NCBI RefSeq assembly: GCF_014642835.1
Contig: NZ_BMJA01000002.1
Coordinates: 202,519 to 266,518, forward strand
Origin: Dyella nitratireducens
Lineage (GTDB): Bacteria; Pseudomonadota; Gammaproteobacteria; Xanthomonadales; Rhodanobacteraceae
Length of the DNA stretch: 64,000 nucleotides
Direction of reading: 5' to 3'
The notes under the pieces were generated by a model. It was not told the DNA's origin. It worked only from the letters and a program-made list of their open reading frames with translations, and did no database searches. The position numbers were made by a program, and so were the translations under genes. Each line of letters starts with the position of its first letter. The stretch's first letter is position 1. Shown piece after piece: positions 1 to 64,000 of this stretch.

Positions 1-942
1 CTGCCACGCGCGTTCGGCAAGCGCGAGCCCTTGCACGCCCACCGACAGGCGTGCGGCATTCATCATGGTGAACATCGCCGCCAGGCCCTTGTGCGGCTGG
101 CCGATGAGGAAGCCTTCCGCTTCGTCGAAGTTCATCACGCAGGTGGCGGAGCCGCGAATACCCATCTTGTGCTCGATGGCGCCCGCGTACACGTTGTTGC
201 GCTCACCGACCGAGCCCGCACCGTTCACCTTGAACTTCGGCACGATGAACATGGAGATGCCGCGGCTGCCGGCTGGCGCATCGGGCAAGCGCGCGAGCAC
301 CAGGTGGATGATGTTTTCAGCCAGGTCGTGATCACCCGCGCTGATGAAGATCTTGGTGCCGGTGATCTTGTAGCTGCCGTTGGCGCCAGGTTCTGCACGC
401 GTTTTCAAGAGACCCAGGTCGGAACCGGCCTGTGGTTCGGTCAGGCACATGGTGCCGGTCCATTGGCCGGCGACGATGGGCTTGAGATAGATGTGCTTCT
501 GGTCTTCCGTGCCGTGCAGTTCCAGCGCATGGCAGGCGCCTTCGGAGAGCAGTGGGTACAAGCTCCACGACAGGTTGCCGGATTGGAACAGCTCGGTCGT
601 GGCAACACCCAACACGGAGGGCAGCGCTTGCCCGCCAAACTCCTCCGCCATGGTGAGTCCGGCCCAGCCGCCCTCGGCAAATTGCTTGAACGCTTCCTTG
701 AAGCCCTTGGGCGTGGTGACGGTACGGTTGGCCTTGTCGTAATGGCAGCCTTCTTCGTCGCCGGGTGCATTGGTCGGCGCCAACACCTGTTCGCTCAACC
801 GGCCGGCTTCTTCCAGCACGGCATCGAGCAGGTCGCGCGTGTGGCCGTCGCCCCCTTGCAGCTTGGTCAGTGCGGTTTCGGCGCCGAGCACGTCGAAAAG
901 TGCAAAGCGCTGATCATCAAGCGGGGCCTTGTAGAGCGTCAT
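1..942 (-). CDS. Acyl-CoA dehydrogenase (partial, 3' end beyond the window)
   Basis: This is the first 314 codons of a gene reading leftward off the window. The translation begins MTLYKAPLDDQRFALFDVLG and contains the acyl-CoA dehydrogenase segments MCLTEPQAGSDLG and ITGTKIFISAGDHD, followed by HKMGIRGSATCVMNF and a long helical middle domain. These are the FAD- and substrate-binding signatures of flavoproteins that introduce the alpha-beta double bond into acyl-CoA. The roughly 60-residue N-terminal extension before the usual helical domain matches the larger DmdC-like or C-terminal-extended subfamily; I cannot name the substrate. The start lies 21 nt after the stop of the lipoprotein gene upstream, so the two are probably co-transcribed. 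The catalytic glutamate would lie beyond the edge. Confidence 0.9.
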   Translation of the reverse strand, partial: MTLYKAPLDDQRFALFDVLGAETALTKLQGGDGHTRDLLDAVLEEAGRLSEQVLAPTNAPGDEEGCHYDKANRTVTTPKGFKEAFKQFAEGGWAGLTMAEEFGGQALPSVLGVATTELFQSGNLSWSLYPLLSEGACHALELHGTEDQKHIYLKPIVAGQWTGTMCLTEPQAGSDLGLLKTRAEPGANGSYKITGTKIFISAGDHDLAENIIHLVLARLPDAPAGSRGISMFIVPKFKVNGAGSVGERNNVYAGAIEHKMGIRGSATCVMNFDEAEGFLIGQPHKGLAAMFTMMNAARLSVGVQGLALAERAWQ

Positions 943-963
943 GGCGGGATCCTTCGTAGAGCG

Positions 964-1461
964 TTAGCGATACGTGTTGGGGACGCCGGGAACCGGCGAG
1001 AGGAACGAGTTGCTGTTGAACGGGAAATCACGCGGATTCTTGTTGTCCGGGTGGTCTTCCAGATTGGGCATGCAGTGCACGACACCATTCACCACGTAGG
1101 GCAGGGAACCGGAGCTGCCTTTGGCGGCCACGGCTTGCAAGGCCTGGCTCATGGCCGGTGTCGGCAGTACTTCCACCTGCACCACGTCGCCGGCAAAAGA
1201 GGGGACATCCAGGTCGAACGTCTTATGCACCCGCACCGGAATACCTTGCGCGACCTGCAAGCTGCCTTCGATCGATTGGTAATTCATGCCGGTGTAGCTG
1301 TTGTTCTGGAAGCGAAGGGTGAGCTGCCAGGCGCCATCGGGCTGCACGTGCATCTGCTGGATGGTGATGGTGGGCGGGAACACGCTTTGCCGTTGCGGTC
1401 CGCAGGCCGTCAGCAGGATTGCCAGCAGCGATAAGGCCAGTCCGTGGAGCAGTCGTTTCAT
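964..1461 (-). CDS. Small lipoprotein with LEA14-like (immunoglobulin-like) domain
   Basis: A 165-residue protein with a basic N-terminus, a hydrophobic stretch and a lipobox ending LLTAC (Cys at about residue 20), so it should be lipid-anchored in the cell envelope. The mature part (roughly residues 30-110, around LTLRFQNNSYTGMNYQSIEG) resembles the LEA14/WHy beta-sandwich seen in small bacterial lipoproteins; this family call is tentative. It precedes the acyl-CoA dehydrogenase gene by 21 nt on the same strand, suggesting a two-gene transcript. Its function is not evident from sequence. Confidence 0.8.
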   Translation of the reverse strand: MKRLLHGLALSLLAILLTACGPQRQSVFPPTITIQQMHVQPDGAWQLTLRFQNNSYTGMNYQSIEGSLQVAQGIPVRVHKTFDLDVPSFAGDVVQVEVLPTPAMSQALQAVAAKGSSGSLPYVVNGVVHCMPNLEDHPDNKNPRDFPFNSNSFLSPVPGVPNTYR

Positions 1462-1630
1462 GGAAGCACCTCAAACGATTGTTTGAATATAACAGGGAAT
1501 GGGATGGGTGGAATGGGGTCGTGCAGCACGCAAAACGTTTGAAACGAAATGGTCGCATGCGGTTCCCAAGGTCACACAGAGCAGGCATCATTACTGGCTG
1601 CGCTCACTCTCTTTCCAACTACGGTCATCC

Positions 1631-2110
1631 ATGTCCCGTCGCATCGTTGCTCGCCGCTCACCCATCCACGGCAATGGCGTATTTGCCGTTGCTCCCATCC
1701 AGAAAGGTGAGGAAATCATCGAATACAAGGGCACGCTCATGACCCATGACGAAGCCGACGAGATGTACGGCGACGGTGGCGAAACGGGGCATACCTTCCT
1801 GTTCACGCTCAACGAGGAGTACATCCTCGACGCCAACCGCAAGGGCAATGTCGCGCGCTGGATCAACCACAGCTGCGCCCCCAACTGCGTGGCATTCGTG
1901 ATCGAGAATGAAAAAGGCAACCTGCGCAAGGACAAGGTGATCATCGAAGCCAGGCGCAACATCAAGGCCGGCGAAGAGCTCACCTACGATTACGGCATCG
2001 TGCTGGAGGTGCCGCACACGGCGCGCCTGAAGAAAAAGTGGGCCTGTCTGTGCGGTTCGCCCAAGTGCACCGGCACGCTGCTCAAGCCCAAGCGCCAAAA
2101 GCAGAGCTGA
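1631..2110 (+). CDS. SET domain-containing protein (putative lysine methyltransferase)
   Basis: A 159-residue protein made up almost entirely of a SET domain with a post-SET zinc motif. Visible signatures are IHGNGVFA (residues 12-19), the SAM/active-site motif NHSCAPNC (79-86), GEELTYDYG (114-122) with the catalytic tyrosine, and the post-SET cysteines C139, C141 and C146. These are the motifs of protein lysine N-methyltransferases that use S-adenosylmethionine. I chose the ATG at 1631 because the protein begins right at the SET domain; an upstream in-frame start at 1499 would add 44 residues without domain character. It has no signal peptide and should be cytoplasmic. It stands alone between a leftward operon and a repeat, so its substrate is unknown. 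Confidence 0.88.
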   Translation: MSRRIVARRSPIHGNGVFAVAPIQKGEEIIEYKGTLMTHDEADEMYGDGGETGHTFLFTLNEEYILDANRKGNVARWINHSCAPNCVAFVIENEKGNLRKDKVIIEARRNIKAGEELTYDYGIVLEVPHTARLKKKWACLCGSPKCTGTLLKPKRQKQS

Positions 2111-2185
2111 TGTCGCAAGCCGGATGATATTCCGGCGTTTGGCAAAGCGTTTATCGAGCTGTCGACGGCGTAGCGCGGCTGCGCC

Positions 2186-2204
2186 CTCTCCCCAGCGGGG
2201 AGAG
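2186..2204. repeat. CTCTCCCC-agc-GGGGAGAG hairpin
   Basis: A perfect 8-bp stem with a 3-nt loop lies 76 nt after the SET gene stop. A longer relative with the same core is present at 44994-45018. There is no T-run, so it is not a convincing intrinsic terminator; it looks like a short dispersed repeat. Confidence 0.5.
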
Positions 2205-2254
2205 CATTAGCGGGGTGGGGGCCAATCTCGCCCAGAGCTTTATCCAGGGCGAGC

Positions 2255-2327
2255 GTAGGTTGGGGTGCAAACCCCAACACGATTTACCGATGGGCATGAC
2301 GATGTTGGGGTTTTCACCCCAACCTAC
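2255..2327. repeat. Two-arm palindromic repeat, copy 1
   Basis: Two inverted arms of about 25 nt are separated by about 23 nt. Each arm is itself a hairpin: GTTGGGGT-GCAA-ACCCCAAC on the left and GTTGGGGT-TTTC-ACCCCAAC on the right. The element lies in the 325-bp gap between the SET gene and the RDD operon. The rest of that gap shows only the short hairpin at 2186 and the presumed operon promoter region. An open frame runs from 2265 through this repeat into the RDD gene, but that extension is repeat sequence and not part of the protein. Confidence 0.9.
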
Positions 2328-2435
2328 GTGGCATTTCTGACGGAACGCGCCACTTGCACACCCGTCACATCTTGCCCCTATACTCAAGTCAAGCATCGGC
2401 ACGGGGGCCGATGTTCAGACAGGGAAAAACCAGCC

Positions 2436-2972
2436 ATGGAAACGAATCCGTATGCCGCGCCCGGCGCGGTGGTCGAGGACGCACCCGCATGGGCCGAAGG
2501 GGATATCGAGGCGCGCAAAGCCACCCGATGGCAGCGTTGGTGGGGCAATTTTATTGACGGCTTCATCGTGGGGATCTGCAGTTGGCCCATATCCGCATGG
2601 TGGGCGACTCATCACGGTATGAACCACGCCGCAAGCGCTCGCATGATGGCGAATTTTCCGTTTACCGGGCCTAGTTTCGTGATGATCAGCTTCGTATTGG
2701 TGTTGGTGGTCATTTCCATCAATATCGCGTTGCTTAACGGCAATGGGCAGACCATCGGCAAGCGTGCCGTCGGTACTAAGATCGTGCGTACGGACGGCAG
2801 CGAGGTGGAGCTCTGGCGCGTGATCGTTCTGCGCTACCTTCCCCTGTTCTTTGCGCGGTTGATCCCCTTTATCGGTGGCCTCGCCTATCTTGCCGACGCG
2901 CTCGTCATCTTCGGCAACGAAAAGCGCTGCATCCACGATTACATCGCCGACACCATCGTCATCGTCAACTGA
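2436..2972 (+). CDS. RDD family membrane protein (first gene of MoxR-type operon)
   Basis: A 178-residue membrane protein beginning METNPYAAP, a prefix often seen in RDD-family proteins. It carries the RDD-type segment RWWGNFIDGFIVGICSW (about 36-52), the downstream NGQTIGKRAVGTKIVRTDGS, and the terminal pair of hydrophobic segments ending CIHDYIADT. About four membrane segments are predicted by eye. The ATG at 2436 was chosen over an upstream frame that reads through the palindromic repeat. The stop overlaps the next start as TGATG, indicating translational coupling to a second RDD gene. RDD proteins have no single established function; some are linked to ion transport. Confidence 0.85.
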   Translation: METNPYAAPGAVVEDAPAWAEGDIEARKATRWQRWWGNFIDGFIVGICSWPISAWWATHHGMNHAASARMMANFPFTGPSFVMISFVLVLVVISINIALLNGNGQTIGKRAVGTKIVRTDGSEVELWRVIVLRYLPLFFARLIPFIGGLAYLADALVIFGNEKRCIHDYIADTIVIVN

Positions 2973-3655
2973 TGCTGGACACAGTACGCGAAATCGAAAC
3001 GCCGGAAGGCGTCAGCTTGCGTCTGCGCGCTGCCGGAGCTTTCGGCCGCGCCCAGGCCTGGCTGCTCGATACCTTGCTGCGCTTCGTGGTGTTCTGCGTC
3101 GGGCTGGGCATTTTTTCCGCGATACTTGGACGTGGCGGCGTCGGCTTGGGCATGCTGCTGATGTTCACGCTGATGTGGGTCTACAACGTGGTGTGCGAGG
3201 TGTGGTTTCACGGCCAGACCCTTGGCAAGCGCGCACTGGGTTTGCGCGTGGTCAGCGCCGATGGCACGCCGGTTACCTTGTTGCCATCCGTCGTGCGCAA
3301 TCTGCTGCGCGTGGTCGATGCATTACCGGGTATATATGGCGTTGGCTTGGTGACCAGCATGATCGATCCTTCTGCGCGTCGCATCGGCGACATCGTGGCG
3401 GGGACGCTGGTGATTCATGCCGACGATCTTCCTGCCGGCAGCAAGGTGCCGATGGCTCCCGCACAACCGCTGCCTCTGCCGCTTGATCAGGACGAGCAGG
3501 CCGCGGTGATCGAATTCGCCGAGCGTTCGCCACAACTCACGCCGGAGCGCCAGGAAGAATTGGCCGATATTCTTTATCCGCTGACGGGACGCGAAGGCAC
3601 CGCAGCGGTCACGCAGATCACCGCCTACGCCAATGGATTGCTGGGAAGGCCATGA
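2972..3655 (+). CDS. RDD family membrane protein
   Basis: A 227-residue protein starting MLDTVREIETPEGVSLRLRA, the typical head of RDD proteins found beside MoxR/DUF58 genes. It has GAFGRAQAWLLDTLLRF with the conserved R/D positions, GQTLGKRALGLRVVSADG, and the terminal RRIGDIVAGTLVI. The C-terminal 60 residues are a charged cytoplasmic tail. Its start overlaps the previous stop by 1 nt, and its stop overlaps the SpoIIM-like start by 4 nt. It is the second of two adjacent RDD genes, but the sequences differ enough that this is not a recent tandem duplication. Confidence 0.87.
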   Translation: MLDTVREIETPEGVSLRLRAAGAFGRAQAWLLDTLLRFVVFCVGLGIFSAILGRGGVGLGMLLMFTLMWVYNVVCEVWFHGQTLGKRALGLRVVSADGTPVTLLPSVVRNLLRVVDALPGIYGVGLVTSMIDPSARRIGDIVAGTLVIHADDLPAGSKVPMAPAQPLPLPLDQDEQAAVIEFAERSPQLTPERQEELADILYPLTGREGTAAVTQITAYANGLLGRP

Positions 3656-4629
3656 AGCAGGAGCAGTTCGTCGCCTTGCATGAAAAAGAATGGAACGTGC
3701 TGCGCTCCTGGCTCGGGCAGCTCGACCGCACGCCGCAGGCAGCCATGCGCGCGGAGCACGCGCTGGATTTTCCGCAGGCGTATCGGCGCGTATGCCATCA
3801 CCTTGCCTTGGCGCAGGCGCGCGGCTATAGCCGCGAGGTAACCGATCGCCTGCAGCAGATCGTACAGATGGGGCATCGCCAGCTCTATCGTCCGCCTGCG
3901 CCGCGTTGGCACAAAGTGGCGGTGTTTCTGGTCGCTGATTTTCCGCGTCTGGTGCGGCAGCAGTGGCGCTGCATGCTGGTGGCGATGTTGTTGCTGTATC
4001 TCCCGGCGGTGATTGCTTACGTGGCGATCATGTGGGAGCCGTCGCTGGCGCATTCGGTGTTCACGACGCGGCAATTGGCCGACTTCGATCACATGTATGA
4101 CCCGGCCAACAGCCATCTCGGGCGCAGCAGCGGCACCGATCTGCAGATGTTCGGTTTCTACATCATGAACAACGTGAGCATCGCGTTTCGCACGTTCGCA
4201 TCGGGTTTGCTGTTCGGCGTGGGCGCGATCTACGTGCTGGCCGCCAATGGCGTGATCATTGGCGGCGTAGCCGGGCATTTGAACGCGATCGGTTACGGCG
4301 CGCCGTTCTGGCGTTTCGTGGTCGGGCATTCGGGCTTCGAGCTTACCGCCATCGTGATTGCCGGTGGCGCGGGTTTGCAATTCGGTCTGAGCTTGTTGGC
4401 ACCGGGGCGTCAAAGGCGCGAGGTGGCATTGCGACACGCGGCATGGATCGGTGCGCGCTTGGCGATGGGCGCGTTTGCGATGCTGATCGCCGCAGCGTTT
4501 ATCGAAGCGTATTGGTCTTCGATCGCCGCGCTGCCGGATGTTGTGAAGTACAGCAGTGGCGCGGGCATCTGGGTACTGGTGTTCTGGTGGCTCTTGCGCG
4601 GCGGGGCAGGGAGCAGGCATGCAGCTTGA
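3652..4629 (+). CDS. Stage II sporulation protein M (SpoIIM/DUF95)-like membrane protein
   Basis: A 325-residue integral membrane protein with a roughly 100-residue cytoplasmic head and then six or so hydrophobic segments. The signature region FGVGAIYVLAANGVIIGGVAGH followed by FVVGHSGFELTAIVIAGGAGL (about residues 195-245) is characteristic of the SpoIIM/DUF95 family. In non-sporulating bacteria this protein is routinely found with RDD, MoxR and DUF58 genes, as here, and has no sporulation role. It overlaps the previous gene by 4 nt and the next by 11 nt. Confidence 0.88.
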   Translation: MKQEQFVALHEKEWNVLRSWLGQLDRTPQAAMRAEHALDFPQAYRRVCHHLALAQARGYSREVTDRLQQIVQMGHRQLYRPPAPRWHKVAVFLVADFPRLVRQQWRCMLVAMLLLYLPAVIAYVAIMWEPSLAHSVFTTRQLADFDHMYDPANSHLGRSSGTDLQMFGFYIMNNVSIAFRTFASGLLFGVGAIYVLAANGVIIGGVAGHLNAIGYGAPFWRFVVGHSGFELTAIVIAGGAGLQFGLSLLAPGRQRREVALRHAAWIGARLAMGAFAMLIAAAFIEAYWSSIAALPDVVKYSSGAGIWVLVFWWLLRGGAGSRHAA

Positions 4630-6145
4630 GCGCATCGGCGTTGCTTTGCGTCCGCGCACGTCGCAGGAAGCGATGGATCTGGGCATGGCCATGCTGCGCG
4701 CGCATGCGCGGCCGGTGTGGTCGGCGTGGCTGGTGTTTACGCTGCCGATCTTTCTTGCTTGCCAACTGCTTGCATGGGTGCTGGGCATGCCATGGCTGGC
4801 ATTGGTGCTGCCATGGTGGTTGCGTCCGTTGTTCGATCGCATTCCGCTTTACGTACTTTCGCGCGCCGTATTCGAACAAGCACCCAGCTGGCGTGAAACG
4901 TTGAAGGCACAACGAACATGGCCGTGGGGGCGCACGTTTGCCGGATTGACCTGGTTGCGCGTGGATACCAACCGTTCGCTGCGCTTGCCGATGGAATTGC
5001 TCGAAGGCATGGCGGCGAAGCAGCGTCGGGCGCGCTGGCGTGTGCTCAGCCGGCCGCTAGTCGGCGCGGCCAGCGGCCTGACCTGGATCTGCATCGCCTT
5101 CGAGTTGGTGATCTCGCTCAGCTTATGCATTTTCGCGATGTGGTTGGTGCCGAGCGAAGCACTGCCCGATTCCATGCGCAGCTTGAATCAGGCGTTCACC
5201 ATCCCGGCGTTCCGGCATGCGTTGCTGTGGATTGCTTCGGGCGCTATCTACGTGTCGATGAGCATCGTCGAGCCGCTCTACGTGGCGGCAGGGTTCGGCT
5301 TGTACCTCAACCGCCGCACGCAGTTGGAAGCGTGGGACATCGATCTTGCATTTCGGCGCCTGCGAGAGCGGTTGCTGGAAGCCGGCGTGGGCGTGGCGCT
5401 GCTTATTTGTGTGCTGTGCTTGCCGTCCTTCGCGCATGCGGCGGACACACGAGCCGATGCAGCCCATGCGTCGTCGCAAAACATTGCCGAAGTGTTCCAT
5501 CAGCCGGTGAACGACAAGGATGCGCTGTTCGCCAGCGAAGCCGCCTATGTCTATCGCGATGCCCGCTTCGGTCAGCCGCATAAGGTGCAACGTTGGGTGC
5601 CGCGCATACCGACGATGGATACACGTTCAAACGCTGTATCGCCATCCTGGTTCGGTGCCATGTTCGCCAACTTGGGCGCAGGCTTGTTGAACGTGCTGCT
5701 CTGGGGTCTGCTTGCGATCGTCGTAGGCGCATTGATGGTGTTTGCGCTGCGCTACATACGTATCAAGAAGCTCCCGTTGCCGGAGCCTGGTGAACGTCCC
5801 AAGCCACTTCGCAGCAGCGTCATGCATGACATGCCGCTGCCGGACGATCTCGCCGCCGCCGTGCGCGAGCTATGGCACGGCGGTCGCCATCGTGAGGCCT
5901 TGGCCTTGCTCTATCGCGGCAGCGTGCAGCGTGCTGCGACGGCATTGCGCATGCAGCCACCGATCGATGCGACGGAATCCGATTGGCTGCACTACGCGCG
6001 CAGCGTGGAAGATCAGGCGCGACGCGAGCGATTGATTGCGATCGTGCGCACCTGGCAATTTGCGGCTTACGCCGATCGTTATCCAGGTGACGCCGATGTG
6101 GACGCTTTGCTGTCGGGCTGGCCGGCACAGCAGGTGGTGCCATGA
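4619..6145 (+). CDS. Membrane protein with C-terminal DUF4129-like domain
   Basis: A 508-residue protein from the ATG at 4619 (MQLERIGVALRPRTSQEA). Several membrane segments fill the first 290 residues, followed by an extracytoplasmic stretch and one more membrane segment near 5680-5760. The cytoplasmic tail LPDDLAAAVRELWHGGRHREALALLYRG onward resembles DUF4129, which is usually encoded between transglutaminase or SpoIIM-like genes and MoxR genes. The start lies inside the SpoIIM-like gene (11-nt overlap). The function is unknown; context suggests a membrane complex serviced by the MoxR ATPase. Confidence 0.78.
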   Translation: MQLERIGVALRPRTSQEAMDLGMAMLRAHARPVWSAWLVFTLPIFLACQLLAWVLGMPWLALVLPWWLRPLFDRIPLYVLSRAVFEQAPSWRETLKAQRTWPWGRTFAGLTWLRVDTNRSLRLPMELLEGMAAKQRRARWRVLSRPLVGAASGLTWICIAFELVISLSLCIFAMWLVPSEALPDSMRSLNQAFTIPAFRHALLWIASGAIYVSMSIVEPLYVAAGFGLYLNRRTQLEAWDIDLAFRRLRERLLEAGVGVALLICVLCLPSFAHAADTRADAAHASSQNIAEVFHQPVNDKDALFASEAAYVYRDARFGQPHKVQRWVPRIPTMDTRSNAVSPSWFGAMFANLGAGLLNVLLWGLLAIVVGALMVFALRYIRIKKLPLPEPGERPKPLRSSVMHDMPLPDDLAAAVRELWHGGRHREALALLYRGSVQRAATALRMQPPIDATESDWLHYARSVEDQARRERLIAIVRTWQFAAYADRYPGDADVDALLSGWPAQQVVP

Positions 6146-7271
6146 AGAACAACCCGCGCCTGATCGTTGCATTCATTGTGCTCGGCATCATCGCGCTGCT
6201 CACCGCCTTCTTCTTCGCGGCATTCAAGCGCGAATGGGTGACGGAAACCTCCCTGTCGTCCGGTGAGGCGCGTTACAACCGGTTTTTCGCGCTGGAGCAG
6301 ATCCTGGGGAACATGGGGCAGCCAGCCAGCAGTGGCGTGCTGCTCGATCGCGTTCTGCCTGGATTGAGGGCTGGCGATACCGTCGTCATCGGCGACGATA
6401 TCGGGCGCATCACACCCGTGCAGGCGGGGCGGCTTGCTGATTGGGTGCGCTCCGGTGGGCATCTGGTGTTCGCACCGCCTATCTATGCCAGCCATGATGT
6501 GCCCCTGCTTGACGCTTTCGATGTGCTGGCTGATCAAAAGGACAAGCAGGTCTGCAGCACGTTGTCGGTGGATGCGCCCACAAAAAATGATGCCAAACAG
6601 TCGTCAATGACTTTGTGCGGCTTCGGTTTTCATCTGAAGGCCCAAGCGCGTACGCGTGCCGATGTCGTGGTCAGTGCTGCCGCGGATACGGCGCTGGTGT
6701 TTGCACGCGTGAAGGAAGGCCGTGGCACGGTCAGTTTGCTTGGCGACATGCGCGTGCTTTCAGGCGATAACTTGAAAAACTTGCCCGAACAGCAATTCGC
6801 ACAGCGCGTGCTGGCGCCTAACTTTGGGCAAGGCCGTGTCTATTTGCTGTACGAACTGATCGGCAATTCGTTCTGGGTGAATCTGTTCCTGCGTGGCTGG
6901 CCGGCATTGATCGCTTCCCTGTTGCTGATCCTTGGCTGGATGGCGATGCGCAGCGAACGTCTTGGGCCACTGGTGCCGGCGCCAGCCGCACATCGGCGTG
7001 CGTTGCTGGAGCATATCCAGGCCGTCGGCGAGTTTCTGTTTCGCCGCGATAGTGGCCGCAGCCTGCATCGCCTGGCATGCGATGCCATCCTGGCGCGCCT
7101 GCATCGCACCGATCCGGCCAGCGTCATGCTCAAGAGCCACGAACTCTACGCATGGCTGGCGCAACGCAGCCGGCTGGACGCCAACCACATTGAAAACGCT
7201 TTCCACTCGCCTGCGAACGCCACGGCGTTTCGCGGCAGCATGATGACTTTGGCGCGCCTGAGGAGCCACTT

Positions 7272-7275
<4 letters not shown>
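6142..7275 (+). CDS. DUF4350-like membrane-anchored protein
   Basis: A 377-residue protein with an N-terminal membrane anchor (residues 7-29), a periplasm-facing domain and a second membrane segment near residue 255 (WPALIASLLLILGWMAM). The portion EARYNRFFALEQILGNMGQ through GGHLVFAPP resembles DUF4350, an ABC-type GldG-like sugar-binding-fold domain found next to MoxR genes. The cytoplasmic tail is helical and basic. Four-nucleotide overlaps with both neighbours (ATGA type) indicate translational coupling. No enzymatic motif was recognised. Confidence 0.8.
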
Positions 7276-8260
<985 letters not shown>

Positions 8261-8264
<4 letters not shown>

Positions 8265-9571
8265 TGCGACCGTCTCCACTACTGCTGTGGTTGCTGCTCG
8301 GCTGGACGCTGGTGGGCGTGTTGGCGAGCATCAGCATGCTGCCGTTGACGGCATGGCTGGCTTACGGCGGCGTACTGGCCTGCCTGATGCTGGCGGATGC
8401 ATGGCAGCTGCTGCGCACGCCGTCGCCGGCCCTACAGCGTGAAGTGGCGCCGGTCGTGCCGTTGGGCGTGGAGATGTTCGTGCGGTTGCGGCTGCAGTCC
8501 GATGCCAAGGCAACGCGTGCCATGGATGTGCATGATCTGCATCCGGGCGGATGGCTGGTAGATGGTTTGCCACACCGCTTGCAACTGGCACCACAGAGCG
8601 AATACGACTTCGAATATGCATTGACGCCCGATGCGCGCGGGCCCGCCGTGTTTACCGGCTGCCACTTGCGTTTCCACTCTGCGTGGCGCATGTGGTCGCA
8701 ACGTCGCACGCTCGACGTGGTGAATACCGTGCGCGTGTATCCCAATTTCGCACCGCTGGCGAAGATGGCCGGCCTCAGCGTCGAACTTGCTTCGCACACC
8801 ATCGGCGCGCGCCTGCAGCGGCGGCGTGGCGAAGGCACTGAATTCCAGGAGCTGCGCGACTACCGCGTCGGCGACAGCATGCGCAAGATCGACTGGAAAG
8901 CCACGGCGCGCATGGGCCATTTCATTTCGCGCGAATACCGCGAGGAGCGCAACCAGCAGATCGTGCTATTGCTTGATTGCGGTCGCCGCATGTTGGCGAA
9001 AGACGGCGCGATCGCGCATTTCGATCATGTGTTGAACGCTTCCTTGTCGCTGGCCTACATCGCCATGCGCGAAGGCGATGCCGTAGGTTTGCTGGCCTGC
9101 ACCGGCCGCACGCAGCGTTGGTTGCCGCCGCAGCGGGATAGCGGCGGCATGGACATGCTGCTGGGAGCGGGCTACGACCTGCAGGCCACTTCAGCGCCGA
9201 CCGATTACCTCGCTGCGGCGAGAGCCTTGCAGGAGCGGCAGCGCCGCCGCGCACTCGTGATTCTCATCACCAACGTGCGCGACGAAGACGATAGCGAACT
9301 CGCCATGGCGGTGACGCTGTTAGCCCAACGCCATCTGGTGCTGGTGACAAGCCTGCGCGAGCAGGCGGTCGAGCAAGCCGCCAACCACGCCGGCGACAAT
9401 CTGGAAACCGCGATTCGTAGCGCGTCCGCCATGCATTATCTGGCTGGACGCGAGCGCGTGCATGACGATCTCAACCGGCGTGGCGTGATGACGATGGATG
9501 TGGAGTGCGCGCAGTTGTCAGGGGCACTGATTGAGCGGTATTTGCGGCTGAAGCGGGAGAGCAGGTTGTAA
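8261..9571 (+). CDS. DUF58 domain-containing protein (vWA-like), MoxR partner
   Basis: A 436-residue protein with two N-terminal membrane segments (about residues 1-45), a beta-rich middle, and the DUF58 hallmark GTEFQELRDYRVGDSMRKIDW with ATARMGHFISREYREERNQQ. These precede a vWA-like fold (QIVLLLDCGRRM as a degenerate metal-site strand). DUF58 proteins are encoded next to MoxR ATPases and are thought to be their clients or partners. It is the last gene of the operon that begins at 2436; repeats follow its stop. Confidence 0.92.
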
Positions 9572-9596
9572 CGCTTGCGTCCCTGTTTCAGAGCGT

Positions 9597-9663
9597 GTCA
9601 TTCCGGCGAAGGCCGGAATCCATCGCAAATACGAAGCATGGATTCTGCCTTCACTGCAATGAC
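9597..9663. repeat. GTCATTCCGGCG palindromic repeat (CCGGCGAAGGCCGG core)
   Basis: The left arm at 9597-9623 starts GTCATTCCGGCGAAGGCCGG and runs to ATCCAT. A diverged inverted right arm occupies 9638-9663, starting ATGGATTC and ending AATGAC. The same repeat forms the core of the mobile element at 27831-28095. This CCGGCCTTCGCCGG-type repeat is common between genes in several proteobacteria. Together with the solo arm at 9726 it occupies most of the 289-bp gap between the DUF58 gene and the AOC-like gene. Confidence 0.8.
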
Positions 9664-9725
9664 ATCGAATCAAGACTAATTTTTTTCGCGACCCACGACA
9701 TTTTGGCAGCTCAAGCGGCTCACAT

Positions 9726-9748
9726 GCTGGGATTTCATCCCAGCCTAC
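9726..9748. repeat. Solo variant arm of the two-arm palindromic repeat
   Basis: GCTGGGAT-TTC-ATCCCAGC followed by CTAC matches the right arm of the 74-bp repeat (GTTGGGGT-TTGC-ACCCCAAC then CTAC). The stem differs by paired substitutions at two positions, so base pairing is kept. No left arm is visible. Confidence 0.65.
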
Positions 9749-9860
9749 ATGCTTTGCAATATGACTTCGTGCCAGGGTTTCGATCAGATCGATAAGTCAA
9801 CTTGGAACCGCCTTTTGGGCGCCGCTTCTTTTGTCGTACCGTTTTGTACCATCTCAGCGG

Positions 9861-10322
9861 TCATTCGCTATGGCGGCGATATAGGGTTAGCGTCTGAGTG
9901 AAAGTACCATCGGCGTTCGGTTCGGAAGTCATTTCACCGGTATAGCCAATGTACTTTCCCGTAGCGCCAATGACGGCAACTACGGATCTGCCTACTTCTT
10001 GCTCCTGCCCAGCGACGACTATCGTGCCGCCGTCCATCAGCAGCGTCCATTGGCATTGGCTATGGACACCTGGCAGCGTGTTGATGCAGTAGCCGCTGTT
10101 GCTGCCGATGTCCCTTCGGTGCTCATCCATTAATGGCTGATCAAAGACAAATAGATCACCCAACGAGGGGCCAGGTGGTCCGATATCGACCGTGCTTTTA
10201 TGGCCGCGAGTACTGTCGGCGAGTGTGACTATGACTAGAGGCTTGGAACCGTTGGCTTGTGCATTCAGGGTCAAGGACATGGTCATCCATACAGCGCAAA
10301 GGCGGCGAAGCGAAGCAGTCAT
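9861..10322 (-). CDS. Secreted allene-oxide-cyclase/dirigent-like barrel protein
   Basis: A 153-residue protein with a clear signal peptide (MTASLRRLCAVWMTMSL to AQA, about 22 residues). The mature part follows the AOC-barrel/dirigent pattern: GDLFVFDQPLMD, then SGYCINTLPG, CQWTLLMDGGTIVVAGQ, and VIGATGKYIGYTGEM, each a barrel strand in that family. In plants such barrels act as stereo-directing or cyclase proteins; bacterial members are mostly uncharacterised. The ATG at 10322 has GGAG nine bases upstream; an open frame extending upstream lies in the toxin gene and is not real. It lies 65 nt downstream of the large toxin-like gene on the same strand and is probably co-transcribed with it. 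Confidence 0.78.
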   Translation of the reverse strand: MTASLRRLCAVWMTMSLTLNAQANGSKPLVIVTLADSTRGHKSTVDIGPPGPSLGDLFVFDQPLMDEHRRDIGSNSGYCINTLPGVHSQCQWTLLMDGGTIVVAGQEQEVGRSVVAVIGATGKYIGYTGEMTSEPNADGTFTQTLTLYRRHSE

Positions 10323-10387
10323 CTTTCTAGACTCCAGCGAGTTGTCAGGCAGTAAATGCCTCGTTGCCAACGACGAGGCCAAATCGA

Positions 10388-13300
10388 TCATGCGGGTACC
10401 GGACGGCGCCCTACTGCAACATCGTCGATATTCAGGTCGATCCGAAAATCTCCATTTCCTGCGCGGATGAAGGTCTGCGAGCCTGGTCCAGGGGTGCTTA
10501 CGGAGGTGGGCACACCCTTCGGAGCAGGATGAATCTCGACGCCGATCCCTCCCAAAATTTCCGACAGCCCTGGCACGGCAGTTCTTCCGCTTGTTTTCAT
10601 ATGCGCTTGCCCGACTAGTGCCACCCATTTTCCTGGATTTGCTTGCTGATCCAGCAAGATTGTTGTTTTTGCCCAGTAATTCATTCTTTTTAATCTATTT
10701 GCGACACTGCTTGTGATGCTGCCACTGTCAGTGAATGTATGGTTGTCTATGCCAATAACCCGGATGCCAAGCTCTTCTGCCTTTTCATATAGATTTCCCA
10801 TGGTGTATGGCCACCCATATCGTTTTCTATCCCATTCAATGTCCACGGCAAGCCTCTGTTTTTTTGTTTTCCATTTTGTTATCCATTGGCCATCGAATCC
10901 CTCTACATAAAGAGTGGTTACGCCATTTCTTTTGAAGTTAACAAGGTTGTCGTAAAGGAATTTAATTGAGGAAACGTTGGTGTGCGTTTCACCAAGCACA
11001 AGCCCCCAGCTCTCTCTGTACACGGCCCTGATGAGATCTGTAATAGTTGCGTTTGGCCCGAGTGAAGGCATGGTGGGCCGAGCTGGGTAGGTGCTGGTGG
11101 GTATATTGTCGTAGAAATCCTTATAAAGCTCTTTGAATGCAATCTGCTTTTCTTTGAGCGTTGGCGCGGCATTATATTTAGCCAATAAAGCAACCTGATT
11201 TCCTTGCTGAGGCGCTGAAACTACGGCGCCTACCCCGCCAGAGCTAGCGCCGGCCGCGGGCTGATTTCCGCCTGCCGCTACAATCCTGATGACCTTGGGC
11301 TGCCACACCTCTTTGCCATTGCGGAGCTCAGGCTTGGCGATGATGCCAGCGCTGACGAGCTGCCCCTCATGGTTGGGATCGATGGCACGCAGCAGGTAGT
11401 GGCCACCCGGCTGGTCAGGGACTTTCGGGGCCAGATAACTTTGGCGGTGTCCTGGCAGGTTCACGATATTCATGCGATGGTCCGCAGCGATCTCGTGCAG
11501 CGCGCTGTGCCCGATTGCGCGCTTCGGAATGGAGATGCTCATGGATGCTATCGGGCGTTGGGCGCCTTTTTGCACGATACGGGCAAAGTTCGGCAGCTCA
11601 TTCAAGCTCGCGATGGCTTTGTACGGATCAAGCAAGCGTCGCAAGCCCTTCAACGCGGCGCGGGCTGGCGCCACGATGTCTGTCGCCGAGGTGGCGATGT
11701 CCATGGCGAGGAGAAGTAGATCGACTGACGTCTCCGCATCCAGCTGCTGATTGGATTTGGACAAGGTTTGCGTATCGGCAAGCTGCCGCCTTACGTGAGC
11801 TTCGTAAAGCGTATCTTCGAGTTTGCGGAACGAGGTGGCCTGCGTGCTGCCGCGGTCGAATATGTCGTAGCCTTTTTTGAATTGTTGATCCAAAAAGGGC
11901 TTCATGTTTTCCGATACACGATTTTTAAAATAGGTCTGCCAATCCTCTTCCTTGAATCGGCGGTCCCTTTTCAGATCGTCCATGCCTTTCAGGTAAGCCT
12001 TGAACTCTATGCCATCCGGCGCGTTGAGCGTGCACAGAAGCATGGGGTCGTTGGATTTGGCGTTCTTCTTGGCAATCAGCAGCGGCCCTTCCACGCTGGC
12101 ACCCGTCCGGCCACCTTGGCTCTTGCCGATGCGCAAGTAGAAAACCTGAAGGGGCTCGCCGGGCTTGCCGAGGCTGTCGGGGTGGTCCAGCAGGGCCATG
12201 ACTTGGCCGTAGCCGCTCTCGTCCAAAGCACCGCTGAGCCGTGCCTCTTTCGCGGCGACACGCATTTGCGCCGCGTAGCTATCCTTCCAGGCTTGACGCA
12301 GTTCGTTACTATCGCTGGACAGCATGCGTTGCCTGATCAGGTCCTGATGGCCCTGACCGACGTCCAAATCGCGCGCCAAGCTGCGCAAGTCGTTTTGCAG
12401 CAGGGTGATCAGTTCCCCATTCTTGCCTATGAAGCTGGCACGCCACTGGGGATTCCACTTGGGGTTGGCAATGAGATCCGACTTGGTCTTGACGTTATTC
12501 AGTACGAATTGGGTCAAGGAAACAGGCTTATTGGGCACTCGCGTGCGGTTGAAGGCATAGGATCGTACCTGGATGGCGTCCGGATCGATGTCCGCACCGG
12601 GATACTCCGCCTGCAAGTTGTCCTTGATGCGTTGGACGGCATAGTCATGCAGCGTAGGGACTTGCTCTTGCATGGCGTCATGGAGCGCTTCAGCCTTGCT
12701 CTTCGCATCCCGTTCCAGGCGGTCCAACTCTGCTCGATCCAGTTCGCTGGCACTCTTCCACCACGCGGATCGCTTGTGTTCGATCCAGGCAGCATTCCGC
12801 CGGGCGTCCATCTGATGGACATCGAACGCGGCGGTTAACGGTTCAGAGAGATTCCGGCCGATCATATCCAGCTCGTTCGGATCGGTCATGCCCTTTTCCG
12901 TGGCGTCCTTGAACGCGTAGGCGGTATCGCTCTTGTGACGCTCCAGTTGCGTTTTGACGCTGTAGTTGAAGACATTTTCGTCAAGCGGAGTGAGACCAAA
13001 ATGGAGTCCATCCAGGTGGGAGGGCAGCTTGGCGGCGTCTTCGTCTGATAGTGCGCTCAACAGCGCTTGGCGATCCTGCTTGAAGATATGGTCTTGAAAG
13101 TCCTGGAGCGAATCGAAGGTTTGAATACCGCGGGTGCGCGAATAAAACACGCCTGCCGTCTTGTCGGATACGGGGTTGTTATCTGTGATCAAGAAAGTCC
13201 CGGGGATGGTCAGGCCAGGGTACGGCGTGCTGTTCGTGATGACCGATACGCCATACACCGCCGGTGTGGTGGCTAGCTTGCGTTCCTCGGCGCTCGGATT

Positions 13301-14203
13301 CGGATGGGCGATGACGCGATCGATCAATGCCTTGTGCTCTGGTTTCAAGGTGCCATCGATCGTGCGAAGGTCGGCTTCCGCTTTAAACTGGTCGGCGTAG
13401 ATGGTGCTCAAGGTATCTTTAGGGATGATGTAAAGCGGAAGCCCCGATACAAGCGTGGCCGGTTTATTGAAGTAGTCGTCGGTACTGTTCTGCAGCGCGC
13501 TGGCGGGATCACGGGCCAGCTTGTCGAGCCGGTTTTTGAAGTCTGCAGGGGTGATACCGCTTAAGGCGGAGCCCGCATCCACGACGTTCGGCTGAGTGAA
13601 AAGACCATAGCTGTTCTCAACGTTGTTCAAAAAGGACGGTGCCTGGCCTGTCTTGAGGGCTTCTGACAGCACGTCGGTCAGCTTGTGGGAAGCGAGCCAG
13701 GTGCGCTTCAACGTGGCCGTGCCGCCGTAGTCATTGAATGAACCTATGTAGTTTTCCGAGTACTCATTGACATACACATGGCTCAAGTCCAGCGGCGGTA
13801 TGGCGGCCGGAAACAGTGTCGTGGACACGGCCTGCAAGAAGCTTGGACGTCGGTCGATGAGGTCCAGGGCGTACTGGGAATTGGCGGCCAAACTCTCGTT
13901 GAGTTCTTTTTCCTTGGCCGACGTAGTGGTATCGGTGGCTTGCGACTTGGGAATGGTCGTCGAATCACTGATTGCCGCACGGGCGGTACGCGTAGTGTTC
14001 GTGGGCGCCTCAGCAGGGGCGATGCCCGACGGCGTTCGCACATAGCCGGGGGCGGTAGACGAAAAGGGCTGCGGTTGTGGCTGGGGCGAATAAGGCTTAT
14101 CGATTTCTTTGCTGGCGGCTTCCGGTGGAGATGCGTGGGCGGTAGGCGTCAGCCCATCGGATAGCGGTGGGATGGAATGCGTTGACACAGGGGCGCCCTC
14201 CAT
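10388..14203 (-). CDS. Large multidomain toxin-like protein (DUF6543-like body, C-terminal TIKI/EreA/ChaN-like domain)
   Basis: A 1271-residue protein without signal peptide. Residues 1-100 are Pro/Ser/Thr-rich. The body (about 105-870), beginning NSQYALDLIDRRPSFLQ and continuing IPPLDLSHVYVNEYSE, resembles the DUF6543/dermonecrotic-toxin-like module of large bacterial toxins. After a Gly/Ala-rich linker near 1000, the C-terminus shows GETHTN (1071-1076), YVEGF (1099-1103), GIDNH (1151-1155) and GQAH (1198-1201). This spaced G-x-x-H ... G-x-x-H pattern is that of the TIKI/TraB/EreA/ChaN superfamily, which also includes the C2 domain of Pasteurella multocida toxin. It could be a secreted effector acting on host or competitor cells. 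A GTG at 14188, preceded by GGAGG, is an alternative start. The C-terminal coding part is AT-rich. Family assignment is from motif memory. Confidence 0.75.
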   Translation of the reverse strand: MEGAPVSTHSIPPLSDGLTPTAHASPPEAASKEIDKPYSPQPQPQPFSSTAPGYVRTPSGIAPAEAPTNTTRTARAAISDSTTIPKSQATDTTTSAKEKELNESLAANSQYALDLIDRRPSFLQAVSTTLFPAAIPPLDLSHVYVNEYSENYIGSFNDYGGTATLKRTWLASHKLTDVLSEALKTGQAPSFLNNVENSYGLFTQPNVVDAGSALSGITPADFKNRLDKLARDPASALQNSTDDYFNKPATLVSGLPLYIIPKDTLSTIYADQFKAEADLRTIDGTLKPEHKALIDRVIAHPNPSAEERKLATTPAVYGVSVITNSTPYPGLTIPGTFLITDNNPVSDKTAGVFYSRTRGIQTFDSLQDFQDHIFKQDRQALLSALSDEDAAKLPSHLDGLHFGLTPLDENVFNYSVKTQLERHKSDTAYAFKDATEKGMTDPNELDMIGRNLSEPLTAAFDVHQMDARRNAAWIEHKRSAWWKSASELDRAELDRLERDAKSKAEALHDAMQEQVPTLHDYAVQRIKDNLQAEYPGADIDPDAIQVRSYAFNRTRVPNKPVSLTQFVLNNVKTKSDLIANPKWNPQWRASFIGKNGELITLLQNDLRSLARDLDVGQGHQDLIRQRMLSSDSNELRQAWKDSYAAQMRVAAKEARLSGALDESGYGQVMALLDHPDSLGKPGEPLQVFYLRIGKSQGGRTGASVEGPLLIAKKNAKSNDPMLLCTLNAPDGIEFKAYLKGMDDLKRDRRFKEEDWQTYFKNRVSENMKPFLDQQFKKGYDIFDRGSTQATSFRKLEDTLYEAHVRRQLADTQTLSKSNQQLDAETSVDLLLLAMDIATSATDIVAPARAALKGLRRLLDPYKAIASLNELPNFARIVQKGAQRPIASMSISIPKRAIGHSALHEIAADHRMNIVNLPGHRQSYLAPKVPDQPGGHYLLRAIDPNHEGQLVSAGIIAKPELRNGKEVWQPKVIRIVAAGGNQPAAGASSGGVGAVVSAPQQGNQVALLAKYNAAPTLKEKQIAFKELYKDFYDNIPTSTYPARPTMPSLGPNATITDLIRAVYRESWGLVLGETHTNVSSIKFLYDNLVNFKRNGVTTLYVEGFDGQWITKWKTKKQRLAVDIEWDRKRYGWPYTMGNLYEKAEELGIRVIGIDNHTFTDSGSITSSVANRLKRMNYWAKTTILLDQQANPGKWVALVGQAHMKTSGRTAVPGLSEILGGIGVEIHPAPKGVPTSVSTPGPGSQTFIRAGNGDFRIDLNIDDVAVGRRPVPA

Positions 14204-14310
14204 AGGGGGAGACGACTCCTATATCGCCTAAAAAGCGCGCTGACGTGTGGTAACCGTGTTTGATCCGCACGTTAGCCATCTCGCTCTGCGATCTGACATG
14301 GTTTGCGAGG

Positions 14311-14814
14311 TCAGGGTTGGACGTAGTCAATCTGCAACACCTCAATCATCATGTCCCCCGCCGGCCGCTGCCAGCGCACTTCATCGCCCACCCGCGCACC
14401 GAGCAACGCTGTCGCCAATGGCGACACGTAACTCACCAGGCCATGCTCCGCATCGGCTTCATCCTCGCCAACGATCTGCCAGCGCTGCTCGCCTTCGTCG
14501 CTATCCACCGTAACGGTGGCGCCGAAGGCTACGCGATCGTGCGGTTGCTTCGATAGATCCACTTCCGTGGCGCTTGAGACGCGTGCATGGAGATAGCGCA
14601 GCTCCCGCTCCAAGGCGGTCAGTTCGCTGCGTTCGGCGAGTGCATCCTGGTCATTTGCCTTCAAGGCGTCGTGACGTGCGGCGGCTTTGTCCAGGCGTTC
14701 GCGCAAGCGGGCGAGGCCGCGCGGCGTCACGTAGTTGTGATGCGTGCTGATCGGCAGTTCGGGCAATACCTCGGGGGTATCGTCATCATTGTCTTTGACG
14801 AAGGCTCGGCTCAT
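14311..14814 (-). CDS. GreA/GreB-family transcription elongation factor-like protein
   Basis: A 167-residue protein. The start MSRAFVKDNDDDTPEVLPE and the following HHNYVTPRGLARLRERL match GreB-type N-termini, and residues 30-85 form the expected coiled coil. The C-terminal half (VAFGATVTVDSDEGEQRWQIVGEDEAD, then PLATALLGARVGDEVRW) is the FKBP-like Gre domain that contacts RNA polymerase. Gre factors stimulate cleavage of backtracked transcripts. The acidic tip residues are not obvious by eye, so it may be a Gre paralogue with altered activity. It lies downstream of the EF-G-like gene, separated by a terminator-like hairpin. Confidence 0.88.
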   Translation of the reverse strand: MSRAFVKDNDDDTPEVLPELPISTHHNYVTPRGLARLRERLDKAAARHDALKANDQDALAERSELTALERELRYLHARVSSATEVDLSKQPHDRVAFGATVTVDSDEGEQRWQIVGEDEADAEHGLVSYVSPLATALLGARVGDEVRWQRPAGDMMIEVLQIDYVQP

Positions 14815-14852
14815 TGCGGCCCTCCTTTGTAGTCGTTGAATGCAAAGAGCAA

Positions 14853-14880
14853 AGCCGGGCGGCTGCGGCGTCGCCCGGCT
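14853..14880 (-). terminator. Hairpin between EF-G-like and Gre-like genes
   Basis: A 9-bp GC stem (AGCCGGGCG / CGCCCGGCT) with a 10-nt loop lies just after the EF-G-like stop at 14905. On the minus strand it is followed by TTTGCTCTTTG, a weak U-rich tail, so it may act as a partial terminator. Confidence 0.55.
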
Positions 14881-14904
14881 CGTTCGGTGAAGGGGTAGGC
14901 GACG

Positions 14905-16944
14905 TCAGTCTTCGTCCAGTTTGGGCTTCCAGGCTTCGCTGAGCTGGCGCTGGATGGGTGGCGGTACCGGTTCGTAATGGCTGAGGTCGAGGCTGTAGCG
15001 GCCGCGGCCGCCGGTCATGGCTTTGAGTTCGGTGGGGTAGTCGGTGAGTTCGGCCAAGGGCGCTTGCGCCTTGATCACAATTTCGCCGTCGCGTTTGGCA
15101 TCGGTACCCATGATGCGCGCGCGCTTGCCGGCCAGTCCGCCGGTGACGTCGCCCACGCTGGGTTCGGGAATGGCCACTTCAACATCCACGATCGGCTCCA
15201 ATACCAACGGCCGCGCTTTGCTGACCGCATCGAGAAACGCTTTCTTGCCTGCAGCGATGAAGGCTACTTCCTTCGAGTCGACGGGATGGTATTTGCCGTC
15301 GTAAACGGTCACACGCAAATCCTGCAGCGGATAGCCGGCCACTGCTCCGTTTTCCATCGCCTGGCGCACGCCTTTCTCGATCGCGGGCAGATATTGCCCG
15401 GGAATCACGCCGCCCTTGACCGCGTCGACAAACTCGAAGCCGGCACCGCGGCCGAGCGGATCGACGCGCAGAAATACTTCGCCAAATTGTCCGGCGCCGC
15501 CGGTTTGTTTTTTGTGACGATGATGTCCTTCGGCGGAGTTGGAAATGGTTTCGCGGTAGGCGATGCGCGGCGGATGCGTGACCACTTCCACGCCGTAGCG
15601 GTCTTTCATACGCTCCAGCATGATCTTCAGGTGTAGGTCGGAAAGTCCGCGGATCACCGTTTCGTTAAGCTCTTTGTGATGTTCCACGCGGAAGCACGGA
15701 TCTTCCTCGGATAGCCGTAACAGCGCCTGGGAGAGTTTCTGTTCCTGGCCCTTGTGCTTGGGCTCGAGCGCCAGGCCGAACATGGGTTGCGGGAACTGCA
15801 CAGGCTCAAGGTGAATCAGGTCTTCGTCGTGCGAGTCATGCAGCACGGCGTCGAAATGAATGTCTTCCACCTTGGCTACGGCGGCGATGTCACCCGGTAT
15901 GGCTTGCTCTATTTCCACGTGAGACTTGCCATTCAGGCGGAACAGGTGGCCAACCTTGAAAGCTTTGCGGTTGTCGTCGATGAACAACTGGCTATCGCGG
16001 CGAATCGCACCCTGCCAGACGCGAAAAACGCCCAACTTGCCGACGAAGGGGTCGTTCACCACCTTGAACACGTCGGCGATCACGTGCGCGCTCGAATCGG
16101 GCTCCACCGCGAGCTGCAGGTTCTGTGCATTGCGGAAGGGTGGGGGATTGGCCTCGGCCGGGTTGGGCAGTAAGCGGTCGAAGATGTCCAGTAGCTCGTT
16201 GACGCCCGCGCCACTGCGTGCGCTGACGAAACAAATGGGTACCAGGTGGCCTTCGCGCAGACATTGTTCGAAGGCATCGTGTACTTGCTGTGGTGTGAGC
16301 GCCTCTTCACCGGCGTCGAGATAGGCGCCCATGGTGGTTTCGTTGATCTCCACCACCTGGTCGAGAATCTGCTGATGCGCTTCGGCCAATGAGGAGAAAT
16401 CGGTGGTGCCGTCGCGATGGAAAAAACAGTCCATCACCGTGCTGCCGTTGTCAGTCGGCAAGTTCACGGGCAGGCACTCGCTGCCGAACTCTTCGCGCAG
16501 CGCATTGACCAGGGCAGGGAGGCCCGCGTTCTCGGCATCGATCTTGTTGACCACGACAAGGCGCGCCAAGCCGCGCTCGCGTGCGCGTTCCATCATTCGG
16601 CGCGTGCCGTGCTCGATGCCGTTGGCGGCGTTCACCACGACGGCGACGGTTTCTACCGCGGCGAAGGCGGAGAGCGTGCCACCGCGGAAATCCGGGTAGC
16701 CGGCGGTGTCGATCAGGTTGATGTGGCAGGCGTTGCGGTCGATGCCGGCAACGCAGCTGTCGATGGAGTGGGTACGTGCTTTTTCCTGTGGATCCGTGTC
16801 GGACTGGGTGGTGCCGCGCTCTACCGATCCCTGGGTCTGGATGACGCCTCCGGCATGCAGCAAGGCTTCGAACAAGGTGGTCTTGCCCACGCCGGCATGA
16901 CCGGCGAGTGCGACGTTGCGGATATGTTCCGTGTGGTAGGACAC
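14905..16944 (-). CDS. Elongation factor G-like GTPase (FusA2-type)
   Basis: A 679-residue translational GTPase-like protein. G1 is GHAGVGKTT near residue 15 (canonical EF-G has GHIDAGKTT), G3 is DTAGYPDF, and G4 is VVNKIDA. The later domain II-V features include GGAGQFGEVFLRVDPLGRG and a C-terminal EF-G-type domain ending RGRYSLDLSHYEP. The altered P-loop places it with EF-G-like paralogues such as FusA2, not the housekeeping factor, which is usually encoded with rpsL/rpsG and tufA. Its role could be in ribosome release or stress translation; that is inference. It is transcribed leftward toward the Gre-like gene. Confidence 0.9.
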   Translation of the reverse strand: MSYHTEHIRNVALAGHAGVGKTTLFEALLHAGGVIQTQGSVERGTTQSDTDPQEKARTHSIDSCVAGIDRNACHINLIDTAGYPDFRGGTLSAFAAVETVAVVVNAANGIEHGTRRMMERARERGLARLVVVNKIDAENAGLPALVNALREEFGSECLPVNLPTDNGSTVMDCFFHRDGTTDFSSLAEAHQQILDQVVEINETTMGAYLDAGEEALTPQQVHDAFEQCLREGHLVPICFVSARSGAGVNELLDIFDRLLPNPAEANPPPFRNAQNLQLAVEPDSSAHVIADVFKVVNDPFVGKLGVFRVWQGAIRRDSQLFIDDNRKAFKVGHLFRLNGKSHVEIEQAIPGDIAAVAKVEDIHFDAVLHDSHDEDLIHLEPVQFPQPMFGLALEPKHKGQEQKLSQALLRLSEEDPCFRVEHHKELNETVIRGLSDLHLKIMLERMKDRYGVEVVTHPPRIAYRETISNSAEGHHRHKKQTGGAGQFGEVFLRVDPLGRGAGFEFVDAVKGGVIPGQYLPAIEKGVRQAMENGAVAGYPLQDLRVTVYDGKYHPVDSKEVAFIAAGKKAFLDAVSKARPLVLEPIVDVEVAIPEPSVGDVTGGLAGKRARIMGTDAKRDGEIVIKAQAPLAELTDYPTELKAMTGGRGRYSLDLSHYEPVPPPIQRQLSEAWKPKLDED

Positions 16945-17363
16945 GATGCGACCCTCCTATGCAATGGCCGCGTGGCGGCCAGATAGTGGCGGGCCGTCAT
17001 GGTCGTCCTTCGCGTACAGGACGCAGGGGCGGTCATGGCGGGGTGGCAGCAACGCCTGCGGGGCTGTGGCTGCGTTGGGTTAGCCTTCTCTCATTGGCGG
17101 GGATGGTCAAGTTGCAGTGCGAAGACAGCCTCGCGGCGGCCCGCCTACAACCGTTAATCTCGTGTGATTGCTGGCGGAACCGTATGGCCAGGCGATGGTC
17201 TGTGAGGCATCTCCTACCCACGGCGACCACATGGTGCAGCCGGCAAACACACTGAGGACGCTTTATCGACCGCCCCGATGAGGTCGAGCACCATCGCTGG
17301 TTTCCGCCGCCGGATGACGACCGGCACCGAGGACTGGCGCAGCTCGACGGCCCCACCCGCGCC
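16945..17363. other. Intergenic region without recognised gene
   Basis: This 419-bp gap separates two divergent genes. I see no tRNA, terminator or family repeat. The frame of the following rightward gene stays open back to a TGA near 17251 and reads like protein (for example HHRWFPPPDDDRH) but has no ATG, so the 3' part may be coding from a non-standard start. The rest presumably holds both promoters. Confidence 0.5.
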
Positions 17364-18224
17364 ATGCTGCATCAATTGCGCTGGCGCAAACCGCCGCCTG
17401 ATCGCCGCCGCTTATGGGGGACGCTGGCGATCACGCTGTTGTTGCACGTCTTTTTTGTCGTGGCGGTGTGGTACGAGATGAAGCCGAACGTGCGAGCGCC
17501 GGAAGTGGTGCAGGTGCAGCTCGATCAGGGTATCCAGGTACGTTTCATTGTGCGCAGCGCGGCAAAACCGCAGGCTGCACCGCCACCGATCGCACCGCCA
17601 CCACCGCCGCCGCGTCCCGCACGCGAAGCGGTATCGAAAAATGCGATGACGGTGCAACTGCCGGCATCTCCGGCGCCGCAGCCCGCGCCTGCAACATCCG
17701 CGCCGCGTCCGGTGCTGTTCGATCGCACCGGACGGATCGTGCTGCCGGCCCACGCATCCAGCGCGACGACGGCACCGGCGGCGGAGTACGTGCAGCCTGC
17801 GCCGCAGGGCGACGCACGAATCATGCGCGATCAAGACATGATCAAGTACAAACCCACCAAGCTTGATCCGTATTGGCGCAAGAGCGGCAATGCCATCGAC
17901 GATGCCCTGCAGAAGGCCGTCGAAAAAACCACGGTAAAGAAAACCATCCAACTGCCGGGTGGTATTCGTATTCATTGCGGCATGTCGCTGGCTGCGCTTG
18001 CCGGTGGATGCGGCGGCGATCCGCCACCGCCGCCGCCGCCCACCGATGGCGACGAGCGCTTGAACATGGCGCCGGCACCGCTGGTTAAGGGAAGGTCTAC
18101 GCCAAAGCCGGACGTAGCCACGTGCATCGCCGATTATCGAGCGGGCATACCTTTGCCTTATGGCTGTCCGGTGGATACGCCCACGCGAGCCGTCGATACG
18201 GAGAAGAAGAAAACGGGGACGTAG
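17364..18224 (+). CDS. Proline-rich TonB-like membrane-anchored protein, paralogue A
   Basis: A 286-residue protein with a short basic N-terminus, one membrane segment (about residues 18-40, LWGTLAITLLLHVFFVVAVW) and a periplasmic Pro/Ala-rich stretch, an architecture like TonB. The C-terminal domain is not the usual TonB_C fold: it contains DPYWRKSGNAIDDAL, VEKTTVKKTIQLPGGIRIHC (about 185-204) and RLNMAPAP. The same block recurs in the protein encoded at 21231-23225. The stop codon TAG lies inside a degenerate palindromic repeat. No ribosome binding site precedes the ATG, so the true start is unsure. Role unknown; an energy-transducing or envelope-spanning function is only inferred from shape. 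Confidence 0.72.
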   Translation: MLHQLRWRKPPPDRRRLWGTLAITLLLHVFFVVAVWYEMKPNVRAPEVVQVQLDQGIQVRFIVRSAAKPQAAPPPIAPPPPPPRPAREAVSKNAMTVQLPASPAPQPAPATSAPRPVLFDRTGRIVLPAHASSATTAPAAEYVQPAPQGDARIMRDQDMIKYKPTKLDPYWRKSGNAIDDALQKAVEKTTVKKTIQLPGGIRIHCGMSLAALAGGCGGDPPPPPPPTDGDERLNMAPAPLVKGRSTPKPDVATCIADYRAGIPLPYGCPVDTPTRAVDTEKKKTGT

Positions 18225-18294
18225 GTTAGCGGGCAAACTCCAGCATTGCCGTCTCAATAACGATCATGATGTTGGGGTTTGCATCCCCGCCTAC
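18221..18294. repeat. Two-arm palindromic repeat, copy 2 (degenerate)
   Basis: The left arm GTAGGTTAGCGGGCAAAC is diverged from the consensus. The right arm reads GTTGGGGTTTGCATCCCC followed by GCCTAC. Its first bases supply the TAG stop of the preceding TonB-like gene. Confidence 0.7.
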
Positions 18295-18451
18295 GAGCTT
18301 TCGCAAATTTCCCTGGGCCGTAGTGGGAGGGTAGGGGAATTTCCCAAGTGCGCGTCTTTTAAATAAGTGCCATTCGTTTTTGACCCATTTTCCATCATGC
18401 ATTCTTCACATCATGGGTTTTTGTATCGTCAAATTTTTACTGGATTGTACA

Positions 18452-18476
18452 TTTAGACGTCCAAATTTAGACGTCT
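18452..18476. promoter_or_regulatory. Tandem TTTAGACGTC boxes (operator-like)
   Basis: TTTAGACGTC occurs at 18452-18461 and again at 18466-18475, a 14-bp period. A third related copy, TAGACGCCC, is at 18522-18530. The second copy extends to the palindrome TTAGACGTCTAA. The core AGACGTCT equals the Met-box of MetJ in enterics, but MetJ is not expected here, so the binding protein is unknown. The 555-bp gap from 18225 to the S53 protease start otherwise holds the degenerate repeat and a hairpin at 18557. Confidence 0.4.
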
Positions 18477-18556
18477 AAAAAACTTCCATTTGCGCGCAAG
18501 AAGTTTAGTTACTTGTAGCACTAGACGCCCAAACAATTCTGGGAGCACTATCGGGC

Positions 18557-18581
18557 TCCCCGGCCTCTGACCGGGGATTTT
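18557..18581 (+). terminator. TCCCCGG...CCGGGGA hairpin followed by TTTT
   Basis: A perfect 7-bp stem (TCCCCGG / CCGGGGA) with a 7-nt loop and a TTTT tail sits about 200 nt before the S53 start. It could end the upstream transcript or act as a leader attenuator. Confidence 0.45.
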
Positions 18582-18779
18582 GTGGGATCTCAAGCAAGTC
18601 TTCGCGCCCGCGGCCTGTGGCTGCGTCGGGCTCGTGCGGCGGTGCGATGACTAAATCCATTTTTATATAGATAGAGAGGTGACCACGACGCATACATCGA
18701 TGAGGTGACAGATACATCACAGGGGGCTCGCTTTCTTTTTTCATCTACTTTTTTCATCTACTTTTTATGGAGAAAAAAC

Positions 18780-21077
18780 GTGAAAACCGAGCATGTGATG
18801 ATCAGTGTCGCGATTGCGGCAGCGCTTGCTACGCTGCCTTCATTGGTTTTGGCTTCTTCTTCAAGTGCCGCGTTGGCGGGTATCAACACCGCCGAAGCGC
18901 CGCGCGTAACACAAACGGTCGATAACCGGGTCGTTTCCGCCCTGAGCAATACCCATCTGTCGCTGCTGGACAAGGTGACTCCCACCAGCGCCGTGGCTGA
19001 TGCCACACCGATGAACCATATGCAATTGGTTCTGCAACGCAGTGCATTGCGCACGACTGCGTTGAATCAGCTGATCGCCACGCAGCACGATCCTTCCTCA
19101 TCCAAATTTCATCAATGGGTAACGCCTGCCGAGTTCGGAAAGGCTTTCGGCGTGTCTGATGCGGATATCAGCGCTGTCACGGCCTGGCTGACTTCGCAAG
19201 GCTTCAAGGTCAACGGTGTGCTCCCGAACAGGACGCAGATCGATTTCAGCGGTACTGCCGGACAGGTACGGCAGGCTTTCCACACGCAAGAGAGCCATTA
19301 CGTCGTCAACCAGAAGAGCCATATTGCCAACACGGGCGATATCAGCATTCCAACGGCATTGCGCAGCGTGGTGGTGGGTGTGGCGGGCTTGAACGATTTC
19401 CGGCCGCAGCCCTTGCACCAGCAGCCGCAGATCGCGCAGTTCAATGGCGCTAGCCAGCGCTTCAAGATTCAGCAGTCGGCCAAGACCGCCAGTGTCAGTG
19501 GTGGTCCGAAACCGATGGTGAATTTCGAGGGCGGCCAACGCGGCTTCGTTCCCTATGACATGCAGACGATCTACAACACCGCTCCCTTGTACGTTCAAGG
19601 CTTGACTGGCAAGGGCATCACGATCGCATTGGTGGAAGACCAGGACATGGATGTATCGGACTGGCCGAACTTCGTCAGCCAGTTTGGCCTGGGCGGCTAC
19701 GGCGGCACCTTCACGCAGTTCCAGCCGTTGCTATCGCCGGATACCGGCAATTGCACCGATCCGGGTGGCAATAATCCCGACGGCGAAAGCATTGAGACCG
19801 TGCTTGATTCGGAATACTCCACCGCGATGGCGCCGGGTGCATCGATCTGGGTGGCAACGTGCAGCGACACCGGCAGCAACAATTTCTTCGGTGGCGTGTT
19901 CACCGCGGCAAGCAATTTGATCAATGGCGCATCGCGTCCCAACATCATCAGCGCCAGCTATGGCTACGGTGAAGGCTTTACCGATGCGGCCAGCAAGACG
20001 GCTATCGACCTGATGTGGGCCCAGGCGGATGCGGAAGGCATCTCGGTTTTCGTATCGAGCGGCGATTCCGGTTCCAACCCGAGCTTCAATGGCTCGATCA
20101 TCAACGGCGTGCCGGCCATTGATGCCAACTCCTTTGGTTCGTCGGCCAACAACACGGCCGTCGGCGGTTCGGATACGGCGGATGTGCTCGATGGCACGAG
20201 CAGCAAGTACTTCAACACGACCTTGAATGCAGTGTATGGATCGGCCAAGTCGTATGTGCCGGAAATCACCTGGAACCAATCGTGCGGCAACACCCGCGCT
20301 GCCAAGGATCTGATCAACGCCTCGGGTTTGCAGTTCTGCAAGAACGCGCTGATCTATGATCCCAACGGCGATTACGTCACCTCCGAAAGCGGCAGCGGTG
20401 GCGCGTCTTCGGTCGTTGCAAAGCCGTCGTGGCAGCGGGTGGTGCGCGGCGCGGCCAAAGACCAGTCGCGTGACTTGCCGGATGTTTCGTTGTTCGCCGG
20501 TTCCTATGGCGGTTATTCGTGGGTGATCCTGTGCACCGGCGCCTATCCGTGCACGGCGAACTTCGCCTCGCCGGTGGTTCTGGAAGGCGGTACCTCGCTG
20601 TCGTCGCCGATGTTCGCCGGCATCCAGGCGCTGATCGACCAGGGCTTGTCCAGCGCGGGCGGATCGGTGGATCAAGGCAATGCCGCACCGACGCTGTATG
20701 AGCTGGCACGCAACGAGTACGGTGGCACGACCGGCTCGGCGCCGTCGACACTTGCTGCCTGCAATGCCAACAACGGTACCAAGGGCACCAGCAAGTGCGT
20801 GTTCTACAACATCACCGACGGCGGCAACTCCACGCAGTGCATTGAGCTGCTAAGTGAAAACGAAGTCACGCCCGACTGCTACTTCTACGGCACGATCAAC
20901 AATTTCGAAGGATTCTTCGGGCCGGTAAAAGTCGGCCTGACCTCGTCCAATGCCACGAAGTACAACAGCACCACGGCGGCTTACGCGGCACAAGCCGGCT
21001 GGAGTTTCGCCAATGGCCTGGGCTCGGTGAATGCCACCAACTTGCTGTCGGCGTGGAAGTCGTTCAACGGTCTGTGA
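18780..21077 (+). CDS. S53 family (sedolisin/pro-kumamolisin) serine peptidase
   Basis: A 765-residue secreted pro-enzyme from a GTG start at 18780 that has GGAG seven bases upstream; earlier in-frame starts add 25 unlikely residues. A signal peptide ends near VLASSS. An activation domain spans about residues 30-200 (LDKVTPTSAVADATPMNHMQ, then HDPSSSKFHQWVTPAEFGKAF). The catalytic region has ETVLD, providing Glu and Asp four residues apart, SSGDSG with the oxyanion Asp, and GGTSLSSP with the nucleophilic Ser. These are the S53 hallmarks. Such enzymes are typically acid-active secreted endopeptidases. It is flanked by the two TonB-like paralogues and followed by a strong terminator. Confidence 0.93.
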   Translation: MKTEHVMISVAIAAALATLPSLVLASSSSAALAGINTAEAPRVTQTVDNRVVSALSNTHLSLLDKVTPTSAVADATPMNHMQLVLQRSALRTTALNQLIATQHDPSSSKFHQWVTPAEFGKAFGVSDADISAVTAWLTSQGFKVNGVLPNRTQIDFSGTAGQVRQAFHTQESHYVVNQKSHIANTGDISIPTALRSVVVGVAGLNDFRPQPLHQQPQIAQFNGASQRFKIQQSAKTASVSGGPKPMVNFEGGQRGFVPYDMQTIYNTAPLYVQGLTGKGITIALVEDQDMDVSDWPNFVSQFGLGGYGGTFTQFQPLLSPDTGNCTDPGGNNPDGESIETVLDSEYSTAMAPGASIWVATCSDTGSNNFFGGVFTAASNLINGASRPNIISASYGYGEGFTDAASKTAIDLMWAQADAEGISVFVSSGDSGSNPSFNGSIINGVPAIDANSFGSSANNTAVGGSDTADVLDGTSSKYFNTTLNAVYGSAKSYVPEITWNQSCGNTRAAKDLINASGLQFCKNALIYDPNGDYVTSESGSGGASSVVAKPSWQRVVRGAAKDQSRDLPDVSLFAGSYGGYSWVILCTGAYPCTANFASPVVLEGGTSLSSPMFAGIQALIDQGLSSAGGSVDQGNAAPTLYELARNEYGGTTGSAPSTLAACNANNGTKGTSKCVFYNITDGGNSTQCIELLSENEVTPDCYFYGTINNFEGFFGPVKVGLTSSNATKYNSTTAAYAAQAGWSFANGLGSVNATNLLSAWKSFNGL

Positions 21078-21114
21078 TCGCTGTAGCAGGCCTCATTGAG
21101 CATGGTTTGTCCGA

Positions 21115-21145
21115 CCCCTGGTGGCTGACGCCACCAGGGGTTTTT
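21115..21145 (+). terminator. Rho-independent terminator of S53 peptidase
   Basis: A perfect 10-bp stem (CCCCTGGTGG / CCACCAGGGG) with a 6-nt loop and a TTTTT tail, 38 nt after the protease stop. Confidence 0.92.
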
Positions 21146-21230
21146 GATGAACAAGTAAAAGGCAGGGACGCAGTGTGGGTTCGATGGCGCGAGCTCAAGA
21201 AATTCCGCTCGTCCCATTACACTGGCGCCC

Positions 21231-23225
21231 ATGCCGCCATCGTTTCCTGATCATCCCGAGTCCACACCGTCCAAGGTCATCATGGTCAAGTCACCGCGTG
21301 ATGCGGCGACCTGGGCGGTCGTTTACCGGCGGCGCACGCGCGAGAAGCCGCGCGACTATTTGTTGAAGCTGACTGGTGCGATCGGTGCGCTGCTGGTGCA
21401 TTTGCTCGTGCTGCTTGGATCCATTTTCGGTTCGCCTTACGAACTGCCGCCGCCACCGCCCGAACCCAAGGGCAATATGCTGTTTGTGCGCCTGATTCCG
21501 AACAAACCGCCACCGCCGCCACCACCGCCGGTACGCGGTGTGCCACCCAAGGAGCATGGCCCCACCCATCGCGGTAACACTTCGCAGGTGGTGCATGCCA
21601 CGCATGAGATGTCTACCGCCGCGCCGGTGGCCGCGGTGACGCAGCCGCCGGTGCCCGCACCGAAGCAGCCTCCGGTGGCAGCGCAGGTCAAGCAGCCCGC
21701 GGCCGAAAAAGCGCAGCAGCAACCGGCCGCGCCGTTGCCGCCGATCACGCTGCCGAAACCGTCGCCGCAGCAGATCGAGCAACCCACGCCGACCGGTCTG
21801 CCGCCACCGCCGCTGACGTTGCAGGCCGTGCAAGTGCCGCAGCCGGTGCCACCACAATTCCAGCCGGAGCCAGCACGCAAGCCGCAACCGGAAGGCACGC
21901 AGCCGATGCCGCCATTGCCGTCGCTGGCGCTGCCCACGCAGCCGGCGCAATCGGCACCGACCATTACAGCGCCGCAAATGGCGGTCGAAAATCCTTCGCT
22001 CGCGCCGTCGCCCATGCCGAGCGTGGCACCGGTTCAACCCAGCCCTCCATCCGCGGCGCCGCCCGCACCGGCGCTACAGCCGATACCCATGCCGGCGCAA
22101 GAAGCGCCGACGGTGAATTTGCAGGCATCGGCTACCCCGTTGGCGACACCCAATGTTCAGCGCACGGCGCCGCAGCAGCTTGGGCCGGTAGTGCGTCCAC
22201 AAGAGCAGCCGACACTCGCGCCGGTGCCGGTGACGCCGGTTGCTGCCGCGCCAACGCCTAACGTGACGCCTTCCGCACCGGCCTTGAATATCGAAGCGCC
22301 CAAGCTGGCGGTGCCGGAAGTGTCGCTGCGTCCGCAGTTGAGTCCAGCACCTGCTCCCACACCCACTACGACGCAGAGCGAGACGAAGCCGTCGACGTCG
22401 CCCAGCAGCGAAAAGGAAACCGCCGCGACGTCTTCACCCACACCAAGCCCATCGCCAGCGAACGCACCGGCGAACGAAGGCAATGCCAGCACCAGTACCG
22501 CGCCCAACGCAACGCCACAAGGGAGTGAAACCGCCAATCCGGGCCAGCCGAACGGCGTGGCGCAGTCGCCGAACGAAAACAACGGCACGCAGGGGACGCA
22601 ACCATCGTCTTCCACCGGCAACGGCAACAACACGGCGGGTGAGCAGGGTGGTGGTACCCCCGGCACGCCGAACGGTACTTACATCCAGCTCAAGCCGCGC
22701 GGCGATACGGAGATCATGTCGCACAACACGAACTTGCCGGGCTACAAACGGACGCGTTTCGACCAGTACTGGACGCCCGAAGGCGAGAGTTCCGTTGATA
22801 CCGCCTTGCGCCATGCGGTCGAAAAAACCACGGTCAAACACACCTTCAACTTGCCGCAAGGCGTGCGCATCGAGTGCCAGGTCATGCCGTTGTTGCCGTC
22901 GTCATTGTTCGGCTGCCACAACCCCGATCCGCCGGCCAAGCCGTTGGACCAGAAAATCTACGATCGACTGAACCTGCCGACACAGAATGCGTCGGTACCC
23001 AAGACGGACGTGGCGACGGCGGCAAGCGCACCAGCACCTACCGCACCGGTGGTATTGGACAACAGTGCAGAATGCGCGGCAGCGCGCGTCAGCGGCGGAC
23101 CGATGCCGCCGAATTGCCCGCCGGATACGTCAACGCCGGTGAAGCCGTTGCAGCCGATCAAGCCGGTGGGTGCGCTGCCGTCCAAGTCAGGCTCATGGGT
23201 GCCGGCCAGCGATCAATTTCATTAG
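21231..23225 (+). CDS. Proline-rich TonB-like membrane-anchored protein, paralogue B
   Basis: A 664-residue protein with one membrane segment (about residues 45-65, LTGAIGALLVHLLVLLGSIF), then some 400 residues of Pro/Ala/Gln-rich low-complexity sequence long enough to cross the periplasm. The C-terminal domain matches paralogue A at 17364: FDQYWTPEGESSVDTALRHA, VEKTTVKHTFNLPQGVRIEC (about 530-549) and IYDRLNLP. An internal ATG at 21282 preceded by AAGG is an alternative start that removes 17 residues. No canonical TonB_C domain is seen. The rigid linker plus anchor suggests an envelope-spanning role; the C-terminal domain is unnamed to me. Confidence 0.78.
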   Translation: MPPSFPDHPESTPSKVIMVKSPRDAATWAVVYRRRTREKPRDYLLKLTGAIGALLVHLLVLLGSIFGSPYELPPPPPEPKGNMLFVRLIPNKPPPPPPPPVRGVPPKEHGPTHRGNTSQVVHATHEMSTAAPVAAVTQPPVPAPKQPPVAAQVKQPAAEKAQQQPAAPLPPITLPKPSPQQIEQPTPTGLPPPPLTLQAVQVPQPVPPQFQPEPARKPQPEGTQPMPPLPSLALPTQPAQSAPTITAPQMAVENPSLAPSPMPSVAPVQPSPPSAAPPAPALQPIPMPAQEAPTVNLQASATPLATPNVQRTAPQQLGPVVRPQEQPTLAPVPVTPVAAAPTPNVTPSAPALNIEAPKLAVPEVSLRPQLSPAPAPTPTTTQSETKPSTSPSSEKETAATSSPTPSPSPANAPANEGNASTSTAPNATPQGSETANPGQPNGVAQSPNENNGTQGTQPSSSTGNGNNTAGEQGGGTPGTPNGTYIQLKPRGDTEIMSHNTNLPGYKRTRFDQYWTPEGESSVDTALRHAVEKTTVKHTFNLPQGVRIECQVMPLLPSSLFGCHNPDPPAKPLDQKIYDRLNLPTQNASVPKTDVATAASAPAPTAPVVLDNSAECAAARVSGGPMPPNCPPDTSTPVKPLQPIKPVGALPSKSGSWVPASDQFH

Positions 23226-23275
23226 CACGAGGAATCGTGTCGCGTGGCTGCAGGCGAGCTTGGTGCGGTAGCTTC

Positions 23276-23349
23276 GTAGGTTGGGGTGCAAACCCCAACA
23301 TCGCCATGTCAATCAAGGTCTCGATGTTGGGGTTTGCACCCCAACCTAC
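23276..23349. repeat. Two-arm palindromic repeat, copy 3
   Basis: Both arms match the consensus (GTTGGGGT-GCAA-ACCCCAAC and its inverse), separated by about 24 nt. It lies between the convergent TonB-like gene and the molybdenum hydroxylase large subunit. Confidence 0.92.
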
Positions 23350-23370
23350 GAATCGCGTGAGATTTACGTA

Positions 23371-25623
23371 TCACAACAACCGCAGCAATTCCTTCATCAA
23401 CGGCAGCCGGCGCACACGCACCGCACTCACACGAAACACCGCATTGGCCAGTGCTGGTGCCGCCGTCGGCATCGCAAGGAAACTTGCACCAGCCGGATCG
23501 CCTTCACCCGGCACCGTGATCACTTCAACCGTGCGCGGCAACTGCGCCATGCTGGCGAGCGGGTAATCCTTCCAGCTGTTTTGCTGCACCTTGCCGTCTT
23601 TCACCGTGATGGCGAGATTGAGCGCGGTAGACAGCGCATCCAGCGTTGCGCCGGCAACTTGTCCTTCCAGCCCCATCGGGTTGATCACCCGGCCCACATC
23701 CACCGCACACACGGCGCGTTCAATGGTGAGCTTTTCGCCCTGCATCGATACTTCGATCGCGTGTGCGACGTAAGCGCCGTCCATATACCAGCAGGCGAGT
23801 CCCAAGCCGTTGACCGAATGCAGCCAGTCTTTCCAGCCGATGCGGTCGGTAGCGAGTTTCAGCACGTTGATCAACCGCGCAGTATCGACCGCACCGCCAC
23901 CTTGCTGAGGAATCAGCCGCGGCTCGCCGATCAGGCGCAGGTTGGTGACCAGTGGATCTTCCTTCAGCGAATGCGCGATTTCATCGATGAAGCTGTCTAC
24001 CGCGAAGGCGTTGGTGATATGCGGCATGCCGCGATGCGGGCCGCGCGGCATGGATGATGAAAGACCGAACCAGTCGCTGCGGTAGTTGGGTACGAAGCCG
24101 GCGGGAAACTGATTGACGCTGACTTCCGAACTCCATAGATGGTCGACCGGTACGCCGCGGCCAGCCAGTGCCGAGGCGCTGGCGACACGCTGGTTCCATG
24201 CAAGTACTTGGCGCTTGGCCTCGATGATCGCCTGGAACTTGTGCACGCAGCCGGAGCGGTAGAAGTCGTGCGTGAGATCTTCGTCGCGCGTCCAGAACAG
24301 GCGCAGCGGCTTGTCGACTTCCTTCGCCAGCAACACGGCTTCGGCTACGTAGTCGTGGTCGAGACGCCGCCCGTAGCCGCCGCCGATGCGCGGCACGCGG
24401 ATGTCGATCTGATCGGGGGCCAAGCCAGTGAGACGCTGCACCACGGTCCACGCTTGTTGCGGTGATTGCGTCGGCACGTAAAGCGTGGCGCTGGTCTTGT
24501 CCAGGCGTACCAGGCAGTTCATCGGCTCGTTGGTGGCATGGGCCAGCCACGGCTGGTAGTAGATCGCTTCGACGCGGCGCGCAGCTTTGCGTTTCGCCTT
24601 GTCGATGTCGCCATCATCGCGTAGGCGAGTGGTCGGTGCTGCGTCGCTGTTGATGAGTGCGGTGGCCTGCTGTTCCAGCGCGGCGCTGCTTTCGCTGCCG
24701 CTTGCGCCGGGCTTCCACTGGAGCTTCAGCGCGCGCCGTCCTTGCAAGGCAATCCAGGTGTTTTCGGCAATCACGGCTACGGCCGGCGCAATCACCGTTT
24801 CGCCCGGCGGCAGATGAGGATCGGGTTTGAGCTCGATCACCTTCACCACGCCCTTGATGGCGAGTGCCGCGCTGCTGTCGAGGCCGCTGAGTTGACCATC
24901 CGGCCACGGGCAATGTGCAAGCACGGCGACCAGCGTGTCGCCGAAGTGCTTGTCCAGCGCGTACTCCGTTTGGCCCGTGACGATGGCGCGTGCTTCGGCG
25001 TCGCCGGCGGGCTTGCCGATCAAGTTGTAGTGATCCGGCGTCTTCAGCAAAAGGCTGCCGGGGGGCAGGGCGACCTTCGCCGCGGCGGCAGCCAGCTCCC
25101 CGTAACCAAGGCGGCGCCCGCCAGGTGCTATGACAAATCCCTTTTCCGTGCGTAGTTGCTCCGGTGGGACACCCAGTTGCGGCACGGCGGCTCGAATCAA
25201 CAGCCAGCGTGCAAGCGCACCGGCCGAGCGCAGATCGCGCCAGGCGCGTGGCATCGAGTTGCCCGTGCCGCCCGCTTGCTGGCCGTATAGCCAGTGTGGC
25301 TTGCCGTTGTCGCTGGCCACACCCAGGCCAAGCGGCAGCACGCGCACGCGTTGCCAGTCGGCATCCATTTCGTCCGCAATGATGCGCGCCAACGCGGTGG
25401 CGACGCCGGTGCCGGTTTCCGGGTCACGCGAACCGATCAGCACCGTGCCATCTGCATCGACGCGCACGAACATGCCGAAGTCATACAGCGCATCGCCCAG
25501 CATGTCGGGCGGCACGAGTGCGCTGGCTGCGCGGGCACTGCGAATACCGACGATCAAGGCGCCGGCCGTGCCGGCGAGTACTTGCAGAAAGCGGCGGCGC
25601 GAGAGCTTCACCGTGCCGCTCAT
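23371..25623 (-). CDS. Molybdopterin-binding hydroxylase large subunit (IorB-like, Tat-exported)
   Basis: A 750-residue protein starting MSGTVKLSRRRFLQVLAGTA, a twin-arginine signal (SRRRFLQ), so it is probably exported folded with its cofactor. Features of the xanthine dehydrogenase/isoquinoline 1-oxidoreductase beta family include GTGVATALARIIADEMDADW, PRIGGGYGRRLDHDYVAEAVLLA, MPRGPHRGMPHITNAFAVDSFIDEIA and the late AVCAVDVGRVINPMGLEGQVAGA. Such enzymes hydroxylate aldehydes or N-heterocycles at a molybdenum cytosine-dinucleotide cofactor. It overlaps the small-subunit stop by 4 nt (ATGA). The substrate cannot be told from sequence. Confidence 0.9.
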   Translation of the reverse strand: MSGTVKLSRRRFLQVLAGTAGALIVGIRSARAASALVPPDMLGDALYDFGMFVRVDADGTVLIGSRDPETGTGVATALARIIADEMDADWQRVRVLPLGLGVASDNGKPHWLYGQQAGGTGNSMPRAWRDLRSAGALARWLLIRAAVPQLGVPPEQLRTEKGFVIAPGGRRLGYGELAAAAAKVALPPGSLLLKTPDHYNLIGKPAGDAEARAIVTGQTEYALDKHFGDTLVAVLAHCPWPDGQLSGLDSSAALAIKGVVKVIELKPDPHLPPGETVIAPAVAVIAENTWIALQGRRALKLQWKPGASGSESSAALEQQATALINSDAAPTTRLRDDGDIDKAKRKAARRVEAIYYQPWLAHATNEPMNCLVRLDKTSATLYVPTQSPQQAWTVVQRLTGLAPDQIDIRVPRIGGGYGRRLDHDYVAEAVLLAKEVDKPLRLFWTRDEDLTHDFYRSGCVHKFQAIIEAKRQVLAWNQRVASASALAGRGVPVDHLWSSEVSVNQFPAGFVPNYRSDWFGLSSSMPRGPHRGMPHITNAFAVDSFIDEIAHSLKEDPLVTNLRLIGEPRLIPQQGGGAVDTARLINVLKLATDRIGWKDWLHSVNGLGLACWYMDGAYVAHAIEVSMQGEKLTIERAVCAVDVGRVINPMGLEGQVAGATLDALSTALNLAITVKDGKVQQNSWKDYPLASMAQLPRTVEVITVPGEGDPAGASFLAMPTAAPALANAVFRVSAVRVRRLPLMKELLRLL

Positions 25624-26162
25624 GCCTTGGTTCCTTGCTTCATCGCTGCAGCAGCGCGCTTGATCGCCTGGCGCACGCGCGTCTGGCAGCCGCAACGGCA
25701 AAGGTTGGGCAGGCCGTCGATGTCGTTGTCGGAAGGGTCTTTGTTGCGGTTGAGCAGCTCCATCGAGGCGATCAGCCAACCGGGCGTGCAATAGCCGCAG
25801 CCGATGGCGTCTTCATCGATAAATGCTTGCTGCAGCGGATGCAGGTTGCCGTTGCCCCTGGCGTCGGCCAGGCCTTCCACCGTGATGACCTGTTTGCCAG
25901 CCAGCTTGCTCATCGGAGTGTTGATGGCGGACGTGGCCTTGCCGTTCACCAGCACCAGATCCGCGCCGCCGTCGCCGTGCTCGCCGCCGTACTTGGTGCC
26001 GTCCAACTGCAGCACATCGCGCAGGTACCACAGCAGAGGCATCGCCGGATCGCCGGTGTGGCGATAGCGCTCGCCATTGATCTGCAAGTCGATGCCAGCA
26101 CGAACGGGAGTGGGAGTGATTTCCGTCGGCTTGGCGGGCAGCGCGGCGTGGTCTTGCGCCAT
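25620..26162 (-). CDS. [2Fe-2S] small subunit of molybdenum hydroxylase (IorA-like), N-terminal cluster cysteines absent
   Basis: A 180-residue homologue of the two-cluster ferredoxin-like subunit of molybdenum hydroxylases. The C-terminal cluster motif is intact: GCGYC (C122, C125) and LCRCGCQTRVRQAI (C155, C157). The N-terminal plant-ferredoxin loop, normally a C-x4-C-x2-C arrangement just after GTKYG, here reads GGEHGDGGAD (residues 59-68) with no cysteine. The usual fourth cysteine near residue 80 is also missing. The rest of the fold (LDGTKYG, LVLVNG, QVITVEGLA) is retained and the frame is intact, so this is not decay by frameshift. An N-terminal extension of about 22 residues precedes the domain. 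It is co-transcribed with the large subunit. Confidence 0.88.
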   Translation of the reverse strand: MAQDHAALPAKPTEITPTPVRAGIDLQINGERYRHTGDPAMPLLWYLRDVLQLDGTKYGGEHGDGGADLVLVNGKATSAINTPMSKLAGKQVITVEGLADARGNGNLHPLQQAFIDEDAIGCGYCTPGWLIASMELLNRNKDPSDNDIDGLPNLCRCGCQTRVRQAIKRAAAAMKQGTKA

Positions 26163-26226
26163 CGGGTGGTGTCTCCGTAATGCTTATCCGCCCATTGTGG
26201 CATTGCCGCAAGAAATTTATCACTGT

Positions 26227-26366
26227 GTTGAAAAAGTGCTTGCTGCACTTTTTCAACTCGCCGAGTTCGGCACAGGTCCGAACTCGGCTCCGCGAATCAA
26301 GCGTTTATGCGCTTGATTCGCGGCAGGCCATCCGTGGCCTGTCTAACAGGCTCAATAGCCTGTTAG
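26227..26366. repeat. Array of five consecutive perfect stem-loops
   Basis: Five inverted repeats follow one another with at most two bases between them. The stems are 13 bp (26227-26239/26245-26257), 11 bp (26260-26270/26278-26288), 14 bp (26290-26303/26310-26323), 7 bp (26324-26330/26335-26341) and 10 bp (26343-26352/26357-26366), with loops of 5, 7, 6, 4 and 4 nt. All stems are perfect and all have different sequences. The last stem contains the stop codon of the permease gene on the minus strand. It could be a structured RNA, a strong 3' UTR, or a protein-binding or mobile palindromic element. Confidence 0.9.
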
Positions 26367-27697
26367 GGACGGGCCGGACTGAACAGCCGTCGCCAAATAA
26401 GATAGACGGGAATGCCAGCAATCATGATGGCGAGGCCGATACCGGTATTCACCAAACTTGTACGCAGGCTTTGCACCACGACCAGCGCGATGGTAGCGAT
26501 GAAGATCAGTGGCGGCAGCGGATAACCGGGCACGCTGAACCTTACGTCGGCAGCCTCCGCGCCCGTTTCCCGGCGGCGATACCAGAACAGCGTACTCACG
26601 CCCACCGCACAGGCCAGCCAATCGCCGAACGTGGCGTAGTCCAGCAACTGGCCGTAGCTGCCCGACAGCACCAGCACGATCGACCAGCCCACCAGCAGCA
26701 GCAGCGCCAGATTGGGTGTGTGATGGCGCGGGTGCAGGCGCCCCACGCTGGCGAAGAACAGGCCGTCCGCACCCATCACTTGCAGGACACGCGCACCCGC
26801 CACCAGGGTGATGTTGCAAAAGCCGAAGGTGGAAATGGCGATGCCCACCGCGATCAGCTTGGCGCCGGTCGTGCCGAAGACCTTGTTCATCACGTCGGCG
26901 GCGGGGGTGTTGCTATGCGCCAGGCCATCGTGGCCCAGCACCGACAGGTACGCGACGTTGACCAAGGCATACGCGCCGATCACGCCCAGCATGCCAACGA
27001 CCAGTGCGCGGGGCAGGGTGCGCTGCGGTTCTTTTACTTCGCCGGCCAGATTGTTGAGGTAGGTGAAGCCGGAGTATGCGAACAGCACCGGCAGTGCCGC
27101 GCTCATGAACCCGACGTCGCTGCGAGCCGGGTCCACCGCGAGCCACGGCGTGCCGTTGCCGACACCGGCCAGAAACAGCCCACATACCACCAGCACCGCC
27201 ACGGCCAGCAGTTTCAACAAGGTGAAGATGTTCTGCATCTGCACGCCGAACTTCAGGCCGAATACGTTGATCAGCGCGACCAGTGCCAGCGCGCCCGCGG
27301 CCATGGGCGTGGCCATGCCGGCGGGCAGTCCGAAGACCGTGGCGGCATAGCTGGCGAAGATGGTGGCCACCGCTGCGCTGGAACCGGAATAGATCACCAG
27401 CAACATGGTCCAGCCGAACAGGAAGCCGGCCAGCGGACCGAAGGCTTCGCGCAGATAGACATAGCTGCCGCCGGCATGCGGCCGGCGCGCGCCCAGTTCG
27501 GCGTAGCACAGGGCGCCAAGCAGCGTGAGCACACCGGCGCCCACCCACATCAGCAGCAGGGCCAGTCCCGACTCGGTGCGCTGCGCAGCGATGCCCGGAT
27601 TAAGAAAAATGCCGCCGCCGATGATGCCGCCGATTACGACCAGTGCTGCATCGCGCAGACGCAGGCTGCGCTGATAGCCGGTAACCGGTGTTGTCAT
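26363..27697 (-). CDS. APC superfamily amino-acid permease
   Basis: A 444-residue protein with about 12 hydrophobic segments, starting MTTPVTGYQRSLRLRDAALVVIGGIIGGGIF. The first membrane helix has the GGIIGGGIFLNPG motif of amino acid/polyamine/organocation transporters. Other family text includes AGFLFGWTMLLVIYSG and FAYSGFTYLNNLAGEVKEP, the latter typical of LAT-type exchangers. The ATG at 27697 places this helix near the N-terminus as expected; longer frames run into the repeat region. The substrate is unknown. The stop codon sits in the last hairpin of the five-stem array. Confidence 0.93.
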   Translation of the reverse strand: MTTPVTGYQRSLRLRDAALVVIGGIIGGGIFLNPGIAAQRTESGLALLLMWVGAGVLTLLGALCYAELGARRPHAGGSYVYLREAFGPLAGFLFGWTMLLVIYSGSSAAVATIFASYAATVFGLPAGMATPMAAGALALVALINVFGLKFGVQMQNIFTLLKLLAVAVLVVCGLFLAGVGNGTPWLAVDPARSDVGFMSAALPVLFAYSGFTYLNNLAGEVKEPQRTLPRALVVGMLGVIGAYALVNVAYLSVLGHDGLAHSNTPAADVMNKVFGTTGAKLIAVGIAISTFGFCNITLVAGARVLQVMGADGLFFASVGRLHPRHHTPNLALLLLVGWSIVLVLSGSYGQLLDYATFGDWLACAVGVSTLFWYRRRETGAEAADVRFSVPGYPLPPLIFIATIALVVVQSLRTSLVNTGIGLAIMIAGIPVYLIWRRLFSPARP

Positions 27698-27810
27698 GAG
27701 AGGGCGCCCTGGAATGGAAAGGCAGAGCATGGCAATCGCAGAGGTGTACGGCAAGCGAGGCCTGTTCTTCTCCCTCATCGTCGCCGAAAGGGATGGACAG
27801 GGGGCGGAAC

Positions 27811-28163
27811 GTCGGTTGGGGTGCAAACCCTGAGATATCCCCACGTTTTTTGCGTTGTCCAAGCGGAAAAGTTGGAGTCCGGGTCAATGTTGTTTCAGAG
27901 CGAACCGTCATTCCGGCGAAGGCCGGCACGCGGGGAGAGCACATGGATGTGCTCGGCTTTGAGGAGCGAGGAATCCATGCTTCGCACTGGCGATGGATTC
28001 CGGCCTTCGCCGGAATGACGGCTGGCTTCGAAACAAACTTCATGTAAACCCAGGACTTCTCCGGCATAACGGGCAAAAAACGTGGGGATATCTCAGGGTG
28101 CAAACCCCAACGTCTTCGCGCGCACATGCATTCCAAACGTTGGGGTTTGCACCCCAACCTACG
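27811..28163. repeat. Two-arm palindromic repeat, copy 4, interrupted by an insertion
   Basis: Bases 27811-27830 are the beginning of the left arm. The rest of the left arm, the spacer and the right arm continue at 28108-28163. Removing 27831-28107 restores a standard 76-bp copy. This repeat and its insertion fill most of the 657-bp gap between the permease and the outer-membrane protein gene. Confidence 0.85.
27831..28095. mobile_element. 265-bp MITE-like non-coding element with 23-bp terminal inverted repeats
   Basis: The ends are perfect inverted repeats of 23 bp (27831-27853, starting TGAGATATCCCCACG, and 28073-28095, ending CGTGGGGATATCTCA). The flanks carry an identical 12-bp direct repeat GGGTGCAAACCC (27819-27830 and 28096-28107). 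Inside, a 20-bp perfect inverted repeat GTCATTCCGGCGAAGGCCGG (27907-27926 and 28000-28019) matches the repeat at 9597. The element is palindromic along almost its full length and contains no credible gene. Confidence 0.82.
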
Positions 28164-28354
28164 TGGCTGAGGTATGACGGCTCATCAGATGATGGTGGGC
28201 ATCAAGCCATGTTTGCGTGCTCCATCACACTTCCTACAATGCGATGTCCGCCGCAACCCGGCGGACGCAGGAACTTGCGTCCCACACAGGCGCAAGAGGG
28301 AAGTGGTCGGACGTTGCGTTTATCCGCGAACAATCATCCACATCAGGGGTTTCA

Positions 28355-28975
28355 ATGAACAAATGGATTTCGAAGGCGGCCATCGGGGCCGCGCTCGCTG
28401 TTGCGTCTAGCACGGCGATGGCAATGGATGGCAACTTCTTCGTCAACGGAGAAGCGGCCGGGTCTGATACCAACATCAGAAATTTGGAGAACACCAACAA
28501 CAACAGCATGGCCGGTGCGTTGCGCCTGGGCTATTTATGGAACGCCGGCGCCATATCCTGGGGTGCGGAAGGCGGTTATGTCGATCTGGGCAAAGTCACC
28601 GGCAACGACAATTACGCCGTGCAAGATGCCGGCGGTCCCTACGATCCTCTCCACATTTCCATCAAGACCCAAGGGGAAATGCTAGGCGGCGTGTTCAAGC
28701 TGCACTATGGCGACTACGGTTGGTTTTTCTCCGCGCGTGGCGGATGGTTCCATTCGCATACGTCGGCAAGGGTGCATGACCAGCTCGGTCTGTCGTCAGT
28801 GTCTGCCAGCAACAACGGCGACGGGATCTATGCCGGTTTTGGCCTGGGTTACGACTTCAACAAACACCTCGGTATCAGCCTGAATTACGACTATTTCAAT
28901 AGCCGTGCGAATGGCATTTACGCCGGACGCTTCAACACTGGCATGTACGGTGGAACCATCGAATACCGTTTTTGA
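28355..28975 (+). CDS. Outer-membrane beta-barrel protein (Ail/OmpX/OmpW-like), paralogue 1
   Basis: A 206-residue protein from the ATG at 28355 with a signal peptide (MNKWISKAAIGAALAV to AMA). The mature part starts MDGNFFVNGEAAGSDTN and consists of alternating polar/aromatic strands such as AGALRLGYLWNAG, YGWFFSARGGWFHSH and GAGFGLGYDF-like segments. It ends in YGGTIEYRF with the terminal Phe typical of barrels inserted by BamA. It resembles the protein at 32427 (shared DGNFFVN, GALR.GY.WN and final EYRF). A small eight-stranded barrel is likely; the function is unknown. A terminator follows directly. Confidence 0.85.
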   Translation: MNKWISKAAIGAALAVASSTAMAMDGNFFVNGEAAGSDTNIRNLENTNNNSMAGALRLGYLWNAGAISWGAEGGYVDLGKVTGNDNYAVQDAGGPYDPLHISIKTQGEMLGGVFKLHYGDYGWFFSARGGWFHSHTSARVHDQLGLSSVSASNNGDGIYAGFGLGYDFNKHLGISLNYDYFNSRANGIYAGRFNTGMYGGTIEYRF

Positions 28976-28996
28976 TGTAGCGCATGACGCAGCAAG

Positions 28997-29021
28997 CAAC
29001 GGCCGCTTTGTGCGGCCGTTG
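28997..29021. terminator. Bidirectional terminator-like hairpin
   Basis: A perfect 10-bp stem CAACGGCCGC / GCGGCCGTTG with a TTTGT loop lies between the convergent barrel gene and PhzF-like gene. The right side continues TCGTTTATAG, a weak T-tract. Confidence 0.75.
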
Positions 29022-29025
29022 TCGT

Positions 29026-29904
29026 TTATAGATCGAGTTCGCCTTCGATCACCGTGACGCATTGGCCGCCGATGGTGATGGCGCCGTTGGCGGCGTGCCG
29101 GATGGTGACGTAGCCGTCGCGGCCTATCTCACGGCCCTGGCTCGCCACGTAGCTCTCGCCGTAATGGGCGTCTTTGCGTGCCAGCAGAAAGGCCATGATC
29201 GCAGCATTGGCGCTGCCGGTAACCGGATCTTCCGGTATGCCGTCCGACGGGCAAAACGCACGCACGGCCATGCGTGCGGGGCCGTCGTATTCCTTGCCGA
29301 AGACGACGATGCCGAGGTTGCCTTGCTCTTCGCTCAAGCGCTTGATGATGGACAGGTCAGGCTTCAATGCACGCACACGCGATGCTTCGTGCAGATCGCA
29401 TACCCACCAGCGCGGGCCGTTGTCGACCAGGCTGAGGTGCGAATGATCCGGCGCCACGTGCACCGCTTCGGCAATGGCATGACGCACCTCGGTGCTGATG
29501 CTGCGCAACTGGGCGACGGGTGCTTGCACATGGATGGTGCGTGCTACACCGGGATGTTCAATGTCCACCGGCAACAAGCCAGCGGCGCATTGCTGAATCA
29601 GTTTCGTTTTACCACCGGCGATGAGGCCTGATTCGATGGCCGCATACGCGCTGCCGACACTTGGATGTCCGGCGAACGGCAATTCCTGCATCGGTGTGAA
29701 AATGCGCACGCGGTAATCCGCTTCCGGTGCCGTCGGCGGCAGCAGGAAGGCGGTTTCAGAGAGATTCGTCCAGCGCGCGAAGGCGCGCATCGCGGCGTCA
29801 TCCAGTCCATCGCTATCGATGACCACCGCCAGCGGATTGCCCTTCATGGGCTGGCGCGAGAAAACATCGATTTGCATGAAGCGTCGCTTGGAAGACATGG
29901 GCAT
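29026..29904 (-). CDS. PhzF family isomerase/epimerase
   Basis: A 292-residue protein with the PhzF pattern: FMQIDVFSRQPMKGNPLAVVID at the start, WTNLSETAFLLPP (with the conserved catalytic Glu) near residue 48, YRVRIFTPMQELPFAGHPSVGSAYA, and the second-half repeat FCPSDGIPEDPVTGSANAAIMAFL. PhzF enzymes have a diaminopimelate-epimerase fold; the founding member isomerises a phenazine precursor, but most homologues have unknown substrates and no phenazine genes lie nearby. ATG codons at 29904 and 29898 are both possible starts. Confidence 0.92.
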   Translation of the reverse strand: MPMSSKRRFMQIDVFSRQPMKGNPLAVVIDSDGLDDAAMRAFARWTNLSETAFLLPPTAPEADYRVRIFTPMQELPFAGHPSVGSAYAAIESGLIAGGKTKLIQQCAAGLLPVDIEHPGVARTIHVQAPVAQLRSISTEVRHAIAEAVHVAPDHSHLSLVDNGPRWWVCDLHEASRVRALKPDLSIIKRLSEEQGNLGIVVFGKEYDGPARMAVRAFCPSDGIPEDPVTGSANAAIMAFLLARKDAHYGESYVASQGREIGRDGYVTIRHAANGAITIGGQCVTVIEGELDL

Positions 29905-29957
29905 GCGAGGTGGCGAGATGGAGCGCCATCATAGCAATCGCATGTCAGCGAGTTTGT

Positions 29958-29989
29958 GGTTCCCTCCCCTGCTGACAGGAGAGGGAACC
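29958..29989. terminator. Hairpin after the second S53 peptidase
   Basis: GGTTCCCTC and GAGGGAACC flank a partly paired 14-nt middle. The hairpin starts 10 nt beyond the protease stop at 30000. There is no clear U-run, so termination is only suggested. Confidence 0.4.
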
Positions 29990-29999
29990 GTCTTGCAAC

Positions 30000-31925
30000 T
30001 TAGAACCCGCTACGCAGGAAAACATCCAGGTTTGCGACATTCAGCGAGCCGATGCCGGCACCCTGGTTGTAGCGCGGCGCACCGTAGTAGAACCAGTTGT
30101 CACCGGCACGCACGCTGTTGAACGGCGAGAAGAAGCCGTAGCCGAAGATGTTCTGCAGCGCATACACCTGCGGATTCCACAAGCCGATGCGATGGCCCGT
30201 ACTTTGCCGCAGCAGGGCGGTGATGCCGTTGAGCTGCGGTGCTACGAAGCTCGTGCCGCCTTCGCCGGACGCCAGGCCGCCATCGACCGTCGACACAAAG
30301 ATGTAGCCTGTTTCCGGATCGGCATTCAACGAAATATCCGGCACGTTGCGGCCCGCGAAATGGCTGGGCAACTGCAGCAGCGTGGTCGGGCCGGCGCTGG
30401 GATCGTTGAAGACCAGCGACTGGTTCGGCTCGCTGCGGCGAATGCCCCAGGTAAACGCCTGATAGAACGGCTCGTGCCAATACACGCTGACGCCGCCACC
30501 ACCACCCGAGGAGAACAGGTTGATGGGACGTACGTACTGGTTGAAATAGTTCTGCAGATAATCCCAACCCCACACGCTTTCCTGCGTCACCGACTCGGTC
30601 GGGCCGGTGCCGAATTGATAGCTGTAAGGCGTGGTGGTGCCGCCAGCCGCGGTGATGTACGGATCGGAAGCCGGCGAATCCACGGTAAGCGGCGCGGTGT
30701 ATTGGCCTACGCCGGTGCCGGCACCGAGATCGCGGACGGTGTCATAGGCGCCCGAATCGCCTGAAGCCGCGAACAGCGATTGTCCTTGTACGGCGGCTTC
30801 CAGGAAGATCTTATGGAACGCACGCAAATCCCCCGCGTCGCTCGTGTCGGTGTTGCTTGCGCCGGCCACGTTCAATGCAGCGAAATTGAAGATTTCCGGC
30901 AAGCCCCAGCTGGTGGAGATGCTATCGGCGATATCGTCCGACACGGCTTGCGCAAACGCGTCGACATAACCGTCGGTGGTATTGGGCGCGTCATACACGA
31001 TGATGTTGGCGAACGGTGCGATACCGCCGGACTGTTCCACGTCGATCGAGGTTTCGCCGCTGCCGCCGTCGATCGCTGCGCCGCCATCCACATGCACCTG
31101 TGTGATGCGATTGGGTTTGGTGGTCAGGCCGATATCCGACCAATAGGCGGTCGCGTCGCTGGGATAGAAGTTGGACAGCGTGACGATGCCGACGGTCGAG
31201 CCCTTGCCGACGACACCGCGGTGATAAAGCGGGTTGATGTTGTAGAAGTTGGCAACGTCGCCCACGGTGTATTCACCGGGCACACCCGAGGCAGTGGGAT
31301 TGCTGCTCGAACCACTGGAACCCTTGCTGCTCTGCGCGTTGAGCTTGACGTTCGGCGCACCGAGCGATGCAAGAGCCGGCGAGGAGACGTGATGCGGGCG
31401 ATACACTTTCTCGCTGCTCAGACCGGTGGCCACATCGACCACGTCGGCAATTGACGACGGTATCTGCAGCGCCGTCACCGGCTTGTGGAAGCTATGGCCG
31501 TTCTGGCGCGAGACGTAGTTGTGGACGGAGGTCTGGAACAGCTTGCCGAATTGGCTCAGCGTGCCGCTGGTGCGGATGGCCAGATGGCCGGGCAACACCG
31601 TGCTGCTCAAGCCTTGGCTCTGCAGATAGGACTGCACCCGTGCGACCTCCGCATCCGTTGCGCCGTATTGCTGCGCAAACTGCTGCGGAGTGAGGAATTG
31701 CTGATAGTGCGCGCTGCCGGGTGTCACGGTCTGGCGGATGTAATCCTCCAGCGCAGCCTGGTTATGCAGCTTCAGAATCAGCGTGACGTGTACGGTCTGA
31801 TTGGCCGGTGCGGTGCCGGCATCTACCGCGGGTAGGGCGCTTGCGGCCCACGTGCCGGCGCTGGCGCCGGTAAGCAGCAGGCCAAGGGATAACGAAAGCG
31901 ACTTGCGATGCAGGTTTGCAAACAT
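30000..31925 (-). CDS. S53 family (sedolisin/pro-kumamolisin) serine peptidase
   Basis: A 641-residue secreted protease from the ATG at 31925, which has GGGAGAAG upstream. The signal peptide runs to WAASA. The pro-domain (about 45-190) includes NQAALEDYIRQTVTPGSAHYQQFLTPQQFAQQYG, the usual pro-kumamolisin motif. The catalytic core shows ETSID (Glu and Asp of the triad), ASGDSG, and GGTSFVAP with the Ser nucleophile. It differs from the S53 enzyme at 18780 in length and sequence, so they are distant paralogues. It has a 501-bp divergent upstream region shared with the barrel gene at 32427. Confidence 0.93.
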   Translation of the reverse strand: MFANLHRKSLSLSLGLLLTGASAGTWAASALPAVDAGTAPANQTVHVTLILKLHNQAALEDYIRQTVTPGSAHYQQFLTPQQFAQQYGATDAEVARVQSYLQSQGLSSTVLPGHLAIRTSGTLSQFGKLFQTSVHNYVSRQNGHSFHKPVTALQIPSSIADVVDVATGLSSEKVYRPHHVSSPALASLGAPNVKLNAQSSKGSSGSSSNPTASGVPGEYTVGDVANFYNINPLYHRGVVGKGSTVGIVTLSNFYPSDATAYWSDIGLTTKPNRITQVHVDGGAAIDGGSGETSIDVEQSGGIAPFANIIVYDAPNTTDGYVDAFAQAVSDDIADSISTSWGLPEIFNFAALNVAGASNTDTSDAGDLRAFHKIFLEAAVQGQSLFAASGDSGAYDTVRDLGAGTGVGQYTAPLTVDSPASDPYITAAGGTTTPYSYQFGTGPTESVTQESVWGWDYLQNYFNQYVRPINLFSSGGGGGVSVYWHEPFYQAFTWGIRRSEPNQSLVFNDPSAGPTTLLQLPSHFAGRNVPDISLNADPETGYIFVSTVDGGLASGEGGTSFVAPQLNGITALLRQSTGHRIGLWNPQVYALQNIFGYGFFSPFNSVRAGDNWFYYGAPRYNQGAGIGSLNVANLDVFLRSGF

Positions 31926-32426
31926 GGTGCTTCTCCCTAACGGGCGCGATGGCATCTACGCATGCAAGCAAAGGCTGGAAGCGCACACCCTTGCCGCACC
32001 CGAACGATGTCGTTGCGCATTTGATTGATGGTCGATTTCCTAGCGACGTCGTCCGTCTCCCCTGACGACCAGCATCGCGCCGCTGAGATCAGCCTATAGC
32101 GCTGGCATGAAACCTGGAAGTGCCTGAGATGCATGTGGGCAATACAAGATGTCATGTGCAGGCTAGTTCTTATGAATTGTCTCGATTCAATGGGAAATAT
32201 CGAGGTTGCGCGTGTAGTCCTCCCTTGCCAGCGAGCTGCAAAAAACGTGTGCACTGAGTTTTACAAACGGGTTGCGTAAGTGAATCCCTACCTGTGTGCA
32301 AGGCATTTCTTTAGGCGGCGACGAAGCGATCAGTTAGCTTTTGCAAAATTTTTACGCTCGGAACCGCCTCCCATTTTTTGCGCGGTTCGGCGGCGGCATC
32401 TCGTTCAAAACATCAAGGAGTTTTTC
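31926..32426. other. Divergent intergenic region, no gene seen
   Basis: This 501-bp stretch between the S53 protease (left) and barrel protein (right) has no frame with protein character and no copy of the repeat families. The part from 32050 to 32350 is visibly more AT-rich than the coding DNA, as expected for two divergent promoters. No operator could be defined by eye. Confidence 0.5.
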
Positions 32427-33041
32427 ATGCGCAAGCTTGCAGCGATCGCTATGGCGTTGGCGTTGGGTACGGCATCTTCCGTGGCTCTGGCCGATGACGG
32501 TAATTTCTTTGTCAATGCCAATGCGGGTGCTTCGCAGTACGACACCAAGAACCCGTTCTCGGGCGTGCCGGGTAACAGCTTCAGCAAGACCGGTAAGGCG
32601 GGTGCGCTTCGTGCGGGTTATCGCTGGAACAGCGTGGTGGATTACGGCGTCGAAGTTGGTTACGGCTTCCTGGGTAACGAAGTTGCACGCCTCGGCAGTG
32701 ATACGGGCTACGCCCGCCTGCAGGATCAGACGCGTGGCTGGTTGCTGGGTGGCAACCTCAATTACAACATCGACGAGCATTGGTACGTGGACGCCCGTGC
32801 CGGCTGGATCCGTGCACGCAGCCTGTACGAGGTTCGCATGCTGACCGATGTTGCCCATTTGTCGAGCCGTGACGCCGTGACTAACACGGGCGAGTACTTC
32901 GGCTTCGGTGGTGGCTACAACGTCAACAAGAACCTCAGCCTCGGCCTGGCTTACGACACCTATCGCGTGCCGGTGAACGAGTACAACGAGCGGAACACCC
33001 GCGTCGGCATGTACTCGCTCCAGGCCGAATACCGCTTCTAA
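32427..33041 (+). CDS. Outer-membrane beta-barrel protein (Ail/OmpX/OmpW-like), paralogue 2
   Basis: A 204-residue protein with AAGGAG seven bases before its ATG and a signal peptide (MRKLAAIAMALALGTAS to ALA). The mature protein begins DDGNFFVNANAGASQYD and has alternating strands (GALRAGYRWNSVVDYGVEVGYGFLG, WYVDARAGWIRARSLYEV, FGFGGGYNVNKNLSLGLAYD) ending LQAEYRF. It is a likely eight-stranded barrel and a relative of the protein at 28355. Function unknown. A strong terminator follows. Confidence 0.87.
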   Translation: MRKLAAIAMALALGTASSVALADDGNFFVNANAGASQYDTKNPFSGVPGNSFSKTGKAGALRAGYRWNSVVDYGVEVGYGFLGNEVARLGSDTGYARLQDQTRGWLLGGNLNYNIDEHWYVDARAGWIRARSLYEVRMLTDVAHLSSRDAVTNTGEYFGFGGGYNVNKNLSLGLAYDTYRVPVNEYNERNTRVGMYSLQAEYRF

Positions 33042-33064
33042 TTCAAGGCGTTCTCCACTCTTTT

Positions 33065-33091
33065 ACGGCCGCCTCGCGCGGCCGTCTTTTT
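33065..33091 (+). terminator. Rho-independent terminator of barrel protein 2
   Basis: A perfect 8-bp stem ACGGCCGC / GCGGCCGT with a CTCGC loop, followed by CTTTTT. Confidence 0.92.
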
Positions 33092-33129
33092 GTGCGCGGC
33101 CCGGTTTGGGCGCACAATACGGCGGTTGT

Positions 33130-33161
33130 GCCCCGCGAGCGCAAGGCTCGCGGGGCTTTAT
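33130..33161 (+). promoter_or_regulatory. Strong hairpin in the fumarase leader
   Basis: A perfect 11-bp stem (GCCCCGCGAGC / GCTCGCGGGGC, 33130-33140 and 33146-33156) with a 5-nt loop is followed by TTTATTT. It ends only about 27 nt before the fumarase ATG. It could be a second terminator for the upstream gene or an attenuator in the fumarase 5' leader. Confidence 0.55.
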
Positions 33162-33182
33162 TTCCCAGTCGAAGCTGCCGCC

Positions 33183-34697
33183 ATGACCACCATCAAGCAA
33201 GACGATCTGATCCAGTCCGTCGCCGACGCCCTGCAGTACATCAGCTACTACCACCCCGTCGACTACATCACCCATCTCGCCAAAGCCTACGAGCGCGAGG
33301 AGTCGCCGGCCGCGAAAGACGCGATGGCGCAGATCCTGATCAATTCGCGCATGGCGGCGGAAGGGCATCGCCCGCTGTGCCAGGACACCGGCATCGTCAC
33401 CGTGTTCCTGAAGGTCGGCATGAACGTGCGCTGGGACGCCACGATGAGCCTGGAGGATATGGTCAACGAAGGCGTGCGCCGCGCGTACAACCATCCGGAC
33501 AACAAGCTGCGCGCCAGCGTACTGGCCGATCCGGCCGGCAAGCGCAGCAACACCAAGGACAACACGCCGGCGGTGATCAATGTTTCCATCGTGCCGGGCG
33601 ACACGGTCGATGTGATCGTGGCTGCGAAGGGTGGCGGTTCGGAAGCGAAATCCAAATTCGTGATGCTCAACCCCTCCGACTCCATCGTCGACTGGGTGCT
33701 CAAGACGGTGCCGACCATGGGCGCCGGCTGGTGCCCACCCGGCATGCTGGGCATCGGCATCGGCGGTACGGCCGAGAAAGCCATGCTGCTGGCGAAGGAG
33801 GCGTTGATGGAGCCGATCGATATCCAGGATCTGATTGCGCGTGGCCCGAAGAATCGCGCCGAGGAATTGCGCCTGGAGCTGTATGAAAAGGTCAACGCGC
33901 TGGGCATCGGCGCGCAGGGCTTGGGTGGCCTCACCACTGTGCTCGACATCAAGGTCAAGGATTACCCCACCCACGCCGCCAACCTGCCGGTGGCGATGAT
34001 CCCCAACTGCGCCGCCACCCGCCATGCGCATTTCACCCTGGATGGCTCCGGCCCGGTGATGCTCGATCCGCCGTCGCTGGAAGACTGGCCCAAGCTCACC
34101 TACGACTCGTCCAAGGGGCGCCGCGTGAACCTGGATACGGTGACGCGCGAGGACGTCGCCACCTGGAAACCCGGCGAAGTACTGCTGCTCAACGGCAAAC
34201 TGCTGACCGGCCGCGACGCCGCGCACAAGCGCATGGTCGACATGTTGAACAAAGGCGAGAAGCTGCCGGTCGACTTCACGGGTCGCTTTATCTACTACGT
34301 CGGCCCGGTCGACCCGGTACGCGATGAAGTGGTAGGCCCCGCCGGCCCCACCACTGCCACCCGCATGGACAAATTCACCGAGCAAGTGCTGGCGCAGACG
34401 GGTCTGCTAGGCATGGTCGGCAAGGCCGAGCGCGGCCCCACTGCGATCGAGGCGATCAAAAAACATCAGTCGATCTACCTGATGGCGGTGGGCGGCGCGG
34501 CGTACCTGGTGTCCAAAGCCATCAAGGCCAGCCGCGTGCTGGCGTTCGAGGACTTGGGAATGGAGGCGATCTACGAGTTCGAGGTCAAGGACATGCCGGT
34601 GACCGTGGCAGTGGATTCGGCGGGTACGTCGGTGCATAAGACGGGACCGCGGGAGTGGCAGGCCAAAATCGGCAAGATTCCCGTGCTGGTGGAATAA
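33183..34697 (+). CDS. Class I fumarate hydratase ([4Fe-4S])
   Basis: A 504-residue enzyme from the ATG at 33183 (MTTIKQDDLIQSVADALQ), the usual length of FumA/FumB-type fumarases. Cluster-ligand regions are visible: GHRPLCQDTGI near residue 65, GAGWCPPGMLGIGIGGTAEKAMLLAKEAL near 180, and MIPNCAATRHAHF near 275. The C-terminal half (TGRFIYYVGPVDPV, then GPTTATRMDKF) is the beta-type domain fused to the alpha domain. It interconverts fumarate and malate in the citric acid cycle; class I enzymes are oxygen-sensitive. It is monocistronic by appearance, preceded by a strong leader hairpin. Confidence 0.95.
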   Translation: MTTIKQDDLIQSVADALQYISYYHPVDYITHLAKAYEREESPAAKDAMAQILINSRMAAEGHRPLCQDTGIVTVFLKVGMNVRWDATMSLEDMVNEGVRRAYNHPDNKLRASVLADPAGKRSNTKDNTPAVINVSIVPGDTVDVIVAAKGGGSEAKSKFVMLNPSDSIVDWVLKTVPTMGAGWCPPGMLGIGIGGTAEKAMLLAKEALMEPIDIQDLIARGPKNRAEELRLELYEKVNALGIGAQGLGGLTTVLDIKVKDYPTHAANLPVAMIPNCAATRHAHFTLDGSGPVMLDPPSLEDWPKLTYDSSKGRRVNLDTVTREDVATWKPGEVLLLNGKLLTGRDAAHKRMVDMLNKGEKLPVDFTGRFIYYVGPVDPVRDEVVGPAGPTTATRMDKFTEQVLAQTGLLGMVGKAERGPTAIEAIKKHQSIYLMAVGGAAYLVSKAIKASRVLAFEDLGMEAIYEFEVKDMPVTVAVDSAGTSVHKTGPREWQAKIGKIPVLVE

Positions 34698-34741
34698 CTC
34701 GGCGCTTTTATTTCGTGCTCCCTTTGGGAGATAGGGAGTGC

Positions 34742-34815
34742 GTAGGTTGGGGTGCAAACCCCAACATCGGGATATATACGTGTACGGCGATGTTGGGGTT
34801 TGCACCCCAACCTAC
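34742..34815. repeat. Two-arm palindromic repeat, copy 5
   Basis: Both arms match the consensus, with a 24-nt spacer containing GGGATATATACGTGTACG. It lies in the 297-bp gap between fumarase and lysAC. The remainder of the gap shows no operator or riboswitch that I can recognise. Confidence 0.92.
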
Positions 34816-34994
34816 GTCGCTTCGATTCATTCCTATGGCAACGGCGGTCTCTCACCCCAGCCCCTCCTCGCCGGCGAGAGGGAGCAGAGGGATTTAGCCA
34901 TCCAAACGCTATGCCAAATTTTCGGTTGCATTCCACCTGACGCAGCGCAACACTGGTGGAATTGACTTTTCCCGCAACCCTAGACAGAGAAACC

Positions 34995-37607
34995 GTGACC
35001 TCGAACGCCCCCGCGCCGCTTTCTGCCGGCGCACCCTGGATCGTGATGAAGTTTGGCGGCACCAGTGTCGCCACCCTGCCGCGCTGGCAGAACATCCGCG
35101 AACTCGTAGCCAGCCGCCGTGCCGAAGGCGCGCGCGTACTGGTGGTCGTGTCCGCGCTGACTGGCATCACCGACGCACTCAAACAACTGTGCGCCCAGGA
35201 AGATAAAGGCAAACGTATCGAGGCGTACAAAGCGATCGCGCAGCGCCATTACGACCTGCTCGATCACATGCAACTTACCATGCCGGAAACGCTGGCCGAG
35301 CGTTTGCGCGAGCTGGGCAAACTGGCCGAAGAAGGTCCAGCGGTGATGGGTGAACTCGCGTGGTCTGCGCTTGTGCAGGCGCATGGCGAGCTGATGTCCA
35401 GCGCCCTGGGCGCGGCGTTTCTTTCGCACACCGATCTATCCACGCAATGGCTGGACGCGCGCGATTGTCTTGCCGCGATTGCCTTGCCCAACCAGAACGA
35501 GCGCACCAAGTTGCTCTCGGCGATGGTCGAGGCCAAGCCCGATCCCGCGTTGAATACGCGCCTGGCGCAGCTTGGCGAAGTGTTCATCACGCAGGGTTTT
35601 ATTGCGCGTGAATCGCAAGGCCGAACCGTGCTGCTCGGTCGTGGCGGCTCGGATACGTCCGCCTCGTATTTCGGTGCACTGCTGAAAGCGCAGCGGGTGG
35701 AAATCTGGACCGACGTGGCGGGTATGTTCACCGCCAACCCGCGCCAGGTGCCTGGTGCGCGCCTGCTGCAGAAACTCGATTACGAGGAAGCCCAGGAAAT
35801 CGCCTCCACCGGTGCAAAGGTGTTGCATCCGCGCTGTCTGTCACCGCTGCGCGAACCGCGCGTACCGATGCTGATCAAGGACACCAACCGTCCCGAGCTG
35901 GAAGGCACGGTAATCGGCCCGGAAGTGCGCGAGCATGCGCCTAGCGTGAAAGCAATCAGCGCGCGCAAGGGGTTGACCCTGGTGTCGATGGAATCGGTGG
36001 GCATGTGGCAGCAGGTCGGTTTCCTGGCCGACGTGTTCGCACAGTTCAAGCAGCACGGCTTGTCGGTGGACCTGATCAGTTCGGCGGAAACCAACGTGAC
36101 CGTATCGTTGGACCCCACCGAAAATCTGCTTGATTCCGATGCCGTCGCGGCACTTGCCAGCGATCTGGCGAAAGTCTGCCGCGTAAAGGTGATCGCGCCA
36201 TGCGCAGCCATCACCATGGTTGGTCGTGGCATGCGCTCGATGCTGCATACACTGTCCGGTGTGCTGGCGGAATTCGGCCAGTTGCGGGTGCATCTGATTT
36301 CGCAATCGTCCAACAACCTCAACCTCACCTTTGTGGTGGACGAGAGCGTGGTCGACGAACTGGTGCCGCGTCTGCATGAAATGTTGATTGCCGCGGGTGC
36401 CTTGCGTACCGACGACAGCGCCTTGTTTGGTTCAAGCTGGCAAACCCTATACGGCAGCGGTGAAACCGTCACGGCAGCGGATGACTGGTGGCGCAGCGAG
36501 TGCCGCGATCGCTTGCTTGCGCTTGGCGCCGAAGCCACGCCGCGCTACGTGTATCACCTCTCGACTGTGCGCAAGCAGGCCCGGGAGTTGAAAACGCTCA
36601 CGGCCGTGGATCGTTTGCATTACGCGGTGAAGGCCAATACGCATCCGGCCATCCTGCGCGCGCTGGCCGAGGAAGGTTTCGGCTTCGAATGCGTCTCGCC
36701 CGGTGAGTTGAAGGCGGTGATGGCCGTGGTCCCGGAATCGGCGCCGTTGCTGTTCACACCCAACTTTGCGCCACGCGACGATTACGCGTGGGCGTTCAGC
36801 ACGCGCGCCACCGTGTCGCTGGATTCGCTCTATCCGCTGGAACACTGGGGCGACGTCTTCCGCGGCCGCGAAATCGTGCTACGCGTCGACCTTGGCCGCG
36901 GGCTGGGTCACCACGAAAAAGTACGCACCGGCGGCAGCGGCAGCAAATTCGGCCTGCCGGTGGATCAACTGGATGCTTTCCTGCGCCTGGCCGACGCCCA
37001 CCACGTGACGGTACGCGGCCTGCATGCGCACCTGGGCTCGGGCATTCTCGACGTCAAGCACTGGAGCGAGGTGTACAGCCAGCTGGCCAGCATTGCCGAA
37101 CGCATCGGCAGCGTGGCCTTCCTCGATATCGGCGGCGGCCTTGGCGTGCCTTCGCACCCGGGCGAGGCGCGGCTGGATATCGCCGCACTCGAAGAAACAC
37201 TGCGCAAGGTCAAGGCCGCCTATCCGCACTACCAGCTGTGGATGGAGCCGGGCCGTTACCTGGTGGCGGATGCCGGCGTGCTGATCACCCGCGTCACCCA
37301 GCAGAAGGGCAAGGGTTCGTGGCGTTACCTCGGCGTGGACACCGGCATGAACAGCCTGATCCGCCCTGCGCTGTACGACGCCTGGCACGAAATCGTGAAC
37401 CTTACCCGCCTGGACGAACCGGCCACCGCTCTCTATCAGGTGGTCGGCCCGATCTGCGAAAGCGGCGACGTGATCGGCTCCGACCGCATCCTGCCCGAGG
37501 CGCAAGAGGGCGATGTGGTGCTGATTGCCCAGGCCGGTGCTTACGGCAAAGTGATGTCGTCGCCGTACAATCTGCGGGATGAGGCGGAAGAGGTCGTTCT
37601 CGAATAG
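34995..37607 (+). CDS. lysAC: Bifunctional aspartate kinase / diaminopimelate decarboxylase (LysAC)
   Basis: An 870-residue fusion from the GTG at 34995 (another GTG at 34956 would add 13 residues and has no ribosome binding site). Residues 1-460 are aspartokinase: IVMKFGGTSVATLPRWQ at the start, GRGGSDTSASYFGALL, the GARLLQKLDYEEAQEIASTGAKVLHPR block and two ACT regions (GLTLVSMESVGMWQQVG and later VKVIAPCAAITMVGRGM). The remainder is PLP-dependent diaminopimelate decarboxylase: HYAVKANTHPAIL with the PLP lysine, GFGFECVSPGEL, DIGGGLGVPS, MEPGRYLVADAG and CESGDVIG. It performs the first and last steps of lysine biosynthesis in one chain, an arrangement known from Xanthomonadales. ACT domains suggest feedback control. 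Confidence 0.95.
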   Translation: MTSNAPAPLSAGAPWIVMKFGGTSVATLPRWQNIRELVASRRAEGARVLVVVSALTGITDALKQLCAQEDKGKRIEAYKAIAQRHYDLLDHMQLTMPETLAERLRELGKLAEEGPAVMGELAWSALVQAHGELMSSALGAAFLSHTDLSTQWLDARDCLAAIALPNQNERTKLLSAMVEAKPDPALNTRLAQLGEVFITQGFIARESQGRTVLLGRGGSDTSASYFGALLKAQRVEIWTDVAGMFTANPRQVPGARLLQKLDYEEAQEIASTGAKVLHPRCLSPLREPRVPMLIKDTNRPELEGTVIGPEVREHAPSVKAISARKGLTLVSMESVGMWQQVGFLADVFAQFKQHGLSVDLISSAETNVTVSLDPTENLLDSDAVAALASDLAKVCRVKVIAPCAAITMVGRGMRSMLHTLSGVLAEFGQLRVHLISQSSNNLNLTFVVDESVVDELVPRLHEMLIAAGALRTDDSALFGSSWQTLYGSGETVTAADDWWRSECRDRLLALGAEATPRYVYHLSTVRKQARELKTLTAVDRLHYAVKANTHPAILRALAEEGFGFECVSPGELKAVMAVVPESAPLLFTPNFAPRDDYAWAFSTRATVSLDSLYPLEHWGDVFRGREIVLRVDLGRGLGHHEKVRTGGSGSKFGLPVDQLDAFLRLADAHHVTVRGLHAHLGSGILDVKHWSEVYSQLASIAERIGSVAFLDIGGGLGVPSHPGEARLDIAALEETLRKVKAAYPHYQLWMEPGRYLVADAGVLITRVTQQKGKGSWRYLGVDTGMNSLIRPALYDAWHEIVNLTRLDEPATALYQVVGPICESGDVIGSDRILPEAQEGDVVLIAQAGAYGKVMSSPYNLRDEAEEVVLE

Positions 37608-37709
37608 CGGCGGGAAGCTGCTGTTCCCTCTCCTCGAAGCCCACAGCTGTCATTCCCGGGTGAGGGCGAACACTCGCGACGTGTCAGAAACAAAGCCGGA
37701 GTTTTCTGA

Positions 37710-39059
37710 GTGACCCAACCGATCCAACCCCGCCTGACCCAGGTCTTCCACTTCGTCCGCGCAAGCTATGCCGACGGCGTGGCCGAGCTGGTCTATGCCT
37801 TCGACCACGGCGAGGAATTGATCGAACGCGTGCGCTTCCCTGCGCCGCCCGCATTGACGCCCGAGCGCAAGCACGCCTTCAACGCCGCGCTGAAACTGCT
37901 GCACCTGATTGCCGGCATCAGCTACTACAAAGCAGGCGTGCCGCCAAAAATCGAAGTGGCCGATGATCATCTCGACGATGCCACGGCCAATCTGCTTGAC
38001 GATTTGTACCTGCACGGCCTGGCCGAATTTGCCTATCGCAACGGGCTGGACTTGCGCGGACGCATTGCCTTTCCACGTTCAGGCGAGCCACCGGGCAAAG
38101 TGGAAGCTGCCGTGCTGCATCTGCCCAAGCGCACGTTGGTACCCATTGGGGGTGGCAAAGATTCGCTTGTTGCCGTGGAAGCGATCAAGCAGATCGGTAG
38201 TGAAGCCACTGCGGTATGGGTAGGCAATTCACCGTTGATCGCGGCATGTGCCGAACGCACCGGCCTTCCCACACTCAACATCCAGCGCGAACTCGCCCCT
38301 GGATTATTCGAACTGAATCGCCTCGGCGCCTGGAACGGCCATATCCCGGTGACGGCGGTGAACTCCGCCATTCTTGCCGTAGCTGCCGTGCTCTACGGCT
38401 TCGACAGCATCGCCTTCGCCAATGAGCGCTCTGCATCCGTGGCCACGCTGGAGTACGAAGGTCAGCAGGTCAACCATCAATGGAGCAAGGGCTATGCGTT
38501 CGAGAGGCTGCTCAGCGACTGGTTGCATACGCACGTCGCTGCCGATCTTGATTATTGCTCGCTGCTGCGCCCGTACTCCGAGCTTGCCATCACGCGTGCG
38601 TTTGCCAGGCACACGGCCTATTTCGACGTCTTCTCCAGTTGTAACCGCAACTTCAAAATCCTCGGCCCCAAGCCAGCCGATCGCTGGTGCGGCCAATGTC
38701 CGAAGTGCCACTTTGTTTTCCTGGCGCTGGCGCCGTTCCTGCCGAAACCGCGCCTGCTCGCGATTTTCGGCCGCAATCTGCTCGATGACGATTCGCAGGC
38801 TGCAGGCTTCGATGCACTGCTGGAATACCACGACCACAAACCCTTCGAATGCGTGGGCGAGGGCGCCGAAGCGCGTGCTGCGATGTATGCCCTGAGCCAG
38901 CGGCCGGAATGGCAGGAAGATGCGCTCGTCGCGCGTTTCCGCAGCGAAATTCTGCCGCAACTCGATGTCTCAGAGCTGGCGCTGGAGCCTTGGCTGCAGC
39001 CTGCCGGCGAGCATCGTGTGCCGGAGCGTTTGCAAGCGGCGCTAGCGACCATCGCCTGA
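37710..39059 (+). CDS. murL: UDP-N-acetyl-alpha-D-muramoyl-L-alanyl-L-glutamate epimerase (MurL)
   Basis: A 449-residue protein starting at GTG 37710. It has an ATP-pyrophosphatase-like loop PIGGGKDSLVAVEAI (about 145-159), AFANERSASVATLEYEGQQVNHQWSKGYAFE, and a cysteine cluster WCGQCPKCHFVF (about 324-335). This matches MurL of Xanthomonas, which epimerises the terminal L-Glu of UDP-MurNAc-L-Ala-L-Glu to D-Glu using ATP. The next gene, 1 nt downstream of its stop, is the partner ligase MurD2, which supports the call. Together they can replace the usual glutamate racemase route. The protein should be cytoplasmic. Confidence 0.9.
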   Translation: MTQPIQPRLTQVFHFVRASYADGVAELVYAFDHGEELIERVRFPAPPALTPERKHAFNAALKLLHLIAGISYYKAGVPPKIEVADDHLDDATANLLDDLYLHGLAEFAYRNGLDLRGRIAFPRSGEPPGKVEAAVLHLPKRTLVPIGGGKDSLVAVEAIKQIGSEATAVWVGNSPLIAACAERTGLPTLNIQRELAPGLFELNRLGAWNGHIPVTAVNSAILAVAAVLYGFDSIAFANERSASVATLEYEGQQVNHQWSKGYAFERLLSDWLHTHVAADLDYCSLLRPYSELAITRAFARHTAYFDVFSSCNRNFKILGPKPADRWCGQCPKCHFVFLALAPFLPKPRLLAIFGRNLLDDDSQAAGFDALLEYHDHKPFECVGEGAEARAAMYALSQRPEWQEDALVARFRSEILPQLDVSELALEPWLQPAGEHRVPERLQAALATIA

Positions 39060-39060
39060 T

Positions 39061-40419
39061 ATGCGCATTGCCGATCTTGCCACGCAGCGCGTAGCAATTT
39101 GGGGCTTCGGCCGCGAAGGGCGCGCTGCGATTCATGCGCTTCGCAAGCGTCTTCCCGAATTGATGCTTGCGCTCTACTGCAGCGAGTCGGAAGCGGCGGA
39201 TGCGCAGGCATTCGATGCGGCGTTGCGCGTCTACCCCAACGAACCGGATGCCGTAGTACTCAGTGCCTACGACATCGTCATCAAATCGCCAGGCATTTCT
39301 GCCTACAAACCCGCCATCATCACGGCGCAAGCGCAAGGTACGCATTTCACGTCCGGTACCGCGCTCTGGTTTGCGGAGAATCCGCAAGCACGCGTCATAG
39401 CGGTGACCGGCACCAAGGGCAAGAGCACCACTACCGCGCTGATCGCGCACCTTGCTCGCGTGCAAGGCGTGCGCACCGCGTTAGCCGGCAATATCGGTTT
39501 GCCCTTGCTGGAACTGCTAGACCAACAAGCCGACCTGTGGGCCATCGAGCTGTCCAGCTTCCAGACCAGTGAAGCTGGGTCATTGGAGTTGGGCGTCGTC
39601 ACCAGCTTGTACGAGGAACACCTCGACTGGCATGGCTCGCGCGAGCGTTATGTGGCCGACAAGCTCAAACTGGTGGACAAGGCCAATCAGCTGCTAGTGA
39701 ATGCTCAGCAGTCATCGTTGTTGGAGAAGACGGCTCATCACCCGCATCGCTTGCTGTTCGGCCAAGCGGATGGCTGGCATGTGGCGGAGGACGCCATCCG
39801 TCATGGTGAGCAGATCGTGTTCCCGCTGCAGCGCATGTCGGTTCCCGGTCTCCATAACGCTCTCAACGCCTGCGCTGCACTCGCTGCATTGGAAGCCATG
39901 GGCGTGGATGCCATGGCCGCCGCAGAAGGGCTGGCTTCGTTCCACCCGCTGCCGCATCGCTTGCAACCGCTTGGCGAGCGCGATGGTGTGCAGTGGATCA
40001 ACGACTCCATCAGTACGACACCGCAAGCGACGCTTGCAGCGCTGGAAAGCCTGCACAATCGCGAAGTAACCGTCATCGTCGGCGGACACGACCGTGGCCT
40101 CGACTGGACACCCTTCGTCGAAGCGGTCAAATCGCGCAAGTCACTACGCATCGTGGCGCAAGGCGCCAATGGCCCGCGCATCGCTGCTACGCTGCGCACC
40201 GCCAAGTCGGACGTACCGCTAGGCGATGTCGATCATCTGGCAGATGCCATCGAAATGGCCCGCACCATCACGCCTGAAGGTGGCGCGGTGTTGCTGTCGC
40301 CGGGTGCGCCGAGCTTCGATCAGTTCCACGATTACGCCGAACGCGGACGGCGCTTTGCAGCGTTGGCGGGATTCGATGAGAAGGCCATCGTGGGCATCGA
40401 AGGCCTCGGCATCGCCTGA
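39061..40419 (+). CDS. murD2: UDP-N-acetylmuramoyl-L-alanine--L-glutamate ligase (MurD2)
   Basis: A 452-residue Mur ligase. The N-terminal Rossmann part begins RVAIWGFGREGRAAIHAL, the P-loop is VTGTKGKSTTTALIAHL (about 114-130), then IELSSFQTSE, EEHLDWHGSRERYVADK, and HRLQPLGERDGVQWINDSISTTPQATLAAL, and VGGHDRGLDWTPF near 340. These are MurD-type motifs. In Xanthomonas MurD2 attaches L-glutamate, not D-glutamate, to UDP-MurNAc-L-Ala, and MurL then inverts the centre. The ATG is 1 nt after the murL stop, so the two are one transcript. Confidence 0.92.
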   Translation: MRIADLATQRVAIWGFGREGRAAIHALRKRLPELMLALYCSESEAADAQAFDAALRVYPNEPDAVVLSAYDIVIKSPGISAYKPAIITAQAQGTHFTSGTALWFAENPQARVIAVTGTKGKSTTTALIAHLARVQGVRTALAGNIGLPLLELLDQQADLWAIELSSFQTSEAGSLELGVVTSLYEEHLDWHGSRERYVADKLKLVDKANQLLVNAQQSSLLEKTAHHPHRLLFGQADGWHVAEDAIRHGEQIVFPLQRMSVPGLHNALNACAALAALEAMGVDAMAAAEGLASFHPLPHRLQPLGERDGVQWINDSISTTPQATLAALESLHNREVTVIVGGHDRGLDWTPFVEAVKSRKSLRIVAQGANGPRIAATLRTAKSDVPLGDVDHLADAIEMARTITPEGGAVLLSPGAPSFDQFHDYAERGRRFAALAGFDEKAIVGIEGLGIA

Positions 40420-40744
40420 CGCGCCGAGGCGAGTGTTGGGCAGCTATCAGCTTCATGCCGCAACCATGGTTGTCGTGTATCGCTTATGCACGAACCATCA
40501 AGTCACTTGCCATGGCAAGTGGGCTTGTTCTCTTTTGTTCACTTCGTACGCTTACGTCATCGTTATCTCTGACTAGTCCGAATTTGCGCAAATACCTTCA
40601 CATGTATTCGATGATCCCTTATAGGGTCTGGCTCAGACATACCGTAGTTTTTCACCATTCCGCATCTTTACGAGCCGTGGGTTGATTGGCTGCCTCGCGT
40701 GATTAGGTAGATCGCGTTGTAGCTGCTTTGCAGGAGGATGAGAA
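40420..40744. other. Intergenic region with two CCATGG-centred palindromes
   Basis: No gene is seen in this 325-bp gap. Two perfect palindromes stand out: CAACCATGGTTG (40461-40472) and CACTTGCCATGGCAAGTG (40504-40521). The rest becomes more AT-rich toward the MASE1 gene and ends in a GGAGG ribosome binding site at about 40733. Confidence 0.5.
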
Positions 40745-42394
40745 GTGAGAAAGGGATGGCGAGAGAATGTGTGGTTGATGCAGATAGCAGTCGCGATTGG
40801 TTATGCGCTTGCTTATTTGGCGGTTCGGCCATTCTCGGATGCGCAGTGGACGCTTACATCGGGGCTTCGTGTTACATGTTTGCTTCTAATGCCTTATCGC
40901 TTTTGGCCGGCTTTGGTTGTAGGTGAAGTTTTTCCACTGACATGGTGGAACTATGAAGCAGGTTTTGGCTACGGATGGACCTGGGTACTGGTGGCATCCA
41001 TTCCGCCCATCGCCATAGGGATGCCAATTGCATGGTGGTGTCGCAAATGTCTGGCGCTATTCCCTTCACCTCGCTCGATCAACATAAGCGCTTTGTTGCA
41101 ATGCCTGTTGTGGCTGTCAACAATCTGGGCGCTGATCACCCAATTGTTGTATCTCACGGCCAAGTTACCAGCTTCAGAGGAAATAGTTGGTTCAGCAGTC
41201 GGAGCCGTGGCGTACTTCCTTGGCAGCTATCTAGGCATGATTACCATCTTGCCGTGGGCGTTGCTGGCTAGGCTGGAGCAATGGCAAGGGAAGTGGTGCT
41301 TCAAGCTTCAGCAGTTGTTTGCCAGTCGCGTGACACACGACATGCTCCACATCGTATTGCCTCTGATGGGGGCTCTCTTTGTGTTAGGTCACGTTGATCA
41401 GGGAGAGATTGGGAATGTTGCGCGGGCGGCAATGATATTGCCTGTTGCATGGCTTACGCTTAGGCACGGATGGCGTGCTTCATTGGTGGGAAGTGCCTTT
41501 GTTGCAACGTGCGTCAGCTTGAGGTCTGCTCAAAAAATAGACGTAAGTATGGTGCAGGAGCAGTTATATTTGGTCATTGGAGTGGCCTGTCTATATGCGC
41601 TTGGCGCGTGCATTTCCGCGCAAAAGCAGCAGAAGGATCAAGTCAGAAAACGTATGTTGCAAACGCAACGAGCTGCGAAAAATAGTTTGAATTTTGACGA
41701 GAGACGTTTGGAGCAGGCTTCTCGTGCGCTGGAGTCTGTATTGGGCGTGCTGGAGATTGAGCAACTGACTGTTTCAGAGAAATTGCGGCATATCGCAACA
41801 GATACGGAAAGAAGGGTTTACGACAAACAGGCGAGCATGCTTCAGCAGCGGATATACCACCTGGCGGAAAGCATACATCCCAGTGCTTGGCGCCAAGGTG
41901 GAATGCAAGCGGCACTCGGTGATTCCATCGGGCGAGTGCTGCATGAGGTTGGACTATCGTATCGCTTCAGTCCCAAGGGGCGATGTTCCCAGGATCTGTC
42001 GCCAAGCATACAGGCGGCCATTTACCGGTGCGTCTGCTCGGCCGTGGCATCCATGAGTTCAGATCTTACGTGTGCAGCTATTGATGTGGTCATGCGTACA
42101 GGCACGACATATGGTCATCGCTGGGTTATGTTGCGTATCAATGGGTCACTTAGCGAGCTGTCTATTGCGCGGAATATTTGCCTTGCAGCAGAGCGCGGGC
42201 GCGTGGCGCCGAAATTGGGCACCCACGCGCTCGATTTCCAGGATTTACGAAACCTTATCCGATTGTTTGATGGTGATCTGCGTATTCGAGAAGGAAAAGA
42301 TATGGTGCAAGTTACAGCGTTGTTATTCGATGGCTTTCAAGAAGCGAAGGAAGGCGAATTGACCTTCGCGTCTCCTAGGTTATGGGTCAGCTGA
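40745..42394 (+). CDS. MASE1-domain membrane sensor with degenerate histidine-kinase-like C-terminus
   Basis: A 549-residue protein from the GTG at 40745, with GGAGG upstream. About eight membrane segments span residues 10-300; VGSAVGAVAYFLGSYLGMITILPWALL and AWLTLRHGWRASLVGSAF match MASE1-type sensors. A coiled-coil (about 300-340) leads to a kinase-like region: LAESIHPSAWRQGGMQAALGDS and AIYRCVCSAVASM align with HisKA_3 and HATPase motifs (LRPxxLxxxGLxxAL; YRIVQEALTNA), but the H-box histidine-aspartate, the N-box asparagine and the glycine boxes are not apparent. It therefore looks like a pseudokinase or a diverged sensor. No response regulator is adjacent. Lower GC than neighbours, for example 40745-41650, suggests a separate history. 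Confidence 0.75.
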   Translation: MRKGWRENVWLMQIAVAIGYALAYLAVRPFSDAQWTLTSGLRVTCLLLMPYRFWPALVVGEVFPLTWWNYEAGFGYGWTWVLVASIPPIAIGMPIAWWCRKCLALFPSPRSINISALLQCLLWLSTIWALITQLLYLTAKLPASEEIVGSAVGAVAYFLGSYLGMITILPWALLARLEQWQGKWCFKLQQLFASRVTHDMLHIVLPLMGALFVLGHVDQGEIGNVARAAMILPVAWLTLRHGWRASLVGSAFVATCVSLRSAQKIDVSMVQEQLYLVIGVACLYALGACISAQKQQKDQVRKRMLQTQRAAKNSLNFDERRLEQASRALESVLGVLEIEQLTVSEKLRHIATDTERRVYDKQASMLQQRIYHLAESIHPSAWRQGGMQAALGDSIGRVLHEVGLSYRFSPKGRCSQDLSPSIQAAIYRCVCSAVASMSSDLTCAAIDVVMRTGTTYGHRWVMLRINGSLSELSIARNICLAAERGRVAPKLGTHALDFQDLRNLIRLFDGDLRIREGKDMVQVTALLFDGFQEAKEGELTFASPRLWVS

Positions 42395-42395
42395 G

Positions 42396-42605
42396 TTATT
42401 GGATTTGAAATCTGCCGCCGCCTGCGCAACCGGCGCCAGTGCAAGTAAGGATTCCCACCAAATTTTGTGTGGTACTGGTCGCCTGTGTCGCCGTCGCTGA
42501 CGAGCTGCTCGTCGTAGTCTGCGCAAAGGAAATAGTCGACACGCCAGCAGTGAGAGCGAAGGCAGCAATGGCTTGACGAACAAAACGGCTGTTAATGCGA
42601 ATCAT
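42396..42605 (-). CDS. Small exported peptide with two cysteines
   Basis: A 69-residue protein with AAAGGA nine bases before the ATG. The N-terminus is basic and then hydrophobic (MIRINSRFVRQAIAAFALTA to SFAQ), a convincing signal peptide cut near residues 28-29. The mature peptide of about 40 residues is Ser/Thr-rich and ends LTCTGAGCAGGGRFQIQ, with C55 and C60 able to form a disulfide. I recognise no family. Its stop is 1 nt from the stop of the MASE1 sensor gene, tail to tail with no terminator between, so the transcripts may overlap. A role as a signal, adhesin or antimicrobial peptide is speculation. Confidence 0.7.
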   Translation of the reverse strand: MIRINSRFVRQAIAAFALTAGVSTISFAQTTTSSSSATATQATSTTQNLVGILTCTGAGCAGGGRFQIQ

Positions 42606-42772
42606 GATGTATGTCCTTTACGTTGGTAGTGGAGGATTTCCCCTGCGCGCTCAATGTAACAAGACGCGTATTACGGAAAAGACAGCGCAATTCGTCTTGA
42701 CAGGTCCTCGTTCTGTGTGCTTTTCGGTAGGTTTGCTGAAAATCCGTTGAGCGTTTTTTGCTCGATAAAAAA

Positions 42773-42794
42773 GCCGCACTCCAAGGAGTGCGGC
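42773..42794 (-). terminator. Rho-independent terminator of M13 peptidase
   Basis: A perfect 10-bp stem GCCGCACTCC / GGAGTGCGGC with a 2-nt centre. On the minus strand it is followed by TTTTTTAT, and it lies 30 nt past the peptidase stop. Confidence 0.9.
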
Positions 42795-42823
42795 TGATCG
42801 CGGTTTTTCGTTTGGATTGATGC

Positions 42824-44908
42824 TTACCAGATCTTCACGCGGTCATCCGGTGCGAGATAAAGCTTCTCGCCCGGCTTCACATCAAAGGCGTCGTACCAGC
42901 CGTCGATATTGCGCACCGTCAGCGCGCGGAACTGCGCGGGTGCGTGCACGTCGGTGGCTAGTCGTTGGCGCAGTGCCGCGTCGCGGATCTTCGAGCGCCA
43001 TGCCTGGCCGAATGACAGGAAGAAGCGTTGATCGCCGGTGAGGCCATCGATGACCGGGGCGGGTTTGCCACCGAGCGACTTGTGATAGGCCGCATAGGCA
43101 GCAGTGAGACCGGAGACGTCGGCGATGTTTTCACCCAGTGTCTGTTGGCCACTCACATGCAACCCGGGTAGCGCTTCATATTGGTCGTACTGCTTGACCA
43201 GCTTCTGCGTCGCAGCCTGGAAGTGTGCGGCATCTTCGGGTGTCCACCAGTTTTCCATCCGACCTTGCGCATCGAAATCGGCGCCGGTGTTGTCGAAGCT
43301 ATGGCTAATTTCGTGACCGATGATGGCGCCAATGGCGCCGTAATTGGCGGCGGCGTCCGAGTTTGGATCAAAGAACGGTGGTTGCAGAATGGCGGCAGGG
43401 AAATTGAGGGCGTTCTGCAGCGGCAGGTTCACCGCATTGACCGTCTGCGGCGTCATCCACCACTCGCCCTTGTCGACCGGCTGGCTGAGCTTGGCAAGTT
43501 GATGCTTGTATTCCAGCGCTTCGGCGCGCTCGTGATTGCCGAGCGGATCGTCCGCGCTGATCTCAAGCGTGCTGTAGTCGCGCCAGGTATCCGGATAGCC
43601 TACGCTGACGCGCAGGGTGGCAATTTTCTCTTTGGCCTTTGCGCGCGTAGCGGGCGTCATCCAGGCCAGCGTGTCCAGGCGCTCGTTGAAGGCAGAGACG
43701 ATGTTCTTCACCAGTTCTTCTACTTTCGCCTTGGCAGCCGGCGGGAAGTAGTGCTTCACATAGAGCTGGCCAACCGCATCGCCGAGGTCGGTGTTGGTGG
43801 CCGTGACCGCGCGTTTCCAACGATCCTGCTGCTTGGGCGTGCCCTGCAGCGTCGTGCCGTAGAAGTTGAAGCTGAGATCGGCATAAGCCTTGGGCAACAG
43901 CGGTGCGGCACTATCCAGTGCGTGATAGCGCAGCAGTTGCTTCCAGGTTTCGAGCGGTTCGCTGCTCACCAGCTTGGCGATGTCAATGGTCGCGGAAGGC
44001 TGCCACACGTCGATTTGCTTTTGATTGTCCAGGCCGGCGGCTTTGAAGTAGGCGTCCCAATTCAGGCCGGGTGCCTTTTGCGCGAAATCAACGATGTTCC
44101 AGACATTGTTGGCCTTGTGCACGTCCTGGCTGTCGACCAGGCTTTCCTGTGCCTGCGCGATCTTGGTTTCCAGCGCGATGATGGCCTTGGCTTGTGTTTC
44201 GGCATCCGGCGTGCCGGCGAGCTTCAGTAGCGAGGTCACGTACGTCTGGTATTGGGTGCGTGCTTCGACCATGTCCTTGTCTTGCGACAAGTAATAGTCG
44301 CGGCTGGGCATGGCGATGCCACCTTGCAGCAGGTAGGCCATGTTGCGCGAAGAATCTTCCAGCCCCTGTGTCACGAACAGGCCGAACAGATGCTCGGTAT
44401 GGAAGTTGGTGGCGTTGATCGGGTCGACGTCGGAGCGCATCTCGCTACCCAGCGCGCTGGCGAGATCGTCGCGAGTTTTAATCGCATCGATCCGCTCGAA
44501 TGCGGGCTTGAGCGGAGTGAGGTCGAGCTTGTCGATGTTGGCCTCATTCATGTAGGCCGCGTAGTAGTCGGCGATCTTGCGCTCGTTGGAACCAGTTGCT
44601 GCGTGGCCTTGTGCCAGATTGCGGATCAGCTGCGAGGTCTGTTTCTCGGCGAGTTGGTAAACCTGCAGGAAGGTACCGGTGCCGGAGCGGTCGGCGGGGA
44701 TCTGCGTGTTTTTCACCCAGACGCCGTTGGCGTAGTCGAAGAAGTTGTCGCCGGGTTTGACGGTGTGATCGACGCCTTTTAGATCGATGCCGATATCCGT
44801 GTGGCTCGCTTTGGCTGCTGGTACGCCGTCCGCGATGGCAGGCGTTACGGCCAGTGCGCAGGTACTGCTTACTAGCGCGGCGGAGAGAATCCATCTGAAT
44901 CGCTGCAT
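42824..44908 (-). CDS. M13 family metallopeptidase (neprilysin/PepO-like)
   Basis: A 694-residue exported zinc endopeptidase. The ATG at 44908 has AAGGTG upstream; a GTG at 44917 would add three residues. The signal peptide ends near AIADG. Family text includes KPGDNFFDYANGVWVKN at the start of the mature enzyme, the zinc motif HEISHSFDNTGADFDAQGR (HExxH), and ENIADVSGL (ExxxD) providing the third ligand. The C-terminal end APDDRVKIW resembles the usual M13 ending. M13 peptidases cut oligopeptides in the periplasm or outside. It appears monocistronic with its own terminator. Confidence 0.95.
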   Translation of the reverse strand: MQRFRWILSAALVSSTCALAVTPAIADGVPAAKASHTDIGIDLKGVDHTVKPGDNFFDYANGVWVKNTQIPADRSGTGTFLQVYQLAEKQTSQLIRNLAQGHAATGSNERKIADYYAAYMNEANIDKLDLTPLKPAFERIDAIKTRDDLASALGSEMRSDVDPINATNFHTEHLFGLFVTQGLEDSSRNMAYLLQGGIAMPSRDYYLSQDKDMVEARTQYQTYVTSLLKLAGTPDAETQAKAIIALETKIAQAQESLVDSQDVHKANNVWNIVDFAQKAPGLNWDAYFKAAGLDNQKQIDVWQPSATIDIAKLVSSEPLETWKQLLRYHALDSAAPLLPKAYADLSFNFYGTTLQGTPKQQDRWKRAVTATNTDLGDAVGQLYVKHYFPPAAKAKVEELVKNIVSAFNERLDTLAWMTPATRAKAKEKIATLRVSVGYPDTWRDYSTLEISADDPLGNHERAEALEYKHQLAKLSQPVDKGEWWMTPQTVNAVNLPLQNALNFPAAILQPPFFDPNSDAAANYGAIGAIIGHEISHSFDNTGADFDAQGRMENWWTPEDAAHFQAATQKLVKQYDQYEALPGLHVSGQQTLGENIADVSGLTAAYAAYHKSLGGKPAPVIDGLTGDQRFFLSFGQAWRSKIRDAALRQRLATDVHAPAQFRALTVRNIDGWYDAFDVKPGEKLYLAPDDRVKIW

Positions 44909-44993
44909 GGCGATCACCTTACAAGTGGGAACGAGTTCCCCACCTTAGCGGCCTGCAGGGGGCTTGTGAGCATGACTTTCGGGCTAGAAACCA

Positions 44994-45018
44994 GCCCTCT
45001 CCCCGGAGGGGAGAGGGC
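44994..45018. repeat. GCCCTCTCCCC-gga-GGGGAGAGGGC hairpin
   Basis: A perfect 11-bp stem with a 3-nt loop, 13 nt past the GH92 stop. It shares its core with the hairpin at 2186-2204. It may stop the GH92 transcript, but the following minus-strand sequence (TGGTTTC) is only weakly U-rich. Confidence 0.6.
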
Positions 45019-45031
45019 GTAAGAAGCAGCG

Positions 45032-48000
45032 TCAATGCCCTAACAGGCCAATCTCTGCCAATGCCTTTGGCGCATCGTTATCAAATCGCACGCGGTAATA
45101 CGCATGTTGCCCCGGCTGGTGAATGGCGAAGGCTCGTGTTTGCAGCGCCCACGGGAAATGCTCATCCTTCCGCGTATCCAACACCGTCCAATGCTGCCCG
45201 TCATCGGACGCTTCCAACGTCCAGCTTGATGGTGCCGCTGCGTGCTTCGCTGAAGTCAGCGTATACATCGCCACCGTATGCGGTTGCGGGAAATGCCAGC
45301 TCACCATGGGATGCGCGGCGGGCAACTGCGCTTCAGTATCACTGGTGTGATCGAACAGTTTGTCGAGATCGGCGATGACCGGTTCGTTGCCAGGCTCACC
45401 TTGTCCCGGACCGACGAGATCATGCATCGGTGCAGGTTTGCCGCTAGTTGTCAGCGAAGGCGGCAAGTCCTGCTCGTCACTGCCCCAGGTCGAAGGCTTC
45501 GGCCCCATCACGAAATCCAGCGTGGCACCTTGTTCGAGCAGTTCGTGCGGCAAGGTGAGCTTGCTCCACGGCCGGCCATTGACGCGCAGGCTTTGGATGT
45601 AGCGATTGGTGTCGCTCACATCCGGCGCATTGATGACGATGTGCTTGCCGTTTTCCAGGGCGATATCCATATGCGGGAAATACGGTGCGCCGATCACGTA
45701 TTCCGGCGTACCCATGCGCAAGGGATAAAAGCCAGCGGCGCTGAACAGCCACCAGCCGGACATCTCGCCGTTGTCCTCGTCACCCACATAGCCCTGGCCG
45801 ATGTCGCTGCCCAGGTACAGGCGCGAGAGCACATCGCGAATCTTGTCCTGGGCTTTCCACGGCTCGCCCGCGTAGTCATACATATAGATGATGTGGTGCG
45901 ACGGCTGGTTGCTGTGGCCGTATTGGCCCATGCGCACGGCCTGTGCCTCGCGCATTTCGTGGATCGGTTCGCCGTAGCCGCCGACGTGGTAGACGCCGGG
46001 CGTGGTGAAGAACTGGTCCAGCTTGGCGGCGAGTGCTGCGCGTCCGCCATACAGCGCAGCGAGACCGGCACCATCCTGTGGCGAGTGGAAAGCCATGTTC
46101 CAGGCATCCGTTTCGGTGTAGTCGTCGCCCCAGCGCAGTGGATCGAAGTTCTGCTTCGTGTAACGCCAATGGCCTTGTGCATCGCGGGCGACGAAGAAGC
46201 CGATGTCCGGGTTGTAGAGGTTGGCGTAACCCAGCGCACGGTCGTGGAAGTAGCTGGCGTCCTCTGCGTAGTTGGCTTGATAGGGATCTTGCGCACCGCT
46301 GCGCGCAGCGAGTGCGCTGGCCAGGTTGCCGATTGCAAAATCGGCGATATAGCCATCCATCGACCAGGAAAAGCCTTCCTTGATGGCATAGTCCGTATAA
46401 CCGTTGAAGATCGAGCGTTGCAGACCTTTTCGCCCAGTGCCTTGGAGCGGGCTGACTACCGTCGCATCCTTCAATGCCGCCTTATAGAACGACTGCACGT
46501 CGAAGTTGTGCACGCCTTTCAGCCATGCATCGGCGAACGCCACATCGGCGCTGGTGCCAACCATCAGATCCGCATAACCCGGCGACGACCAGCGCGCGAT
46601 CCAGCCACCGTCGCGGTATTCCTGCACGAAACCGTCGATGATCTCGCCGTCCTGTTTCGGCATCAGCAGCGCATAGGCCGGCCACACGGTGCGGTAGGTA
46701 TCCCAGAAGCCGTTGTTGACGAACACCTTGCCGTCGACGATGTGCGCACCGGTCTGCGTAGGTGTGTCTTTGCCAACGGCAGGCGAGAATGGGCTGGCAT
46801 AGCGATACGCCGGCTTGTCGGCCGTGCCGGTGTTCTCGTACGCCGAATTGGGGTACATGAACAGGCGATAGAGATTGGAATACAGCGTGACCAGCTCGCC
46901 GTGGCTGGCGCCTTGCACGTGCACGATGCCGAGCTGCTTGTCCCACACGTTCTGCGCACGTTCGCGCACATCGTCGAAGCTTTCCTGCGGTGCGATTTCC
47001 AGTGCCAGATTGTGCTTGGCCTGTTCCAGGCTGATCAACGAGGTGGCGATGCGCACGTTCACCGTTTTCGTCTTCGAGGTGTCGAAGCCGAGCCAGGCGG
47101 TGACGTGATCGCGGCCTTCGCCGGTAAGTCGTCCGCTTTCAGTGACCGGTTGATCAACGGTGGCGTAGAAGAACAGACGTGTGGCGCCAGTGGAGAGCAC
47201 GCTCTTCACATCGGAGTAGCCGCTGAAGCTGCGACGGGCGGGATCGAGCGTGATGCCGCCTTCATCCGTGCGATTGTCGAACACCAATTGCCCGCGCTTG
47301 CCGGGAAAGGTGAAGCGCAGCATGGCGGCGTGATCGGTGGGTGTCATCTCACCAACGATGCCGTTGTCGAATGTCACCTTGTAGTAATGCGCATGTGCGA
47401 TCTCATGATCGTGGCTGAAACTGAGCGCGCGTTTTTCGCGGTTTGCACTCGGCGCGCCGTTGGTGACCGCCGCAGGCATCATCTGCAAGGTTTGCCGATC
47501 GCCCATCCAGGGGCTGGGCTCGTGTGAAAGTGAGAAGGCTTCGATGCGTGGCCGGTTGTTGGCATCGTTGCGCTGCTGGTACTGATACATCCAGTCCGAA
47601 CCCGCATCGGTCACCGGCGTCCAGAAATTGAAACCGTGTGGCAGCGTGACCGCAGGAATGTTGTTGCCACGTGAGAAGGTGTAGCCGGAGTTGGTGCCAC
47701 GCAGAATGTTTACATAGTCGCTGGGCCGTTCGTTCGCAGCGTACTCGGGGGCGGGTCCGATGCGCAGGTCGTCGAGAAAACCCTGGAAATTGGCCGCAGG
47801 GCCGTCATGCATCAGCACGATGCGGCGAATGCGTCGGCCTGCGGCGACTTTGCCCACATCGATCGTGAGCTTGTTCCATTGATTAACGTAAACCGTGCGG
47901 CTCTTGCCAAGCGCATTGGCGTTAGCAGCGATGCGGTGCTGGTCCTGTGCCAGGCTGCTGGAAAGGCGTGTACCGTCGTCGAACACGAGATCGATGGCGA

Positions 48001-48382
48001 CATACGTGGAGGGATCATCGAGTCGATTCGCCACGATGCATGGAAACAGCAGATAGGAAAGCTGCGTCGTCGACTGGACCGGCAGATCCACGTTGAACAA
48101 GGTTGTTTCCTGCTTGCCGCCGATCTGCCCTTGGTAGTGCAGTGAGTGCAAGCCAGTGAAACCGACGCCCGGTTTGGCGCTGTATGCATCGTCCGTCGAC
48201 GGGCCGCCGCCGACGTCCACGGTGAAACCCGCCTGGTTTGAAGCTGCCAGGGGTGCAGGCTGGCCGGTTTCGAAGGAGGTGTAGAACGCGCCGTTGCCAT
48301 CGGCACTGACAACCGTGGTGCAGCAGGCAAGCGCGAGCAAAAGCAGTTTCTGCCGGGTAGAACGAGCAGTTGAGCCTGGCAT
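45032..48382 (-). CDS. GH92 family alpha-mannosidase with C-terminal discoidin-like domain
   Basis: A 1116-residue secreted glycosidase from the ATG at 48382 (AGGGG upstream). After a signal peptide (to VVSADG) comes a roughly 180-residue beta-sandwich (FYTSFETGQPAPLAA onward), then the GH92 catalytic part: YVNILRGTNSGYTFSRGNNIPAVTLPHGFNFW, GFWDTYRTVWPAYALLMP, GYVGDEDNGEMSGWWLFSAAGFYPL, and GAPYFPHMDIAL. The end (TLTSAKHAAAPSSWTLEASDDGQHWTVLD) is F5/8 type C-like. GH92 enzymes are calcium-dependent exo-alpha-mannosidases that act on N-glycans and similar glycans. No other glycan-use genes are next to it. Confidence 0.93.
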   Translation of the reverse strand: MPGSTARSTRQKLLLLALACCTTVVSADGNGAFYTSFETGQPAPLAASNQAGFTVDVGGGPSTDDAYSAKPGVGFTGLHSLHYQGQIGGKQETTLFNVDLPVQSTTQLSYLLFPCIVANRLDDPSTYVAIDLVFDDGTRLSSSLAQDQHRIAANANALGKSRTVYVNQWNKLTIDVGKVAAGRRIRRIVLMHDGPAANFQGFLDDLRIGPAPEYAANERPSDYVNILRGTNSGYTFSRGNNIPAVTLPHGFNFWTPVTDAGSDWMYQYQQRNDANNRPRIEAFSLSHEPSPWMGDRQTLQMMPAAVTNGAPSANREKRALSFSHDHEIAHAHYYKVTFDNGIVGEMTPTDHAAMLRFTFPGKRGQLVFDNRTDEGGITLDPARRSFSGYSDVKSVLSTGATRLFFYATVDQPVTESGRLTGEGRDHVTAWLGFDTSKTKTVNVRIATSLISLEQAKHNLALEIAPQESFDDVRERAQNVWDKQLGIVHVQGASHGELVTLYSNLYRLFMYPNSAYENTGTADKPAYRYASPFSPAVGKDTPTQTGAHIVDGKVFVNNGFWDTYRTVWPAYALLMPKQDGEIIDGFVQEYRDGGWIARWSSPGYADLMVGTSADVAFADAWLKGVHNFDVQSFYKAALKDATVVSPLQGTGRKGLQRSIFNGYTDYAIKEGFSWSMDGYIADFAIGNLASALAARSGAQDPYQANYAEDASYFHDRALGYANLYNPDIGFFVARDAQGHWRYTKQNFDPLRWGDDYTETDAWNMAFHSPQDGAGLAALYGGRAALAAKLDQFFTTPGVYHVGGYGEPIHEMREAQAVRMGQYGHSNQPSHHIIYMYDYAGEPWKAQDKIRDVLSRLYLGSDIGQGYVGDEDNGEMSGWWLFSAAGFYPLRMGTPEYVIGAPYFPHMDIALENGKHIVINAPDVSDTNRYIQSLRVNGRPWSKLTLPHELLEQGATLDFVMGPKPSTWGSDEQDLPPSLTTSGKPAPMHDLVGPGQGEPGNEPVIADLDKLFDHTSDTEAQLPAAHPMVSWHFPQPHTVAMYTLTSAKHAAAPSSWTLEASDDGQHWTVLDTRKDEHFPWALQTRAFAIHQPGQHAYYRVRFDNDAPKALAEIGLLGH

Positions 48383-48642
48383 CTGATGACCCCTGTTGAC
48401 GATGCGTGGGAGCGATGAGGACACGCCAAAGGCTGGATTTGATCGATCTAAACAGGGGGTGTCAAACCGCAGCGCAGCATCCGTTGCAGTGCCTTGCGAC
48501 GGGTATGTGCGCGTCGTGATGCCTATTTCTCCGGGCTCCGATCCCGTGGACGCATGTCATGTCGATTTCTACATTCCCTATTCGACGTACTAAAGAGCAA
48601 ACTCTTACGATGCCCGCATCACCCTTATCCAAGGATGCACTA

Positions 48643-50094
48643 ATGACTCACCCGCCCCACATCGCCATACATCCCGACCGCCGCTGGCTGGCACTCATCG
48701 TGCTCTGCCTGGGCGTACTGATGATCGTGTTGGACACGACGATCGTTAATGTGGCGCTGCCTTCCATCAAGGTCGATCTGGCATTTGGCGATACCGAGCT
48801 GGCCTGGGTGGTGAATGCCTATCTGCTTACCTATGGCGGATTCCTTTTGCTGGGTGGCCGACTGGGTGATCTTTATGGACACCGCCGCGTGTTCCTGATC
48901 GGCGTCGCCGCCTTCACGCTGGCTTCGCTGGCTTGCGGCCTTTCCACCACGCAGGCGGCATTGGTCATCGCGCGCGCCATACAGGGCTTGGGTGGCGCCG
49001 TGGTGACGGCGGTGGCGCTGTCATTGATCATGGATTTGTTCACCGATCCGCAGGATCGTGCCAAGGCGATGGGTGTGTACGGTTTCGTCTGCGCGGGTGG
49101 CGGCAGTCTTGGCGCCATGCTGGGCGGTGTGCTGACCAGCAGCTTGAGTTGGCACTGGGTGTTTCTGGTGAATCTGCCTATTGGTGTAAGCGTGGTGGTG
49201 GCTTCGCTGCGCCTGTTGCCGGCGGCGGTGGGAAACACGGCATCCAGGCATCTTGATGTGTGGGGCGCGGTGACGGTGACTGCTGCGCTGATGCTGGCCG
49301 TGTATGCCATCGTCAATGGCAATCAAATAGGTTGGCTGTCAGCGCGGACATTAGGGCAATTGGCCATCGCGCTGGTTTTGTTGCTGATCTTCTTCTGGTT
49401 GGAAGCGCGCGTGCATACGCCACTGATGCCACTGCGCTTGTTCCGCCTGCGCAATCTGATGGTGGCCAATCTGGTCGGCGTGCTGTGGGCGGCAGCGATG
49501 TTCGCCTGGTTTTTCCTGTCTGCGTTGTATATGCAATTGGTACTTGGCTATGGGCCGATGGAAGTGGGCCTCGCCTTCTTGCCGGCCAACTTGATCATGG
49601 CGGTGTTTTCGTTGGGGCTTTCGGCCAAATTGGTCATGCGTTTTGGGATTCGCCGGCCATTGGTGGCCGGTCTTGTGTTTGCGGCATGTGGCTTGCTGCT
49701 CTTTTCGCATGCCTCGGTACATGGCCATTTTCTGACCGACATCTTGCCTGGCATGGTGCTGCTTGGCATTGGCGCTGGTGTCGCTTTCAATCCGGTGTTG
49801 CTGGCCGCGATGAGCGATGTGGGGCCTTCGGAGTCCGGATTGGCGTCAGGTGTCGTGAACACTGCGTTCATGATGGGCGGCTCGCTAGGGCTGGCGGTGC
49901 TGGCCAGCTTGGCGGCAGCGCGCACGCAGGCTGCCGAAACGGCGAACGGCACGAACATGCTGGCGTTGACCTCGGGTTATCAGTTGGCGTTCCTGGTGGG
50001 CGCCTGTTTTGCCATGCTGGGTGCGTTGGCTGCAGCACTGCTTTTGCGTACTTCACAAGCGGCACAGGCTGAGCAGGCTACCGCCATGCATTGA
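48643..50094 (+). CDS. MFS drug:H+ antiporter, DHA2 (14-TMS) family
   Basis: A 483-residue transporter from the ATG at 48643, which has AAGGA eight bases upstream; an ATG at 48610 is also in frame. The first helix and loop read ALIVLCLGVLMIVLDTTIVNVALPSI, the motif-C-like DHA2 start LDxTIVNVALP. Motif A follows as GGRLGDLYGHRRVFLIG, and RAIQGLGGAVVTAVAL matches motif B. About 14 hydrophobic segments are present. It probably exports drugs or toxic metabolites by proton exchange. No regulator gene is adjacent. Confidence 0.92.
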   Translation: MTHPPHIAIHPDRRWLALIVLCLGVLMIVLDTTIVNVALPSIKVDLAFGDTELAWVVNAYLLTYGGFLLLGGRLGDLYGHRRVFLIGVAAFTLASLACGLSTTQAALVIARAIQGLGGAVVTAVALSLIMDLFTDPQDRAKAMGVYGFVCAGGGSLGAMLGGVLTSSLSWHWVFLVNLPIGVSVVVASLRLLPAAVGNTASRHLDVWGAVTVTAALMLAVYAIVNGNQIGWLSARTLGQLAIALVLLLIFFWLEARVHTPLMPLRLFRLRNLMVANLVGVLWAAAMFAWFFLSALYMQLVLGYGPMEVGLAFLPANLIMAVFSLGLSAKLVMRFGIRRPLVAGLVFAACGLLLFSHASVHGHFLTDILPGMVLLGIGAGVAFNPVLLAAMSDVGPSESGLASGVVNTAFMMGGSLGLAVLASLAAARTQAAETANGTNMLALTSGYQLAFLVGACFAMLGALAAALLLRTSQAAQAEQATAMH

Positions 50095-50460
50095 TAGCGA
50101 TGCCATGCTTCATTAAATAAGTAAAACCTGAGCGAAACGGACAACTTTCGCGTACATGTATCCGGTGTCGGTGGTGAATCGTCCCACGGCCAGTACTTTC
50201 GTATTTTTCTCATCCCTTCGTCCGACTCTTCACGAAACAATCCTACGTCGAACGGTCCGAAGCAACGCAACGGTGTTTGCTTCGGGCCGTATGGCCTGTG
50301 CGGCCGATTCGAGCGAGAGCAAATGATTGGGGTGGCTATCTAAGCGATGGAATGTCTGTGTCACACCATGAAAGGCAACCATGCCTTTCCAGTTTGACGC
50401 GTCCGTCCGTGCCCGCAGGCTGATGAATCCATCGGTGCTCACAGGTTTGCCTGCTGAGCG
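50095..50460. other. Intergenic region without recognised gene
   Basis: This 366-bp gap after the MFS gene contains no family repeat, strong terminator or credible frame. It presumably holds the promoter for the two-gene unit at 50461-53505. Confidence 0.5.
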
Positions 50461-52704
50461 ATGACTCCTGACCAAAAGGTTTTTCCGGGAACGGCGATGA
50501 AGACTTCGGAAAACAATGCCAAACGCATGTTGACCAAGGCCGCCGCCTTTCCGTTCGGTGCCGGGTGCCGGCGCGCGGTCAACTTGCCTGTGTGCAGCAT
50601 CAGTGCAGTGACGTTGATGTGCACGAGCCTAGTGGCGTGTGGCTATCTCGCGCCGGACAAGGCGAGATCGCACGCAAGAGTATCCGCTTCGGAAATCGCT
50701 GCGACGACGCCCGATGAGTCAAGCGCGAATGTGCGGAATACGCGGGACGAAGCACCGGTCACCCAGCCAATACCTACCTATCCATTGGCTGCGCCGGCGC
50801 AAGCGAAACCCAGCGTGCATGGAGTAAGCGCGACGTCGGTCGGAACCAGCGAAAAGCTTCCAGAACCGTCGCTCCATCGCGTCATAGGCGACGCCACGGT
50901 TTTTCTACCATCGCTGATCGATGACACGTTGGCTTCCGCCGATGACCATGCCGGCAGCAGTAATGCTTCGGCACCTTCCATACAACCCGTCGAAGCGGCC
51001 GCCTTTGACGAAAGCAACAATCGGATCTGGCTTGTTGCCATCATTGCCTTGATCGCCGCAGGTGGCGCGGGCCTCGATCGTTATCGTAAGTGGCGTGTGA
51101 CGACACGCCGTCGACAAAAGGCCGACTACGGTAATGAGACGTGCATCCAAGATGTTGTTCGCCAGCCCGAGCAGGAAGGGGATCAAGCCATGGTCTCGGC
51201 TCCATTCGAACACGACGTACCATCGACACCTACGCCTGTGGTACTTGCCGACGACGAAACGGCCAGCGCCGGAACCGGACCGGTGCAGTTTTCATGGCTG
51301 CATTGGTACTACCAGCCGGGTAAATTCGATGCTCCCGAGCAGTGGGCGATGGAGTCACCGGTCGACTTTCTTCCGCCGTCGCTCGCAGAGCAAACCGTGC
51401 ACGAAGCGGACGACGCACTCCTCGTTGCCGATGTGGCGGTAAAAGAAGAAGTGCTTGTTCACGAGCAGAGCGCTGATATGCCGGTGCCGGTGTTGACGAC
51501 CAGCGACGATCCGCTGTCGCAGCTGTTGGATCAACTGGAGCGCATCGCGCTGCGCGAATCCGATGATATTTCCGCGCTCCTGATCGAACGTGGCAATGAT
51601 TTGCCGGAAGTAATCTGCACTACCGGCGAACCCGTTTCGCACGATGTTCTGCTGGCTTGGGAAAGCATGCTGCGACAGGCCATACCTGACGCACAATCGC
51701 TAACCTTGCCGTGGCTGCTGGTCAGCACCCTCTTGCTGCGTGCCGATGATGCAAGCCATCGCGATGCCGACGCGTTGTACGCGGAAGCAGAAGAGTGGAT
51801 CGGGCTTAGCATGACCGCCGACCACGAGCGGACTGCAAGGTGGCAGGCACGGCTGATCGACATTGACCTTCGTCGCGTCAAGCGGCAGAAAGGCGCGGCG
51901 CGTCTGCTCTCGTTGCGCAGCATGCAGTCGGAATATGCGCAACAGCTCGTGCAAGGTGAACCAGCAACTCTGTTCGCATGGATCGATGTGCTTATGTTCT
52001 GGGCGCAATGCCAATTCGGTGACGCCGCGCTTGCACGGTATACCGAAGCGGAGTCGATCTGCCTGCGTTTGAGCGAAGTGTCGGCCAGTACTGATGCTGC
52101 ACAGCGGCGTCGTGCCGAACTGCTTCGTCAGCGCGCGGCGATCGAGCAAGGAGGGTCGCGATTGAGCAGTCTGGACACGGCACAAGCGCTGGTCGATGCC
52201 CTCTACGAGCGCGTGCCGAGCGCGGACAACGCGCTGGCCGTGGCCGTCATAGCGCTCGCCCGCGGTAACGTGCTGCCGCCGGAACAAGCCAAGGGAGCCT
52301 ATTCGCATGCCCTGATGCATGCCTTCATGGCCGAAGGCGAGCCGCGTCTGCGTGCAGAAAGCATGCAATGCCGACTCGCCGTGCAGTGGGCGTATGAGAG
52401 CTTGCCAGGCATGGCGGTGCAAAGCGACGTTGCCATCGCCCTCGCAGGGCGGCTCGAGGCCATGCACGTCCGACATCCAGACACCTTGCAGCGCATGGCA
52501 CAAACCTATTTGCGCCATGCCGATTTCGCGCGTACCTGCGAGCTTTGCGAGAGCGCTTGGCGCGATGGTTGTGCGACGCCGGCGTTGATCGCCATCTGGC
52601 AGGAAGCGTGCCGGCAGTGGGGAACGGCGTCCGCTTTACCGCAGCAGCTCGCCGCCCGGCAACAGACGATGAGGCACCTCAGCATCGCCAGCGCCACGTG
52701 CTAG
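50461..52704 (+). CDS. Uncharacterised membrane-anchored protein with helical C-terminal half
   Basis: A 747-residue protein I do not recognise. ATG codons at 50461, 50497 and 50527 are possible starts; none has a strong ribosome binding site. A hydrophobic segment near residues 45-62 ends in a lipobox-like SLVACGY, a Ser/Pro/Thr-rich stretch follows, and a membrane helix IWLVAIIALIAAGGAGL (about 189-205) is followed by basic residues. The rest (about 350-740) is helical and TPR-like in texture (for example repeats of LLRADDASHRDADALYAEAEEW and QFGDAALARYTEAESICLRL). The FkbM-like methyltransferase starts 39 nt after its stop, so the two probably work together. Confidence 0.65.
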   Translation: MTPDQKVFPGTAMKTSENNAKRMLTKAAAFPFGAGCRRAVNLPVCSISAVTLMCTSLVACGYLAPDKARSHARVSASEIAATTPDESSANVRNTRDEAPVTQPIPTYPLAAPAQAKPSVHGVSATSVGTSEKLPEPSLHRVIGDATVFLPSLIDDTLASADDHAGSSNASAPSIQPVEAAAFDESNNRIWLVAIIALIAAGGAGLDRYRKWRVTTRRRQKADYGNETCIQDVVRQPEQEGDQAMVSAPFEHDVPSTPTPVVLADDETASAGTGPVQFSWLHWYYQPGKFDAPEQWAMESPVDFLPPSLAEQTVHEADDALLVADVAVKEEVLVHEQSADMPVPVLTTSDDPLSQLLDQLERIALRESDDISALLIERGNDLPEVICTTGEPVSHDVLLAWESMLRQAIPDAQSLTLPWLLVSTLLLRADDASHRDADALYAEAEEWIGLSMTADHERTARWQARLIDIDLRRVKRQKGAARLLSLRSMQSEYAQQLVQGEPATLFAWIDVLMFWAQCQFGDAALARYTEAESICLRLSEVSASTDAAQRRRAELLRQRAAIEQGGSRLSSLDTAQALVDALYERVPSADNALAVAVIALARGNVLPPEQAKGAYSHALMHAFMAEGEPRLRAESMQCRLAVQWAYESLPGMAVQSDVAIALAGRLEAMHVRHPDTLQRMAQTYLRHADFARTCELCESAWRDGCATPALIAIWQEACRQWGTASALPQQLAARQQTMRHLSIASATC

Positions 52705-52743
52705 CTCTTCCATCATCTTCATCACTTACTAGAGGTTTTCAAT

Positions 52744-53505
52744 ATGAATACGAAAAAGAAGCAATCTGACTCGTCGTCGCGGTTGTGGAACACGCGCTAC
52801 GGCATGATGACGTCCATTGCGCCGAAGGGGCCGGCGGCACGCTCGCTGCAGCGCTACGGCGAATGGGCTGAGCAGGAACTCAATCTGCTGAGCGGCTTGA
52901 TCGAGGACGGACAGAGCGTGCTGGAGTTCGGCGGCGAATACGGTGCACACACACTGTGGTTTGCGCAGGCCGTGGGCGAGCAGGGCGCGGTGCACGTGGC
53001 CGAGCCGCGCCGTCTGCCGTTCCAGCAGCTATGTGCGAATGTCGCCATCAATCAGCTCACCAATGTGTACACGCATTCGTGCTGGTTGGGTCGCGCCGCG
53101 GCGCAGGTGTCATTGTCCTCGCTGCCCGGAGGTGTAGTCCAGGCTGGCGAGCAGGATGAAATGGTCACCACGGCCACCGTCGACAGCCTCGAGCTGGAAA
53201 GCCTGCATCTACTCAAGCTCAACGTGCCGGGCAGCCTGATCGATCTGCTGCTGGGCGCCGCCGAAACCATCCGCAAGCATCGCCCGATCATCTATTACCG
53301 TCTTTCTGGCATCGAGCAGGTGGAGGCGGAGGTACAGGCGATCAAGGAGCTGGGTTATCGTTGCTGGTCTCACACGCCTTACCTGTATAACGCCGACAAT
53401 CATGCGGGCGAGAGTGCCAATATCTTTCCAGGCTGTGTGCATCAGAATGTGATTGCATCGCCGGTAGAAAATCGCTTCGAACTTGAGCAGCGCTTTGAGC
53501 TCTGA
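52744..53505 (+). CDS. FkbM family methyltransferase-like protein
   Basis: A 253-residue protein with an AGAGG site before the ATG. The Rossmann-type SAM motif SVLEFGGEYGAHTLWFAQAVG (about 59-79) is clear, followed by the FkbM-type segments EMVTTATVDSLELES and the C-terminal IYYRLSGIEQVEAEVQAIKELGY. In FkbM proteins the strand after TxDSL usually reads LKIDVEG; here it is LKLNVPG, with the acidic positions replaced by Asn and Pro, so catalysis may be changed. FkbM enzymes methylate hydroxyls on glycans or metabolites. It is the second gene of a pair with 50461. Confidence 0.82.
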   Translation: MNTKKKQSDSSSRLWNTRYGMMTSIAPKGPAARSLQRYGEWAEQELNLLSGLIEDGQSVLEFGGEYGAHTLWFAQAVGEQGAVHVAEPRRLPFQQLCANVAINQLTNVYTHSCWLGRAAAQVSLSSLPGGVVQAGEQDEMVTTATVDSLELESLHLLKLNVPGSLIDLLLGAAETIRKHRPIIYYRLSGIEQVEAEVQAIKELGYRCWSHTPYLYNADNHAGESANIFPGCVHQNVIASPVENRFELEQRFEL

Positions 53506-53538
53506 AGCGCAGCAGCACTCGTCGGCTGGGATGACGAT

Positions 53539-53585
53539 CGTGGGTTGGGTTACCCCGGATCAAGTCCGGGATAACCCAACCCACG
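53539..53585. repeat. CGTGGGTTGGGTTA inverted repeat between convergent genes
   Basis: CGTGGGTTGGGTTACCCCGGA and its inverse TCCGGGATAACCCAACCCACG pair over about 20 bp with one mismatch around a short centre. It lies between the convergent FkbM-like gene and tamB and could serve as a bidirectional stop for both transcripts, although no T-run follows. Its outer part loosely resembles the arms of the 74-bp repeat family. Confidence 0.75.
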
Positions 53586-53601
53586 CTTGGCGCGGTGAAT
53601 T

Positions 53602-56600
53602 CTATTTTTCGATGCGGTAATTGATGCTCGCGCGATTGAAGTCGGTAGCGTTTTGCGCTTCAAAGTTCCAGCGTCGGCTCAAGCGATAGCGCAAGGTAAT
53701 GACCTGGCCCGGCTCGAACAGTCCGATGCCGTAGCTGAGATAGAGGCGCGGCGACAGGTATTTGCCAACGGTGAAGGCAGAGCTGCCGTTCAAAGCATCG
53801 CTGCTGCTGACGCCGATGTCCTCGATGCCCAACTTGCTGCCGATACTCTTGGCCAGCAGATTGCCAGTAGCCGAACCGAGCGCTTGCGCAGCCGCGTTCA
53901 CCATATTGCTTTCGCCGCCGCTGCTGACTTGCGAGATGGGCTTGCCGGTAATCAGATAGGAAAGCGCATCGGATTGATCCATCGTCGGGTTGGAGAACAC
54001 GGTGAGAACAGGTCGCTGCGCGGTGCCGTTGATCTGCAAGCCCACTTGTTGGCCTTCGTTGATGGTGGCGTTGGGCTGCAGGCTACGTATCGCCTTGATG
54101 TTGAGACCGGGGTTGTCGATCGGCGTGCTGGCGAACAGTAGTTGACCTTGCTGGATTTGCAGGTTTTGTCCGTACGCTTTGTAGGTTCCGTTAACAGTCA
54201 CTTGGCCTTGACCCGTGGTGGCTCGGCCGGGACGTTCGTCGACGGTAATGACGCCGCCAAGCTGCCCGTCCAGTCCCATGCCGACAAGATGAGCATGTCT
54301 GCCGAGATCGACCTTGATCGATGCATGGATGGGCGTCGAACCACTGTTGGCAGCAGGTTGTGGCTCGTCTACGACGACCACGTCAGATGATGCCTTGTTC
54401 GTGCCGCTGCCTGGCAGTTTGTCGAGATTTACGTCGGCGCTGTCCAGCTGCACGGAACCGGTAGCCTGGAGGCCTTGTGCGTCATGGCGCAGGAGCAGGT
54501 CGGGCGTGAGTACGACTTTCGCAGCAGGGATATCGATGACGGTTACACCACTGCCTTTCAGGGTGATCGCGGTAGGGGTTTGGGTATCCAACCCTGCGGT
54601 GCCATTGATGGCGAGCTTGCCTTTGCCGGATTGGACGTTGCCGTCGATGCTTAGTACTCGCGCGTCGTTCGTGCTCGCGACGATGCGGCCATCGGTAAGC
54701 TTCAGGCCTGCATCCGGCACTTCGGCGGCAAAGCCATCGACGGTAGCCTGCCCTGTGATGTCCGGCGTGGACAGTGTGCCACCGAGTTTGAAATTGCCGT
54801 CGACGCGTCCCTTCACACTGGCGAGTTCGTCCGTGAACAGGCCGATGAAAGCGAGATCTTCCAGGCGCAGGCCGACTTGGCCACTGAGTGCCTGTTGCTT
54901 GCCCGCGATGGCTACCTGGCCATCCAGACGTCCATTTCCATTGATCGATGCATGCACGGTCGCTTGTTGGTTGTCCGGCGCGAGCGTGGCATTCACCGCC
55001 AGATCTTTATAAGACAGCAATGGCTGATCAGGATGCTCGTTGTAAGTCATGCGGCCTTGTGCCGAAGTGATCGATGCATTGCCAGTTAGCGCACCTGCCG
55101 CGGTGCGTCGAATCTTGCCAAAACCTTCCAGCGTGCCATCGGCGCTGACGGGCATGTCGGTACTGCCGGCAGCGCTGGCGATCAAGGCGAGCGGCACGGC
55201 TTGCAGACGATAGCCGGCATCGAGATTGCCAGCCTTGTCCAGATTGCCGTTGACGCAAAGCAGCGGCTCGCCGGCGGTAAGGCATAGCTCACCAAGGCTG
55301 GCGCTGCCGTTGTTCCATCCCAGTTGCGTGGCCTGCTGCAAATGCCAGCGCGGCAAACCTTGCACATCCAGCGTGAGCGAGGAGAGCGTGCCGTTCCAGT
55401 TGCTGCCTTTCAATACACCGTTCAGCGCCAGCGACGTGGACAGCGGCGTGCCTTGCATATCCAGCGTGAGTTCGTGCTGGGCGGAGGTGCCTTGCCCATT
55501 CAAGTGAATCTGCTTGAATGCCATGCCACCAAGTTCAGCCCCGGCGGCATGCAATTGCAGTTTGCCGCCAATGCTGCTGATGTCGGGTATGTCGGCTTGC
55601 AACTGCAGTTGTTGCGCGCGCTGGTTATCCCAGGCCAGCGACTGGCCTTGCAGCGTGCCGCTGATCGCCAGTTTGGGATATTTGCCCAGTGCACGGAATT
55701 GTCCGTTGAGCGCGCCCGTCGCTTGCGGCAGCCAATCGTTCAACGAGGCGATGGCCAGTGTGATATTCGCGTCGTTGCTTTCACCCGGACGTGCTTGCAA
55801 CTTCACCGTGCTTTGGCCGGAGGCAAGGTCGAGCGTGCCATCCACGACTTGATTGGGTAATAGATGCAGATGGCCGGTGCCACGCAACTGCCGTTGGCGG
55901 AGTTGTCCGTCGAGCTTGCGCAGTTCAAGCGTTGCATCCGGGCCGGTTTTGGCAAGCTTGCCTTGCGTGGTGAAATCGGCATCCAGCGATCCTGGCCAGC
56001 CGGCCAGCAGTTGGCCAGGGTCGAATTTGCTGGCGTTGGCCTGCAATTGCCAGGCAAGGTCAGGCTGCAGGGTGAGTGTGCCCCGCGCGGTAAAGTTGCC
56101 TTGCGGTTGCAGCACACTCAACGTGTGCAATTGAATCTGCTGCGCTGTTCCGTCCAGGTTGAGCGCTAGTTTTGCGAGCTTGCCGGGTGGGCCGATCGCT
56201 ACGTCGCCCTGGGCGTGATACGCGTCAGCACTGCCTTTGGCCGCAAGCCGTCCTTCGCTGGCGAGTACTTGCCCTGCCAGGTCCGCTGGCAATTCGACAC
56301 CCTTCCAGTCAACGGCGAGATCCGCACTCACCGGCTTTGCATCGAGCTGGACCGTGCCGGCGGCATGAACCGTGCCCTTGATCTGTGGCGAAGCGATCTG
56401 CAGTTGTTGCAAGCTCAGCTGCTTGAAATCCTTGTCGAAGCTGGCCTGTATCGGTTGCAACATCACCTGGTATTGGTTGAGATCGAGTTGACCGGTCAAC
56501 GTGCCACCTTGCTGATCGCCGCTGCCTTGCAGGTTAGCGCCCAGCCGTGTGATCGAGCTGCTGCCAAGCAGGAGCTTGGGGTCGAAGGGGGGCGCGTCGA

Positions 56601-57387
56601 GCTTGGCCGTCCATGCATTGTTTTTGCGCTGGTCCAGGTCGAGCTGCAATTGCGCGTCCATGGGCTGGGTCAGGATCAGATGCAACTGCGCATTGCGGCC
56701 GTTGCCTTGGGCGTCGAGCGTGCCGGCGTATTCGACGTCGCTGATCTTCCATGCCACCTCGGCATGGCCTTTGCCGCGATAACGGCGACCGACACTGAGC
56801 TGACCGATGAGATCAACATGGCCATCGGGTGCCCACAAGGCTAGCTTGTTTACCTCGAAGCCGCCGTTGGTCCAATTACCGGCAAGGTCGAGCTGGTCAG
56901 CGGCGAATAGCGGCTTACCGTCTTCCTTGATCGTTACAGGGCCGATGTGCACGCGATCCAGTACCAGCGCGATCGGCGGTTTCAGCGAGAAGCCGCTGGA
57001 CGACGATGTGTTTTGCTCCGAGACGGGTAATGCAACGTCCACGCGGTCTACACGCAGGTCGACAACGTGCAGGCGCTTGTAGAGCAGGGCAGTGATATTC
57101 CAGTTCAGATGCGTGTGCGCGATGGTGACATCTGTGCCCTTGCCGTCGTCGTAGCGCAGCAGCGCGATGTCGATCGGGCCGATCAGACGTCCTTCCGCCT
57201 GCTGCACTTGCAGCGCACCGTGCATGAGGCCTTGCACTTGTCCCAATGCGAAGCGCAAACCCGAGCCGGTGCATAGCAACCAGCCCAGGCCGCCTGCTAC
57301 AAGCACAACAAAGGCGAAGGCAATGATGCCGATTACACGCAACCAGCGGCGACGAGAGCGAGGAGGTGTGGGTTGTGTCGTATTCAT
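53602..57387 (-). CDS. tamB: Translocation and assembly module protein TamB
   Basis: A 1261-residue inner-membrane-anchored protein with one N-terminal membrane helix (about residues 18-40, VIGIIAFAFVVLVAGGLGWLL) and a very long beta-rich periplasmic part. The C-terminal DUF490 region ends with VGKYLSPRLYLSYGIGLFEPGQVITLRYRLSRRW and ...ASINYRIEK, typical of TamB. TamB works with TamA in outer-membrane protein assembly and in phospholipid transport to the outer membrane. The ATG at 57387 has GAGGTG upstream and lies 10 nt after the tamA stop. Usual family length. Confidence 0.95.
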   Translation of the reverse strand: MNTTQPTPPRSRRRWLRVIGIIAFAFVVLVAGGLGWLLCTGSGLRFALGQVQGLMHGALQVQQAEGRLIGPIDIALLRYDDGKGTDVTIAHTHLNWNITALLYKRLHVVDLRVDRVDVALPVSEQNTSSSSGFSLKPPIALVLDRVHIGPVTIKEDGKPLFAADQLDLAGNWTNGGFEVNKLALWAPDGHVDLIGQLSVGRRYRGKGHAEVAWKISDVEYAGTLDAQGNGRNAQLHLILTQPMDAQLQLDLDQRKNNAWTAKLDAPPFDPKLLLGSSSITRLGANLQGSGDQQGGTLTGQLDLNQYQVMLQPIQASFDKDFKQLSLQQLQIASPQIKGTVHAAGTVQLDAKPVSADLAVDWKGVELPADLAGQVLASEGRLAAKGSADAYHAQGDVAIGPPGKLAKLALNLDGTAQQIQLHTLSVLQPQGNFTARGTLTLQPDLAWQLQANASKFDPGQLLAGWPGSLDADFTTQGKLAKTGPDATLELRKLDGQLRQRQLRGTGHLHLLPNQVVDGTLDLASGQSTVKLQARPGESNDANITLAIASLNDWLPQATGALNGQFRALGKYPKLAISGTLQGQSLAWDNQRAQQLQLQADIPDISSIGGKLQLHAAGAELGGMAFKQIHLNGQGTSAQHELTLDMQGTPLSTSLALNGVLKGSNWNGTLSSLTLDVQGLPRWHLQQATQLGWNNGSASLGELCLTAGEPLLCVNGNLDKAGNLDAGYRLQAVPLALIASAAGSTDMPVSADGTLEGFGKIRRTAAGALTGNASITSAQGRMTYNEHPDQPLLSYKDLAVNATLAPDNQQATVHASINGNGRLDGQVAIAGKQQALSGQVGLRLEDLAFIGLFTDELASVKGRVDGNFKLGGTLSTPDITGQATVDGFAAEVPDAGLKLTDGRIVASTNDARVLSIDGNVQSGKGKLAINGTAGLDTQTPTAITLKGSGVTVIDIPAAKVVLTPDLLLRHDAQGLQATGSVQLDSADVNLDKLPGSGTNKASSDVVVVDEPQPAANSGSTPIHASIKVDLGRHAHLVGMGLDGQLGGVITVDERPGRATTGQGQVTVNGTYKAYGQNLQIQQGQLLFASTPIDNPGLNIKAIRSLQPNATINEGQQVGLQINGTAQRPVLTVFSNPTMDQSDALSYLITGKPISQVSSGGESNMVNAAAQALGSATGNLLAKSIGSKLGIEDIGVSSSDALNGSSAFTVGKYLSPRLYLSYGIGLFEPGQVITLRYRLSRRWNFEAQNATDFNRASINYRIEK

Positions 57388-57397
57388 ATCGTCCACC

Positions 57398-59161
57398 TCA
57401 CAGATCCGGGCCGATCACGAGGTGCAGTTCCACGCCGTGGCGTTGTGCATCATTGATGGGCGTGCCCACGTCCACGCGAATCATGCCCACCGGCGAACGC
57501 CAGCGTACGCCGATGCCCGTGCCGATTTTGGGATGAACGTTGGTGCCGTTGAACGCATTGCCGGCGTCGACGAAGGTGGCGATACCCCAGCGCGGTGTGA
57601 AGTAGTGCTCGATGGTGGCGCTGCCGATCACCAGGCTGTTGCCGCCGATCACACGGCCATAGGTGTTTTCCGGGCCGATGCCCTGGAACGGATAGCCGCG
57701 AATGGATTGGTCGCCGCCGGCGAAGAAGCGCAATTGCGGCGGTAGTGCATCGAAATGATTGGTCCACACGTGTCCGAGGTCACCGCGCAGGATCAGACGA
57801 TTGGTACGCCAGAACGAACGGATCCATTTGCCACTGGCCGTGATTTCGCTGAAGCGTGCGGTGGAAAGCAGATCGTTGGCGGTGCTGCGCGCATCAAAAT
57901 TCAGCGACCAACCACGATGCACGAAGTCAAAATTGTCCGCGACCTTCCGGCTCAGCGAGCCTTCGGCATAGAACAGCGTACTGTGACCGTGTTCCACACC
58001 TGGGGTGCTTTCCGGTTCGTTCGGCGTCTTGCCGACATCGAACGAGCCGGTAAGCGCGTGCACGCCCACCGTGCGCACCCATTCGTGCCAGAGTTCACTT
58101 TCGTTGGCGACCAGCTCGAGCGTGCGTGATTGCGAGGTGACCGTGTTCGCATCGCGGAACGTGGCGCCGAAGTTGAGGCTGCGTTGATTGTCGCCCGGGA
58201 GCGGAATGGTGTATTGGCTGGAGAGCGTTTTCAGCCGCTGTGCCAGCACAATGTCGTTCTTCCACTTGTGGCCGTAGCTGTTCACCCAACGATATTCCAC
58301 GCCACCACGTACGCCAACGCCGGTGTCCGTGCCGACGAACAAGCCGGTGGTGTAGATCCTGCGTTTGGCGGGTGCCAGTTCCACCTTGATATCGACGACG
58401 CCATCTTTCGCCTTGTCGGTTTCGGGGATGACGTTGACCACCGAAAAATAGTCCGCGCTATTGAGTGCTTGCTGCAAGCTCAGCAGTTGGTTCTGATCGA
58501 AGTAGTCGCCGGTCTTGAAGGGCACGTAGCGTTGCAGGAAATTCGGCTGGAACTGCGAGCCTTCAAACTGCACCTGGCCATAGCGGTAACGACGCCCTAC
58601 ATCCCAAGCCAGGTGGATGGCAGCGCTGCGCTCGCCGCGATTCACCTCGACGCGACGGACGGTGAGTTTCGCGTCGAGATAGCCGTTGGCCGTGAGCGCG
58701 TTGTTCAAGGCATCGCGCGCGGCATCGTAGCCGGCGTCGTCCAGACGCTGGCCTTTGAGTTTCTCGATGCCGCGGCGAGCATCGCGGATCGGCTTCAGCG
58801 CGGCAGCAGCGGGATCGAGCTTGACGTCGATGGACGTGACTTTTACGGGTTCGCCGGGGGTTACATGCAGGCTGATGCGCCAGTCCTTGCCGGCCTGCAC
58901 GATTTTTCCGGTGATATGCGCGTCGTAGTAGCCATACGGGCGCAGTGCAGCGCCGGCCTCGGCATCCGCACGATCGTAGAGGCGATGTACCTGCGCTTCG
59001 CTGACATCGCGCGCAGCATATTGCGAGAGGCTTACGCCTGCGACGACCGCGGCTTTGAGCGGATCATTCACGCCATCCACAACAAGCTGCACCCCCGCGT
59101 GGCTCAGCGCGGGAACAAGCAATAGCAGGAGCAGGCTCAGATAGCGGTGAATCTGACGCAT
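57398..59161 (-). CDS. tamA: Translocation and assembly module outer-membrane protein TamA
   Basis: A 587-residue Omp85-family protein from the ATG at 59161 (an ATG at 59176 adds five residues). The signal peptide (MRQIHRYLSLLLLLLVPALSHA) is followed by three POTRA-like domains (to about 270; VTSIDVKLDPAAAAL, YRYGQVQFEGSQFQPNFLQ) and a barrel with the Omp85 signature text FFAGGDQSIRGYPFQGIGP. It ends VGMIRVDVGTPINDAQRHGVELHLVIGPDL. It pairs with TamB directly downstream. A palindromic repeat lies upstream of the gene. Confidence 0.95.
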   Translation of the reverse strand: MRQIHRYLSLLLLLLVPALSHAGVQLVVDGVNDPLKAAVVAGVSLSQYAARDVSEAQVHRLYDRADAEAGAALRPYGYYDAHITGKIVQAGKDWRISLHVTPGEPVKVTSIDVKLDPAAAALKPIRDARRGIEKLKGQRLDDAGYDAARDALNNALTANGYLDAKLTVRRVEVNRGERSAAIHLAWDVGRRYRYGQVQFEGSQFQPNFLQRYVPFKTGDYFDQNQLLSLQQALNSADYFSVVNVIPETDKAKDGVVDIKVELAPAKRRIYTTGLFVGTDTGVGVRGGVEYRWVNSYGHKWKNDIVLAQRLKTLSSQYTIPLPGDNQRSLNFGATFRDANTVTSQSRTLELVANESELWHEWVRTVGVHALTGSFDVGKTPNEPESTPGVEHGHSTLFYAEGSLSRKVADNFDFVHRGWSLNFDARSTANDLLSTARFSEITASGKWIRSFWRTNRLILRGDLGHVWTNHFDALPPQLRFFAGGDQSIRGYPFQGIGPENTYGRVIGGNSLVIGSATIEHYFTPRWGIATFVDAGNAFNGTNVHPKIGTGIGVRWRSPVGMIRVDVGTPINDAQRHGVELHLVIGPDL

Positions 59162-59264
59162 GCGGTAGGGTTCCATCCTGGATTGAGCATCGCAAGTGGC
59201 AGCTTAGCGAGCTGGGCGTGCACCGCGCATTAAGGCTGTTCTTATTTTGCGGTGCGTATCGTCC

Positions 59265-59338
59265 GTAGGTTGGGGTGCAAACCCCAACATCGTGCCGCTC
59301 ACGTGGATGGCAATGTTGGGGTTTGCACCCCAACCTAC
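59265..59338. repeat. Two-arm palindromic repeat, copy 6
   Basis: Both arms match the consensus with a 24-nt spacer. It lies between the tamA start region and the stop of the GH17-GT2 gene (59342), only 3 nt from that stop, so it may form the 3' end of that transcript. Confidence 0.92.
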
Positions 59339-59341
59339 GGG

Positions 59342-61969
59342 TCAGCCGGTCTTGTCACCTGATTTGTGCGCGATCCATGCACCCGCCAGCGCCGAGAAGT
59401 ACGGAATCGACTGTGCGGCCAGGATGAACATCCACAACCGGCCTTCGGTGAAGTGAGCGGCCGTGCTCTTGGCCATGCCGATGATGCACAGCATGAGTGC
59501 GATGAACATAAACATTTCCTCGCGCACCGGGGTAAAGGCAGCGAAGTTGCTACCACCCAGGCGTCGGCTCTTGGCGGTGACCACGAACGAGGTTTTCTCA
59601 CGCGTCAGGCCATGCAGAATGCCGCGCGCGATGGCATGGCTGAGGCTCATGCTGGCGAGCGAGGCCATGATGATGTCGTACCAGCCGCAGGGTACGCGCG
59701 CGCGGTACAACACGACACCGAAGATGGCCTTGGCGAAGAAGAAGCCGATGATCGGAATCAGGAACAGTTGCATCGGCAAGCTGAAAACCTGTGGCAGGCC
59801 GACCATGCCCGCGGTCCAGAAGATCGCCATCAGTGTGAAGAGCAAGTGCAGCGCATCGGCGAACCAGCTGAACCAGCCGGTGAGAAAGTGGAAACGCTGG
59901 CCACCGCTGAGCGGCCCCTTCTTCGTCATCCAGTTCCAGCGGCCCTTGAGGATCTGCATGGCACCGAAGGCCCAGCGGTAGCGCTGGCTCTTGTATGCCT
60001 TGAAGTCGGCCGGGGTGAGGCCTTTGCCCATCAGCTCATCGACATAGACCAGTTCGTAGCCGGCGTGCATCAGGCGCAGGCCGAGTTCGGCGTCTTCGCA
60101 GATGGTCCATTCCGACCAGCCGCCCGTACCTTCCAGTGCCGAGCGACGCACCATGGTCATGGTGCCGTGCTGGATGATCGCGTTGCGCTCGTTGCGATGA
60201 TGCATACCGATGCGGAAGAAGCCGTCGTATTCCCATGCGGTCATGCGGCGGAAGCGGTTTTGCTCGAAATCGCGATGCGCCTGCGGGCACTGCACCACGG
60301 CCACTTTGGGGTCGTGGAAGTAACCGGTGAGCGTACTGAGCCAGTCCTTGCGTACCACGTAGTCGGCATCGATCACCGCCACCACATCGGCCTTCGGGCT
60401 GGTTTCCTTCAGGCCGAAATTCAGCGCGCCCGCTTTGAAGCCGGGCCATGGCTCCAGGTGGAAGAAGCGGAACTTGGACCCGAGCTTTTCGCAGTATTCC
60501 TGCACTGGCTGCCAGATCGCCGGGTCCTTGGTGTTGTTGTCGATCACCAGCACTTCGTAATTCTCATACTCGAGCGCGGCCAGCGAATCGAGCGTGATGA
60601 TCACCATTTCCGGCGGCTCGTTGTAGCAAGCCAGATGGATGGAAACGAAGGGCTGCTGGTCGACGGGGTCGGGAGACCGCAGGGCGGCATGGCGCACCCA
60701 TTGACGCCGCCACAACACTTCCGTGAACTCGAAGCCATTGATGAGCAGGATCGCCAGGATCGCCACCTGCGCGGGGAACAGCAGCACCAACATGCTCCAG
60801 TCCACCCAGCTCAGATAGAAATTGAACGGCAGCGTCACCGACCACACGATCAGGCCGCAGGCGAGCTGGATCAACACGTCGAAGAACAGCCGGCCCATCA
60901 GCTTGAAGCGCTGGAAGCGGATGCCGAACCAGATCATCGGGATGATCGCCAGCAAACTGGCGGCTATCGCCTTCCACGGCCAGCCGGTGTCTTCCGTTAC
61001 CGGGCCGGTGAAGGGGAACTTGAGCTGGCGATCAGCGTTGAACACGCCCCAGTAGGCGCCGGTGCGGCCTTCGCCCAGGCCTTCCTTCCATGGTTGATCG
61101 AAGGCTTCGAACAGGTAGTAGTCGACGTTGTTGCGCTTGGCCCAGATCAGCCATTGGCGGTCGAAGATGGCTTCGTTGGAGATGGATGGATAGGCGCGTT
61201 CGCGGCGGTCGCCGTTGGAAGGCCAGCCGATCTCACCAACCACCACATGTTTGTTGGGAAAACGTTGCTTGATCTGCAGATAAGCATCTTCGGCCTGCCT
61301 GACTGCGCCCTGGTCTTCTCCCCGGAATGGCGCGGCCACCGTCACGCCGTTCCAAAAGGGGAACAGGTGGATGGTGATGTAATCCACGTGATCGGCCAGT
61401 TCCGGGTACTTCAGCCAGATATAGTCGGGCTCGGCGATCGACACCGGCTGGCGGATATGCGCGCGCGCGCGGTCGAGATACGTGATGACCTTGTCGACGG
61501 GCAGGTCGTTGCGGAACAGCGCCTCGTTGCCTACCGTCACGCGCTCGATGGTGTCCGGATAACGTCGCGCCAGGGCGATCAGCGTCTCCAGCTCCTTCTC
61601 GTTGTTCTCCAGGCGGGTGTCGATCTCCGCGCCGACCATCACCTTCAGCCCCTCTTTTTGGGCCAGGCGGAACACCTGCGGATTCACCAGGGTGGAGTAG
61701 GTGCGGATGCGGCCGGTGTACTGGTGCAGCAGCTTCAGGTCGCTGGCGATCTCGTCGTCGCTGGGATAGCTCTGGTTGAACGGGTTCTGGTAGCGCTGGA
61801 ACAGCGATACGGAGAAGCCGTTGATCTGCCCGTGCCAGTCCTCCGGACCATGCGGAAGGTTGCCCCACCACCACAGGCCGATGTTCAACGCGGCAACCAC
61901 GAGCGCCAGCAGGATGGCAGCGATGATCGATAAGGGGCTGGATTTGGTTGGAGTGGGTCTGGCGCTCAA
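59342..61969 (-). CDS. GH17-GT2 fusion: membrane beta-glucan synthase-like glycosyltransferase
   Basis: An 875-residue protein starting at TTG 61969 with GGGGA six bases upstream. A membrane helix (about 12-35) precedes a GH17-like domain (40-310; VGAEIDTRLENNEKELE, ERVTVGNEALFRNDL, VVVGEIGWPSNGDRR with both presumptive glutamates). After two to three helices comes a GT2 cellulose-synthase-like domain: VSIHLACYNEPPEMV, VIDADYVVRKDWL, EDAELGLRLM and the QRYRW motif. Several helices close the protein. Similar fusions in rhizobia (NdvC-type) take part in beta-1,3/1,6-glucan formation; the actual product here is unknown. Confidence 0.9.
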   Translation of the reverse strand: MSARPTPTKSSPLSIIAAILLALVVAALNIGLWWWGNLPHGPEDWHGQINGFSVSLFQRYQNPFNQSYPSDDEIASDLKLLHQYTGRIRTYSTLVNPQVFRLAQKEGLKVMVGAEIDTRLENNEKELETLIALARRYPDTIERVTVGNEALFRNDLPVDKVITYLDRARAHIRQPVSIAEPDYIWLKYPELADHVDYITIHLFPFWNGVTVAAPFRGEDQGAVRQAEDAYLQIKQRFPNKHVVVGEIGWPSNGDRRERAYPSISNEAIFDRQWLIWAKRNNVDYYLFEAFDQPWKEGLGEGRTGAYWGVFNADRQLKFPFTGPVTEDTGWPWKAIAASLLAIIPMIWFGIRFQRFKLMGRLFFDVLIQLACGLIVWSVTLPFNFYLSWVDWSMLVLLFPAQVAILAILLINGFEFTEVLWRRQWVRHAALRSPDPVDQQPFVSIHLACYNEPPEMVIITLDSLAALEYENYEVLVIDNNTKDPAIWQPVQEYCEKLGSKFRFFHLEPWPGFKAGALNFGLKETSPKADVVAVIDADYVVRKDWLSTLTGYFHDPKVAVVQCPQAHRDFEQNRFRRMTAWEYDGFFRIGMHHRNERNAIIQHGTMTMVRRSALEGTGGWSEWTICEDAELGLRLMHAGYELVYVDELMGKGLTPADFKAYKSQRYRWAFGAMQILKGRWNWMTKKGPLSGGQRFHFLTGWFSWFADALHLLFTLMAIFWTAGMVGLPQVFSLPMQLFLIPIIGFFFAKAIFGVVLYRARVPCGWYDIIMASLASMSLSHAIARGILHGLTREKTSFVVTAKSRRLGGSNFAAFTPVREEMFMFIALMLCIIGMAKSTAAHFTEGRLWMFILAAQSIPYFSALAGAWIAHKSGDKTG

Positions 61970-62382
61970 GAAAATCCCCGAAGTTCACCCCTTTCGAGGC
62001 GCATGAATCCTGCGGAGCTTAACCAATTCGCGGTAGGTGGCTCAATAAATTGCGGGTGGGGTGGTCAGGCCGAGGTCAGGGCAGGGTGGCGCAAGAGTCG
62101 TACACCGCCTCGTGCCCTTGTCGGCAAGGACACGAGGATGGCCAGGTCGGGAGCGGGGCGTCGCGTTGGCTTGCTGCCGTGGGCGCGGGGTTTTCCCGAA
62201 TGCCATGAGCTTGCAAGCGAGCCGCCATGCCGTTCATCACTTCATACTTTTTATTCATGCGTGCAAGTGAATGAAACGCATTTGGACGTCCATTCGTCTA
62301 CCTGCGCTGCAACCGGAAATGCCGATCGGCTCGCCGGCCGCTATCTTCCTTGCACGGCAAGCAAGGGAACGCCAGTCCGGCA
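61970..62382. other. Intergenic region with a strong hairpin
   Basis: This 413-bp gap has no credible gene. It contains CCTCGTGcCCTTG-tcgg-CAAGGaCACGAGG at 62108-62137, a 13-bp stem with one mismatch and no T-run, upstream of the TTG-start glycosyltransferase. It also covers the 3' flank of dps. Confidence 0.5.
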
Positions 62383-62850
62383 TTACTTCAGCAAAGAGCG
62401 CAACATCCACGCAGTCTTTTCGTGTGCCTTCAGGCGGCCAGTGGCCATGTCCATGGTGCCTTCATCGCCGGCGCCGTCGGCTGCCTTGATCACCTCGCGC
62501 GAGGTGGCTGCGGCAATCTCGTGGCCGGTCCCCAACTGGGTCACCATCTCTTTCCAATCCGGCACGCCGGACTCTTCCTGGATGGTGGTGAGCTTGCCGA
62601 ATTGGCTGTAGGAGCCCGGTGCGAACACGTCCAGTACGCGAATGCGTTCGGCCACTTCATCGGCCGCCAGCCACAGCTCGTTGTACTGGGTCTCGAACAT
62701 GGTGTGCAGGCTGTTGAAGTGCGGGCCAGTCACGTTCCAGTGAAAGCTGTGGGTTTTCAGGTAGAGCGAGTAGGTATCTGCCAGCAGCTTGGAAAGTTGC
62801 CTGGCGATGACTTCGCGATCCTGCTCGGCGATGCCGATCTGGGTGTCCAT
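62383..62850 (-). CDS. dps: Dps family DNA-binding ferritin-like protein
   Basis: A 155-residue four-helix protein with AAGGAG before the ATG. The Dps ferroxidase motif is visible: [42 protein letters not shown] (about 30-71), with the conserved His-Trp-Asn and the Asp/Glu pair. Dps forms 12-mers that store iron and shield DNA from peroxide during starvation or oxidative stress. The length is typical. It lies divergently next to hrpA. The gene is often under OxyR or stationary-phase control; no such site was identified here. Confidence 0.93.
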
Positions 62851-62961
62851 GATGCACTCCTTATTTATCGAACCTGCGATCGAGGTTAGCCAACGGCACG
62901 TAGCGGTGGAAATGAATAATGCAGATGCCGGTGATAGATACGGGCTATCATGTGCGGCTCC

Positions 62962-64000
62962 ATGAGCGATACGAAGCCCGACACTCCCCCCACTTCGCCG
63001 GAAAGCCGCCTGCGTGCGCTGCGCCAGTCGCTGGACATGGTTTCCAGCCGTGACTTCGGCCGGCTGCTGGGCCGCTGGCGCGGCCTGTCGCGTCGTCCGG
63101 ATGCGAAGAAGCTGGATGCGCTGGCAACCGATATTGCCGCCTCGGCCGAGCGTAGGCAGCGGCGTGCGCAGAGCAAGCCGGACATCCGCCTGGACGAATC
63201 GCTACCGATCACCGCGCGCGCCGATGAGATCGTCAAGCTTATCCGCGAGCATCAAGTGGTGGTGATTGCGGGCGAAACCGGTTCGGGTAAAACCACGCAG
63301 CTGCCGAAGCTGTGTCTGGCGGCAGGGCGTGGCGAAGCGGGCATGATCGGCTGCACGCAGCCGCGCCGCCTGGCCGCACGCTCGGTCGCACGTCGGGTGG
63401 CGGAAGAACTGGGCACGCAGCTGGGTGACAAGGTCGGTTTCCAGGTGCGCTTTACCGATCAGGTTTCCGAGCAAAGCCTGGTCAAGTTCATGACCGATGG
63501 CATCTTGCTGGCCGAAACGCAGAACGATCCGTGGTTGTCCTCGTACGACACCATCATCATCGACGAGGCGCACGAACGCAGTCTCAACATCGATTTCTTG
63601 CTTGGGTATCTGAAGCGCCTGGTTGTCCGGCGGCCGGAGCTGAAAATCATCGTCACGTCCGCCACCATCGATACCGCGCGCTTCGCCGAACACTTCGGCA
63701 ACGCACCGGTGGTCTCGGTGGAAGGGCGTACCTATCCGGTGGAAGTACGTTGGCGTGCCGTGGACGAGATGGCAGCGCGTCGCAATCAGCGCAACAGCGA
63801 ATGGCAGCAGGGCAGTGCGGAACACATCGCCGCGGTATTGGATGAAATTACGCACGACGATCCGCTTGGTGATGTGCTGGTGTTCATGCCTGGCGAGCGC
63901 GAGATCCGTGATGCGCATCTGATGTTGTCACGGCGGCAATACCGTGAAACGGAAATCATGCCGTTGTATGCGCGTCTGTCTGCGACCGATCAGGACCGCG
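62962..64000 (+). CDS. hrpA: ATP-dependent RNA helicase HrpA (partial, 5' part)
   Basis: The first 346 codons of a gene running off the right edge. The start [17 protein letters not shown] at 62962 follows another in-frame ATG at 62950. The helicase core shows motif [16 protein letters not shown] (about 103-117), [18 protein letters not shown] (Ia), DEAH in [18 protein letters not shown] (II) and [15 protein letters not shown] (III). HrpA is a DEAH-box 3'-5' RNA helicase linked to mRNA processing and ribosome rescue. The remaining C-terminal helicase and OB domains lie outside the window. Confidence 0.94.

Follow-up and report, generated by a model that had tools for sequence, protein, structure and literature searches.

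Results

A five-hairpin array between two genes of the minus strand

The window, by which we refer to the entire 64-kb stretch of Dyella nitratireducens DNA analysed in this study, contains at positions 26227-26366 five perfect inverted repeats whose stems comprise 13, 11, 14, 7 and 10 bp, with 0-2 bases separating neighbouring hairpins, as had been described in an initial annotation made from the sequence alone. In plus-strand order, the last of these hairpins encloses the stop codon of a permease gene (26363-26365), again in line with that description. Its placement of the block between the permease and a molybdenum-hydroxylase operon is equally correct, but the direction has to be revised: the two flanking genes are encoded on the minus strand, where the permease comes first, then the block and then the operon. 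The block, being a spacer between two co-oriented genes, therefore has to be read on the minus strand. The hairpins are numbered H1 to H5 in this direction, and the features of the locus are as follows:

26363..27862, minus strand: APC-type amino-acid permease, host gene upstream (family matches below curated cut-offs)
26363..26366, minus strand: target site CTAA, left copy of the duplication, with TAA as the permease stop codon
26343..26366, minus strand: H1, 10-bp stem, which holds the left terminal repeat (CAGGCT...) and reaches into the target CTAA
26324..26341, minus strand: H2, 7-bp stem, apical loop CGGA
26329..26336, minus strand: CACGGATG, loop and closing pairs of H2, which fits the RsmA/CsrA consensus CANGGANG
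26290..26323, minus strand: H3, 14-bp stem, loop without GGA
26260..26288, minus strand: H4, 11-bp stem, with a GGA that spans closing pairs and loop
26227..26257, minus strand: H5, 13-bp stem with A-tract and T-tract arms, apical loop AGCAA
26221..26231, minus strand: right terminal repeat, TCAACACAGTG compared to TCTCAACATCCTG in other copies
26217..26220, minus strand: ATAA, probable right copy of a 4-bp YTAR duplication with one change, from comparison with empty sites
25620..26162, minus strand: [2Fe-2S] subunit of a molybdenum hydroxylase, host gene downstream (matches below curated cut-offs)
23371..25791, minus strand: large molybdenum-binding subunit, host gene (family matches below curated cut-offs)

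Four of the five stems were provided by the inverted-repeat listing itself; the 7-bp stem CAGGCCA/TGGCCTG (26324-26341) was read from the sequence and is present in folds of both strands. The segment 26200-26400 folds with -106.2 kcal/mol on the plus strand (z -10.0) and with -108.6 kcal/mol on the minus strand (z -10.7), and in neither case was any of 200 shuffled sequences as good. In a scan of the 64-kb window for stems of at least 9 bp with loops of 3-10 and gaps of up to 30 nt, the block was the sole hairpin cluster, the other 13 hairpins being isolated, and direct repeats are absent among its five stems. A pattern scan of positions 25900-26700 found neither promoters nor terminators; in particular, this region contains no intrinsic terminator in the form of a GC-rich stem followed by a T run, and the T-tract of H5 is located within its stem. 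Elsewhere in the window, open reading frames at 27600-28160 translate into VIPAKAGI and AFAGMT strings, a pattern that we take to be another dispersed palindromic repeat, and two large proteins encoded at 18705-21077 (plus strand) and 30000-31955 (minus strand) presumably are sedolisin-type (S53) proteases, judged by their translation.

A dispersed family of hairpin elements

In 16 genomes of the genus, blastn detected dispersed relatives of the block, the longer of which show 73-84% identity. A covariance model (R1) was built from an alignment of 22 copies (A1); further copies that had been located, namely L166, L162 and some decayed ones, did not enter it. With this model, the element was detected in every genus genome (16 of 16, E up to 0.01). 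At E up to 1e-4, it was detected in 95 of 147 family genomes (19 of 26 genera). For the class, the count was 30 of 274 genomes, and a set of 299 genomes drawn across the phylum contributed 38, of which 29 belong to a single family outside the class (f201). In D. choica, the model gave 53 matches (E up to 0.01), including two antisense duplicates and some fragments. As to the genome of the window itself, the copy count by blastn that the initial annotation had in mind returned one full copy and its palindromic echo, which first suggested a single-copy oddity; the model then added four decayed matches (E up to 0.01). The block is identified, by sequence and predicted structure, as one copy of a dispersed family of about 145 nt, in which the order of the five hairpins is constant.

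Our detailed comparison covers 149 copies, which correspond to 154 model matches minus three antisense ones (L125, L121 and L209), a weak one (L285:1676) and one at the same place as another (L293, same as L229). They are the best-scoring copies among the matches listed and no random sample. Five further copies (L308-L312) stand outside this set and were counted together with 11 copies from the class as 16 copies from other families. Of the 149 copies, 103 retain the full set of hairpins with at least six pairs per stem, 37 retain four, eight three and one two, with H1 being the hairpin that is lost most often (23 copies). The covariance-model search of related genomes that had been proposed initially thus finds the element recurring with the same order of hairpins and with covarying stems, and a decay of stems without compensation, which had been named as the outcome that would speak against a selected structure, is not seen overall, although single copies do decay (9 of 149 keep only two or three hairpins). 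In one genome, G141, the copies are nearly identical to one another, illustrating that the family has recently been active.

Two smaller observations concern the architecture of individual copies. Three copies of D. choica (L134, L252 and L258) share a closely similar additional insert, which is placed within the loop of H4 and bears two further perfect hairpins, possibly a nested mobile element. L157 and L257 are shortened copies without internal hairpins, as though entire hairpins go as units.

Insertion at a stop codon and IS5-type ends

The gene pair of permease and hydroxylase is conserved in many Rhodanobacteraceae, with the named permease orthologues of highest identity being nearly all from Dyella, and it permits a direct comparison of occupied and empty sites. 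Among 80 fetched loci of relatives, 52 were measurable, and in 40 of these just 9-10 nt separate the permease stop from a conserved motif (GCAATGCCACAAT); the remaining 12 have longer spacers of 32-163 nt, and one of them (L034) holds a B-type copy of the element. In relatives without the element, CTAA is directly followed by TTTCTTGCGGCAATGCCACAATG or a variant of it. An ancestral junction CTAA-TTTCTTGCGG has thus been converted into CTAA-(CAGGCT ... CAACACAGTG)-ATAA-ATTTCTTGCGG in the window, and the comparison of these sequences establishes the block as an insertion at the CTAA that holds the permease stop codon. In D. choica, another subfamily of the element resides at the same CTAA, with a perfect CTAA duplication on both sides. 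Different sequences, which resemble IS5-type ends, follow the same permease stop in D. monticola and D. flava (L036 and L037), so that this site may be an insertion hot spot.

The ends of the element resemble those of IS5-type insertion sequences. A-type copies start with CTARCAGGCTGTTGAGAAA and finish with an imperfect inverse of it, their terminal inverted repeats being CTARCAGGCTGTTGA.. and ..TCAACATCCTG. The left repeat contained in H1 is common to other copies and to an IS5-family IS: a 15-mer, CAGGCTGTTGAGAAA, is found at both ends of a complete IS of about 1.2 kb (G009:C162:3624-4858), whose transposase belongs to the IS5 family (E 2.1e-75). This match to an autonomous IS concerns the A-type ends. 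B-type copies carry the terminal inverted repeats GGAAACTCTGA.. and ..TCAGACCATCC; the B/C-type copies as a group end differently (GGAARCTCTGA), and YTAR duplications likewise flank those that were read. Duplications of 4 bp that conform to YTAR, a target duplication typical of IS5 elements, were read in individual copies and comprise CTAA/CTAA in D. choica, CTAG/CTAG in L137 and TTAG/TTAG in L306 and L307, with the pair CTAA/ATAA of the window being one change away from such a duplication. A YTAR target can hold the stop codons TAA or TAG, so that its duplication restores the end of the gene.

Terminal inverted repeats, target duplication and, in A-type copies, ends shared with an autonomous IS are the properties by which IS5-family MITEs are recognised, and sequence comparison thus gives good support to the view that the element moves in the manner of an IS5-type MITE. 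The nearly identical copies of G141 together with the empty sites imply that such movement was recent. A relative of the matching transposase is encoded in three of the 16 genomes of the genus, and no IS5_4 transposase was found in the genome of the window, in D. choica, in G007 or in G141. Since the matching transposase is absent from its own genome, the copy in the window is probably stranded.

Covariation and strand asymmetry of the stems

The stems carry signs that point to selection at the level of RNA. RNAalifold, applied to the 22 copies of alignment A1, predicts 28 pairs in H2-H4, to which its coverage is restricted as H1 and H5 are insufficiently aligned, and 22 of these pairs show changes on both sides that preserve pairing. 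A second set consists of nine copies found between rplL and rpoB in as many genomes of the genus (L183, L185, L186, L189, L202, L253, L256, L260 and L165, with the genes read in L185). In these orthologues, the stems of H2-H5 are 95.6% paired, nine of 35 pairs carry changes in both partners, and conservation does not extend to H1. Their covariation score of 0.302 compares to 0.207 in shuffled alignments, with none of 500 shuffles reaching the observed value, in a procedure that ignores the relatedness of the nine copies, and further pair types number 26 compared to 23.9, no clear excess since 56 of 500 shuffles reach this value.

A pronounced asymmetry is found in the mismatches of the stems. 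A process acting at the DNA level would generate G-U and A-C at equal frequency because each appears as the other when the opposite strand is read, and an excess of G-U over A-C on one strand thus points to selection on an RNA. On the strand running from H1 to H5, the 149 copies contain 165 G-T and 75 A-C mismatches, and the excess persists if one copy is taken per genus site (80 vs 37 at 67 sites), in 56 copies from other genera and classes (53 vs 16) and in the nine rplL-rpoB orthologues (31 vs 9). The sequence data thus support a structure that is selected as RNA. With orthologues collapsed and neighbouring genes called by a codon score of our own, A-type sites mostly point toward a co-oriented downstream gene (25 vs 7, p 0.002), and no such bias was detected for B/C sites (17 vs 10, p 0.25).

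A sense-strand GGA motif in the loops of H2 and H5

Two reports describe the Rsm-binding motif as A/U-CANGGANG-U/A and RUACARGGAUGU as the consensus selected by E. coli CsrA (PMC6849547, PMC6692469). This consensus of RsmE, RsmA and CsrA (CANGGANG) is present on the sense strand in 118 of the 149 copies and never on the antisense strand, with 124 hits compared to about 10 in shuffled sequences. Apical loops with A.GGA or CAGGA are concentrated in two of the five hairpins, namely H2 (121/140) and H5 (94/146), and are nearly absent from H1 (1/135), H3 (0/146) and H4 (2/136), where the totals omit hairpins without usable stem. A plain GGA located in the loop or its two closing pairs is found in H2 (125/140), H5 (105/146), H1 (5/135), H3 (0/146) and H4 (60/136), and H4 thus carries a GGA too, though outside the consensus context. 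The count for H2, whose loop region ranks with the best-conserved portions of the element, is inflated, as the model was trained on copies that hold the motif in this hairpin, which makes H5 the cleaner test. In the 16 copies from other families, CANGGANG occurs in H2 of 14 and in H5 of eight; the H5 of the model itself differs, and examples from these families (CATGGATG, CAAGGATG, CAGGGAAG) are nearer to the binding consensus than the CAGGAA of the model. Among the remaining copies of that set, five have CAGGA in H5 and one is without GGA there.

The motif is retained to different degree in different groups of copies. All nine copies of the rplL-rpoB set have GGA in both loops, with CA.GGATG in H2 (one C-to-T change) and the string GGCAGGAGC in H5 otherwise invariant, while H1 and the loops of H3 and H4 vary. 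Of six copies at a flhA-flhF site, five hold the motif in H2 and five in H5. At a site between a MarR regulator and an RND outer-membrane lipoprotein, it is found in H2 of 6/7 and in H5 of 1/6 copies (plain GGA in H5 of 4/6), and in the B/C copies A.GGA or CAGGA is found in just 11/31 of the H5 loops, the motif being present in H2 of 27/31. Many copies carry the motif in both loops, 20 of 31 B/C copies were not counted with it in H5, and the copy of the window has a loop of the A.GGA type only in H2. Its H5 loop reads AGCAA compared to AGGAA in many copies, and the loss of this GGA makes the activity of the window copy itself doubtful.

The genome of the window encodes one CsrA (E 2.0e-25). 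Within the phylum, a CsrA gene is found in 36 of 38 genomes with the element compared to 144 of 261 others, a difference that is confounded by phylogeny, and the two genomes that have the element and are without CsrA are 74% and 69% complete. Within the class, the association is not significant (28/30 vs 207/244, p 0.28).

Sites shared between genomes

Besides the rplL-rpoB site, copies recur at the site between the MarR regulator and the lipoprotein (seven copies, one of them in the genome of the window), between flhA and flhF (six), between cheD and cheB (two), next to a PilH-like regulator (two) and between a tRNA and prs (two). The gene names reflect our own recognition of protein sequences translated from one or two members per site, to which the other members were assigned by similarity of their flanks. 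Genes of motility and chemotaxis are classical targets of RsmA/CsrA; the present sample of sites is too small for a test of such a preference. The copies at rplL-rpoB, flhA-flhF, MarR-efflux and cheD-cheB appear to be kept by the host.

The right arm of H1 mirrors the flanking sequence

A recognisable left repeat is present in 38 of the 149 copies, and in these the right arm of H1 agrees, in its outer part, with the flank of its own copy, with a summed run of 78 compared to 26.6 expected and a maximum of 55 in 5000 permutations, which were pooled over subfamilies. In six copies (L224, L299, L289, L295, L139 and L195), H1 is an inverted copy of the 3' end of the host gene including its stop codon, with arm and flank agreeing copy by copy, and synonymous differences in the last codons of flhA (GGGCGCTGA vs GGACGTTGA) are mirrored in the other arm of H1. 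A selection of the target through pairing by this arm, in the style of a bridge RNA, was considered as an explanation of the match and rejected, as the young copies of G141 have almost identical arms despite differing flanks. Most of these young copies lack the match, with six of seven scored showing zero consecutive outward positions and one showing three, from which it follows that the match arises later and not by choice of the target. A stepwise compensation to an arbitrary coding sequence is unlikely, and these sequence patterns are explained by template switching, a mechanism that has been proposed for RNA stems (PMC8794818). Such copying and selection on the stems are compatible and not mutually exclusive.

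Relationship to known elements

The element shares with IS5-family MITEs its short length, the lack of a transposase, the IS5-type terminal repeats, the 4-bp YTAR duplications and its dispersal. The interior of a MITE normally consists of leftover or unrelated DNA. In contrast, the interior of the element is a conserved and covarying array of five hairpins, which, unlike in IS5 MITEs, is common to subfamilies with different terminal repeats and to several families of the phylum. The dispersed palindromes also recall REP/REPIN sequences. However, REPs are described as 20-40 bp long with GTAG or CGTC tags (PMC3733652), and a comparison of size, ends and tags sets the element apart, as it is about 145 nt long, is composed of five distinct hairpins and is bounded by IS5-type ends and YTAR duplications.

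With respect to its loops, the element resembles the sequestering RNAs RsmX, RsmY, RsmZ, PrrB, CsrB and RsmW (RF00166, RF02809, clan CL00106), which contain several hairpins with GGA in apical loops. In contrast to these, whose genes reside at one or few loci, the element is dispersed and, by its sequence, mobile, and its motif is found mainly in two of the five loops. Neither the window nor 11 copies gave any Rfam match at gathering score. In narrow searches of four copies, sense-strand matches below this score were obtained for RsmW (RF02809; L310, whole model, 38.8 bits, E 1.8e-5, with 11.9 bits in the window and a gathering score of 52), for PrrB/RsmZ (RF00166; L308, 25.8 bits, E 1.8e-4, gathering score 44) and for TD-2 (RF03162; window 28.1 bits, E 0.012; L308 30.2 bits, E 0.0054; L207 35.5 bits, E 4.2e-4; gathering score 48.7). 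A wider search of 16 copies with 47 kb of sequence and E up to 0.5 did not report RsmW, RsmZ or TD-2, and unrelated families, too, gave weaker matches, on the sense as well as the antisense strand. TD-2 resembles the element in its first hairpin (ccAuGGAugg) and in the last, which has A/U-tract arms and a cAcGgAUg loop, comparable to H2 and H5; unlike the element, it is shorter (98 nt) and has three hairpins. In the wider search, a segment that covers H4-H5 of one copy (L206:1489-1568) matches the gyrA leader motif (RF01740, E 3.1e-5, under gathering score), which may be a domesticated piece of the five-hairpin family.

Two RNAs described in the literature share the proposed function. RsmW is reported to bind RsmA with a Kd of 11.5 nM and to be derived from a 3' UTR (PMC4950607). 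RsmU of Xanthomonas campestris, an RsmA-binding 3'-UTR RNA in a relative of Dyella, can be likened to the element by its description and is reported as confined to Xanthomonas (PMC7694677). In the openly accessible portion of the literature, we found no description of a five-hairpin family of this kind or of mobile RsmA/CsrA sites.

Discussion

The distinct properties of the block are best accommodated by viewing it as a copy of a non-autonomous mobile element with a length of roughly 145 bp. The RNA of this element would form the five hairpins and serve as a platform for RsmA/CsrA, and to this explanation, taken as a whole, we assign a probability of roughly 0.55. Comparative sequence analysis establishes the insertion at CTAA, the dispersed copies with the same order of hairpins, the IS5-type ends with their YTAR duplications, the paired changes in the stems and the restriction of the H2 and H5 loop motif to one strand. 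Beyond these features, an IS5-family transposase would move the element, which could land at the ends of genes without damaging them, since the duplicated YTAR can contain the stop codon (TAA or TAG). The element would be transcribed together with the neighbouring operon, and in the resulting RNA H2 and H5 would hold RsmA/CsrA, acting either as decoy distributed over many transcripts or in the local control of flanking genes, with H3 and H4 presumably serving as spacers. Three readings that the initial annotation had placed side by side meet in this proposal: that of a selected RNA structure, supported by the compensatory changes, the asymmetry of G-U over A-C and the sense-only loop motif; that of a palindromic mobile element, well supported by the insertion relative to empty sites, the terminal repeats, the YTAR duplications and the dispersed copies; and that of a binding platform, which gains from a loop motif of the RsmA/CsrA type and where binding is suggested by this motif. 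A mobile platform of RNA that binds RsmA/CsrA is thus our best reading of the element.

Among the alternatives, a plain IS5-derived MITE without function at the RNA level, whose hairpins would be by-products perfected by template switching during replication (quasi-palindrome correction), is unlikely, though it accounts for part of the data. The match of the right arm of H1 to its own flank, far above expectation in the 38 copies, the inversion of host gene ends in some H1 stems, the lack of the match in most of the young copies of G141 and the published precedent for RNA stems are all in accordance with such a process. However, a mechanism that is blind to the strand predicts equal numbers of G-T and A-C mismatches instead of the 165 and 75 observed, and it leaves the concentration of GGA in H2 and H5 on one strand unaccounted for. 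Template switching might well work alongside selection.

It is still less probable that the element is a multi-hairpin terminator or a stabiliser of mRNA 3' ends that was spread by transposition, with H5 as bidirectional terminator. Among 70 site-by-subfamily rows, with genes called by our codon score, a co-oriented gene terminates at the 5' boundary of the element in 16 and an opposed gene at its 3' boundary in seven, H5 has arms with A- and T-tracts, and the copies at rplL-rpoB and flhA-flhF are located within what we take to be operons. Yet the scan of the region around the block finds no terminator, convergent neighbours, where such an element would be expected, are rare (two of 52 rows with both neighbours called), and such a role again leaves unexplained why GGA is concentrated in two of the loops. 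We give little credence to a cis-acting DNA element, which would act as platform for a DNA-bending or nucleoid protein instead of as RNA. Palindromes are typical of binding sites in DNA, and the location of the copies examined, mostly between called genes, would suit such a role, whereas the loop sequences and the excess of G-U over A-C are strand-specific and the paired changes in the stems could hardly be tolerated by a sequence-specific DNA-binding protein. Finally, a fortuitous accumulation of unrelated terminators or inverted repeats in one intergenic region, named initially as a refuting possibility and compatible with the absence of direct repeats among the five stems, is refuted to near certainty by the recurrence of the same array in many genomes, in the same order at over a hundred places (all five hairpins in 103 of 149 copies), and by the nature of the block as insertion.

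If the proposed RsmA/CsrA platform is correct, its implications extend beyond the locus. We tentatively consider, at less than even odds, that the family constitutes a transposon lineage found across the phylum with RsmA/CsrA-binding RNA as cargo, where a mobile element titrates or rewires a global post-transcriptional network, where some copies, such as those at rplL-rpoB, have become fixed regulatory parts of the host and where sRNAs confined to one locus, RsmW among them, could derive from copies domesticated long ago. Each insertion would then provide a transcript with new binding sites for the regulator, and transposition would spread regulator-binding RNA in Proteobacteria as a source of new RsmA/CsrA sponges and target sites, which would offer a reason for the apparent unrelatedness of such sRNAs between lineages. 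The H1 stems that copy the ends of genes provide, in addition, a natural test of whether perfect hairpins and 'compensatory' changes originate from selection, from template switching or from both. Since Xanthomonas is reported to be without homologues of the classical sponges (PMC7694677), the elements are candidates for this role in its relatives.
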